From Cyclobacteriaceae bacterium (GTDB taxonomy: Bacteria > Bacteroidota > Bacteroidia > Cytophagales > Cyclobacteriaceae), in contig WFNR01000146.1 in the NCBI GenBank assembly GCA_015488485.1, forward strand, positions 1-44,172: DNA of 44,172 nucleotides, given 5' to 3'. The notes below the pieces were generated by a model, which was not told the origin of the DNA, made no database searches, and saw only the letters and a list, made by a program, of their open reading frames with translations. This document shows, piece after piece, positions 1-44,172 of the stretch. Numbering within the stretch: position 1 is the first letter of the stretch; each line of letters starts with the position of its first letter. A program made the position numbers and the translations under genes.

Positions 1-1319
1 ACAACGGTGCCATGGAAGGAATAAACCTGGCATTCGGAGCCGAGTACAGGGTAGAAACCTACAACCTGATAGCCGGAGAAGAAGGCTCATATCGTAACTA
101 CGGTACCGTAAACCTGGTTGATACCACTGGTGGTGTGAGCTTTATCAATGAATCATCTACCACCAATATTATGTACAACCGCCCGGGTGGTGCTCAGGTA
201 TTCCCCGGCTTTCGTCCCTCCAACGAGCTAAAGGAAAGCCGAACGGCAGTAGGTCTTTATGTGGATACTGAATTCAACTTCACCAGCAACTTCTTTATAG
301 ATGTAGCCGCCCGCTTTGAAAACTACAGCGATTTTGGCAATACGCTCAACGGTAAGCTGGCGCTGCGCTGGGCTATTGTTGATCAATTTGCACTGCGCGG
401 AGCAGTAAGTACAGGTTTCCGTGCCCCGTCATTGCATCAACGTTACTTCAACAACACCTCCACTATATTTACCACAGTAAATGGAGTAACGGTCCCCAAT
501 GAAGTAGGTACCTTCCGCAACGACAGCCGTCTGGCCAAGTTGATCGGTATTCCGAGCCTTACCAATGAGAACTCGTTCAACGTAAGTGCCGGTTTTACCT
601 ACGACATTATGGAAGGCCTTAACCTGACTATTGACGGTTATCTGGTTACGGTAAACAACCGGGTGATCCTGACCGGACAATTCAAGCCTACCGGTGACCC
701 GAACAACGAGATTGACAAAATACTGGCCTCACAAGGTGCCAGCCGGGCGCAGTTCTTTGCCAATGCCATCGATACCAAAACCAGAGGGCTGGATGTAATC
801 TTGTCATACGACAAGCCCATCAATGCCAACAGCAGTTTCAAAGCCGTATTGGCTGGTAACTTTACCAAGACAACGGTAGAAAACATCAACTTCCCCGATG
901 TATTGAATACGCCTGAACTGCAGGATTCATATTTCAGCCGTGAGGAGGAATCGCGTTATACTACCGCCACTCCGCAGTCTAAAATCAATCTGGGTTTGTT
1001 CTACAATCTGAAATGGTTCCATACAAACCTCAATATTGTACGTTTTGGTGAGGTTACCGCCAAAACCGGTAGCCGTACCGATGAAAGCACCTGGATCGAC
1101 CAGACTTTCTCGGCCAAGATCGTTACCGATTTGTCGCTCGGTTTCGACCTGACCAAAAACCTGAACCTGACCATAGGTGCCAACAACCTGTTCAATGTTT
1201 ATCCTGACAAGAACCGTGAAGAATATCGCAGTTCCAACCGCTTTATTTATTCACGCAGGGTGAGCCAGTTTGGCGCCAATGGTGGTTACTATTTTGGCCG
1301 CCTGATTGTGCGATTCTAA
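1..1319 (+). CDS. TonB-dependent outer-membrane receptor, C-terminal part (5' truncated by window edge)
   Basis: The reading frame is open to the first base, so the gene begins outside the window and the ATG at 12 is only an internal methionine. About 439 residues are visible and all look like the beta-barrel of a TonB-dependent receptor: alternating aromatic/polar strands, the conserved GFRAPSLHQRYF segment near residue 140, and a final strand ending in YYFGRLIVRF with the C-terminal Phe used by the BAM machinery. The family imports iron complexes, cobalamin or polymers across the outer membrane with energy from TonB-ExbBD. The plug and substrate-specific N-terminus are missing, so the substrate cannot be named. 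It ends at a strong terminator and the chelatase genes downstream have their own -7 box, so it is probably not co-transcribed with them. Confidence 0.9.
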   Translation, partial: NGAMEGINLAFGAEYRVETYNLIAGEEGSYRNYGTVNLVDTTGGVSFINESSTTNIMYNRPGGAQVFPGFRPSNELKESRTAVGLYVDTEFNFTSNFFIDVAARFENYSDFGNTLNGKLALRWAIVDQFALRGAVSTGFRAPSLHQRYFNNTSTIFTTVNGVTVPNEVGTFRNDSRLAKLIGIPSLTNENSFNVSAGFTYDIMEGLNLTIDGYLVTVNNRVILTGQFKPTGDPNNEIDKILASQGASRAQFFANAIDTKTRGLDVILSYDKPINANSSFKAVLAGNFTKTTVENINFPDVLNTPELQDSYFSREEESRYTTATPQSKINLGLFYNLKWFHTNLNIVRFGEVTAKTGSRTDESTWIDQTFSAKIVTDLSLGFDLTKNLNLTIGANNLFNVYPDKNREEYRSSNRFIYSRRVSQFGANGGYYFGRLIVRF

Positions 1320-1332
1320 GCAAACCGGCCCC

Positions 1333-1370
1333 AACAAAAAAGGCAGTCAATTATGGCTGCCTTTTTTGTT
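1333..1370 (+). terminator. Rho-independent terminator after the TonB receptor
   Basis: GGCAG pairs with CTGCC around a 10-nt loop. The stem is extended by A6/T6 and three more pairs, leaving a T-run at the 3' side. It starts 14 bp after the receptor stop codon. Confidence 0.85.
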
Positions 1371-1421
1371 ATCCATTCACAACTTCCTGCCTGCGAGCGT
1401 ATCCGCTTACCAATAATATCG

Positions 1422-1429
1422 TATTTTTG
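1422..1429 (+). promoter_or_regulatory. Bacteroidota-type -7 box (TATTTTTG) for chlI-chlD
   Basis: This is an exact match to TAnnTTTG, 24 bp before the ATG at 1454. No good -33 TTG lies at the usual spacing. A TTG codon inside this box (1427) is in frame with the gene, but a promoter element at that place argues for the ATG at 1454 as the true start. Confidence 0.5.
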
Positions 1430-1453
1430 AATAAGGGCATTTTTTACAATAAA

Positions 1454-2473
1454 ATGAAGGACAATAATTCTTATTCCGTTTTCCCTTTTGCCGCCATTAT
1501 CGGACAAGAAAAAATGAAGCTGGCACTCATGCTCAATGCCATTTATCCAGCCATTGGCGGGGTGCTTGTTATGGGTCACCGCGGTACTGCCAAGAGCACC
1601 TCGGTTCGCGCCCTGGCCGACCTGCTGCCCTTACGCCAAAAAGAGCCGCTGGTGGCTGAAATGAACATCAATGAACGCAGCGAGCAGATCGTGATCCAGG
1701 AAGCACATGATGAAGACAGCCACGTGCCAATGGTAACCTTACCACTCAGTGCCACCGAAGACCGGGTGGTGGGCACCCTTGATATTGAAGCCGCTCTGGC
1801 ACATGGCAGGCGCTCTTTCGAGCCGGGCTTGCTGGCCAAGGCGCATGGCGGCTTTTTGTATATCGATGAGGTAAACCTGCTGGATGACCACCTGGTGGAC
1901 TTGCTGCTGGATGTAGCGGCCAGTGGCGTGAATATTGTGGAGCGCGAAGGGCTGAGTGTGCGTCATCCGGCCAAATTCGTGCTGGTAGGCTCCGGTAATC
2001 CCGAAGAAGGCGACCTGCGTCCACAGCTCCTCGACCGCTTCGGCCTTTATACCCAGGTTACCACCCTTACCGATGTGGACAAGCGGGTAGCGGTAATCAA
2101 AAATACCGAAGCCTTTCGCAGCGATCCGGTTGCTTTCTCACAGCAGTGGCAGGCCGAGCAACAAAAACTGCAAAAACAAATCATCCGGGCTATGGAACTA
2201 CTACCTGAAGTGGTACTCCCCGAAAACCTGTTGGCCAAGACTATCGAGCTCTGCCTGTCGCTTAAAATTGACGGCCACCGGGGGGAGATTACCATTTCCC
2301 GGGCAGCCCGGGCGCTAGCAGCTTTGAACGGACGCACCAAGGTAACTGCGGCCGATATCCGCGAAGTAGCGCCTATGAGCCTGCAACACCGCTTGCGCAA
2401 AGACCCGCTTGAGAAGATCGACTCACTGCAAAAAATAGAGAATATTCTAACCGAGATACTACCGGTATCATGA
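1454..2473 (+). CDS. chlI: Magnesium-chelatase-type AAA+ ATPase, subunit I (ChlI/BchI-like)
   Basis: This 339-residue AAA+ ATPase matches the usual size of ChlI/BchI. Walker A is GHRGTAKST (residues 41-49). The Walker B region reads FLYIDEVNLLDD, followed by the family's typical VEREGLSVRHPAKFVLVGSGNPEEGDLRPQ region with sensor residues (described here in pieces: VEREG, GSGNPEEG, LLDRFG). With subunit D it forms hexameric rings that drive metal insertion by a separate catalytic subunit (ChlH/BchH for Mg, or CobN-like for Co). ATG 1454 is chosen over the in-frame TTG at 1427, which lies in the -7 box. The gene overlaps chlD by 4 bp, so translational coupling is likely. No photosynthesis genes are nearby, so a cobalt or tetrapyrrole role with a CobN-type partner elsewhere is more likely than chlorophyll synthesis; that is inference. 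Confidence 0.9.
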   Translation: MKDNNSYSVFPFAAIIGQEKMKLALMLNAIYPAIGGVLVMGHRGTAKSTSVRALADLLPLRQKEPLVAEMNINERSEQIVIQEAHDEDSHVPMVTLPLSATEDRVVGTLDIEAALAHGRRSFEPGLLAKAHGGFLYIDEVNLLDDHLVDLLLDVAASGVNIVEREGLSVRHPAKFVLVGSGNPEEGDLRPQLLDRFGLYTQVTTLTDVDKRVAVIKNTEAFRSDPVAFSQQWQAEQQKLQKQIIRAMELLPEVVLPENLLAKTIELCLSLKIDGHRGEITISRAARALAALNGRTKVTAADIREVAPMSLQHRLRKDPLEKIDSLQKIENILTEILPVS

Positions 2474-4335
2474 GTACCTTCCCGGGACTAAAAGACCCCT
2501 ATCTGGCCCTTACGCTGCTGGCTATTGAGCCGGCTCTGCAAGGGGCGCTCATTGCCGGTCCGGCCGGTACCGGTAAGTCCAGGATGGCGCGCCTGGCACG
2601 CAAGCTGTTCCCTGCCGATAGCCCTTTTATAAATGTGCCGCTAAGCTGCTCGCTGAGTCAACTGGTGGGCGGCATCGACATAGAGCGCTCACGCCAGGCC
2701 GGCAAACTGATAGCCCAGCCCGGTCTGCTGGCAAGGGCGCATGGCGGTGTTTTGTATATAGATGAAATTAACCTGCTACCCAATGAGCTAAGCACAGTAA
2801 TTATGCAGGCACTTAGCCGGGGCGAGGTACAACTGGAGCGCGAAGGCCTTTCTTATACCTATCCGTCCCGCTTTGCAATCATCGGTACCTTTAACCCGGC
2901 CGAACGGGAGCTACCAGCTCCTTTTTACGACCGCCTGGCTTTTCTGGTATATTCCGAAACCATCAGCCATCTGGGCTGGCGCATGTTCGTTACTGCCCGC
3001 CAGCAACATGAAATGGATATACCCGAAGACGTAATCAGCCGGGTAGCCAGGGCCCGTGAAATATTACCGCAGGTAACCATTACCGACAAGCAAATAGAAA
3101 AGCTATGCCAATATGCCCATGAACTGGGTGTAGAAGGCAACCGGGCCGAGATACTGGCGGTACGTTGCGCCAAGGCCAATGCCGCCCTCAATTTTCGTGA
3201 GCCGGTAACTCACGAAGACCTGTATCTGGCGGTGCGCCTTGTATATATGCCACGCCTGGGTAACCATGCCTTGGTTGACAGCGATTTGGCGCGTAAGATA
3301 AATGCCCCGGAAAGCCGGCCACAGAAAAAAGACCGACAGCCCAACACCAGTGGCGAACAGCCCCAACAGGGACATACCAACTCCGGACAGGGTAAAAAGC
3401 ACGAAAGTGAAGGGCGCCAGAAAGAAGAAGAGAATAGCGGTGCCGGCAGCGGTACAAAAGCACGGCCGCACGACCTTATACCCGAAACGGATGAGGAGGA
3501 ATTCACAGCCGAACTGCCACGCTTTAAAGGCAGCACCGCGGGCACGCCACCGGCAGGCAAGCATCAATTGGCCAAAAACCTGCAACGCGGACGCCATGTG
3601 GGTTCGGTACCCGGGCTACCCGGCAAAGGACGCCTCGATCTGCTGGCTACCCTTAAGTCGGCTGCCCTGAACAACCCCTTGCAGCCTCCGGGCGAACGCC
3701 TCAAAATCAGAAAAGCGGATTTCCGTATCAAAAAATACCAACAGCGCTCGGGCCTGTTGTTCATCTTTGCAGTAGATGGCTCCGGCTCGATGGCCATCAA
3801 TCATTTTGAAGCTGCTAAAGGAGCAGCCCTGCAATTGCTCGAAAAAGCCTATGTGTATCGCGACCAGGTGGCGCTTATCTACTTCCGCCACAAACAAGCC
3901 CAACTGCTGCTGCCTCCGGGCGCCAGCGTAACGAGCGCAGCAGCCGCCTTGCGCAAAATCAGAGCCGGAGGTAAAACACCTCTGGGTACCGCCCTGCTCA
4001 AGACTATCGAACTGGTGAAGAAGAACAAGGCGCAAAAAGCTACGCCTGGCACCGTTTTAGTTTTGTTTACCGATGGCAAAGCCAACCAGCCGCATCGCGA
4101 GCATGACGGCCGCGACCCGCAGGTGGCCGCCATGGATGAATTGAAATCGATCTGCCCTGCCCTGCAGGAGCAACTCACCGCTTGCCTGGTATTCGATACC
4201 CGCATGGGTCGCCAGGAAAACCCCTATGGCATCGAGCTGGCCGATATGCTTGGCGCCAGCTACATACGGCTGCCCAAGGCCACCACCGAAGAGGTGATGG
4301 CGGCTGTAAACCGGCAGACAAAACGCCTAAGATAA
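2470..4335 (+). CDS. chlD: Magnesium-chelatase-type subunit D (AAA+ plus VWA domains)
   Basis: The 621-residue protein has the three-part ChlD/BchD layout. An N-terminal AAA+ domain carries an intact Walker A (GPAGTGKS, residues 30-37) and Walker B (VLYIDEINLL). A hydrophilic Lys/Glu/Gln/Pro-rich linker covers roughly residues 275-345. A C-terminal von Willebrand A domain has the MIDAS motif DGSGS (436-440), the later GGKTPLGTAL threonine and the FTDGKANQP aspartate. Subunit D links the I ring to the catalytic subunit, with the VWA domain binding its partner through a metal ion. Its ATG overlaps the chlI stop. Many ChlD proteins have a degraded Walker site; this one looks intact. No catalytic ChlH/CobN gene lies downstream within the window. 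Confidence 0.9.
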   Translation: MSTFPGLKDPYLALTLLAIEPALQGALIAGPAGTGKSRMARLARKLFPADSPFINVPLSCSLSQLVGGIDIERSRQAGKLIAQPGLLARAHGGVLYIDEINLLPNELSTVIMQALSRGEVQLEREGLSYTYPSRFAIIGTFNPAERELPAPFYDRLAFLVYSETISHLGWRMFVTARQQHEMDIPEDVISRVARAREILPQVTITDKQIEKLCQYAHELGVEGNRAEILAVRCAKANAALNFREPVTHEDLYLAVRLVYMPRLGNHALVDSDLARKINAPESRPQKKDRQPNTSGEQPQQGHTNSGQGKKHESEGRQKEEENSGAGSGTKARPHDLIPETDEEEFTAELPRFKGSTAGTPPAGKHQLAKNLQRGRHVGSVPGLPGKGRLDLLATLKSAALNNPLQPPGERLKIRKADFRIKKYQQRSGLLFIFAVDGSGSMAINHFEAAKGAALQLLEKAYVYRDQVALIYFRHKQAQLLLPPGASVTSAAAALRKIRAGGKTPLGTALLKTIELVKKNKAQKATPGTVLVLFTDGKANQPHREHDGRDPQVAAMDELKSICPALQEQLTACLVFDTRMGRQENPYGIELADMLGASYIRLPKATTEEVMAAVNRQTKRLR

Positions 4336-4466
4336 TTTTTTACAACAATCATATTACAAGGTTTATCAGGATTTTTGTAGACCAAACAATTCACCTGTCA
4401 AGATTATATCCAACATATAATTTGCAATTTTAAACCGCAGGAGTAAAGGAATACTAAACAAAATAC

Positions 4467-4474
4467 TATCTTTG
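4467..4474 (+). promoter_or_regulatory. -7 box (TATCTTTG) for the 4500-5702 gene pair
   Basis: Exact TAnnTTTG match 26 bp before the ATG at 4500. No TTG is seen at the -33 spacing. The 164-bp gap after chlD is AT-rich, and I see no clear terminator hairpin in it. Confidence 0.5.
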
Positions 4475-4499
4475 TCAAAACAAATTAATTCTTAATAAA

Positions 4500-5192
4500 A
4501 TGAAAAAACTACTCACCTGGTGTTTACTAACCCTATCAATCACTGCCTATGGTCAAAAAGAAGCTGTAATGGCCAGACTTGAAGAATTGGGCATAAAGGC
4601 CAATTTTCTTAATACAAGTCTGCAAGATCATGATGCAGTTTATTATTTTAATTTCAAGACCATTACCAACAACGGCACCAACAACATTGTTGATGCCGGT
4701 TATTTTGATCCACGCAAGCCAATTGGTGACCGATGGGTATTGGAAACCGTAAATGGCGAATCACCCACTAAAAAGGAGTTTAAAAAATTTGATAAGCTGC
4801 ATAATACCGAACAACCTGAAATAAATGGCAAGGTAGCGGATGATTCCTGGAAAATAGACAGTGAAACAGATGATATGCTGGCGATAAGCTTCCAATATGA
4901 CAGAGCTACTTTACCTAAAAAATATGCTTTTCTGGCAGATTGTACCGGTCGGGCATTTATCAACAAAAATACTCATCAACTGGAGCGAGCCGAATTTACC
5001 AATGATAAGCCCCTGAAAGTTAAAATTTTTAATGTACAAGATTTAAAAATGACTATCGAATACCAGCATATCCCTGAAGATGATGTATTTGTAATCAAAA
5101 ATGAGGATCTGGACATGAAAGTAAAACTACTGGGTCAGTTGGTAGAAGTGGAAGAAGTAAACGAATACGACAATTACAAAAAAGTTAAATAG
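4500..5192 (+). CDS. Exported protein of unknown function
   Basis: The protein has 230 residues. The N-terminus is a clear signal peptide (MKKLLTWCLLTLSITAYG, then Gln, a common residue after Bacteroidota cleavage sites), so it is periplasmic or outer-membrane associated. The mature part is rich in Asp, Glu and Lys, with mixed strand-like and short helical stretches, and ends in an acidic then basic tail (EVEEVNEYDNYKKVK). I do not recognise the family. A fold like the outer-membrane lipoprotein carriers or sorting proteins is possible, but nothing seen proves it. The next gene starts 27 bp after its stop, so the two are probably one transcript. Confidence 0.75.
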   Translation: MKKLLTWCLLTLSITAYGQKEAVMARLEELGIKANFLNTSLQDHDAVYYFNFKTITNNGTNNIVDAGYFDPRKPIGDRWVLETVNGESPTKKEFKKFDKLHNTEQPEINGKVADDSWKIDSETDDMLAISFQYDRATLPKKYAFLADCTGRAFINKNTHQLERAEFTNDKPLKVKIFNVQDLKMTIEYQHIPEDDVFVIKNEDLDMKVKLLGQLVEVEEVNEYDNYKKVK

Positions 5193-5219
5193 TTGTTTCA
5201 CTTGTTAAAATGTAAACTG

Positions 5220-5702
5220 ATGAAGTATTTATTTATCCTGCTGTTGTTTGTAGCTGTAGTCAACCCGGGTTATGCACAAGATGCCAAATGGACTTCCGGC
5301 AATTCATTGTCAGTAAGTTTCCCGATGGGTACTATGGCCGATACTTATGATCTTGGTTTGGGTATTTACGGTAATATCGATTACCATATGAATAAACTCC
5401 TGGCTCTACGTTTCGATTTGGGATGGAACCGGTTTTCAGGTTCGGGTATCGTGGACCCCAATACCGGCCTTACTGAAGATATCCAACAAACCATTTGGGA
5501 AATCACGGCCGGTGTGCGGCTTAAACTGGCTGTTTTTTATATTGAAGGCCGGGGCGGGTATTTTACCGGGGTTTCTTCATTTGGTGTTGTGCCGGCCGTT
5601 GGGCTGCGTTTGGGTAAATTTGATATTCAGGGCAATATGGTGTTAGCCGGTAACGACCAATGGGCCGGGGTACGCCTGGGCTACTATTGGGTTACAAATT
5701 GA
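5220..5702 (+). CDS. Small outer-membrane beta-barrel-like protein
   Basis: The protein has 160 residues from the ATG at 5220. An in-frame TTG at 5193 directly abuts the upstream stop and would put nine extra residues before the signal peptide, so it was rejected. Signal peptide MKYLFILLLFVAVVNPGYAQ is followed by alternating hydrophobic/polar strands (LSVSFPMG, LALRFDLGWNRFSG, ITAGVRLKLAVFYIEGRGGYF, VGLRLGKFDIQGNMVLAG, WAGVRLGYYWV) typical of an 8-stranded barrel of the OmpA/OmpX or Opa type. The function is unknown. It is probably co-transcribed with the exported protein before it, and a bidirectional terminator follows. Confidence 0.75.
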   Translation: MKYLFILLLFVAVVNPGYAQDAKWTSGNSLSVSFPMGTMADTYDLGLGIYGNIDYHMNKLLALRFDLGWNRFSGSGIVDPNTGLTEDIQQTIWEITAGVRLKLAVFYIEGRGGYFTGVSSFGVVPAVGLRLGKFDIQGNMVLAGNDQWAGVRLGYYWVTN

Positions 5703-5718
5703 TTCTCATTATCAACGC

Positions 5719-5747
5719 AAAGGCCTGCACTTGTTGTGCAGGCCTTT
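5719..5747. terminator. Bidirectional terminator between convergent genes
   Basis: A perfect 12-bp stem (AAAGGCCTGCAC / GTGCAGGCCTTT) with a TTGTT loop, with T- and A-runs on both sides, lies between the barrel gene (+) and the giant T9SS gene (-). It can serve both strands. Confidence 0.85.
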
Positions 5748-5789
5748 TTTTGTTCCTTTGGATAGCTTGTATAAAGTTCAAAAACCGGT

Positions 5790-8700
5790 TTACATTTTAA
5801 CCACTTTTGCGCGTATCGATCCTTTTTCGCTCAGCATGCTAATTACATAAATACCTGAACGCCAGTTGCCGGCATCGGGAATTACAAAATCAAGATTACC
5901 GCGATCGTCAGCCTGCTGTTTACCCTGGTAATATTGGCGACCAAACTCGTCCACCACCACTACCGGTACGTTCTCAAGGGCATTCAATCCGGCCACCACT
6001 ACCCTTACTTCATCCTGCACCGGGTTGGGGTAAGTTTGAATTTGCAGTGGCAGCGGGTTATCAGGCAGGCGCACCAGTACCAAACCGGCTTCGGTGGTAT
6101 TGCCATCAAAGTCGGTCTGCAGCAATTGATAATAGTTTAATCCCTGATACGGCTGTTCATCGCTAAAGGTATAGGTAACCGGCTCACTGCTATTGCCCGC
6201 ACCACTTATCTGTGCCAATTCCTCAAAGGTTTCACCGTCTTTAGAGCGCAACAATGTGAAATAATCATTATTGTTCTCACTGGCGGTTTTCCAGGTAAGT
6301 TCTACACCTCGACCTACTACTTGTGCCTCAAAACTAAGCAACTCTACCGGCAAGGCATTGAAGCCAAAGGCCGAGCCGAAAGTAATAGGACTCAACGAAG
6401 TAAGTGTGGAAGATGAAATCACCGTGCCGGCAGCCACTGTACCGGTTACGGCTCCCTGCCCTTCACTCTGCCAGTTGCCACCGGTGTAGTGCGCCACTAC
6501 CAGATCATTGCCGGTAAGGTCGGTAATATCGCTGCGGGTACCGTCTTCCCAATAGAGGCGTACCAGCGGGTCGGAAGTGCCTGACGTGCGGGTCAGATCC
6601 CAGTACTCAGCGCCACTTACATGATTCAAAGGACCATTGGCCTGGGTGATATTCCCCTGATTGGGAGCCGGAGCATCGAAATATTGCGCCACAAAACCAT
6701 TGGAGCCAGTCATGCTCTCTGCCCCAATACGGGCGTAATAAATACCATCCCCTACCGGGAAGGTCAGGTTGCCGGTGCCGGTAATTTGCATCGGGCCATC
6801 TACATAGCTATTGGCCGAGCCACCTGACAGGGTGCCGCCATTTAAATGCAGCAAATTGGTAGAGGTGGTATTGATAACCCCATCTGTTAAAGTAAGGGTA
6901 CCGGTTACCGTAACCGGGTCATTCAAAATAATCTGCGGCAGCGAGGCCGAAGTGTTGTTGAAGGTCAGGTTATTGAAAGTAATACCTCCGGTAGATGAGA
7001 TGGTCTGACCTGAGCTACTTGTAAAACTCACCGAGCCGGTACCTGATGTAAAGGAGGCAGTATTGGCAAAGTTTCCTTTAATATCAAGGGCATAAGAAGA
7101 GGCATCTGTATTGGCCCCCAATGTGATATCATTTTCAATATTAATGTCACTGGCCAGCGTTACCGTACCGGAACCGGAACTCACCAGATCATAAAGGTTG
7201 GAGCCTGATGCCTCTAATGTAATGCCTGTACCGGAGGTTTGCAGGTAGACCGAGCTGTTGCCATGAATAAAGGTACCGGTTGCCTTTACGGCAAAAGAGT
7301 TGGTACCACTGGTGTTGTTCAGGGTAACAGAGTGGGTAGGATCGGTAACCTGCAATGTACCATCTGTAACTTCAAAATTACAATTCACCAGTATGGCATC
7401 AGCAGTTTGGAATACAGCCGTACCATCGCCCCCCAGGTCGCTGTCAAATATTAAATTACAAAATGCATCTCCTCCGGTCTGGACGGTGATATTGCCGCTG
7501 GGGGCAATAAGCCTAACCTGGGTAGCACTGGCAGAGGTGTAGGTACCATTATTGTTCCAATTGCCCGTTACATCCAGATTGCCGCTGTTGTGAGTAAAGG
7601 TTCCGGAATTTATAAACGAACCGCTCAATACCAGGTCCGAGGTATTGGCAGCGCCATTGTAGGTTAGGGAGGCTCCGGCATCAATGGTCAGGTCTTTGGC
7701 AACAGCCGTACTGCCTGAACTGATTACCGGAGCAAACGGTGTGCCTGATGGAATGCGGACATCGTTAGTCGAAAGCGGTACATTGCCGGTGCTCCAGTTA
7801 CCGGCCGTGTTCCAATCCGAGCTAACTGTACCTTGCCAGGTGTTCAGGGAAGTATAAGTCCACCTGATTCGTCCATCCGCATCACCATTGGGCGGATTAT
7901 CATCCTCAAAGGCCGAACCGGCCAGAGCACCGGAGGCGTCATTGAAAATAAAATTATTGGCACCGGTCAAACGCCTGGCATTAACGGCAGGACCCGAACC
8001 GAATACTACATTATTAATAGTAACATCAGCACTTAAATCATTCTCCAGCAACAAATAACGCCCCCCAGCCGTGCCATCCAAAAAGCTACCATCTGACAGA
8101 TTGTCAGCAGAATGCAAGCTGGCATTGGTTCTTAGATACAAGCCTGTCGCATTCAGGTTACGAATTTCATAATAGCGCGCCTGAAGTGTACCCGAGGTTA
8201 TATCAAAACCAAAGGTGCCGGACTGGCTTTGCAATACGGCCGGACTGGCAGCAGAAGTACCTACCAGAATAAACTGCGCGTTGCCGGTCATAGTAATAGA
8301 AGCGCCATTACCCATTCTAACTGTACTGGTACCATTTGCACGTAGCTTACCCTCGTTGCTTATTGACAAAATATCGGCACCACCATCACCCATATTGAGT
8401 GTTTGGCCATTTACAGATAAGTAACCGGAAATTATGCTTAAATCATTCTGAATCGTCAGATCAGCCTGCATCACATAATCAGTCAGCGCTGCCGCATCTA
8501 TTACCAGGTCATAAAGCGTAGAGCCACCCATGTCAATTGTTTGTCCGGCACCGCTGGTGCTGGTAAGGCGCAGCGCACCCTGCCGGGCCACAAAAGAGCC
8601 GGCATTGGCTACATTGTTGCCTACCTCGAGGTCATAGTTACCACCCGACAAATCGAACGTAGCCCCGGCATTCACGGTAAAATCATGGCTTACCGTTGTA

Positions 8701-11700
8701 TTGCTGCCGAGTTGAAAATTACCTGACTCAATAGTAAGATCATAAAATGGCGAAGTGCCATTATTGATTACATCCACACCACCCGAACTAGCGAACACAA
8801 CCTTGCTATTTGATTCGGAGAAAGAACCGGAAGAGCCCCGGTTCCAGGCACCGCTTACTCTTATCTTGTCGTTGGCACTGTTGGTAATCAGAAAACCATT
8901 GACATTTGTATCTCCACTGATATCCAGGTCGGGGGCTCCGTCAGCAGTCGTTTGTAAGGTGAGAATAGCGCCCAAATCAATGGTAACCTGCTTGGCCACG
9001 GCACTGGCATCGGTTGTAATAACGGGTTGTAATACCGGAGTGGCATCTATCACCACCAGATCAGTAGCCGTGGGCACTTTATTACCACCCAGGCTCGACT
9101 GCCAGTTACCGGCTGTAAACCAGTCGGTAGTACCGGCTCCGGCTGTCCAGGTCAGGGTTTCAGTGCCCGTCCAGATAATCAGGTTGTTGGGGTCATTCTC
9201 ATAATCGGCCCCGGCAAAAGTACCGGTAGCATCAAAAAACTCTACCGTACCGGAAGTAGCAGTGGTTTTGGCCACATTATAGGCACCACCTCCCGGGTTG
9301 GTGGCAAACACCACATTTTCTATTCGCCCCGGGTTGCCAGTCAGATTCTGGGTGTTCTCAATATTCAGCATAACACCACCGGATGGGCCATTGGTAAAAG
9401 TACCATCACTAAAATTATCAGTAGCATCTATGGTAGCGGTACTTTCAATCTTAATACCGCCCGTACCCATGTATTCAAACAAATAGTTGCGTGCTTTGAT
9501 ATTACCCTGTACCGTAAAGTTATAAGTACCGGTGGAACTGCGGGTGATCACTACCGGAGAACCGGCACTACCTACCAGTTCGATACTCCCTGTAGAGGTA
9601 ACGGTAAGCGACACCTGGTTGCCCAACTCCAGGCGCCCTCCTGCTCCGGCTATATAGGTGCCGGCTATAGTAACCACATCCAGATAGTTGCCCAGCTTTA
9701 CGGTTTTACCGTTGGCATCAAAAGTACCATTGCTTACCGTGAACAAGTTGTTCACCTCCAGGTCATCCTGCAAGAGATATGTGCCACCGGTATTTACTAC
9801 CAAATCTTCAAATACAGAGCCGTTGGCAGTTAATAAACCGGTACCGGAAGCCTTGTTGAGCACAAACTTACCATCCGTTTCAACAATACCACCTGAACAA
9901 TTCAGATTGCCCTTTACATACAAGTTGCGATTGGTATATTCATTGCGGAAGCTACCATTTTGAATAATTAAATCGTTTTGAATGGTTACATCTATACCGT
10001 AGGCCAGATAACGGGCCGTACCGGCAGTTTTATCAATAACCAGGTCGTAAAAATCCTTGGTACCGGTCAAATCCGCCCTAATCTCCTGATAGCCACTACT
10101 ACTCCCGTCAAGTATTACCCTGCCTTGCCGTGCTATGAAGGAGCCCCCGTTATTATTATCCCACTCACCTGCCAAGTGTATCTCATAATTGTTGGTGCTA
10201 ACATCAAGGGTAGCCGTATTAAAACGCAGATAGCCATTTACATCAATATTACCACCAAGCGTTTTGGTATTGGCATTGAGCAGGTAGAGATTACCATACT
10301 GAACCCCGCGTATGGTTTGGTCGCTGGTGCCCTGATAACGAGTAGTGCTGGTAGCATCCAGGGCATAAGTACCAAAACCGGCCGGAAAGTTATTGGCCCC
10401 CAGGACATAAATATTGGTACCCGGCTCGGCAGTAAGCGTGCCGGTTCCGGTTGTATTGGTAAACAAGGAGGTCTCCAGCCGGATACCGGATACGGTATTT
10501 CTGAAGATCAGATCACCGGTAATATCGGTATCACCATATAAATATTTGTTGTTGGTGCCACCCAAATCCAGCGTATGAAATTTACTGGCATAGATATACT
10601 GATTGGCTGAGCGGTTAAACACAATAGTACCGTTGCCAGTATAGGCGCCTGTACCGGTCCAGTTCACCCCACTGAAATAATGGATACCATTGCCATCGTC
10701 AAAGGTGCCCGAAGCAGCTATGGTAACATCACCGTTCATGGTAAGGGTGGCGGTGCCGGCATCAAGGGTTGAATTCACCAGCAAGGTATTGTTTACCGTA
10801 ACACTACCCTGCAAGGTCTTGGTTAAGGTACCATCTACGGTAAGTGAACTAAAGGTTACATCTTTAATGGTTTGATTGGCACCATCCAGTACCACCGTAC
10901 CTGTTGTGCTGGTGCCAAATGCCCCGGGAGCATTGATGAGCATGTCACCACCCACATTGGCAGTATAGTTGTTGGTAGCAAACGATACCAGGCCATTAGA
11001 GGCTGTAATACTACCATCTATGTCCAATGTAGCCCCATTTATCAGGTAGGTAGCAGCACCTGTAAAGTTCAGGTTGTACAAGGTGGCATTATTGGGGTTA
11101 ATAGATACCGTTCCACCCGCTGCATTAAAAGTAAGGGTACCGTTGCCATGAATATATATACCGCTGTTGCCTACCGTCATGCCTCCGGCAATAAATACGG
11201 TAGAAGCAGGGTCGGCTACAGCCAGAATACCACTCAATGAACCCTGGCCGATTGTCAGATCGGTAGTAAGCACCAGGTCATTGCCATTATCCAGGGTAAG
11301 AATACCATCGGTGATAATCACCGACCGGGCATTGCCATCTCCGGAGGTAGCATTGATAATGGGGTTGTTGGAGCGCAAACCGATTATGGCATCCTTGGTA
11401 TTGTCGGGCACCCCATTATCCCAGTTGCCGGCATCCGACCAATCTGAGCTTACATTGCCAGTCCAGTTGGTTTGCGGCAGCACCGGCCAGTCTATTTTGG
11501 TGCCGTCACCATCATCCTCGTAGGTCTCCCCTGCCAATATGCCACTTATGGTACCGGCAAAAGTAAGCGTACCACCGGCACTGGCCGAGCGCCTTACATT
11601 ATAATGTACTCCTATTACCGGAGCGCCACTGTGATTAAAGGTTACATTGTTTACATTGCTCAGTCCGGTAGCATCAGCTTCGAAATTCAAATACACATAG

Positions 11701-14700
11701 TTACCCGAATTGGACGTACTCATATTGGACCAGGTACCATCCGAGAAGTTATTATTCGGGTCGCTGGTGGCCACATTGGCGCCCGCCTGTACATCCAGGC
11801 CGGCATTTACCAGGTAAGAGAACTCGTAATAACGGGCATTAATGGTACCACCCGATAAAATGTCGATGTCTATCCGGTTACCCCCTGCCGACCGATCGAT
11901 ACGGACCAGATTGTCACTGGCGCCTACTACATTCAGCGTGCCTGATACACTTAAGGTAGGATCGGCATCGTTTGTATCATCGCTACCATTGTCGGTAGCA
12001 TCAAACAACAAGGTAGAGCCGGGCGACACGGTAAGCGTAGCACCAGCCGCTATTGTATGGAATTCAGCATCAGGATTACCGGGATCATTATTTCCCAGGG
12101 TCAGGTCAAAACCATTAAGCACCAACTCGGCCCCACTACCCATCGTCAGGTCTTCCTGGATAGTAACATCTCCGAGCAAGGTATAGGTGCGGTTGTTAGT
12201 ACTGGTTTGGTTAAAGGTTACATTATAAAAATCATAGCCATTGTTGTCGATGCTTTTGGCCGTCCCGTCATTGCTTTCGAAAGCGATTGTAGAAGTATAA
12301 TCATAAAAAATACCATCATTTTGCCAGTTGCCCCGCACACTAACCCCCCCGACAGTTGTGCCGCCATCGTTCGACATGGAGAGTGTTACTCCGTTATTAA
12401 TAGTCACATCATCCACATCCAAGCTATCAATTACATACTTGGTACCCGAACCTGCAAAGGTGACATCCATAAAAGTACCGCTAAAATTGATTGTTTGATT
12501 ACCCAGCCTATCGAACACCACCGAGGCATTATTGGTAACCAATGTTTCGGTACCGTCAAAATTACCACTGGTAATGGCCAGATAGTGTGTAAGGCTGCCG
12601 AAATCTACCGTTGCAAAATTCAACACCTCCAACTGGCCACCATCTATATTCAAGCCATTGTTGACAATGGTTTTAGTACCACCCGGGTTTTCAAAACGGG
12701 TTGTTTGGAAGCTATGGTCGGCTCCCGGGTCAATGGTCTGGTTGCCGGTACCATTAAAGTTCAGCGTATTGGCAGTATGATTGAATGTACCGTTGTTGGT
12801 AAAGTTGGCCCCTGAAAAATCCATGTTGCGGCTCAAGGTTACGGTAACGCCACTATTCACAGTCAAGTCGCCTGTAATGCGGTAATGGTCTTGCCCACCG
12901 GTAAGAGACTTGGTACCTGAGCCGGCAAAAGTCAGGTTGGCAAAATCCAGATAGTCGGGATTGGTAGCATCATTGTCCACCAACGATTGATCTGCTCCGT
13001 CAAGGGTAACGGTAGTACCTACCGTAGGAGAATAATCACGAATATCAATTATTGAACCTGAAAAGGTCATGTTAAAACCACCATCAACCAGGGTAGCATT
13101 GTCATCCATGTAAAAATCACCATCAACATTCAGGTTGCCGTCAAGGGTGGCATTACCATTAGAGTTGACATCTAACCTACCATATACCGGAGTGGTATAG
13201 ATAATCTGGTTGCCGCTACCATTAAGGGTTACCCGGCTGGTCACCGCCAGGCTATAAGAGCCAAAGTTCTTGGGAAAGGCTGGCTCCGGGTCGGCCAGGT
13301 TATCAGTAATCACCCGACTTGTACCTAACATGGTGAAGCTCTTTCCTGCCGTACCGGTCATGGTGTTGCCATTCATATCGAGCGTAATACCGTCTTCTAT
13401 GGTCACATCACCAGTAATAGCCAGGTTATTATTCATGGCCTTGGTGCTGGTGCCCTTCAAAATCAGGTTGTTAAAACCGGTAATATCGGCATCCATGCCC
13501 CAATAATTACCAAAATGAATAAGCGTACCGGTACCTCCTGCCGTACCCCAGTTTACCTGCTGGCCACCTGTTGGGATGAACAAGCCATCAAACAAATTGA
13601 TAGTAAAATTATTGGCATTCAGTGTAACATCGGTATCATTCAACACAATGTCATCATTTACCGTGATATCACCCTGTAAAGTCTTAACAGGCGTATTACC
13701 GGCATTGACTCGCCCTACCCTTAAGTCGTTGTAGGTGGTAGCAAAGATATCCTGATCGGTATTGGCATAATAAAACACCTCTCCCCCGGTAAGACTATAC
13801 GAACCGAAAGTGGTAGGGAAGTTATTACCTTCTATCCGCAACTGCCCACCAGTCTGCGACAAAGTACCAGTAGCAGTACCGGTCACCACCACAGTAGGAT
13901 CCAGCTCTACTCTGGTTAAACCGGCCAGTACATTCATATCACCATTTACTGTAATAGAAACGCTCACAATCTTGGTAGCCGTACCGGAGAAAAAGAGCGT
14001 ATTAAAAGTAGTAGAGGCGCTACCACCTATTACCTGTGTGCCACCTCCGTCAAAGATCACGGCCCCCGAGCCGGTCTGGCTAAAAGACGTGCTGGTGGCG
14101 TTATTGGTCCAATCATCCCCAACTTTTACAATATATTGCCCGGCATCAAAAGTTCCCGTAAAAGTATTCTGAAAAGTGAGGTCGTTTTGTACCACCAGAT
14201 TGGAGGTAAGCTGCACATCAGCTGCCCCGCGGGGATTCAGGTTATAAAACAAGCCGCCAAAGATAGTTTGCGTACCACTGCCGGCAGTCAGGCGCACCTG
14301 CCCTGTGCCCGGGTCAAAAGTGCCTCCGCTGGCATTCCAGTTGCCATTCAAATCGATACGCTTATTACCGATTACACTAAAAGTGCCTCCCAGCAGATTC
14401 AAATCACCATTAACAGTAATATTGTTATTTAGATTATACTGGGCTCCGCTGGCATCTACCGTAAGGTTATAAAATGGGTCGCCATCAGTATTTAAGGAAT
14501 GTACTCCTGATGTGCCATCCAAGATCAGAGTATTGTTATTGGGTGTATAGGTGCCAGCATTGGAGAAGCTGCCTGCCAATCTGATGGTACTGGTGTTCTC
14601 CTGTACCAGCGAGCCGTTGTTGATGGACAGCAACTCTTGCACATCCAGGGTGCGGGTATTGCGTACGGTAAGGGTGATGTCATTGGCGCCTCCGGCATCA

Positions 14701-17700
14701 ATTACCAATTTCAGAGCCACGGCATCGCCCGCATTGATATCCACGGAGTAAGCCCCGCTTACTACTGAGTGGTCAAGCACCACCACATCGCTGGCAGTAG
14801 GCACGGCATCGGTCGTCCAGTTGGCAGCATCGTGCCAACTGGTGGTGCCGGCTCCGCCATCCCAGGCAATACCGCTACCACTAATAGTCCAGTTGATCTG
14901 GTTAAAGGTGTCGTCATCATAAGACTCTCCTGCCAGGGCACCCAGGGCATCCTGAAAAGTGGCAGCCAGCGCCCCGCCATGATCTACGGGAGCCGATACA
15001 TTATAAGTGGGCCCGGCATTGAAAATTACATTGCTAATGGTACCGGTAAAAGGAATATCCAGGGTAAGGTAGGCATTGCCCACGGCATTGCTGAAAGTAC
15101 CGTTGGAGAAATTGTTGGTAGCATCTATGCTGCCTCCGGTAATGTTAAGACCATTACCGGTTGAGTTACTTATCGAGTAATACTGTGCTTCTATGGTACC
15201 ACCAGTCATGTTAAAGGTGTAGTAGTCAGCCGTATCAGGGTCGCGCGATACCATCACAGCCGGATTGGCGGCCGTACCCACCAGGCGGAAAATACCACCG
15301 GTAATCGACACATCACTATCGCGCCCCAGCCGGAAGGTGGCGCCTGCGTCAATCTCCAACACACCTCCCGATACTACAATATCCTGGGTATCGGTAGTAG
15401 AAAAAGACACTGTATTGCCGTTAAGGTCGAAAGTGCCATTGCTTACCGTTAACAACACTCCGTTGTTGTTGGTATCAAGAAATTCAAGTTCCCCTGCCAA
15501 TTGATAAATTGCCCCCGGAGCATTAATTACCGTATAACGGAATAATGAGCCCCCTGGGTCAATAGTATGCGTGCCCGAGGTGCCATTAAAGGTTAATAAG
15601 CTATTGTTATTATTAAAATCGAATGTGCCATTGTTGGTAAAATTGCCGGCCACATACATATCGAAACCATCCAACTCCAGTTCCCCCCCGCTGTTGATGG
15701 TAAAGTCATTTTCAACTATTAAATCGCCATCCAATTCAGCCCGGCTGGTATTGGTATTAATCAGTACATCCCAAAACTGCTTACCGGCTGCCGGCCCGGT
15801 AGTGGTACCGGTAAAAATCTGCGAGTAACCACCGGAAAATTCAACCAGCCCATTGCGGGGTACAAAGACACCGGTGCCGGTATTGGTCCAGCTTTCTTCC
15901 ACCACGATCTTATTGTTGCCGGCACCTACATCAAGGGTTGCCCCGTCATTAATCTGCAGGCGACCGTTCAAGGCAATATTGCCCGACAGTGTTTTGGTCC
16001 CACTGCCAGCAATAATCACATCGTGAAAGGTAGAAGCGCTAATGGTCTGGTCAGCCCCATCGAATGTGATGCTGTTGTTGTGTTGATAGGTACCGTTGTT
16101 GGTCCAGTTGCCGGCTACGGTATGAGCCAGGTTTATCCCGTCAACTGTTGTGTTATTGATCGTTACATCACCGTCAATATTCAAACCATTGTCATAAAAG
16201 CGTTTTTCACCGGGCCCGGAAAATACCAAATTGGGGTACGTGCCACTGGCGTAGTTGCGGATATCCTGATCAATAGAACCATTGAAATGTATGGTGGCTC
16301 CGGGTAAGGTAAAAGTAAAAGAGGTACCGGTACGATAGTAGAAATTACGCCCTACATACAAGGTATTGCTACCCAGATTAAAATCACCCAGATTTTGCAC
16401 CAGGTCAAAATCACGAGCTACATGTACATCCGAAACGGCAATCACCGTTTGTGCAGCGCCATTATCGATATCCAAATCACCAAAAACATTATTGGCATTG
16501 GCATTGATGATTTGCGTACTTGCTGTACTGCTAAATGATACTGTACCGGTAGTCTGGGTAAAAACACCGGTACCGGAGTTAATCCAGTTGCCGTCCAGCA
16601 TATCAATAGCCCGGATGTTGGCATCTACTGTTATCCCATCATTGATAGTCAGGTCACCGCCCACGAACAAATCACCGTTCAACGTTTTGGTGCCGCTGCC
16701 GGCAAAAGTCACGTTACCGAAATCAGAAGCCGAAATCAACTGGTCGGAGCCATTGAAGGTGACCGTACCCGTCATATTATTGGTATAGGCCGTGCCCATG
16801 TTCCAGTTACCGGCCACCGAATGAGAAAATCCGCCATCGACAAATACCGGAGTTTCGGCAATACGGGTAACATTACCCAGCACTGTCATATCACCCGTGG
16901 CATTTTTATTACCGTTGCCCCGAAACTCCACATGACCGTAGGTTACCCCCGGAATACTCTGCGTAGTACCCCCGAAACGAATGGTGCTTTGCGGGTCAAG
17001 TGCTTCGGTAAAGTTGGCCATCATGGTGTTGAACTCCGATGAACCATCCGTGCGCAACTGCACATTGGCCCCTACGGTAAAGGTTCCCGTACCATTCATC
17101 TTGAAAGTATTAAAATCTACTACCAGATAATTGGTAGCCGAACCACCTGTATTGGTAGCTGAAAAGTTGGTTACGTTGACATCGGCTGCATCCAGATAAA
17201 AATAGCGTACTGCAGTAGGACTGGTATTGGTAATATTCAGGGTGGCAAAGGTATAGCTGCCACCTGTACCGGCCGGCTGAAGGGCAATATTGGCATCGGA
17301 TACCTCAAAAGTAAAGCTACCACCCGACTGGGTTACTGTAGATCCGGTATTGTTGTACAGATAACCATGCAACAAGTGATCATAGGTCTGTAAGTCAAAC
17401 GTAACCCCATTGTTCAGGTCGAGGTAGCCGGTAATGGTAAGCGGGCCATCTACCGTTTTAATACGCGAGCCGGTATCAGTACCAGACACAGCCCCCACCA
17501 CCAACCGGCCATAGGTAATATTACCCCTGATAGTCTGGTCAGCCCTGCGATCGTAGTGAGCCCGGGCGGTAGCATCAGCAAAAGTAATAGTACCAAAACC
17601 GGCAGGAAAGTTGTTGCTACCACGTATATAAAGTCCGGTGCCCCCGTTTACCAGCAGGGTAGCACCAGCCGTACCGGTTACCTGTCCGTCTTCCAGTACC

Positions 17701-18716
17701 AAATAGCCGGAACTCACCGTAAGATTACCCCCAACCGAGGTAGCATCCGGACTGGCATAATTGGAGAAATATACATTTCCTGAAATAATAATATCAGCCG
17801 TACCCAGACCAAAGCTATCATCATTATTGTCATAAGCCCGGCCACCGGTAAAGGTGATAGAGCCCGTAAAATTAACCGTACCCTCCTGACGCAAGCCGTT
17901 GAATTGGTGGTCTCCGCTGCCGTTCAAAGTAGCATTGGGGTAAACATAGGTTAGGTCATTGGCTACAATATTACCGGTAATGGTATAGTTTATAGCTGCT
18001 ACCGGATTAAAATACAACTGATCGAACGTGGCATTGCTGCCTATGTTAAGCGACTGATCGGCACTGCCATTGAGGGTAAGGCGACCATCGGTAGCATTAT
18101 AGATCGAGCCATTGTCTATGGTCAGATTGCCGGCCAATGTATGCGAATCGGAGGTAGTAAAATTGGTATTATTGGTAATTAACCAGTTACCATTGACCGT
18201 AACATTACCACCCGTAGTCACCACACCCCCTCCGCTAAAGGTCAGATGGTTGAAGGTAGCTGCTGCTGATATGGTTTGCACCAAAGGGGCATCAAACACC
18301 ACCGTACCCGTACTTGACAAAGCCCCGCTACCGTTTTCCGTCCAGTTGCCGGCAATATTTATCTGATTATCATTTGCTGATAGGGTAGATCCGGTATCGA
18401 TAATTAAGGTTCCTTCCAAATCCAAGGCAGCCAGTCCTGCCGGTAAAACCAAAGTACCTCCGGCTCCTCCTTGTCCTATAGTCAATGATTTGATGTTCAG
18501 GTTGGCGCTGGCCTGGTAGTTATGGCCATCATCTATGATAAAGTTGTCCAGACCATTGGTGAAATTGGGTGTAGCCCCACCACCGCTCGTGTCGGTCCAG
18601 TTGGCTGTATTATTAAAATCAGCGTTTGCCGTACTGTTATTGGAAATAAAGGTATTCTGACCCAAGGCCAGATTTACAATCATTAAAAGCAAAATGAAAG
18701 GGTAAAAACTCTTCAT
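5790..18716 (-). CDS. Giant T9SS-exported surface repeat protein (4308 aa)
   Basis: One uninterrupted 12.9-kb reading frame. A signal peptide (MKSFYPFILLLMIVNLALG) leads to more than 4000 residues of Gly/Asn/Thr/Ser/Asp-rich, Cys-poor short repeats. A recurring theme is GNWTNNGTF, then vtFnGtdQtI, then F.nLtfsGsGTKTL, then gdltIngGvtld, the pattern expected of a long right-handed beta-helix/solenoid. Four junctions (Trp near residues 1285, 2418, 3190 and 3627) share W-x-G...DW-x3-NW...VP...D and divide the protein into five modules of about 1250, 1130, 770, 440 and 680 residues, the last including the C-terminus. Near residue 4110 comes the LPVELLSFEA...WKTASENNNDYF domain common in T9SS proteins, and the last ~80 residues (TYPNPVQDEV onward to AKVVKM) are a type A sorting domain. 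Expected location is the cell surface or secreted; the role could be adhesin, biofilm matrix or S-layer-like. No catalytic domain was recognised. Confidence 0.93.
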   Translation of the reverse strand: MKSFYPFILLLMIVNLALGQNTFISNNSTANADFNNTANWTDTSGGGATPNFTNGLDNFIIDDGHNYQASANLNIKSLTIGQGGAGGTLVLPAGLAALDLEGTLIIDTGSTLSANDNQINIAGNWTENGSGALSSTGTVVFDAPLVQTISAAATFNHLTFSGGGVVTTGGNVTVNGNWLITNNTNFTTSDSHTLAGNLTIDNGSIYNATDGRLTLNGSADQSLNIGSNATFDQLYFNPVAAINYTITGNIVANDLTYVYPNATLNGSGDHQFNGLRQEGTVNFTGSITFTGGRAYDNNDDSFGLGTADIIISGNVYFSNYASPDATSVGGNLTVSSGYLVLEDGQVTGTAGATLLVNGGTGLYIRGSNNFPAGFGTITFADATARAHYDRRADQTIRGNITYGRLVVGAVSGTDTGSRIKTVDGPLTITGYLDLNNGVTFDLQTYDHLLHGYLYNNTGSTVTQSGGSFTFEVSDANIALQPAGTGGSYTFATLNITNTSPTAVRYFYLDAADVNVTNFSATNTGGSATNYLVVDFNTFKMNGTGTFTVGANVQLRTDGSSEFNTMMANFTEALDPQSTIRFGGTTQSIPGVTYGHVEFRGNGNKNATGDMTVLGNVTRIAETPVFVDGGFSHSVAGNWNMGTAYTNNMTGTVTFNGSDQLISASDFGNVTFAGSGTKTLNGDLFVGGDLTINDGITVDANIRAIDMLDGNWINSGTGVFTQTTGTVSFSSTASTQIINANANNVFGDLDIDNGAAQTVIAVSDVHVARDFDLVQNLGDFNLGSNTLYVGRNFYYRTGTSFTFTLPGATIHFNGSIDQDIRNYASGTYPNLVFSGPGEKRFYDNGLNIDGDVTINNTTVDGINLAHTVAGNWTNNGTYQHNNSITFDGADQTISASTFHDVIIAGSGTKTLSGNIALNGRLQINDGATLDVGAGNNKIVVEESWTNTGTGVFVPRNGLVEFSGGYSQIFTGTTTGPAAGKQFWDVLINTNTSRAELDGDLIVENDFTINSGGELELDGFDMYVAGNFTNNGTFDFNNNNSLLTFNGTSGTHTIDPGGSLFRYTVINAPGAIYQLAGELEFLDTNNNGVLLTVSNGTFDLNGNTVSFSTTDTQDIVVSGGVLEIDAGATFRLGRDSDVSITGGIFRLVGTAANPAVMVSRDPDTADYYTFNMTGGTIEAQYYSISNSTGNGLNITGGSIDATNNFSNGTFSNAVGNAYLTLDIPFTGTISNVIFNAGPTYNVSAPVDHGGALAATFQDALGALAGESYDDDTFNQINWTISGSGIAWDGGAGTTSWHDAANWTTDAVPTASDVVVLDHSVVSGAYSVDINAGDAVALKLVIDAGGANDITLTVRNTRTLDVQELLSINNGSLVQENTSTIRLAGSFSNAGTYTPNNNTLILDGTSGVHSLNTDGDPFYNLTVDASGAQYNLNNNITVNGDLNLLGGTFSVIGNKRIDLNGNWNASGGTFDPGTGQVRLTAGSGTQTIFGGLFYNLNPRGAADVQLTSNLVVQNDLTFQNTFTGTFDAGQYIVKVGDDWTNNATSTSFSQTGSGAVIFDGGGTQVIGGSASTTFNTLFFSGTATKIVSVSITVNGDMNVLAGLTRVELDPTVVVTGTATGTLSQTGGQLRIEGNNFPTTFGSYSLTGGEVFYYANTDQDIFATTYNDLRVGRVNAGNTPVKTLQGDITVNDDIVLNDTDVTLNANNFTINLFDGLFIPTGGQQVNWGTAGGTGTLIHFGNYWGMDADITGFNNLILKGTSTKAMNNNLAITGDVTIEDGITLDMNGNTMTGTAGKSFTMLGTSRVITDNLADPEPAFPKNFGSYSLAVTSRVTLNGSGNQIIYTTPVYGRLDVNSNGNATLDGNLNVDGDFYMDDNATLVDGGFNMTFSGSIIDIRDYSPTVGTTVTLDGADQSLVDNDATNPDYLDFANLTFAGSGTKSLTGGQDHYRITGDLTVNSGVTVTLSRNMDFSGANFTNNGTFNHTANTLNFNGTGNQTIDPGADHSFQTTRFENPGGTKTIVNNGLNIDGGQLEVLNFATVDFGSLTHYLAITSGNFDGTETLVTNNASVVFDRLGNQTINFSGTFMDVTFAGSGTKYVIDSLDVDDVTINNGVTLSMSNDGGTTVGGVSVRGNWQNDGIFYDYTSTIAFESNDGTAKSIDNNGYDFYNVTFNQTSTNNRTYTLLGDVTIQEDLTMGSGAELVLNGFDLTLGNNDPGNPDAEFHTIAAGATLTVSPGSTLLFDATDNGSDDTNDADPTLSVSGTLNVVGASDNLVRIDRSAGGNRIDIDILSGGTINARYYEFSYLVNAGLDVQAGANVATSDPNNNFSDGTWSNMSTSNSGNYVYLNFEADATGLSNVNNVTFNHSGAPVIGVHYNVRRSASAGGTLTFAGTISGILAGETYEDDGDGTKIDWPVLPQTNWTGNVSSDWSDAGNWDNGVPDNTKDAIIGLRSNNPIINATSGDGNARSVIITDGILTLDNGNDLVLTTDLTIGQGSLSGILAVADPASTVFIAGGMTVGNSGIYIHGNGTLTFNAAGGTVSINPNNATLYNLNFTGAATYLINGATLDIDGSITASNGLVSFATNNYTANVGGDMLINAPGAFGTSTTGTVVLDGANQTIKDVTFSSLTVDGTLTKTLQGSVTVNNTLLVNSTLDAGTATLTMNGDVTIAASGTFDDGNGIHYFSGVNWTGTGAYTGNGTIVFNRSANQYIYASKFHTLDLGGTNNKYLYGDTDITGDLIFRNTVSGIRLETSLFTNTTGTGTLTAEPGTNIYVLGANNFPAGFGTYALDATSTTRYQGTSDQTIRGVQYGNLYLLNANTKTLGGNIDVNGYLRFNTATLDVSTNNYEIHLAGEWDNNNGGSFIARQGRVILDGSSSGYQEIRADLTGTKDFYDLVIDKTAGTARYLAYGIDVTIQNDLIIQNGSFRNEYTNRNLYVKGNLNCSGGIVETDGKFVLNKASGTGLLTANGSVFEDLVVNTGGTYLLQDDLEVNNLFTVSNGTFDANGKTVKLGNYLDVVTIAGTYIAGAGGRLELGNQVSLTVTSTGSIELVGSAGSPVVITRSSTGTYNFTVQGNIKARNYLFEYMGTGGIKIESTATIDATDNFSDGTFTNGPSGGVMLNIENTQNLTGNPGRIENVVFATNPGGGAYNVAKTTATSGTVEFFDATGTFAGADYENDPNNLIIWTGTETLTWTAGAGTTDWFTAGNWQSSLGGNKVPTATDLVVIDATPVLQPVITTDASAVAKQVTIDLGAILTLQTTADGAPDLDISGDTNVNGFLITNSANDKIRVSGAWNRGSSGSFSESNSKVVFASSGGVDVINNGTSPFYDLTIESGNFQLGSNTTVSHDFTVNAGATFDLSGGNYDLEVGNNVANAGSFVARQGALRLTSTSGAGQTIDMGGSTLYDLVIDAAALTDYVMQADLTIQNDLSIISGYLSVNGQTLNMGDGGADILSISNEGKLRANGTSTVRMGNGASITMTGNAQFILVGTSAASPAVLQSQSGTFGFDITSGTLQARYYEIRNLNATGLYLRTNASLHSADNLSDGSFLDGTAGGRYLLLENDLSADVTINNVVFGSGPAVNARRLTGANNFIFNDASGALAGSAFEDDNPPNGDADGRIRWTYTSLNTWQGTVSSDWNTAGNWSTGNVPLSTNDVRIPSGTPFAPVISSGSTAVAKDLTIDAGASLTYNGAANTSDLVLSGSFINSGTFTHNSGNLDVTGNWNNNGTYTSASATQVRLIAPSGNITVQTGGDAFCNLIFDSDLGGDGTAVFQTADAILVNCNFEVTDGTLQVTDPTHSVTLNNTSGTNSFAVKATGTFIHGNSSVYLQTSGTGITLEASGSNLYDLVSSGSGTVTLASDINIENDITLGANTDASSYALDIKGNFANTASFTSGTGSVSFTSSSGQTISSTGGITFNNLTFNNTSASLPQIILNDPVTVTGTLTLTDGVINTTSTNLLHLNGGTLSGGSANSYVDGPMQITGTGNLTFPVGDGIYYARIGAESMTGSNGFVAQYFDAPAPNQGNITQANGPLNHVSGAEYWDLTRTSGTSDPLVRLYWEDGTRSDITDLTGNDLVVAHYTGGNWQSEGQGAVTGTVAAGTVISSSTLTSLSPITFGSAFGFNALPVELLSFEAQVVGRGVELTWKTASENNNDYFTLLRSKDGETFEELAQISGAGNSSEPVTYTFSDEQPYQGLNYYQLLQTDFDGNTTEAGLVLVRLPDNPLPLQIQTYPNPVQDEVRVVVAGLNALENVPVVVVDEFGRQYYQGKQQADDRGNLDFVIPDAGNWRSGIYVISMLSEKGSIRAKVVKM
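7500..18650 (-). repeat. Hierarchical protein-coding repeats in the giant gene
   Basis: Three levels are visible. (1) Dozens of solenoid repeats containing GNW, dQtI and gTKTL motifs. (2) A longer motif NFPxxFGtY...dQtI...Yg.L at about 17590, 13820, 13270 and 10380; the first and last are nearly identical in DNA. (3) A closing block (I.ArxY...NFSDGTF...LAGe.yedD...I.W) at about 15100, 11740, 9400 and 8090, each just before a W...NW junction at about 14864, 11465, 9149 and 7838. Repeat DNA of this kind recombines easily and is prone to assembly collapse. Confidence 0.8.
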
Positions 18717-18744
18717 AATATTCCAGAATTAAGCCAATAAGCGA

Positions 18745-18752
18745 CAAATTTA
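18745..18752 (-). promoter_or_regulatory. -7 box (TAAATTTG, minus strand) for the giant gene
   Basis: Exact TAnnTTTG match on the minus strand, 28 bp before the ATG at 18716. No convincing -33 TTG is present. The 204-bp divergent gap to the ggt-like gene otherwise contains only AT-rich sequence. Confidence 0.5.
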
Positions 18753-18873
18753 TAGCAATTTGCCTTTATTTTATTACCTGCTCATATTAAATGTAACCAC
18801 TGTATCAGGTCAAGCACTTTGGCAATGAAAGTATTTGGTTGTCTTTAAAAAAATACCACTAAGCAAAAAACCG

Positions 18874-18904
18874 TTGCAAAGAGTATTTAAATCTCCTATC
18901 TTCC
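18874..18904 (+). promoter_or_regulatory. Promoter of the gamma-glutamyltransferase-like gene
   Basis: TTG at 18874-18876, a 20-bp spacer and TATCTTCC at 18897-18904 fit the TTG-N19/20-TAnnTTTG pattern with two mismatches. The start codon follows 16 bp later, leaving a very short leader. Confidence 0.5.
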
Positions 18905-18920
18905 GGTAAAATTCAGACCT

Positions 18921-20795
18921 ATGAGACTTCTTTTTTACTACATTCTTTTATTATCCGTTTACAGCCTGGGCTGCGCTCCAGCCACTGCCCAAACCACGCA
19001 AAAGCCGGTACTGCATGCCCGCCATTGGCTGGCCATTACCGGCAAGCCGCTGGGTGCCACAGCCGGAGCCCGTATCTTTCAGGAAGGCGGCAATGCCGTA
19101 GATGCCGCCTGCGCCATGCTGGCTGCTACCTGCACCATGTGGGATGTACTCTCCTGGGGTGGCGAAACTCAGGCGCTCATCTACAACCCGCATACCAAAA
19201 AGGTAATTGCCATCAATGCCCTGGGAGTAGCACCTACAGGTGCAACGGCCGATTTTTTCAAAGAAAAAGGCATGGACTACCCACCCCAATACGGCCCGCT
19301 GGCAGCCGTAACACCCGGCACACCCGGTGGACTGATGACCATGCTGGCCGAATACGGCACCATGAGTCTGCAACAGGTGCTGGCACCGGCTATGGAAATG
19401 GCAGCCGGCTATCCGATGGAAGAACAGACCGCCTTGCGTATTGAGAAAAACAAAGAGCTAATCAAACAATGGCCATACTCCAAGAAACTCTTTCTCACCC
19501 ATTTGGGTGAAGAAGGCCGAGAAGCACCTTATGCCGGTGAGATTTTTGTACAAAAAGACCTGCTCAATACCCTGCAAAAGCTGGTAGAAGCAGAACAACA
19601 TGCCCTGAAAGAAGGCAAATCGCGTAAAGAGGCCATTTATGCCGCCTATAAGCGGTTCTATACCGGTGATATCGCCCGGGATTTCGTGCAGGGGGTGCAG
19701 GAGCAAGGCGGCCTTATCACCATGCAAGACTTGGCTAACTGGCAAGTGTATATCGAAGAGCCGGTTATGACCACTTACAAAGGTATTGAAGTATACAAGC
19801 TCAACTCCTGGGTGCAAGGCCCTGTAATGCTGCAAGCGCTGAATATGCTGGAGCCGCTCGACCTGCAAGCAATGGGCTATAATTCGGTCAAGTACATACA
19901 TACCCTTTATCAGGTGATGAACCATACGTTTGCTGACCGCGATTTTTATTATGGCGACCCCTATTATCCGCCTGCCGAGCCGGTCAAGGGGCTGCTCTCC
20001 AAAGAATATGCCCAAAGCCGACTCAAGCACATCAACTGGCAACAAAACGATCCGGACGTGCAGCCGGGCGACCCCTATCCTTTTCAGGGCGGGAAAAATC
20101 CGTACCTGCACTACCTGCAAAACTGGCATACCCGTAGCACTGAAGACGACAAAAAAATGGGAAGCCTGGAAGGCAACTTCCAATTCGAGGCATTTCCCAA
20201 TTCGGATATTTACTCCGGCACTACCTCCATTCAGGCGGTGGATGAAGAAGGCTGGGTGGTATCGGTTACACCCAGTGGTGGCTGGGTGCCGGCCGTTATT
20301 GCCGGCCATACGGGTATCGGGCTAAGCCAGCGTATGCAAAGTTTTGTACTTGAACCGGCCGAAAACCCCTACAATGTGGTAGAACCTGGCAAACGCCCGC
20401 GTGCTACCCTCACTCCCGCCCTGGCACTCAAAGACGGCAAGCCTTATCTGTCGTTTGCCGTGCAAGGGGGCGACAGCCAGGATCAGAACCTGCTGCAATT
20501 CTTTCTGAATATAGTTGAATTCGGTATGAATGTACAAGAAGCGTGCGAAGCGCCCAATATCAACAGTTTTCAGCTCAAAGGCTCTTTTGGCAACCACCAA
20601 AGTCAGCCCGGCCGCCTGCTTATCAACAGCGATACCCCTGCCTATGTACGGCAAAAACTGCGTGAAATGGGCTATACCCTGGTGATACGGGAACGTACCT
20701 CGGGGCCCATCAATGCGGTGTATTTCGACTGGCAGCATGGCAGCTTTTGGGGCGGCAGCAGCAACCACGGAGAGGATTACGGTATAGGTTGGTAA
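18921..20795 (+). CDS. Gamma-glutamyltransferase family protein (Ntn hydrolase)
   Basis: The 624-residue protein has a signal peptide (to about ATAQ, residue 24), so it is periplasmic or secreted. Family members are made as a precursor that cuts itself before a catalytic threonine; here that is Thr434 in SGTTSIQAVD, matching the TTHYSVVD site of E. coli GGT. Other family landmarks are QEGGNAVDAACAM, the VTPGTPGGL stretch, PGKRPR and QGGDSQDQ. Two differences from glutathione-cleaving GGT stand out. The serine pair after PGKRPR is replaced by Ala-Thr, and the GGGG loop near the N-terminus is WGGETQAL. The substrate may therefore be a gamma-glutamyl peptide or an acyl compound rather than glutathione; this is inference. 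The gene is divergent from the giant protein gene and has its own promoter. Confidence 0.85.
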   Translation: MRLLFYYILLLSVYSLGCAPATAQTTQKPVLHARHWLAITGKPLGATAGARIFQEGGNAVDAACAMLAATCTMWDVLSWGGETQALIYNPHTKKVIAINALGVAPTGATADFFKEKGMDYPPQYGPLAAVTPGTPGGLMTMLAEYGTMSLQQVLAPAMEMAAGYPMEEQTALRIEKNKELIKQWPYSKKLFLTHLGEEGREAPYAGEIFVQKDLLNTLQKLVEAEQHALKEGKSRKEAIYAAYKRFYTGDIARDFVQGVQEQGGLITMQDLANWQVYIEEPVMTTYKGIEVYKLNSWVQGPVMLQALNMLEPLDLQAMGYNSVKYIHTLYQVMNHTFADRDFYYGDPYYPPAEPVKGLLSKEYAQSRLKHINWQQNDPDVQPGDPYPFQGGKNPYLHYLQNWHTRSTEDDKKMGSLEGNFQFEAFPNSDIYSGTTSIQAVDEEGWVVSVTPSGGWVPAVIAGHTGIGLSQRMQSFVLEPAENPYNVVEPGKRPRATLTPALALKDGKPYLSFAVQGGDSQDQNLLQFFLNIVEFGMNVQEACEAPNINSFQLKGSFGNHQSQPGRLLINSDTPAYVRQKLREMGYTLVIRERTSGPINAVYFDWQHGSFWGGSSNHGEDYGIGW

Positions 20796-20945
20796 ACTAA
20801 CCCTTACCGTATTAGCCGCTTTACGGGCTGTTGGCAATTGCCCGATTTGCATTTTTTGCAAACACCCAACCTGCCAATGTAATATTCAATTACCCTGTAC
20901 CCGGATTAATGCAGAACTTGCCGGTATCATCAAACCCGGTAAGTC

Positions 20946-21851
20946 ATGAAAAAGTTACTATGTATTGCCCATTTAGTCTGTCTGTTCTTTCTGTCAGAAC
21001 TCATCCCCGCCCACGCCCAGGGCTATTGGGATGAAACGCCTCAACCGCGCAGTAAAAGCCGCAGTGGGGTGTCAAGTCAAAAGACCAACAAAACCCTGAA
21101 CAACCAGACCACCTACTCCCTGATTACCTTTAAGAACGATGCACGCCTGGCGGTCAGGATATTGAACGAAACTGACAGCACCGTTATAGCCTTAAAAGCC
21201 GATAACGATACCATCGTTTACCAAAAGCAAAATATTGCCAGGATCGAACCGGTAAAGCAAGGTGAGCAAACGGCCTACCACATACCGGCTACGCAAGCTG
21301 CCTTTAGTCTCAATGCTTTCGGTTTGAAAAAAGGCGAACTTACCTACACGCAAGACTTCCTGCTGTTAAACCGCATAAATTACGGTGTTACCGACAACAT
21401 CAATGTCACTTTAGGTATCTTTATGCCGCTGGCAGCTTTTGCCAACTTACGAATAAATCTGCCTCAAGTGGCCAACCAGATAAAATTTGGCTTTGGTGTA
21501 TCAGCCACCATACCAATTATTGAAGACGATTTGAAGGCCACCTTCCTGTATGCCCTGATGACCCTGGGAAGCAGGGAAAACAACGTGACCTTCACCGGTG
21601 GAATAAGGCTCTCATACGGCTATAATGATCCCTTTTTCGGGCTGGCGATGATCTTTCACACTGGCCCAAAAGGCTACTATTATTTAGAAGGGCAATTGAC
21701 CCAAGGTGTAGGCATATGGGCCTCTACCGGCTACCGCCACATGATCAACCGCGGTAGCATCAGCCTTGGCGTAGTAGTCTATGGTGGTTATGGTCTTATT
21801 GCTCTGCCCAATATCGGCTTCACCGCCCCGATATTTGTGGCCGAGAAATAA
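20946..21851 (+). CDS. Exported protein with outer-membrane-barrel-like C-terminal half
   Basis: The protein has 301 residues. It has a signal peptide (MKKLLCIAHLVCLFFLSELIPAHAQ), then a basic/Ser-rich stretch (about 30-60), a small domain containing FKNDARLAVRILNETDSTVIALKADNDTIVY with the look of a Bacteroidota beta-rich domain (about 62-110), and from about 120 onward amphipathic strands rich in Gly and aromatics (YGVTDNINVTLGIFMPLA, GGIRLSYGYNDPFFGLAM, GYYYLEGQLTQGVGIW). The family is not recognised. The gene lies 150 bp after the ggt-like gene. That gap holds only weak hairpins (20824-20844, 20843-20862), so read-through from ggt is possible. Confidence 0.7.
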   Translation: MKKLLCIAHLVCLFFLSELIPAHAQGYWDETPQPRSKSRSGVSSQKTNKTLNNQTTYSLITFKNDARLAVRILNETDSTVIALKADNDTIVYQKQNIARIEPVKQGEQTAYHIPATQAAFSLNAFGLKKGELTYTQDFLLLNRINYGVTDNINVTLGIFMPLAAFANLRINLPQVANQIKFGFGVSATIPIIEDDLKATFLYALMTLGSRENNVTFTGGIRLSYGYNDPFFGLAMIFHTGPKGYYYLEGQLTQGVGIWASTGYRHMINRGSISLGVVVYGGYGLIALPNIGFTAPIFVAEK

Positions 21852-21922
21852 GTGGTTGTCTATCATTAATTTAGTAGAAAAATTGTTACCAGCTTACAGC
21901 TGTAAAGAAAACCGGCAGCGTT

Positions 21923-21955
21923 TTTTGTCGATTGCTAAAAATTTTCATATCTTGT
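21923..21955 (+). promoter_or_regulatory. Promoter of the helix-turn-helix regulator gene
   Basis: TTTTG (TTG at 21925-21927), a 20-bp spacer and TATCTTGT (21948-21955), a near match to TAnnTTTG, lie 24 bp before the ATG at 21980. Confidence 0.5.
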
Positions 21956-21979
21956 TAATCAATTTAACAGATTTTGAAA

Positions 21980-22996
21980 ATGCACGCCCTGCAATCAGCC
22001 ATTCTGGAAGCCATTGCTTTCCAGCTAACAAATGATACCCCTCTGGTAGAGGCATTGATGGCTTGTTTGTTTATCAGCAAAGACAGCGCCTACCGCAGAA
22101 TACGAGGCGATACCTTATTCGATATCAGTGAGATAGAAAAATTAACCGCTCATTACAACCTGTCGCTCAACAGTATTTTCGGACTGGATAAGAATGCCAT
22201 AAGCTTTATCACCAAAGTCACCGACAAACAGGACTTCTCCTTAACCGACTACCTACAGTCCATAGAAAAAAACCTGCAAATCATCCGCCAGTTACCACAA
22301 AAGCATCTGTATTATTCTGCCAGGGACATACCCATTTTCCATTATTTTCAGTTGACCGACTTATGTCATTTTAAATTATTCTTTTGGCAAAAATATTATC
22401 TGCACAGTGCACAACTGAAACAGGCTTCCTACATGCCGGGTCAGAAGAAACCAGGGTTTACCTGCCCCGAAAAACTAATCGGTCAAATCTGGTATGCCTA
22501 TATGAAAATACCCAGCACCGAAATCTGGACTTATGAGACTGCCAACATCACCTTGCGGCAGATTGAATTTGCCTACCAGACTGCTACCATAAACCTGACA
22601 ACCTGCCGGCACCTGCTGCAACAATACCAGCAACTAATCAATCACATCAAAGCACAAGCCGGGCAAGGTAATAAATTCCAAATTGACTCGGATGCCACGC
22701 TGGAAGGGGCCGAATACCATCTTTATTTCAATGAGGTGGCCATAGGCGACAATTCTATCCTCTTTGACATGAACAGCCGTAAACTGGCTTTTATTACCTA
22801 TGGCAACCTCAACTATATGAGTACCGCTAATGCCGGCTACACCGACTACCTGAAAACCCATTTTCAAGATACGATAAAAAACTCCACCCTGATCAGCACT
22901 ACCTCACAAAAGCAACGAAGCGCGTTCTTTCATCTTATTCAACAAAAAATAGATCAGGTAAATCAGCGGCTTGACAGTCCGGCCACTTTATACTGA
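21980..22996 (+). CDS. Helix-turn-helix (XRE-like) transcriptional regulator of a Bacteroidota-specific type
   Basis: The protein has 338 residues from ATG 21980; an in-frame TTG two codons upstream is unlikely to be used. The N-terminal helix-turn-helix (about residues 29-68) reads LFISKDSAYRRIRGDTLFD, then SEIEKLTAHYNLSLNSIFGL: the 'YRRIRG ... EL.. LA..Y.iSLn.if' pattern common in Cytophagales regulators. The remaining ~270 residues are mostly helical and rich in Tyr, Gln and Leu with no recognised ligand-binding fold. The protein is cytoplasmic. It has its own promoter and is convergent with the His-rich lipoprotein gene (11 bp between stops, no terminator seen). The target genes are unknown. 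Confidence 0.75.
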   Translation: MHALQSAILEAIAFQLTNDTPLVEALMACLFISKDSAYRRIRGDTLFDISEIEKLTAHYNLSLNSIFGLDKNAISFITKVTDKQDFSLTDYLQSIEKNLQIIRQLPQKHLYYSARDIPIFHYFQLTDLCHFKLFFWQKYYLHSAQLKQASYMPGQKKPGFTCPEKLIGQIWYAYMKIPSTEIWTYETANITLRQIEFAYQTATINLTTCRHLLQQYQQLINHIKAQAGQGNKFQIDSDATLEGAEYHLYFNEVAIGDNSILFDMNSRKLAFITYGNLNYMSTANAGYTDYLKTHFQDTIKNSTLISTTSQKQRSAFFHLIQQKIDQVNQRLDSPATLY

Positions 22997-23007
22997 TTAC
23001 AACCCCA

Positions 23008-23382
23008 TCAGGCACAGCCTACCGTGATACTATGCGAATGACCACTATTGGTAGTGGAGGTTACCTGTATGCTTTTGTTATCTTGCAGCGAAGCAAAATG
23101 ACTGGCCGTAAGGGTTACCTCGTGGTCATGCCCCGAGCTACCCTGGATGGAATAAGTTTTGGTAACAGCCGCCTGTACATCAGCTTTCGATACCGTAAGT
23201 ACATGACCATGATTGCCACCTATGCTGGTGGTAGTGCCGTTGTCTAAACAGTTGCCAGTATTACCCGGTGGCTGTGGGGCCGGATCACTGGCATTATTGT
23301 AGCAACCCATAAGCGCCCACCCCATAGGTAAGCCGACAACCAACAGCCGCAACCCTGTACGAAGAAATTCTTGCCTTTTCAT
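23008..23382 (-). CDS. Small lipoprotein with three GHxH-type His motifs
   Basis: The protein has 124 residues. The N-terminal hydrophobic segment ends in ALMGC, so Cys27 is probably lipidated. A Pro/Asn linker is followed by a compact Thr/Ser-rich beta domain with three evenly spaced motifs: NHGH (57-60), GHDH (84-87) and GHSH (114-117), plus His95. Cys45 and Cys123 could form a disulfide. The pairs of His on adjacent strands suggest a copper or other transition-metal site. I recall similar short domains as conserved hypothetical proteins, but none with a proven function. The gene lies 89 bp downstream of the diheme cytochrome c on the same strand, yet has its own promoter with a palindrome over it. 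Confidence 0.75.
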   Translation of the reverse strand: MKRQEFLRTGLRLLVVGLPMGWALMGCYNNASDPAPQPPGNTGNCLDNGTTTSIGGNHGHVLTVSKADVQAAVTKTYSIQGSSGHDHEVTLTASHFASLQDNKSIQVTSTTNSGHSHSITVGCA

Positions 23383-23387
23383 AGCCG

Positions 23388-23438
23388 GTATATTGTTGTT
23401 TCAACACACAATATACATAACTACCGCTGAATAGTCAA
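23388..23438 (-). promoter_or_regulatory. Promoter and palindromic operator of the GHxH lipoprotein gene
   Basis: On the minus strand: TTG (23438-23436), a 20-bp spacer, then TATATTGT (23415-23408). A palindrome GTATATTGT...ACAATATAC (23388-23416) covers the -7 box and the start of the transcript, as expected for a repressor site. Confidence 0.5.
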
Positions 23439-23471
23439 GCATTCTATAAAACTTCCGTTATCGGCATGCCT

Positions 23472-24212
23472 TTATTGATAACAACGCCAACCGCCCTTGC
23501 GCTTGCCTCTGTGGCGATTCATCATCATACCCCGCCCTCGCTTGGCAGGAACCTGATCATCTTTAAGAGTAGCCAAATAATCGTAGATGGCATCTTTATC
23601 TTCTCTCTTCATACCGGCAGCAAATGAAGGCATATAGCAAGGCCCCATATCGAGCACCCTGGCAAATGCCTCTTTGCTGTACCATTGAGGTGCCACCGAC
23701 AAAGCAACCGGCTCCATCATGCCGCACATTTTGGTATTGGCATTCTGTGGCTGCGGATCCGTACTTACAGCCCGGTGACAGCCGGCACAATTGCTTTTAA
23801 ACAACATCTCTCCTTTGGCTACAGCATCCATCGGCACGGCAATCGTGTTGCCTGTATCCTCACCATACAAAAAAGAAACAATAGCAGCTACTTCTTCATC
23901 GCTCAGATGTGTCATGGGTGGCATGGCGCCTTTGCCATTACGTACTTGAGCTACGATTTCGGCCTTGCTCATTTTGCTCTTTATATCGGTCAGCGCGGGG
24001 AAAGCCGGTGGGTTCCCTTTCAGGTCAACCCCATGACAGCCGGCACAATTCAGCCGGTAAAGTTCGGCCCCGGAGATATCATTGCTCATAATTTTAACTG
24101 CTGATTCTACCCCTAATCCGGAGATGTTATCTGTTATTTGCATAGCAGCCAGTACTACACTTACCAAACCAATCAATATAATTACCGTATTTTTAAAAAA
24201 TAGTTTTTCCAT
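23472..24212 (-). CDS. Membrane-anchored diheme c-type cytochrome
   Basis: The protein has 246 residues. An N-terminal hydrophobic anchor (about 9-24) precedes two cytochrome c domains. Heme motif 1 is CAGCH (56-60), with a likely Met ligand in GAMPPM (97). Heme motif 2 is CAGCH (142-146), with a likely Met ligand in the MGPCYMPSF region. It would carry electrons on the periplasmic side, for example to a terminal oxidase or from a periplasmic dehydrogenase. The last ~20 residues are very basic with a Met run (RGRGMMMNRHRGKRKGG). That tail is odd for a cytochrome and may serve as a docking or membrane-surface contact. A -7 box lies 22 bp upstream. Its neighbour downstream is the GHxH lipoprotein. 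Confidence 0.88.
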   Translation of the reverse strand: MEKLFFKNTVIILIGLVSVVLAAMQITDNISGLGVESAVKIMSNDISGAELYRLNCAGCHGVDLKGNPPAFPALTDIKSKMSKAEIVAQVRNGKGAMPPMTHLSDEEVAAIVSFLYGEDTGNTIAVPMDAVAKGEMLFKSNCAGCHRAVSTDPQPQNANTKMCGMMEPVALSVAPQWYSKEAFARVLDMGPCYMPSFAAGMKREDKDAIYDYLATLKDDQVPAKRGRGMMMNRHRGKRKGGWRCYQ

Positions 24213-24234
24213 AACCAGACATAATCCTCTCCGA

Positions 24235-24242
24235 CAAAAATA
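24235..24242 (-). promoter_or_regulatory. -7 box (TATTTTTG, minus strand) for the cytochrome gene
   Basis: Exact TAnnTTTG match 22 bp before the ATG at 24212. No -33 TTG at usual spacing. Confidence 0.5.
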
Positions 24243-24290
24243 TTCATCAATGTTTTACTGATAGTGAAGTGTATCACACATCCGCCATTA

Positions 24291-25487
24291 TCAGCTCATG
24301 CGCTTCAAAATAATAAATGCCGATAGTAGGGTAAGAACACCGATAGTCACCACTGAGCTGTTTATATCAAGGGTATCGGCCACCAGCCCGGTCAGTATAG
24401 CGCCAAAGGCATAGCCCGAATCGCGCCACAAGCGAAATACCCCTATGCTGGCTGCCCGTTGTTGCGGGTGGGTATAATCGGCCATGGCTGCCAGAAAGGT
24501 GGGGTAAACCACAGCCGTGCCTACCCCCAGCAATACCGATAAGATGATGAACTCGATATATGATGAAGCCCGCGTCATCAGTAGAAATACTACTCCCTGT
24601 AGTAGCATACCCCAGAACAACATAGCCTTTTTGTTAAGATGGTCAGCCATTTTGCCGGTAAAAAGCTGCCCGACACCCCACACCCCGGGATAAAGAGCCA
24701 CCACTACCCCAATCTGCGTGAGGGTAAAACCTTTAGTAGCCAGTAAAATAGGCAACAGCCCCCAAACCATGCCATCGTTAAGATTATTGATCAGCCCGGC
24801 CTGTGAAATCGATCCCAGGTTGTGGTCTTGCCAGGTAGTTTGCCAAAAAATGTTCTTCAGGAGCGGCACGGCACTATCACTGGCCTCTTTGGCTACATGA
24901 TGACGGGTATCGCGCACCAGCAACCAGGAGCCCAGCAGGCCCAGGCCGGCAAATACAAAGCCCAGGTAAAACGGAAAGGGGCGTAAGCCATACTCTGCCG
25001 CAATCCAGCCGGTAAGGAAAGCGACCAGACCCACAGCCAGATAGCCGGCCGACTCGTTGATACCCATAGCCAAACCACGGTTCTTCTCGCCTACCAGGTC
25101 AATCTTCATTACCACCGTGCTCGACCAGGTTAGACCCTGGTTTATTCCCAGCAACACATTGGCTAATACAACCCAGTTCCAGCTACTGGCATATATCAGG
25201 ATAAAAGGTATGGGTAAGGCAAACAGCCAGCCAATTACCAGCAGGTTTTTACGCCCCCATTTATTGGCCAGCAGTCCGGTAAAGTAGTTGGTAATGGCTT
25301 TGGTAAACCCGAAAACAATAATAAAAGACAAGATAGCCGTTTTGCTGGCAATATGAAAATCCGCCTCGGCAATTTGCGGCAGAATGGTGCGCTCCAGCCC
25401 TACCATGCCGCCAACAAAGGCATTGATCACCACCAGCAGGGCAAACTGCCGCCAATTATTGCGCAACCCTAATTCTACCGTTGACAT
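24291..25487 (-). CDS. Major facilitator superfamily transporter
   Basis: The protein has 398 residues with about 12 hydrophobic segments in two halves separated by a hydrophilic loop (about 195-220, RDTRHHVAKEASDSA). The MFS signature between helices 2 and 3 is visible as GLLANKWGRKNLLVIG, and its counterpart in the second half as GKMADHLNKKAMLFWG. It is an inner-membrane secondary transporter, probably a proton-coupled exporter. The substrate cannot be read from sequence. It starts 4 bp after the stop of the ArsR-rhodanese gene, so the pair is one operon and the regulator probably controls it. That makes a metal, metalloid or sulfur-compound export role plausible. Confidence 0.88.
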   Translation of the reverse strand: MSTVELGLRNNWRQFALLVVINAFVGGMVGLERTILPQIAEADFHIASKTAILSFIIVFGFTKAITNYFTGLLANKWGRKNLLVIGWLFALPIPFILIYASSWNWVVLANVLLGINQGLTWSSTVVMKIDLVGEKNRGLAMGINESAGYLAVGLVAFLTGWIAAEYGLRPFPFYLGFVFAGLGLLGSWLLVRDTRHHVAKEASDSAVPLLKNIFWQTTWQDHNLGSISQAGLINNLNDGMVWGLLPILLATKGFTLTQIGVVVALYPGVWGVGQLFTGKMADHLNKKAMLFWGMLLQGVVFLLMTRASSYIEFIILSVLLGVGTAVVYPTFLAAMADYTHPQQRAASIGVFRLWRDSGYAFGAILTGLVADTLDINSSVVTIGVLTLLSAFIILKRMS

Positions 25488-25491
25488 CAGG

Positions 25492-26115
25492 CTAGGCGGA
25501 TTTCATCATTACCGGCTCGGCCAGGCGTACCGCCCGGTAGCCGGCCGCCTGTAGGCGGGCTACCACCTCATCGGCATAGGTACACAGCTCGCCCCGGCAG
25601 TAGGCCACAATAAGTTTATCCTTATCCAGGCGGTGCATCTCCTTATCAAGTCTGTAGTAGGGTATATTTACCGCCCTACGATGATGGCTCCAGGCATACT
25701 CTTCCGGTGGGCGTACATCGAGCAGTATGTGCTCCTCATCAGGCAATGATTCCACCACGGCCCTATCGGTGCCATAGTTCTTCCTGAACGACTGCAGAAG
25801 GGCAGTCATGTCGGGTCTTTGGCTGGCCGCTATCTGATGGAGCCCCCTGATAGCCAGCAGAATAACCGGATCGGCCAGTCGATAATAAATGGTATTGAAA
25901 CTACGCCTGGTTTTGACCAGTCCGGCCTGCTTGAGTTTTTGCAGGTGCTGTGAAGTATTGGCAACGCTCATGCGGGCTTCGCGGGCCAGCTTAATTACAC
26001 TCTTAGGGCCATTGCCAAGCAGCTCCAGTAGCTCCACACGATGGGCATGCCCCATGGCTTTGACTATTTGCCCGATGATTTCGTAACCGCGGTCTTTCAG
26101 TTCATTTTTGGTCAT
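25492..26115 (-). CDS. ArsR-family regulator fused to a rhodanese domain
   Basis: The protein has 207 residues. Residues about 10-95 form a winged helix-turn-helix of the ArsR/SmtB family (MGHAHRVELLELLGNGPKSVIKLAREARMS, then NTSQHLQKLKQAGLV; quoted in pieces). Residues about 115-203 form a rhodanese domain with LDVRPPEEYAWSHHRRAVNIPY and the active-site loop CRGELC (Cys173, Cys178). Such fusions are thought to sense sulfur or oxidant chemistry at the rhodanese cysteine and alter DNA binding. A second cysteine five residues on could allow a disulfide switch. It is first in an operon with the MFS gene, and two perfect 14-bp palindromes sit on its promoter, suggesting autoregulation. Confidence 0.88.
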   Translation of the reverse strand: MTKNELKDRGYEIIGQIVKAMGHAHRVELLELLGNGPKSVIKLAREARMSVANTSQHLQKLKQAGLVKTRRSFNTIYYRLADPVILLAIRGLHQIAASQRPDMTALLQSFRKNYGTDRAVVESLPDEEHILLDVRPPEEYAWSHHRRAVNIPYYRLDKEMHRLDKDKLIVAYCRGELCTYADEVVARLQAAGYRAVRLAEPVMMKSA

Positions 26116-26119
26116 AAGG

Positions 26120-26165
26120 CAAGTTTAGGTAAAATATTTTACATATTCAACTATTCAATTGAATA
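26120..26165 (-). promoter_or_regulatory. Promoter with two palindromic operators, ArsR-rhodanese operon
   Basis: On the minus strand: TTG (26150-26148), a 20-bp spacer, TAAACTTG (26127-26120). One perfect palindrome, GTAAAATATTTTAC (26129-26142), fills most of the spacer. A second, TATTCAATTGAATA (26152-26165), lies just upstream of the -33 element, with centres 23 bp apart (about two helical turns). A TATTCAA direct repeat lies at 26144 and 26152. Confidence 0.6.
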
Positions 26166-26230
26166 CTCAATTATTTCTTACCAACAAATAAAAACCTTCG
26201 TCCTCCCCCTGCCGTTAAATTTATATCACT

Positions 26231-26238
26231 TACTTTTG
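26231..26238 (+). promoter_or_regulatory. -7 box (TACTTTTG) of the metal-efflux operon
   Basis: Exact TAnnTTTG match ending 5 bp before the GTG at 26244, which would place the transcript start at or next to the start codon. No -33 TTG is seen. Confidence 0.5.
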
Positions 26239-26243
26239 CCATC

Positions 26244-26543
26244 GTGAAAATACTGGCTGCTATATTAACTGTTTACATCATGGCTCTGCTGGTGCTACCC
26301 TGCACCGACTATGAGCACTATCGTGATGATGCACAAGCCGGTATTGAATCGATCTTTGATGGCAACCACTCCGATGTTTGTTCACCTTTCTGTAGCGACC
26401 ATGAGTGTCATACGCATATTACACTGAGTTTTGTTACTACGGTATTCGTACAATTACCATACTGCGAAATACCCGTAATAGAAAAGACCCACCTCGTACC
26501 TAACCCTTATTTTGCCATCTGGCAACCTCCCAAGATCAGTTGA
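26244..26543 (+). CDS. Small exported Cys/His protein preceding a metal-efflux pump (DUF6660-like)
   Basis: The protein has 99 residues and a GTG start. A hydrophobic N-terminus (MKILAAILTVYIMALLVLPC) could be a signal peptide or anchor. It is followed by an acidic region and a Cys/His cluster, VCSPFCSDHECHTHI, likely to bind metal. The position directly before a CzcA/CusA gene and the CSPFC motif match what I recall of the DUF6660 family in Bacteroidota; the DUF number is from memory. It may be a periplasmic metal chaperone or sensor for the pump, which is inference. An alternative start (Met13 of the frame, 26280) would destroy the signal sequence, so GTG is preferred. Confidence 0.7.
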   Translation: MKILAAILTVYIMALLVLPCTDYEHYRDDAQAGIESIFDGNHSDVCSPFCSDHECHTHITLSFVTTVFVQLPYCEIPVIEKTHLVPNPYFAIWQPPKIS

Positions 26544-26551
26544 TTTATTAA

Positions 26552-26579
26552 GTAGCATATTTTATCTCTAGCATGCTAC
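26552..26579. promoter_or_regulatory. Inverted repeat between the small Cys/His gene and the pump gene
   Basis: GTAGCAT (26552-26558) and ATGCTAC (26573-26579) form a 7-bp inverted repeat with a 14-nt centre. A perfect TAGCATGCTA palindrome (26569-26578) overlaps the right arm. It could be an operator or an RNA hairpin adjusting pump expression within the 95-bp gap. Confidence 0.35.
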
Positions 26580-26638
26580 ACCTGTCTGCCAATGCAATTG
26601 GCCGGCATTCCATTTTTTACCATTAAAATCAATTGATC

Positions 26639-29600
26639 ATGATCAATCAAATTATTGCCTTTTCAATAAAAAACAAACTCATCATCGGCTTGCTGGTGCT
26701 GGCCCTGATCGGCACGGGCATCCACTCGATGATGACTATCAACCTGGGCTCCGTACCCGATATTACCAACAACCAGGTGCAGGTAATCACCGTAGCGCCC
26801 AACCTGGGCACTGAGGATATCGAGCAGTTTGTTACCTATCCGGTAGAGCTGGCTATGGCCAACCTGCCCGATGTGGTAGAGCTACGCTCCATTTCCCGCT
26901 TCGGGTTGTCGGTAGTAACCATCGTATTCAAAGACCGCATGGGCACCTACCTGCCCAGGCAGCTTGTGCAGGAAAAACTCATCGAAGTGCAGGAAGACAT
27001 ACCGGCCGGCTTTGGCGAGCCTTTTATGGCGCCTATTGCCACCGGTCTGGGCGAGATATACCAGTACACGCTACGCACCGAACCGGGCTATGATACGGTC
27101 TATTCCAAAGCCGACCTGCGCACTATCCAGGATTGGATCATCAAACGACAGATGGCCCTGGTACCCGGGGTAATTGAGGTAAACACCTTTGGAGGTGATC
27201 TTAAGCAATATGAGATTACCCTCGACCCCAACAAGATGAACAGCATGGAGATAACCATGACTGATATTTTTACCGCCCTGGAAAAGAACAATGCCAATAC
27301 CGGAGGCGCTTATATCGAGAAAAACCACCAGGCCAATTTTATCCGGGGCGAAGGGTTGGCCCGTTCACTCGAAGACCTGGAGAAAATTGTCGTAAAAACC
27401 ATCAACGGCTCGCCCGTACTCATCAAGGATGTAGCTGATGATGTACGCTACGGGGCAGCTATCCGCTTTGGTGCCCTTACTCAGGATGGCCACGAAACCG
27501 TAGGCGGTCAGATATTGATGCTCAAGGGGCAAAATCCGAATAATGTGATTCGCAATGTGGAGAAACGCATTGAGGAAATCCAGAAATCGCTTCCCGAAGG
27601 CGTAAAGATAGCGCCTTTCCTGAGCCGCAGCGACCTGATAGCCCGTACTACCAGCACAGTAAGCAAAAACCTGATAGAAGGTGCCCTGATTGTGATTTTT
27701 GTACTGGTGCTCCTGCTGGGCAGCCTGCGGGGTGGTATCATCACCGCGTCTATCATTCCGCTCTCCCTGTTATTCGCATTTATATTGATGAAGCAATTTG
27801 ATGTGTGGGCCAACCTGATGTCGCTGGGCGCCATTGACTTTGGGATTATTGTGGACGGAGCGGTAATTGTAGTGGAAGGTGTAGTGCACCACATCGAAAA
27901 GCGCCTGAAGCAAGGCATGATGCTCTTCACTCCGCAAGATATGGATACCATAGCCTACGACTCGGCCAGCAGTGTGATGAACTCGGCCTTTTTTGGGCAG
28001 CTTATCATCCTGATTGTCTTTGCCCCCATTCTTTTCCTTACCGGTATCGAAGGCAAAATGTTCCAGCCTATGGCTTATACCTTCGGCTTTGCCGTATTGG
28101 GCGCCATTGTGCTTAGCCTCACCTATGTGCCGATGATCTCCTCCCTGCTGCTGAAACCGGCCGCAGCCGGTAAAACCAACTGGATTATCAAACTGGAAAA
28201 CAAGGTACAGGGCCTGAGCAATGGCATCATGAACGTGCTGCACAAGGGCTATGAACCTATTTTGGGCAAAGCCCTGGACAACCGTAAGCTGGTACTCGCC
28301 CTGGCACTCGGCTTGTTTGGCATATCGGTCTTTATTTTTTCCCGCATGGGTGGTGAGTTTATTCCCAAGCTGGATGAAGGCGACATAGCCTTGCAAGCCC
28401 TGATAAAACCGGGCAGTGCCTTGAGTGAGTCTATTGAGGTTTCCAAAAAAATGGAAAAAATTATTCTGGAGAATTTTCCGGAAGTGAAAACCGTGGTAGC
28501 GCGAATAGGGGTAGCCGAAATACCTACCGACCCCATGCCCATGGACATAGCCGATGCCTACGTAATCCTGGAAAAAGATCACGATAAATGGGTATCGGCC
28601 GACACCAAACAGGAGCTCATCGATAAAATAAATGAAAAAATATCGGTGATACCGGGTGTAAACTTTGTTTATACCCAACCCGTGGAGTTGCGCTTTAACG
28701 AATTGCTAACCGGGGTGCGCGAGGATGTAGCCATCAAGCTTTATGGTGAAGACCTGAACATCCTGGCAGCCAAGGCTCAGGAAATGGCCCAGATTATCAG
28801 TTCGGTACGTGGGGCAGCCGATGTGCGGGTAGAAGCTACCAGCGGCTTGCCGCAAATTACCGTACAGTACAACCGCGAGCGCCTGGCGCAGTACGGTCTT
28901 GATATCGACAAGCTCAACCAATATGTAAGTTCGGCCTTTGCCGGGGCCAGTGCCGGGGTGATTTTCGAAGGTGAAAAACGTTTTGACGTAGTCATTCGCC
29001 TGGCGGAAAAATACCGTCAGAATATCGATAACCTGATGAACCTGTACATCGACCTGCCCAACGGCAACCAGGTACCTCTCAAAGAGGTAGCCGATATCTC
29101 CTATAAGCCGGGCCCTATGCAGATCTCACGCGACAACACCTACAGACGTATCTATGTGGGTGTAAACGTAAGAGGCCGTGACGTAGAGACCTTTATAGAA
29201 GAAGTACAGGAAAAAATGAACCGCAACCTCGAGCTACCTGCCGGCTATTATATTACCTATGGCGGTTCTTTTGAGAACCTGAAGCGCGCCAAGGAACGCC
29301 TGAGCATTGTGGTGCCCATAGCGCTGGCGCTGATCTTTGTCTTGCTTTATTTTGCCCTGCGTTCCATTGCCCAGTCGGTGATGATCTACATGGCCGTGCC
29401 GCTGGCAGCTATCGGAGGCATTTTGTTTCTGGCCATGCGCGGGCTGCCTTTCAGCATCTCTGCCGGAGTAGGCTTTGTAGTGTTGTTCGGGGTAGCAGTG
29501 CTCAACGGCCTGGTACTCATCAGCCGGCTGAATGACCTGCGCGAACATGGGGTAACCGATCTGCGTGAACGGATTTTTACCGCCACCCGCGAGCGTCTCA

Positions 29601-31012
29601 GGCCGATATTACTCACCGCTACGGCTGCCATTATGGGTTTCACACCTATGGCCATATCCACCTCAGCCGGTGCCGAAGTACAGCGCCCGCTGGCCACGGT
29701 AGTAATTGGCGGCTTGATTACTGCCACCCTGCTTACCCTGGTAGTGGTACCCGTACTCTACTATATCGAAGAGAGCCGCCTTCACAAGGATAAAAGCAAG
29801 ATGGCGGCAGCCGTACTCACCGCCATACTGGCCTTTGCCGGTTTACCTGCCCTGAGCCAGCCTGCAGCCGATTCGACAGAGGTGCTCAGCATGGAGCGTG
29901 CTGTGCAGATAGCCATTGAGCGTAATCCGCAACTGAAAGCGGCCCGCCTGGGAGTAAGCAAAGAGGAAAAGCTGAAAAAAGCTGTAGTGGACCTGGGCAA
30001 TACCGGCATCGGTTTTACCAGAGGGGCGATAAACAGCCCGGGCTTTGTGGACAATAGTTTTGAGATTTCGCAAGGATTTTTGTTTCCTACCGTGTACGGC
30101 ACCCGCAGCAAGGTGCAGAACGCCCGCATTGACCTTAGCCAGCAGATGGAGGCGGTAAGCCGCAACGACTTGATACGTAAGGTTAAGGCCACCTATATTC
30201 AACTGGCCTGGGCGCATAGTCAGCTCACCCTTTACGAGCAGCTCGACAGCATTTATACCAATTTTGCCCGGGCGGCCGATTTGCGCTACCGCAGTGGCGA
30301 AACCAACCGGCTGGCCAAAATAGCAGCGGAGGGCAAACATCAGGAAGTACTGCTACTCAAGGAGCAGACACTGGCTGATGTGGAAATTTATCGCCAGCAG
30401 TTGAGCAGGTTATTGAATCTGCAAAAAGCGGTGGAGATTGACAATACCCTCGAAGGCATAGATCTGCCCCTAACTTTCGATACGGCTGCTATTAGCAGCA
30501 ACCCCCTATTGCAAGCTATGCAACAACGTATCGCCCTGGCAGAAATGCAGTACAAGCTGCAAAAGGCGCAGTACGTGCCCGAGTTTTCACTGGGTTTCTT
30601 CAATCAGCAGATTGAAGGGGTGCCCAACAACAGCGGCTTCATGATAGGTGTGGGCATACCCCTGGCTTTCTGGGCCAACAGCGGCCGCAGCCAGGCAGCT
30701 CAGGTTGAAGTAGAGATAGCCTCTGCCGAAAAAGACAACTACCTGCTGCAGCTTAAAACCCGCTTTGAAAACCTGCTGCAGGAATACGCCAAATACCAAG
30801 CCCAACTGGAATACTACCATAGCAAAGGCCTGGAGCTGGCTAACGAACTGGTAAATTTTGCCGGCAAAGGCTATAGTAGTGGCGAAATAGAATATGTCGA
30901 GTACATCCGCAACCTGGATCAGGCCAACCAAATACGCGATCAGTATCTGGATACTTTGCGCCTGTACCTGCTTACCAAAAATGAAATCAATTATCTGACG
31001 GGGTCTTTTTAA
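26639..31012 (+). CDS. czcA: HME-RND heavy-metal efflux pump fused to a TolC-like outer-membrane factor
   Basis: The protein has 1457 residues from ATG 26639 (an in-frame TTG lies two codons upstream). Residues 1 to about 1040 are a complete CzcA/CusA-type proton-driven pump: N-terminal helix, two large periplasmic loops and two blocks of membrane helices. The fourth-helix signature DFGIIVDGAVIVVEG carries the acidic residues typical of pumps for divalent cations (Zn, Co, Cd, Ni) rather than Cu(I)/Ag(I). After a short basic stretch (HKDKSK), residues 1055-1077 look exactly like a signal peptide (MAAAVLTAILAFAGLPALSQ). Residues about 1080-1457 are a TolC/CusC-type outer-membrane factor (MERAVQIAIERNPQLKAARLG, long coiled helices, VGIPLAF). 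RND C-termini are cytoplasmic, so the internal segment would re-enter the membrane and could be cleaved. Confidence 0.92.
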   Translation: MINQIIAFSIKNKLIIGLLVLALIGTGIHSMMTINLGSVPDITNNQVQVITVAPNLGTEDIEQFVTYPVELAMANLPDVVELRSISRFGLSVVTIVFKDRMGTYLPRQLVQEKLIEVQEDIPAGFGEPFMAPIATGLGEIYQYTLRTEPGYDTVYSKADLRTIQDWIIKRQMALVPGVIEVNTFGGDLKQYEITLDPNKMNSMEITMTDIFTALEKNNANTGGAYIEKNHQANFIRGEGLARSLEDLEKIVVKTINGSPVLIKDVADDVRYGAAIRFGALTQDGHETVGGQILMLKGQNPNNVIRNVEKRIEEIQKSLPEGVKIAPFLSRSDLIARTTSTVSKNLIEGALIVIFVLVLLLGSLRGGIITASIIPLSLLFAFILMKQFDVWANLMSLGAIDFGIIVDGAVIVVEGVVHHIEKRLKQGMMLFTPQDMDTIAYDSASSVMNSAFFGQLIILIVFAPILFLTGIEGKMFQPMAYTFGFAVLGAIVLSLTYVPMISSLLLKPAAAGKTNWIIKLENKVQGLSNGIMNVLHKGYEPILGKALDNRKLVLALALGLFGISVFIFSRMGGEFIPKLDEGDIALQALIKPGSALSESIEVSKKMEKIILENFPEVKTVVARIGVAEIPTDPMPMDIADAYVILEKDHDKWVSADTKQELIDKINEKISVIPGVNFVYTQPVELRFNELLTGVREDVAIKLYGEDLNILAAKAQEMAQIISSVRGAADVRVEATSGLPQITVQYNRERLAQYGLDIDKLNQYVSSAFAGASAGVIFEGEKRFDVVIRLAEKYRQNIDNLMNLYIDLPNGNQVPLKEVADISYKPGPMQISRDNTYRRIYVGVNVRGRDVETFIEEVQEKMNRNLELPAGYYITYGGSFENLKRAKERLSIVVPIALALIFVLLYFALRSIAQSVMIYMAVPLAAIGGILFLAMRGLPFSISAGVGFVVLFGVAVLNGLVLISRLNDLREHGVTDLRERIFTATRERLRPILLTATAAIMGFTPMAISTSAGAEVQRPLATVVIGGLITATLLTLVVVPVLYYIEESRLHKDKSKMAAAVLTAILAFAGLPALSQPAADSTEVLSMERAVQIAIERNPQLKAARLGVSKEEKLKKAVVDLGNTGIGFTRGAINSPGFVDNSFEISQGFLFPTVYGTRSKVQNARIDLSQQMEAVSRNDLIRKVKATYIQLAWAHSQLTLYEQLDSIYTNFARAADLRYRSGETNRLAKIAAEGKHQEVLLLKEQTLADVEIYRQQLSRLLNLQKAVEIDNTLEGIDLPLTFDTAAISSNPLLQAMQQRIALAEMQYKLQKAQYVPEFSLGFFNQQIEGVPNNSGFMIGVGIPLAFWANSGRSQAAQVEVEIASAEKDNYLLQLKTRFENLLQEYAKYQAQLEYYHSKGLELANELVNFAGKGYSSGEIEYVEYIRNLDQANQIRDQYLDTLRLYLLTKNEINYLTGSF

Positions 31013-31034
31013 GCCCCATTAAACCATATCAACA

Positions 31035-32264
31035 ATGAAAAAGCAAGTTTTAATATATTTCAAAATGAAAAGACTAGTGATGATCGGCCTGGTGGGGCTG
31101 ATAACAACCGTATTTTATAGCTGCCAGACACCGGCTGCCAACGAGGAAAGTGCCGCACACAACGAAGAACATAGCGACCATGACGAAGAAGCAACCGGTG
31201 AGGTACGTATTACCCGCGAGCAAGCCGATGTACTGGACTTGCAATTAGGGCGGGTGGAAAGAAAAAGTCTTGACAAAAATATCAAAGTAAACGGCTATCT
31301 CGACCTGTATCCTCAAGATAAAGCGGCTGTGACTACCTTTATAGGTGGCAACCTGGCGAACATTTATGTGAAAGAAGGTGACAAGGTAAAAAAAGGTCAG
31401 ATACTGGCCCGCCTGGAACACCCCGATTATATTCAGTTGCAACAGGAATTGCAGGAAGGGGTGAGCCAGTTGAGCTACCTGAAAAGCGAATATGAGCGTA
31501 AGGAAAAGCTCTACAAAGAGGATATCTCTTCGGGGCGGGAATACCAGAAAGCCAAGGCCGAATACTTTGCCATGCAGGCACGCGTTAAGGCGCTGAAAGC
31601 CAAACTTAAATTACTCAATCTGCAGGTTGATAAGATTCTGGGCGGTGAACTTTACAATACGGTGCCGGTCATAGCTCCGATAGACGGCTACGTGGGCGAA
31701 GTGCTGGTAAGCATCGGTGACTTTGCCGAGCCGGGCACTACCATGTTCCTGATCACCAACAACGACAAGACCCATGTTGATTTCAAGGTTTTCGAAAAAG
31801 ATATCTACAAAGTGCAGCAGGGGCAAAAAGCCTACTTTACCATAGCCAACAGGCCGGGCGAATTGATTGAGGCGCGCATAGAAAAAATAGGCCGGACCTT
31901 TGAAGACGACCCGAAAGCGATTCATGTGCATGCCGCCATTACCGGGGCAGTGAAAACCGGCTTATTACCTGGATTGTATGTGGAAGGCCGCATTGTAATC
32001 CAGGAGAAACCGGCCAACGTACTACCCGAGGAGGCCATTGTAAAAGATGGTGAAGGTAATTTTATCTTCGTACTGGATGAAGACGAAAGCAGCGAAAATG
32101 AGATGGTTTTCAAACCGGTGATGGTAACGACCGGCATTGAAGATGCCGGCTTTGTGGAAGTGGCCTTTGCCGAGCCGCTGCCGGAGGAGGCCAGAATTGT
32201 CATCCGAGGGGCATACATGCTTTCTTCAGAATTGATTAAAGGAGAACTGGAACATGACGATTAA
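31035..32264 (+). CDS. czcB: Efflux RND periplasmic adaptor (CzcB/CusB-like lipoprotein)
   Basis: The protein has 409 residues. A hydrophobic N-terminal segment ends in VFYSC, a probable lipoprotein site for inner-membrane anchoring. It is followed by an acidic, His-rich stretch (HNEEHSDHDEE) that may collect metal. The body has membrane-fusion-protein order: a barrel-sandwich/lipoyl half (AAVTTFIGGNLANIYVKEGDKVKKGQILARLEHPDY, quoted in part: VKEGDKVKKGQ), a helical hairpin (about 135-195, QLQQELQEG...RKEKLYKEDISSGREY), the second lipoyl half (APIDGYVGEVLVSIGDFAEPG), then beta-barrel and membrane-proximal domains. It bridges the pump and the TolC-like part. It starts 22 bp after the pump gene. 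A second in-frame ATG at 31065 gives a more compact signal peptide and may be the real start. Confidence 0.9.
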   Translation: MKKQVLIYFKMKRLVMIGLVGLITTVFYSCQTPAANEESAAHNEEHSDHDEEATGEVRITREQADVLDLQLGRVERKSLDKNIKVNGYLDLYPQDKAAVTTFIGGNLANIYVKEGDKVKKGQILARLEHPDYIQLQQELQEGVSQLSYLKSEYERKEKLYKEDISSGREYQKAKAEYFAMQARVKALKAKLKLLNLQVDKILGGELYNTVPVIAPIDGYVGEVLVSIGDFAEPGTTMFLITNNDKTHVDFKVFEKDIYKVQQGQKAYFTIANRPGELIEARIEKIGRTFEDDPKAIHVHAAITGAVKTGLLPGLYVEGRIVIQEKPANVLPEEAIVKDGEGNFIFVLDEDESSENEMVFKPVMVTTGIEDAGFVEVAFAEPLPEEARIVIRGAYMLSSELIKGELEHDD

Positions 32265-32275
32265 TCACCAAAACA

Positions 32276-32608
32276 ATGAAAGAAATTAAAGCATTTATCA
32301 AACCCAACCGGGTAAAACAAGTGGTGGAAGAGCTGAAAAAACAGGGGTACGACTGCATCACGTTATCCAAGGCGGAAGGCACCGGGTCTTTAAAGAGGCC
32401 CGATGCTTTTCCTTCATTGGAATTTAAGGTAGCAGACAGTCCCGTAGTAAAGCTGGAGATCGTTTGTAATGACAGTGAGGTACAAACAATTGTTAGCATT
32501 ATCAGCCGGGAAGGGCGCTCGCCCGATCCCGGTGACGGGCTTATCTATGTTTCGCATGTGGAGCAGGCCTTTCGTGTTAAGACCGGAGAAGAGTTGACCA
32601 AATTGTAG
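32276..32608 (+). CDS. PII-like protein of the metal-efflux-associated group (PII-NG type)
   Basis: The 110 residues align along the whole length of GlnB/GlnK: MKEIKAFIKPNRVKQVVEEL at the start, a T-loop region of similar length (KAEGTGSLKRPDAFPSLEFK), the KLEIVC strand, and the C-terminal GDGLIYVSHVEQAFRVKTGEE. The uridylylated Tyr51 of GlnB is absent (the loop reads PDAFPSLEF) and Lys90 is Leu, so classical nitrogen signalling by uridylylation is unlikely. PII-like proteins of a separate group (PII-NG) are known next to Cus/Czc-type efflux operons. Starting 11 bp after the adaptor gene, this one fits. It may sense nucleotide and metal state and act on the pump; that is inference. Confidence 0.85.
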   Translation: MKEIKAFIKPNRVKQVVEELKKQGYDCITLSKAEGTGSLKRPDAFPSLEFKVADSPVVKLEIVCNDSEVQTIVSIISREGRSPDPGDGLIYVSHVEQAFRVKTGEELTKL

Positions 32609-32705
32609 GTATGTCGGTAGTACAATACTGTGAAATTGGTTAAAAATCTCATTTGGATTGAACTTTATATAACTTTAATTGTTTGGTAGAAAAAAGTAGA
32701 AGATT

Positions 32706-33356
32706 ATGCCATCTATTCGTGAGCACTGCTGTGGTGCCGACCGGTTTTTCGACCGGATCAAGGCCGACAAACAATACCGCCAATACCTGAAAAAAGGCGC
32801 CCGCAAGGCGACTGCTGCTTTGATCAACCAACTCTCCGTACTGGATATAAACGTTAAAACGCTGGTAGATATAGGTGGGGGCATAGGCGCCCTGCAGTGG
32901 TGGTTTCTACAGCAGGGCGGGCAGCGCACCATCGACATCGATGCTTCCTCGGGCTACCTGCAGATAGCCCGAGAACACGCTATCCGGCAAGGCTGGCAAG
33001 GCAAAACCGATTTTCTGGAAGGTGACTGTACTGAAATCCTGCCGCAACTGGATGAGGTGGATATCGTTACCCTGGACAAAGTGATTTGCTGCTACCCGGA
33101 CTACCGCGAAATACTTGCCGCCACCTGCCAGAAAGCAACTACCTGCATCGCCCTTACCTACCCCATGGATGGCCCGTTGGCGCAAGCCGTACGCAATCTG
33201 GGAGTGCTGTTCTTCAAACTCAGGGGCAACCCCTTCCGACCTTACGTGCACCGCGTGGCCGAGGTACGGCAAATACTGGCTGAACACGGCTTTAAAAGAC
33301 ATCAGCACCAATTGGTTTTCCCCTGGCATGCCGAAACCTACCTGCGAGAAAGCTAA
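32706..33356 (+). CDS. Class I SAM-dependent methyltransferase
   Basis: The protein has 216 residues, no signal peptide, and is cytoplasmic. A helical N-terminus (IREHCCGADRFFDRIKADKQY) precedes the Rossmann methyltransferase core: motif I VDIGGGIGAL (about 53-62), the acidic end of strand 2 IDIDASSGYL, DFLEGDCTEI, then VDIVTLDKVICCYPDYREI and ALTYPMDGP. The layout and N-terminus resemble Mg-protoporphyrin methyltransferase (BchM)-type proteins, and relatives are often annotated so, but no chlorophyll pathway is visible and the true substrate is unknown. It follows the efflux operon after 97 bp without a clear promoter or terminator, so it could be read through from that operon. It is convergent with the DUF1684 gene. 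Confidence 0.8.
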   Translation: MPSIREHCCGADRFFDRIKADKQYRQYLKKGARKATAALINQLSVLDINVKTLVDIGGGIGALQWWFLQQGGQRTIDIDASSGYLQIAREHAIRQGWQGKTDFLEGDCTEILPQLDEVDIVTLDKVICCYPDYREILAATCQKATTCIALTYPMDGPLAQAVRNLGVLFFKLRGNPFRPYVHRVAEVRQILAEHGFKRHQHQLVFPWHAETYLRES

Positions 33357-33384
33357 CAGGCTTCTATCGGATTGACAGGTTATA

Positions 33385-34041
33385 CTAGTTACGGCCGCTT
33401 AATTCAGCCGGATCGTAATACATTTTGGCTCCGGCCTCAATACGCATAGGAATATAATTGGAGCTGGGTGACAAAGGACAGGCATGCTCCGGGTCGTACA
33501 CACAGATGGGGTTAATGGCCATATTAAAATCGATAACAATCTGATCATCATCCGGCACTTCAATAATCAGAAAACGCCCCCCGCCAAATGTCTCCTCACC
33601 GGTAGTCATATCGGTAAAAGGCACGAAAATAGCTGGTGGTCCTTTGCGGGACGGAAATTCAAAGACCACCAACTCAACTTCCCGCCCCTCCAAAAAGAAG
33701 TTGACCTTACCATAATGCATAAAGCCATAAGGTGTGCCATCGGTAAGCTGCAAGTCCATTTTTTCCGGACTTGCCAGACGGCTCAACTTGCCTACCACCC
33801 GATATTTGAGGTTGACAGGGAAATAGTTGAGTCCGGTAAAATTCTTAAAATATTCATCCGACAGCAGCGTAGTCTCTTTGTTGCGAAAAGCAGCTTCTTC
33901 GCGCTGCCGCCAGGCGGTTATTTCTTCCTCATAACGCGCCTCAATTTGCTTGGAACTATACGGCACAATCTGTGCCCCTGCCCATGCGGCATAGCAGCTG
34001 CAGATGGTCAGGACTAAAACAAACTTCCGAAAGTGTAGCAT
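33385..34041 (-). CDS. Exported DUF1684 family protein (copy 1)
   Basis: The protein has 218 residues from ATG 34041; an in-frame TTG at 34059 was rejected because the signal peptide MLHFRKFVLVLTICSCYAAWAGAQ begins at the ATG. The mature part has the DUF1684 pattern: a helical start (YEEEITAWRQREEAAFRNKE), LLSDEYFKNFTGLNYFPVNLKYRV, the beta core with GKVNF and ELVVFEF, then FTDMTTGEETFGGGRFLIIEVP, DFNMAINPICVYDPEHACPLSPSSNYIPMRIEAG. The CVYD...CPLSP cysteines may pair. The function is not known to me. A paralogue lies at 43149-43775; here the usual AYNPYC is AINPIC. The gene is divergent from the DUF2911 gene. Confidence 0.85.
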   Translation of the reverse strand: MLHFRKFVLVLTICSCYAAWAGAQIVPYSSKQIEARYEEEITAWRQREEAAFRNKETTLLSDEYFKNFTGLNYFPVNLKYRVVGKLSRLASPEKMDLQLTDGTPYGFMHYGKVNFFLEGREVELVVFEFPSRKGPPAIFVPFTDMTTGEETFGGGRFLIIEVPDDDQIVIDFNMAINPICVYDPEHACPLSPSSNYIPMRIEAGAKMYYDPAELSGRN

Positions 34042-34119
34042 AGTAATCACTGGTTTCAAAAACTGCCGTAAATTAGCAAAAAAAGTTAAAACTTGAATAC
34101 CGGCAATTATTTTGTCAAA

Positions 34120-34152
34120 CTGGTGGACAATTGAAGGATTGCATTATCTTTA
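34120..34152 (+). promoter_or_regulatory. Promoter of the DUF2911 lipoprotein gene
   Basis: TTTTG (34120-34124), a 20-bp spacer, TATCTTTA (34145-34152, one mismatch to TAnnTTTG). An in-frame TTG at 34131 falls inside this promoter and so is not the start codon. Confidence 0.6.
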
Positions 34153-34175
34153 GGGTTTCAACAACAATTTATTCA

Positions 34176-34778
34176 ATGTCTATGAAATCGACCTTTTATT
34201 TACTTCTACTAACAGGTATTTTCTTCTGGGGGTGCTCCGGCACAGAATCTGAAAAGACTACAGATAACCAGACGACAAATCAACAACAAACAGCCCCCGC
34301 AGCGGAAAAACCAGCCAGAAAAAAGCCGCTGAGCCCGAAGCGCGAAGCCATGGCCATGGTGGGCGAAAACCACATTCATATTGACTACAGCTCGCCCAGC
34401 GTCCGGGGCCGGGTAATCTGGGGCGGATTGGTGCCCTACAACCAGGTTTGGTCAACAGGTGCACACAAAGCCACAGCCATTAGCTTCGCTCAGGATGTAA
34501 TAATTAATGATACCCCCGTACCGGCCGGTAAATACGGTTTCTTCACCATTCCCGGTGAAGGAAAGTGGACACTTATTCTCAATAAAAATTGGGATCAGCA
34601 CCTGGCTGATGAATACGATGAGGCAGAGGATGTGGTGCGCCTGACCGTAACACCCGAAAAATTACCGGAAATGCAGGAGTCACTGACTTATCAGGTAGAA
34701 CCTCTGAATGACAGTACAGCTCGCATATCAGTATCGTGGGAGCACCTGAAAGTTTCATTCGAAGTGCACAATAAGTAG
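34176..34778 (+). CDS. DUF2911 domain lipoprotein
   Basis: The protein has 200 residues from ATG 34176; a second ATG at 34182 is also possible. The signal peptide ends in FFWGC, a lipoprotein site. A Thr/Gln/Ala/Pro-rich linker (TTDNQTTNQQQTAPAAEKP) leads to the DUF2911 beta domain: SPKREAMAMVGENHIHIDYSSPSVRGRVIWGGLVPYNQVWSTGAHKAT (pieces: DYSSPSVRGR, VPYNQVW), then ISFAQDVIINDTPVPAGKYGFFTIPGEGKWTLILNK. The family is common and exported in Bacteroidota, with no function known to me. It has its own promoter and terminator, so it is probably monocistronic. Confidence 0.88.
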   Translation: MSMKSTFYLLLLTGIFFWGCSGTESEKTTDNQTTNQQQTAPAAEKPARKKPLSPKREAMAMVGENHIHIDYSSPSVRGRVIWGGLVPYNQVWSTGAHKATAISFAQDVIINDTPVPAGKYGFFTIPGEGKWTLILNKNWDQHLADEYDEAEDVVRLTVTPEKLPEMQESLTYQVEPLNDSTARISVSWEHLKVSFEVHNK

Positions 34779-34813
34779 ATACCGGCAATACATTTTCGGG
34801 TTCACGTTTCAAC

Positions 34814-34840
34814 AAGGCTGTTTGATATCAAATAGCCTTT
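34814..34840 (+). terminator. Terminator after the DUF2911 gene
   Basis: AAGGCTgTTTGATATCAAAtAGCCTT forms a nearly perfect hairpin with one G-U pair, followed by TTTTGCTTTTT. Confidence 0.7.
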
Positions 34841-34855
34841 TGCTTTTTATTGGAA

Positions 34856-34867
34856 TAATTCTAAATA
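34856..34867 (+). promoter_or_regulatory. Upstream half-operator (TAATTCTAAATA)
   Basis: Exact 12-bp copy of the right half of the fecA operator at 34951-34962, 95 bp upstream of it. The left half is only partly matched (5 of 9). Confidence 0.45.
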
Positions 34868-34941
34868 ATTTTTTTACCCATAACACGCAAATAAGGCCTT
34901 TTTTTAAACTTTTTCAGAAAATTATGACATAGATCAGTATT

Positions 34942-34968
34942 TATTTAGACTAATTCTAAATAGATTTG
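34942..34968 (+). promoter_or_regulatory. Palindromic operator overlapping the fecA-like promoter
   Basis: TATTTAGA-CTAAT-TCTAAATA (34942-34962) is a perfect 21-bp inverted repeat with a 5-nt centre. It overlaps the -7 box TAGATTTG (34961-34968, exact TAnnTTTG) and fills the -33/-7 region. A bound repressor would block polymerase. Before an iron-type TonB receptor, a Fur- or DtxR-family iron repressor is the natural candidate (inference). Confidence 0.7.
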
Positions 34969-34994
34969 CCAGCAAATAACTTAACCTTAAAACC

Positions 34995-35007
34995 AATTAG
35001 TCTAAAT
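34995..35007 (+). promoter_or_regulatory. Downstream half-operator at the start codon (AATTAGTCTAAAT)
   Basis: An exact 13-bp match to one half of the 34942-34962 palindrome (reverse-complement orientation), running into the ATG at 35006. Confidence 0.4.
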
Positions 35008-37447
35008 GAGCAAAAAGATTTCAGCACTCGCCATCCTGATTTTTCTAACGTTACACGTCCTGGCCCAAACCGGAAGCATCAAAGGGCGTGTTACCGAACA
35101 AGATAATCAACCGCTGCCAGGGGCATCGGTGTATTTGAAGGATACGCAGATAGGCACCGCTACTAATGGCAATGGCTATTTTGTATTGTCAAATGTACCG
35201 GCTGGTCAATACACCCTGGTGGTTTCTTCTATCGGCTATACCACCGTAACAAAGACCGTAGAGGTACAAGAAAATACCACTGTTCATCTGGAATTTACCA
35301 TGCAGGAATCGCTGGCCAGCTTGCCGGAGATAACTGTAATGACCGGAGGTAATAGTGGTATAGACGATATTCCGGGTTCGGTAGCTTACCTCTCCCCCAA
35401 AACGCTTTCCAAGTTCAGTTATACCGATATCAACCGTACCCTGCGGGCCGTACCCGGCATCAACCTGCAAGAAGAAGACGGTTTTGGTCTGCGCCCCAAT
35501 ATCGGCCTGCGCGGCACTGGTACCGAACGTAGCTCCAAAATTACCATCATGGAAGACGGGGTACTCATGGCCCCGGCCCCCTACTCGGCTCCGGCAGCCT
35601 ATTATTTTCCAACTATCGGCCGCATGCAGGCCGTGGAAATTTTAAAAGGCAGCAGCCAGATAAAATACGGCCCTTACACCACAGGCGGGGCTATCAATCT
35701 GATTTCTACCCAGATACCCGAAGAACTGGCAGCCAGGGTAGAGCTACTGGCCGGCAGCTATGGTGGACGCAATGTACATACCTACGTAGGCAATAGCCAT
35801 AAAAACGTAGCCTATATGGGCGAGGCCTATATTTTTGGCTCCGATGGCTTCAAGACCCTTGACAATGGCGGTAATACCGGGTTCATCAGGCAAGACTACC
35901 TGGGTAAAATAAGGGTTAATACCAACCCGGATGCCAGGATATATCAATCACTTACCTTTAAGTTCGGCCAGGTACTGGAAACCTCCAACGAAACCTACCT
36001 GGGACTCACACAGGAGGATTTCAACCAAACCCCCTATCGCAGGTATTATGGCTCACAAAAAGACCAGATAAATGTGAGGCAGCAGCAATTGGCGCTTACC
36101 CATCAAATTAAATTTTCCGAGCAATTCAAGATAACCACTACCGCTTATCGCAACAACCTGCACCGCAACTGGTACAAGCTGGCCAAGGTAACCGACAGTA
36201 CCGGTACAGCCACAGGCATTACCGCTATTCTCGACAATCCACAAGCCTACCCGGAAGCACTGGCTATTATCAAAGGGCAAACCAGCACCAATCCCGATGC
36301 CCTGGACGTAAAAGCCAACAACCGCACCTACTATAGCCAGGGTATTCAAACAGTGCTGAGCAGTAACTACACTACCGGCAACTGGCAGCACATGCCCGAA
36401 GTAGGTCTGCGACTGCATCAGGACCAGATGGACCGTTACCAATGGGTGGATGAATACGCCATGAATGAGGGCGTAATGATGCTCACCAAGGCCGGCACGC
36501 CCGGCACCGAGAGCAACCGCATAGAAGGGGCCTCAGCCTTTGCCGCCTACCTGCAATACAAGCTGAAGTATGGCAATCTGACACTGGTACCGGGTTTGCG
36601 CTATGAAAACATCCTACTTAGCCGGCAGGATTATGGCAAGAACGATCCCGACCGCACCGGTACAGATTTGCAGGAAAGAAGCAACCGGGTAGCAGTTTGG
36701 ATACCGGGGGTGGGCATTGATTACCGGTTCAACCCATATATCAGTTCATTTGCCGGGGTGCACAAAGGCTTTTCGCCTCCCGGCTCCAAAGAAGGCACCA
36801 AACCTGAGGAGAGTATCAATTACGAATGGGGTGTACGCCTGAATAAGGCAGCCCTTTCCGGTGAAATGGTTTTGTTTGTCAATGATTACAGCAACCTGCT
36901 GGGCAGCGACCTGGCGGCAGCCGGAGGTGGTGGTAGCAACGACCTGTACAATGCCGGTGAGGTACTAACCAAAGGGCTGGAGTTCAGGATGTCGTACGAC
37001 CTGTTGTCACGTAACTTGTACACTCCTTTCAGGTTGCCTTTGTCGGTGGTTTATACCTACACCGACTCACGTTTCCAGAACAGCTTCGACAGTGAAAATG
37101 ACAGTTGGGGTCAGGTAACAGCCGGTGATGAATTTCCTTATCTGGCACATCATCAACTGGCTTTTGTAACCGGTCTGGAGCATAGCAAATTCAGCATCAA
37201 CCTGAGTGGCAAGTACACCAGTGAAATGCGCACCAAACCGGGGCAAGGTGTTATACCGCCCAATGAAAAGACCGATGCCTGGTTTGTGCTGGATGCCAGT
37301 ACCGCCTATAACCTGCATACCGGCATTGCCTTGTTTGCCAGCGTTACCAATATCACCAATAAGGTATATCTGGTTTCGAGACGGCCGGCCGGGCTGCGCC
37401 CCGGGATGCCAAGAGCCTTTAATATAGGCATTAAAGCCAACTTCTAG
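35006..37447 (+). CDS. fecA: TonB-dependent receptor, FecA-like (iron chelate uptake)
   Basis: The protein has 813 residues. It has a signal peptide (to LAQ, residue 21), then a carboxypeptidase-regulatory-like beta domain (about 23-108, GSIKGRVTEQDNQPLPGASVYL), the plug (about 110-230) with NRTLRAVPGINLQEEDGFGLRPNIGLRG, RSSKITIMEDGVLMAPAPYSAP and GGAINLIST, then a 22-strand barrel with the late GFSPPGSKEGTKPEESINYEWG region and a C-terminal Phe (IGIKANF). The plug closely resembles FecA-type ferric dicitrate/siderophore receptors. It lacks the FecA N-terminal signalling domain in the classical form, and no FecIR genes are adjacent. A palindromic operator over the promoter points to metal repression. 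Its TAG stop overlaps the stop of the convergent DUF1569 gene in the shared tetramer CTAG. Confidence 0.92.
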   Translation: MSKKISALAILIFLTLHVLAQTGSIKGRVTEQDNQPLPGASVYLKDTQIGTATNGNGYFVLSNVPAGQYTLVVSSIGYTTVTKTVEVQENTTVHLEFTMQESLASLPEITVMTGGNSGIDDIPGSVAYLSPKTLSKFSYTDINRTLRAVPGINLQEEDGFGLRPNIGLRGTGTERSSKITIMEDGVLMAPAPYSAPAAYYFPTIGRMQAVEILKGSSQIKYGPYTTGGAINLISTQIPEELAARVELLAGSYGGRNVHTYVGNSHKNVAYMGEAYIFGSDGFKTLDNGGNTGFIRQDYLGKIRVNTNPDARIYQSLTFKFGQVLETSNETYLGLTQEDFNQTPYRRYYGSQKDQINVRQQQLALTHQIKFSEQFKITTTAYRNNLHRNWYKLAKVTDSTGTATGITAILDNPQAYPEALAIIKGQTSTNPDALDVKANNRTYYSQGIQTVLSSNYTTGNWQHMPEVGLRLHQDQMDRYQWVDEYAMNEGVMMLTKAGTPGTESNRIEGASAFAAYLQYKLKYGNLTLVPGLRYENILLSRQDYGKNDPDRTGTDLQERSNRVAVWIPGVGIDYRFNPYISSFAGVHKGFSPPGSKEGTKPEESINYEWGVRLNKAALSGEMVLFVNDYSNLLGSDLAAAGGGGSNDLYNAGEVLTKGLEFRMSYDLLSRNLYTPFRLPLSVVYTYTDSRFQNSFDSENDSWGQVTAGDEFPYLAHHQLAFVTGLEHSKFSINLSGKYTSEMRTKPGQGVIPPNEKTDAWFVLDASTAYNLHTGIALFASVTNITNKVYLVSRRPAGLRPGMPRAFNIGIKANF

Positions 37448-37546
37448 TCCGCCAGGATATCCCTGATTATCCTGCAATGGTGGCGCGTATGAACGATCAT
37501 CAAACGAATGGTCTGCGCTTTGTTGTGTACACCAAAAGCAGGATGC

Positions 37547-37551
37547 TTGAA
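37547..37551. repeat. Target-site duplication, left copy (TTGAA)
   Basis: Matches the TTGAA at 37779-37783 on the other side of the insertion; only one copy is needed by the DUF1569 reading frame. Confidence 0.8.
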
Positions 37552-37778
37552 CCCAAAATTGTCAATAGAATTGACAATTTCGCCCTTCGGGCATGACGAA
37601 GCGAAGCTTGTCATGCTCTGGCAGCATCGCCATGAGCTGACGAAGTTATTGCTTGCCAATAACTTGTCAGGGTTAACCGTGACAATTGAAAATCCTTTTT
37701 GAGTTATACAAATAGTTACATAACTCATTGGTTTTCAATTCGTCAATTGTCATTAGAAAATCTAATGACAATTCCCGG
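37552..37778. mobile_element. MITE-like, hairpin-chain insertion element (227 bp)
   Basis: This non-coding element is flanked by 5-bp TTGAA duplications. Its ends are imperfect inverted repeats (14 of 18 positions; shared core AATTGTCA and TAGA). Each end forms its own hairpin: left 37556-37580 (11-bp stem, 3-nt loop), right 37745-37773 (perfect 13-bp stem, AAA loop). Inside are further hairpins at 37591-37616 (GCATGAC / GTCATGC), 37637-37670 (CTGAC...GTCAG with a long stem) and nested arms 37681-37692/37732-37744 around GAGTTAT/ATAACTC (37701-37726). Nearly every stem begins with TGAC/GTCA. No transposase is encoded, so it would move using an enzyme elsewhere, in the manner of MITEs, or of REP-like elements if a RAYT-type enzyme is used. 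Confidence 0.75.
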
Positions 37779-37783
37779 TTGAA
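37779..37783. repeat. Target-site duplication, right copy (TTGAA)
   Basis: Second copy of the 5-bp duplication bordering the 37552-37778 element. Confidence 0.8.
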
Positions 37784-38154
37784 GTGGCTGGTAGCAGGTA
37801 GGTCAGTACAGGCTATCAGTACCTGTCTGGCAGCCTGCACCAGGCCATGCAAGCTATCTTGAGTAATAGCTTTACTCGCTACCACTGCAGCCGGAGCCTG
37901 CCCCCTGCCCCGCGGAAACCAACCCAGCTTCTGCACCCACCAGCCCGACCAGGATAGCTTGGGGCGGTATTGGGCCGGATCGGACTTTTGCAGAGCCTTG
38001 CTCATGCCTATAATGGCCCGCAGGCTGTGGTCGATATGCCAGCCCACCGAAGCCGCAGAAACAGACGGCCGTAGCCGTTCGTGGTAGGCGATCAGGCCCT
38101 CCAGCTTGTTTATTTCTTCACTAAGAATGGACAACATGTTAATTTGGCGGAAGC

Positions 38155-38805
38155 CTACTCCAAAAATGAAATAATTAGTCCCGTAAGATCATCGGCATGT
38201 TCCGTATTGAATAAATGCTGGGCATGGGCGCTGCCCGGATAAACCTTGAGTTGCTTGGGCTCGGCAGATGCCTCATAGATTTCTTTAACACCATTATACA
38301 TGCGCTCGCCCTGCGATACAACAAACAACTTTTGAGTAGCCGTGCTTCTAACGGGCGGACCTCCTGCCGGTGCCAGTAATACCACCTTGTCAACCGGCTG
38401 TTTGAGCATCCCCAGCGCATTCAGCGTGGCTGCCCCGCCCATGCTGGCACCCACTATGCCGATTTGCTCATAGCCCTGCTTACGCAGGTAGTTTACCGCA
38501 CCTATAATATCATACAGTTTTTTACCGGTACTGCCGCCACTACTCTTGCCATAGCCGCGAAAATCTATCGGCAGGGCGGTAATACCTAGTTGTTGCAACT
38601 TTTCCGCCAGGGGATACCAGCTTTCCTTATTAAAAACTGCCCCGTGGGCCAAAACTACCGCCTTTTTATTACCTGCCTTGAAAAGGGCCCCATCTATATG
38701 AGCCCCATCCTCAGTGGTGAAGGAGACAATGTCAAACTTCTCTTGTGCCATACCGGTCATCATTAGCCAGCCATTTAGTATAGTTATCAAAGCAATTTTT
38801 TTCAT
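38155..38805 (-). CDS. Exported alpha/beta hydrolase
   Basis: The protein has 216 residues from ATG 38805. The in-frame ATG at 38835 lies inside the promoter spacer and was rejected. Signal peptide MKKIALITILNGWLMMTGMAQ directs export. The alpha/beta hydrolase fold is shown by the oxyanion segment VVLAHGAVFNKESW, IDFRGYGKSSG, the nucleophile elbow GASMGG (Ser121) and a late His in YPGSAHAQHLF. It is close to dienelactone hydrolase or small esterase/lipase-like proteins; the substrate is unknown. It heads a two-gene operon with the interrupted DUF1569 gene (17-bp gap). The promoter is divergent from the M4 protease gene. Confidence 0.85.
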   Translation of the reverse strand: MKKIALITILNGWLMMTGMAQEKFDIVSFTTEDGAHIDGALFKAGNKKAVVLAHGAVFNKESWYPLAEKLQQLGITALPIDFRGYGKSSGGSTGKKLYDIIGAVNYLRKQGYEQIGIVGASMGGAATLNALGMLKQPVDKVVLLAPAGGPPVRSTATQKLFVVSQGERMYNGVKEIYEASAEPKQLKVYPGSAHAQHLFNTEHADDLTGLIISFLE

Positions 38806-38821
38806 AACCTTCTTTTTTTTA

Positions 38822-38855
38822 TCAAGGTAAAGCATTTTTCCGGCATTACCAAAAA
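38822..38855 (-). promoter_or_regulatory. Promoter of the hydrolase-DUF1569 operon
   Basis: On the minus strand: TTTTTG (38855-38850), a 20-bp spacer, TACCTTGA (38829-38822). The candidate ATG at 38835 lies in the spacer, which fixes the start at 38805. Confidence 0.55.
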
Positions 38856-38904
38856 CCTCCTACAAGCCCGGCAGGCCATTTGTCAGGAATTTTTACCGTT
38901 TGCA

Positions 38905-38937
38905 TTTTGGAAGACGAAATGTTTTTTTGTAGCTTGG
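38905..38937 (+). promoter_or_regulatory. Promoter of the M4 protease gene
   Basis: TTTTG (38905-38909), a 20-bp spacer, TAGCTTGG (38930-38937). Predicted leader of about 54 nt to the ATG at 38997. The in-frame TTG at 38880 lies upstream of this promoter and is not the start. Confidence 0.5.
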
Positions 38938-38996
38938 GCGCCTTGAAAAGAATATTGCCAAATATTCATCGAATGTCTAACCTAAACCCATGTTTT

Positions 38997-41900
38997 ATGC
39001 TAAAATTTTACAAACGAGGTAAACTTTTACCACTTGTCTTTCTATTGGTTTTTTCTCTCACATCATTTGCTCAGGTAAAACCAGTCATTACCGAGCGGGT
39101 TATTGCCAAAGATGGCGTACCCACCCTTATCAAGCTTGACGCCAAACAAGCGGTACCGCTTTATGAGGCCGAGCAGATTATTAAACAACAGGTAGAGCTA
39201 CCACAAAAGAACAACCTGAAACTGGTATCTTCTACGGTGGACGACCTGGGAATGGTTCATCAAAAATACCAGCAGTACTACGATGGCATCAAGGTAGAAT
39301 ATGCCGAGTACCATGCCCATGGCAAAGGCAATACCCTACATCTGTTAAATGGTGAGGCCAAGCGTATCAATCAACTGAACACGATGCCCAGCCTGACGGC
39401 CGAAGAGGCCCTGCAGCGTGCCAAAGCCTTTATTGGTGCCAGCGAATACATGTGGGAAGACCCCGAGCAGGAGCAGTGGGCCAAGACCATTGCCGGCAAT
39501 ACCAATGCCTCCTTTTACCCCAAGGGTGAACTGGTAATCGTAGATAACTACCTGACCAGTGACCGGAATAAATATCGTCAACCCACTCTGGCCTATAAGT
39601 TTAACATTTATGCCAAAAAACCTCTGAGCCGCGATTATGTATATGTAGATGCTCATACCGGAGAAATTATCAACCGGGTGCCGATCATCAAACATGCTGC
39701 TGCCACCGGCACGGCAGCCACCCGCTACAGCGGCAGTCGCAGCATCGATACCGACAGCAATGCCGGCTCCTACCGCCTGCGCGATTACACCCGCGGTCAG
39801 GGTATAGAAACCTATGACATGAACAACGGCACCAATTACAACAATGCCGTTGATTTTATTGATAATGATAACAACTGGACAGCAGCCGAATGGGATAATG
39901 CCGCCAAAGACAATGCCGCTTTGGATGCCCACTGGGGCGCCATGATGACCTATGACTATTTTATGACGGTGCACAACCGCAACAGCTTTGACGGCAATGG
40001 CGCCATAATCAAGAGCTATGTGCACTACAGCAGCAATTACGAGAATGCTTTCTGGAACGGTTCGGTTATGACCTATGGCGATGGTAATACGCGCTTTGAT
40101 GCGTTGACCTCTTTGGATGTGGTTGCACATGAAATTGGCCATGCCGTAACAGAAAATACAGCCAATTTAGTGTACGAAAAAGAGTCTGGTGCTCTGAACG
40201 AAGGTTTTTCGGATATCTGGGGAGCTTCTGTAGAATATTTTGCCGCTCCGGAAAAATCCACCTGGCTAATAGGCGAGGACATTGACCTGCAACAAGCGGC
40301 ACTGCGCTCAATGAGTGATCCAAAGTCGCTGGGACAACCGGACACCTACCAGGGCACCAATTGGTATGATGTAAACGGCTGCACCCCCAGCCAAACCAAC
40401 AACTACTGTGGTGTACATACCAACAGCGGTGTACTCAATCATTGGTTTTATATACTGTCGGTGGGTAAGTCCGGCACCAACGACCTGGGCACTTCTTACA
40501 ATGTAACAGGCCTGGGCATTACAACGGCAGCCAAAATTGCATATCGTGCCGAAGCTGTGTATCTGGGCGCCAACGCCACCTACAACGATGCCCGTAATTT
40601 TACCATTCAGGCGGCCGAAGACCTGTACGGAGCCGGCTCCAATGAGGTTATCCAGACCACCAATGCCTGGAATGCCGTAGGGGTAGGCGGTAAGTACGGT
40701 GAAGTAACCTACTGTGCTTCCAATGGCCAGATTACTTCCGATGAATACATCGGTCGTGTACAGCTCAATACTATCGACAATGCCACTGGAGCCTCATCTG
40801 GCGGTTATGGTGACTATACTAGTATATCTACCGATCTGGATATCAATGCCAGCTATACAATTACCATTACCCCTACCTGGACAGGCACCATTTATAATGA
40901 AGGCTATGCCGTATGGATAGACTACAATGGCGATGGCGACTTTGCCGATGCCGGTGAGCAGGTGTTTTCCAAAGCTGCCAGCAAAACCACTCCGGTAAGC
41001 GGTAGCTTTACCGTACCTGCCGGTGCCAAGAATGGCCCTACCCGTATGCGGGTATCTATGAAATACAATGCCATCCCTACGGCCTGCGAATCATTCCGCT
41101 GGGGCGAAGTGGAAGACTATACGGTGAACATAACCACCGGCACCCCACCTACTTGCGATGTGCCTACCGGTATAGCGGCCAGCAATATTACCTATAACTC
41201 AGCCACTATTACGTGGACGGCTGTAAGCAATGCCGTAAGCTATGATGTACAGTACAGGCCCAGCGGTACCACCACCTGGTCGAGTGCCAACACTACTACG
41301 GCCAGCATCAACCTGACCGGACTGACTGAGCAAACCACTTATGAATATCAGGTACGCACCAACTGTAGCTTTGGCAGCTCAAATTGGTCGGCCACCAACA
41401 CTTTTACCACTACGGCCGCTCCTGTTTGTGATGTACCTACCAACCTGAATACCAGCAATATCACATATAATTCGGCTACTTTTAGCTGGACGGGCTCCAG
41501 CAATGGTGACAGCTATGATGTGCGCTACCGGGTGGTGGGCACCACTGCCTGGACAACGAACAATACTACAGCCACCACATTGAACGTAAGCGGCCTGAGC
41601 GCTTCGACCGATTACGAGTGGCAGGTAAGCACCATCTGCTCGTTTGGTAACTCGGGTTGGTCAGCCACGGCTACCTTTACCACCAATGCCCTGCCGCCTT
41701 GTAATACGCCTACCGGCCTGGCCAGTAGCAATGTAACTGATGTGTCGGCAACGGTAAGCTGGAGTGCCGTAACCGATGCCGCCAGCTACGATGTGCAGTA
41801 TCGTCCTACGGGCAGTGGCACCTGGAGTAGTGTAAATACTACGGCTACATCCACTACCCTGAGCGGGCTTACAGCCAATACCACCTACGAGTGGCAGGTG

Positions 41901-42710
41901 CGCACCAACTGTACTTTCGGCACTTCATCAAACTGGTCGGCCAGCGCCAACTTTACTACCCAGCAAACGGTAGTGAACTACTGCTCGGCTTCCGGTAATA
42001 ACCAAAATTACGAGTACATCGATCTGGTACAACTGGGCACCATCAACAATGTAACCGGTGCCAATGGCGGCTATGGTGATTTTACGGCCATGTCAACCAC
42101 ACTTGTTACCGGCAACAGCTACACGATCAACTTCAGTGCCGGATTCCCGGGTTCTACCTATAGCGAAAACTGGCGCATCTGGATTGACTTCAACCACGAT
42201 GGTGATTTTGCTGATGCAGGAGAGCAAATTGTAAGTGGTTCTACAAGTGGTAGCGGCACAGCAAGCGGCAACTTTACCGTACCGGCAGGGGCCTCCCTCG
42301 GTGCTACCCGCATGCGCGTGGTGATGGCCTGGAACACTACCCCGCCATCATGCGGCACCTTTACTTATGGCGAAGTGGAAGATTATACTGTGGTAATCTC
42401 CGCCACGGCAGTAAACGGCATAGCCGGTTTCAGTGATTTTGCCAAAGGTGATGATGTGAACCCTGACTTCTGGAATCTGAGCCTGCACACATATCCCAAC
42501 CCGGTAAGCTACGAGCTTACCTTCAACTTCAATGAATTTAAGGAAGTTAAGCAGGTGAGGATATTCGATATCAACGGAGTGGAAATGACTGCCTTTACGG
42601 CTGACAAGCAAATGAACAAGGTAGATGTTTCGGCTTTGGCCAAGGGAGTTTACATCCTATTTGTCGATACCGAAAGAGGTAATTTCGAAACGAAGTTTAT
42701 TAAACAGTAA
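38997..42710 (+). CDS. Secreted M4 (thermolysin-type) metalloprotease with GEVED, FN3 and T9SS domains
   Basis: The protein has 1237 residues from ATG 38997, where the signal peptide MLKFYKRGKLLPLVFLLVFSL...AQ begins. An FTP/PepSY-type propeptide (about 60-230) precedes the M4 peptidase. Zinc ligands are His378 and His382 in HEIGH with catalytic Glu379, and Glu402 in ALNEGFSD, with exactly thermolysin spacing. His474 in GVHTNSGVLNHW matches the thermolysin active-site His. Next come a GEVED domain (VWIDYNGDGDFADAGEQ ... WGEVEDYTV), three fibronectin-III repeats (starting CDVPTGIAASNIT, CDVPTNLNTSNIT, CNTPTGLASSNVT), a second GEVED domain (WIDFNHDGDFADAGEQ ... YGEVEDYTV), and a T9SS type A sorting domain (TYPNPVSYEL to FIKQ). 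It is exported and degrades extracellular protein; the repeats probably bind substrate or surface. A strong terminator follows. Confidence 0.95.
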   Translation: MLKFYKRGKLLPLVFLLVFSLTSFAQVKPVITERVIAKDGVPTLIKLDAKQAVPLYEAEQIIKQQVELPQKNNLKLVSSTVDDLGMVHQKYQQYYDGIKVEYAEYHAHGKGNTLHLLNGEAKRINQLNTMPSLTAEEALQRAKAFIGASEYMWEDPEQEQWAKTIAGNTNASFYPKGELVIVDNYLTSDRNKYRQPTLAYKFNIYAKKPLSRDYVYVDAHTGEIINRVPIIKHAAATGTAATRYSGSRSIDTDSNAGSYRLRDYTRGQGIETYDMNNGTNYNNAVDFIDNDNNWTAAEWDNAAKDNAALDAHWGAMMTYDYFMTVHNRNSFDGNGAIIKSYVHYSSNYENAFWNGSVMTYGDGNTRFDALTSLDVVAHEIGHAVTENTANLVYEKESGALNEGFSDIWGASVEYFAAPEKSTWLIGEDIDLQQAALRSMSDPKSLGQPDTYQGTNWYDVNGCTPSQTNNYCGVHTNSGVLNHWFYILSVGKSGTNDLGTSYNVTGLGITTAAKIAYRAEAVYLGANATYNDARNFTIQAAEDLYGAGSNEVIQTTNAWNAVGVGGKYGEVTYCASNGQITSDEYIGRVQLNTIDNATGASSGGYGDYTSISTDLDINASYTITITPTWTGTIYNEGYAVWIDYNGDGDFADAGEQVFSKAASKTTPVSGSFTVPAGAKNGPTRMRVSMKYNAIPTACESFRWGEVEDYTVNITTGTPPTCDVPTGIAASNITYNSATITWTAVSNAVSYDVQYRPSGTTTWSSANTTTASINLTGLTEQTTYEYQVRTNCSFGSSNWSATNTFTTTAAPVCDVPTNLNTSNITYNSATFSWTGSSNGDSYDVRYRVVGTTAWTTNNTTATTLNVSGLSASTDYEWQVSTICSFGNSGWSATATFTTNALPPCNTPTGLASSNVTDVSATVSWSAVTDAASYDVQYRPTGSGTWSSVNTTATSTTLSGLTANTTYEWQVRTNCTFGTSSNWSASANFTTQQTVVNYCSASGNNQNYEYIDLVQLGTINNVTGANGGYGDFTAMSTTLVTGNSYTINFSAGFPGSTYSENWRIWIDFNHDGDFADAGEQIVSGSTSGSGTASGNFTVPAGASLGATRMRVVMAWNTTPPSCGTFTYGEVEDYTVVISATAVNGIAGFSDFAKGDDVNPDFWNLSLHTYPNPVSYELTFNFNEFKEVKQVRIFDINGVEMTAFTADKQMNKVDVSALAKGVYILFVDTERGNFETKFIKQ

Positions 42711-42727
42711 GCAAACTGTTTAAGACG

Positions 42728-42766
42728 AAAAAAGCCCCCGGATTAGCACCGAGGGCTTTTTTTTAT
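42728..42766. terminator. Bidirectional terminator after the M4 protease gene
   Basis: AAAAAAGCCC-c-CGG pairs with CCG-a-GGGCTTTTTT around a short loop, with T-run continuing to 42764. It lies between convergent genes and can serve both. Confidence 0.85.
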
Positions 42767-42785
42767 GTCAATAATCAGGTCGGAA

Positions 42786-43139
42786 TTATTGAGCCGGCCA
42801 GATTTGTCGTAACAGTTTGGCCTCCCGGTCAAAATCGGGACAGCTATTGCGGCCGGCCAAACCACCAAACTCACAAAGCATATTACCATTAGCGGCATAT
42901 ACCACCGCCATAGCATCTGGGCAGCCGTGGCATTCCTCTACCATATAAACCGTAGCCCCCTGATAGCGGTACGCCTGCACCCGGGCACGATCGTTACCGC
43001 TCTCTTTAAAACCACTGATCTTCTCTGTCAACCACTGCGGCAAATTATCGCTATCCCCGACAGCCGGCTGTTGTGCTTTACAGGATAACATACCAACCAA
43101 CAACATAAAACAGGACAACAGTTTTACAGGCGCCATCAT
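42786..43139 (-). CDS. Small lipoprotein, DUF6970-like
   Basis: The protein has 117 residues; two adjacent ATG codons (43139 and 43136) are possible starts. The signal peptide ends in GMLSC, a lipoprotein site. The mature part reads LPQWLTEKISGFKES, then RVQAYRYQGATVYMVEECHGCPDAMAVVYAANGNMLCEFGGL, and CPDFDREAKLLRQIW. This matches the family pattern I recall as DUF6970 (a Cys pair, VYD.nGN.lC, GG, CPDF...IW); the number is from memory. The usual CC is CHGC here, giving a possible metal or disulfide site. It lies 9 bp after the DUF1684 gene, in one operon. Confidence 0.78.
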   Translation of the reverse strand: MMAPVKLLSCFMLLVGMLSCKAQQPAVGDSDNLPQWLTEKISGFKESGNDRARVQAYRYQGATVYMVEECHGCPDAMAVVYAANGNMLCEFGGLAGRNSCPDFDREAKLLRQIWPAQ

Positions 43140-43148
43140 ACATAAAAA

Positions 43149-43775
43149 TTAAGGATACATTTTTTCTCCGGCTTCTACCCTTACATTCAGGCTGTTTTCC
43201 GGGGGCGGTAGCGGACAAACATGTTCGGGGTCATATACACAATATGGATTGTATGCCATATTGAAATCAAGGGTAAGTACATCCCCCTCGGGCACATCCA
43301 ACACCAGGTAGCGCCCACCGCCATAGGTGGTATCGCCAGAGGTTTCATCATAAAAAAGAATCAATAAAGCGCCTTTTTTAGCGCCACGTTCGGCCGCCCT
43401 TTTACTCTGATACACATCCAGGCTATGCTCCTTACCCTGGAGGTTGAAAGTTACCTTGCCGTAGATCAGGTAGTCAACCGTGCGTAAGCCGCTGGTCTTG
43501 ACGGCAACCGTGCGACCATCGTAGTACCTGGTAAGTCGCCCCTGGACACGATAGCTGTAATCTGTCGGGTAATAATTAAGGCCGGCAAAATCCTTTAGTA
43601 GATCATCCGGCAACATGGTTTTTCCCGGAATGCGATACAGACTATCCTTGCGCTGCCGCCACTCTTGTACTTTCCGGTAATGCTCCTGCTCGTTGTCAGC
43701 GTAGATTACCCCTTGGGCCATACCATAGAAGCTGCCCAACAAAAACAGTAGAAAGGCAAATATTTGCTTATACAT
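43149..43775 (-). CDS. Exported DUF1684 family protein (copy 2)
   Basis: The protein has 208 residues from ATG 43775, preceded by AAAAAGGAT as a ribosome-binding site. A GTG at 43832 lies upstream of the promoter and was rejected. The signal peptide is MYKQIFAFLLFLLGSFYGMAQ. The mature protein has the full DUF1684 pattern: YRKVQEWRQRKDSLYR, LLKDFAGLNYYPTDYSYRVQG, GKVTFNLQGKEHSLDVYQS, FYDETSGDTTYGGGRYLVLDVP and DFNMAYNPYCVYDPEHVCPLPPPENSLNVRVEAGEKMYP. It is a paralogue of 33385-34041 with the more canonical AYNPYC. The function is unknown. It is first in an operon with the DUF6970-like lipoprotein. Confidence 0.87.
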   Translation of the reverse strand: MYKQIFAFLLFLLGSFYGMAQGVIYADNEQEHYRKVQEWRQRKDSLYRIPGKTMLPDDLLKDFAGLNYYPTDYSYRVQGRLTRYYDGRTVAVKTSGLRTVDYLIYGKVTFNLQGKEHSLDVYQSKRAAERGAKKGALLILFYDETSGDTTYGGGRYLVLDVPEGDVLTLDFNMAYNPYCVYDPEHVCPLPPPENSLNVRVEAGEKMYP

Positions 43776-43798
43776 ATCCTTTTTTCTTTTGGTGGTAG

Positions 43799-43828
43799 CA
43801 AAAATAGCTTTCTCACTCACTAATACAA
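43799..43828 (-). promoter_or_regulatory. Promoter of the DUF1684-DUF6970 operon
   Basis: On the minus strand: TTG (43828-43826), a 19-bp spacer, TATTTTTG (43806-43799), an exact TAnnTTTG match 23 bp before the ATG at 43775. Confidence 0.65.
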
Positions 43829-44172
43829 CCACAGCCAGTTATCATTTTCAGATTATCGTTTTTCGGGGTACGCTCTGCCGATAACCTGTGGTTTAATTTC
43901 GGGCCAGGTGTATTTTTCAACCTGTACGATAATCAGGGTGTCAACAAAGCCATTGATAACCTTACTCCGGCCGACAAGGTAAACACCGTACGCAGAGTAG
44001 GCGTAAATGCCCGTTTTGCGCTGGGCTTTTATATCAGTGAACATCTGTATCTGAACATCATGTTTATTTCAGACTATGGCCGCAAATTCTATTTTGAAAA
44101 CGACACTTATCAAATACGCCTGTCGATGCAGAGCATCAGTGTAGGGCTGGGCTGGACATTGGGCAAGCATCT
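43808..44172 (+). pseudogene. Outer-membrane-barrel-like reading frame without a visible start (gene remnant or partial gene)
   Basis: One frame is open from just after a TAG at 43805 to the window end (about 121 codons). It reads like barrel strands: FGVRSADNLWFNFGPGVFF, then NLTPADKVNTVRRVGVNARF, ALGFYISEHLYLNIMFISDYG, and SMQSISVGLGWTLGKH. No ATG, GTG or TTG occurs before Met at 44062, deep inside the conserved-looking part. It is therefore either a remnant that lost its 5' end next to the DUF1684 promoter, or it is disrupted by a sequence error. The 3' end lies outside the window. The small minus-strand frame opposite it looks like a shadow. Confidence 0.4.

Follow-up and report, generated by a model that had tools for sequence, protein, structure and literature searches.

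Among described mobile systems, the IS1380 family of IS elements (NF033539; e.g., ISEcp1) shares an end motif, ends starting with CC, and AT-rich target duplications of 5 bp (or 4 bp) with an element that we analyzed in a window of 44,172 nucleotides, the whole stretch of DNA studied, from a Cyclobacteriaceae bacterium. Duplications of 5 bp are what PMC2887853, in its account of ISEcp1, describes for that IS1380-family member. The element differs from the family in lacking a transposase gene, in its palindromic ends, and in being built of two units. It is small, multicopy, and transposase-less, with target duplications and IS-like ends, as are the bacterial MITEs known as TIMEs and MITEPye1 in the descriptions given by PMC4133298 and PMC11578231; these are tied there to Tn3 and IS1182, whereas our element is tied to IS1380, consists of two units in tandem, and shows loop inversions. 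The BOX elements of Streptococcus pneumoniae, as outlined in PMC3049150, are likewise modular composite hairpin repeats whose modules are gained and lost; the likeness drawn here is one of build, and in our element the outer ends and duplications indicate an enzyme of the IS1380 family. REP elements of the GTAG/CGTC type and their RAYTs resemble it as short palindromic DNA but have tag features, in the portion of PMC3733652 that sets them out, that our element lacks. A limited literature search found no IS1380-derived or tandem bacterial MITE. We read the window element as an IS1380-type MITE whose novelty lies in the tandem arrangement of its two units and in its record of loop inversions.

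The original prediction was of a 227-bp element (37552-37778) bordered by TTGAA repeats, with imperfect terminal inverted repeats and a palindrome at each end, and all of these features were borne out. TTGAA is exact on both flanks (Table 1). The outer inverted repeat (37546-37572 and 37758-37784) matches at 78% over 27 nt, and the terminal palindromes have fully matching arms (100%), which measure 11 bp on the left (37556-37566 and 37570-37580) and, as predicted, 13 bp on the right (37745-37757 and 37761-37773). The further claim of a chain of hairpins with stems starting in TGAC or GTCA held with one correction. As DNA, the element folds at -55.6 kcal/mol against a mean of -21.6 for dinucleotide shuffles (z -10.8); as RNA, its fold has a z of -10.5, and none of the 200 shuffles was as good in either case. 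The TGAC/GTCA motif occurs 10 times, about six times as often as in dinucleotide shuffles (mean, 1.65), and not one of 2000 shuffles had as many. The chain is not uniform: its hairpins are read as those of two units split by TTAA (37673-37676), each of which also folds alone (z scores in Table 1). The TGAC/GTCA stem starts follow from the terminal palindromes, each of which contains the transposase-end motif, TTGTCAWTAG, and an inverted copy of it. The only open reading frame of at least 100 aa that touches the element is the tail of the gene that it interrupts.

Removing the element and one TTGAA in silico restores this gene as a single open frame of 153 aa on the minus strand, which scores 27.4 bits with DinB_2 (cut-off, 24.8). 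The DinB-like protein was matched in 3 of 39 genomes searched, the host included. In one relative (G023), residues 4 to 151 of the 153 run uninterrupted at 49% identity; the match in G003 is in two pieces, and the same-genus genome (G001) gave no match to the protein in this 39-genome search. The window element is a mobile element that landed inside the DinB-like gene, presumably by transposition, to judge from the sequence.

Further copies, whose absence the original prediction had named as grounds for giving it up, do exist in the host genome (3.17 Mb in 182 contigs, 94.9% complete), where 14 places carry parts of the element. Eleven copies, including that of the window, are complete (181 to 353 bp); the partial ones are cut by a contig end (C50), consist of unit 2 only (C12), or are a solo palindrome of 39 bp (C37). 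The same-genus genome is without a whole-element match, and a search of viral contigs with the right-end palindrome gave no exact match. A twelfth complete host-type MITE lies, together with an IS right end, on a contig labeled Sulfurimonas (WFPU01000266.1; L143), which is probably mis-binned. Among the 12 host-type copies, the duplication is exact over 5 bp in 6 and over 4 bp in 2, and the other 4 have one mismatch. In G102 and G150, which belong to a single genus other than the host's and are different species, 18 distinct elements have exact duplications of 5 bp in 11 cases and of 4 bp in 2; this set counts identical sequences once and omits L188, L190, and L191, which are truncated at contig ends, and L192, whose left end is poorer. 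Of the 30 composites together (11 from the host, L143, and the 18), 17 are flanked by exact duplications of 5 bp and 4 by exact ones of 4 bp, and 29 have flanks that agree within one mismatch. When the 30 flank pairs were re-paired at random, which keeps the AT-rich target and so controls for shared target preference, exact 5-bp duplications averaged 3.7 and those of 5 or 4 bp averaged 5.7, against the observed 17 and 21, and none of 20000 re-pairings reached either value. An assembly error in the repeat is possible, but the exact duplications at 6 of the 11 host copies argue against it at those. That the element is MITE-like and makes a 5-bp target duplication, as first proposed, is upheld by the 11 complete host copies, by duplications beyond those in shuffled pairs, by the interrupted DinB-like frame, and by ends that it shares with an IS1380-family IS.

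Table 1. Features of the element and of the gene that it interrupts, in window coordinates
Feature	Coordinates	Strand	Remarks
5' part of interrupted DinB-like gene	37779..38137	-	
3' part of interrupted DinB-like gene	37444..37551	-	
Whole element, read as a composite MITE	37552..37778	+	227 bp; fold z -10.8
Left target duplication TTGAA	37547..37551	.	
Right target duplication TTGAA	37779..37783	.	
Unit 1, CCCAAAATTGTCAATAG ... GTCAGGG	37552..37672	+	fold z -7.0; diverged solo unit 1 in G102 (L205)
Palindromic left end of unit 1 (loop, AGA)	37556..37580	+	loop TCT in L143
Small hairpin M1, GCCC-TTC-GGGC	37582..37592	+	in 11/11 complete host copies
Optional 45-nt two-hairpin module M2+M3	37593..37637	+	missing from 4/11 complete host copies (C85, C28a, C28b, C109)
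Palindromic right end of unit 1, M4 (loop, CTTGC)	37638..37669	+	
TTAA between units, read as shared target duplication	37673..37676	.	stop codon of the interrupted frame falls here
Unit 2, CCGTGACAATTG ... AATTCCCGG	37677..37778	+	fold z -7.6; solo in host C12 and at 8 G102 sites
Long hairpin of unit 2 (M6)	37680..37745	+	inner left arm altered to match right arm in window copy
Palindromic right end of unit 2 (loop, AAA)	37745..37773	+	loop inversions among copies

The end motif of the MITE (CCC..AATTGTCAWTAG) is also that of an IS1380-family IS that is intact in relatives, and the enzyme that moves the MITE is probably that of such an IS, as far as comparison of sequences can tell. With at most one mismatch, the motif occurs in 30 of 148 family genomes, against 6 genomes, once each, for a reversed control pattern. 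A full IS with matching ends (G006:C47; L121) measures 1473 bp and encodes a 436-aa transposase; a more distant one (G166:C339; L122) measures 1472 bp, also encodes 436 aa, and has ends with 4 mismatches. Their transposases score 254 and 250 bits, respectively, with the NF033539 IS1380 profile (cut-off, 180). Of two further copies, one (G006:C79; L101; 1472 bp) has a broken frame and the other (G020:C14; L100; 1065 bp) is internally shortened. Duplications at the six IS copies examined are exact over 5 bp at L123 and over 4 bp at L122, with one mismatch at the other four, and the IS left end also carries inverted copies of the end motif. In the host, the exact left IS end (CCCAGAATTGTCATTAGA) stands at the edges of contigs C145, C34, and C177, and the exact right IS end stands at the edge of C103, beside a 42-aa transposase C terminus that is 79% identical to that of G006. 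Against this partnership, the interior of the putative partner IS, whose ends are CCCAGAATTGTCATTAG, is absent from the 182 contigs of the host assembly, which hold only the contig-edge ends and these 42 aa, as is expected for a repeated IS, and the MITE carriers G102 and G150 gave no transposase match to the G006 enzyme at an E value of <=1e-10. An IS1380-family DDE transposase would move the non-autonomous MITE in trans into TTAA-like 5-bp targets. A second IS1380 member of the host (G000:C165:1564-2844; L124) has different ends (CCCGGATTATGCAATAG) and one internal TGA. Host contig C15 (L056/L094; positions 1-352) carries a left end of IS type, about 150 bp long, that leads into an open frame truncated at the contig edge; a 72-aa portion of this frame is similar to part of a 280-aa G014 ORF (L062). 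This frame was rejected as an IS transposase, since its only relative besides the host among 59 genomes was that G014 ORF, in which no transposase features were seen.

At its center, the window element reads GGG-TTAA-CCG (37670-37679), and its G102 counterpart reads GGG-TTAA-CCC. An element ending in GGG and one starting in CC(C/G) that share a TTAA duplication would give the observed center, and the hairpin chain looks like two smaller hairpin-ended MITEs in tandem that share one TTAA target duplication. Across the host copies and the G102/G150 elements, GGGTTAACC is exact in 9 of the 18 latter and in 5 host copies, another 5 have the junction AGGTTAACC, and in the rest it is altered or absent. 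Unit 2 also stands alone at nine sites (C12 in the host and eight in G102), seven of which lie between exact TTAA or TTAAA; of the two exceptions, L195 is without a duplication and L197 has one mismatch. The match at L202 needs an extra G. No remnant of unit 1 was found within 200 bp upstream of the eight G102 sites, and a ninth candidate there (L203), whose left end was not recognized, was left out. Because TTAA is the target, some of the 4-bp TTAA matches at solo units would arise in any case. Unit 1 was found alone once, as a diverged copy of 79 bp in G102 (L205), in another genus than the host, with TTTA on both flanks and with its own two ends agreeing at 14 of 18 positions. With one unit landing in the TTAA duplication that flanks the other, the two would have become neighbors, and the pair, reading ...GGG-TTAA-CC(C/G)..., may then have moved as one via its outer ends, in that order. 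We consider it likely that the window element is a composite non-autonomous IS1380-type MITE, consisting of two units joined at TTAA and moved in trans by an IS1380-family transposase. Such a tandem would offer a simple origin for bacterial hairpin-chain repeats, in which MITEs with palindromic ends insert into one another's target duplications and from then on travel together. In many G102 elements (L170-L199), the unit 2 hairpin retains its base but has its interior replaced by a CCCGCC(TT/AA)GGCGGG hairpin.

A single IS1380-type MITE could have acquired its internal hairpins in place; GGGTTAACCC would then be just one more palindrome, and solo units would be deletion derivatives formed via a cryptic inner end. 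The TTAA-centered palindrome is self-complementary, the ends of unit 2 match poorly, its inner end having little in common with the IS end beyond CC(C/G), and composites outnumber solo units among the loci extracted, all of which fit such an origin. However, solo copies of unit 2 in two genera start precisely with the CC(C/G) that follows TTAA, and solo unit 1 stops exactly at GGG before TTTA; we regard a single MITE as unlikely. We find it barely credible that the hairpins were moved by the tyrosine transposase of a REP/RAYT system, a kinship that the original prediction had raised, given that the element has target duplications, that GTAG is absent, and that CGTC lies only within stems, so that the unpaired tag described in PMC3733652 is lacking. 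RAYT genes do occur in all 8 genomes searched, above the cut-off in 6, including the host, and an 18-nt remnant of the MITE left end adjoins one RAYT gene (NF047646) at seemingly the same place in G102 (C32; L112) and G150 (C86; L107); apart from this remnant, no module sequence lay at the best RAYT locus in any of the 8 genomes (8 of 36 RAYT matches examined).

The other possibility first suggested was a structured RNA or DNA function. A structured RNA or regulatory element under selection, merely mobile in origin, would agree with the very strong predicted RNA fold and with stems that are kept across genera while their sequences change. Yet no Rfam family matched window positions 37300-38000 (4227 families, 0 at E values of <=1), no terminator-like site was found, and promoter-like sites number 2 against 0.7 expected; moreover, the window copy interrupts a gene, and modules vary freely between copies, which leaves this explanation very improbable.

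The copies of what we read as a composite MITE differ from one another in their loops, in their arms, and by whole hairpins. Among the 8 copies with the right-end stem, the loop is AAA (3), TTT (3), CAA (1), or TTG (1), which are reverse-complement pairs. Exact reverse complements are also found in the M4 loop (TTTAC in 4 copies, GTAAA in 1) and in the left-end loop (AGA in 10, TCT in 1), and a G102/G150 hairpin reads GCC-TT-GGC in 12 elements and has the loop AA in 1. In the unit 2 hairpin of the window copy, unlike in other copies, the inner left arm matches the reverse complement of the right arm, which resembles the quasi-palindrome correction that PMC3820800 describes, in its treatment of the subject, in yeast. 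Loop inversion and arm correction may both come from template switching at extruded hairpins, and if the loop inversions hold, the copies would be natural records of hairpin extrusion in living cells.

Whole hairpins distinguish even near-identical copies, such as C56 and C145 (1 of 131 shared positions differs) and C11 and C109 (4 of 131), and the window copy has a direct repeat, TGACGAAG, at 37594 and 37638. Elements of relatives are similar to the short host form, and the sequences suggest that this form may be older and that extra hairpins were gained. As C56 combines the left half of C150 with the right half of C145, recombination between copies likely plays a part, and gain, loss, and exchange are inseparable in these copies. 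Such recombination weakens a reading that we hold to be quite doubtful, namely, that the inner hairpins are cassettes inserted or lost cleanly while neighboring loops flip, through extrusion in the cell and rewriting, whether by an unknown enzyme that acts on hairpins or by template switching. Hairpin modules as free host repeats were rejected as well: the 353-bp C145 copy gave 62 matches in the host at E values of <=1, nearly all of them known copies or IS ends, the exceptions being C82:2483 (26 nt; E value, 0.0018), C28:39858 (29 nt, 83%; E value, 0.52), and C90:9185 (16 nt; E value, 0.97). Elsewhere in the window, positions 5790-18716 on the minus strand hold one very long ORF of 4308 aa.
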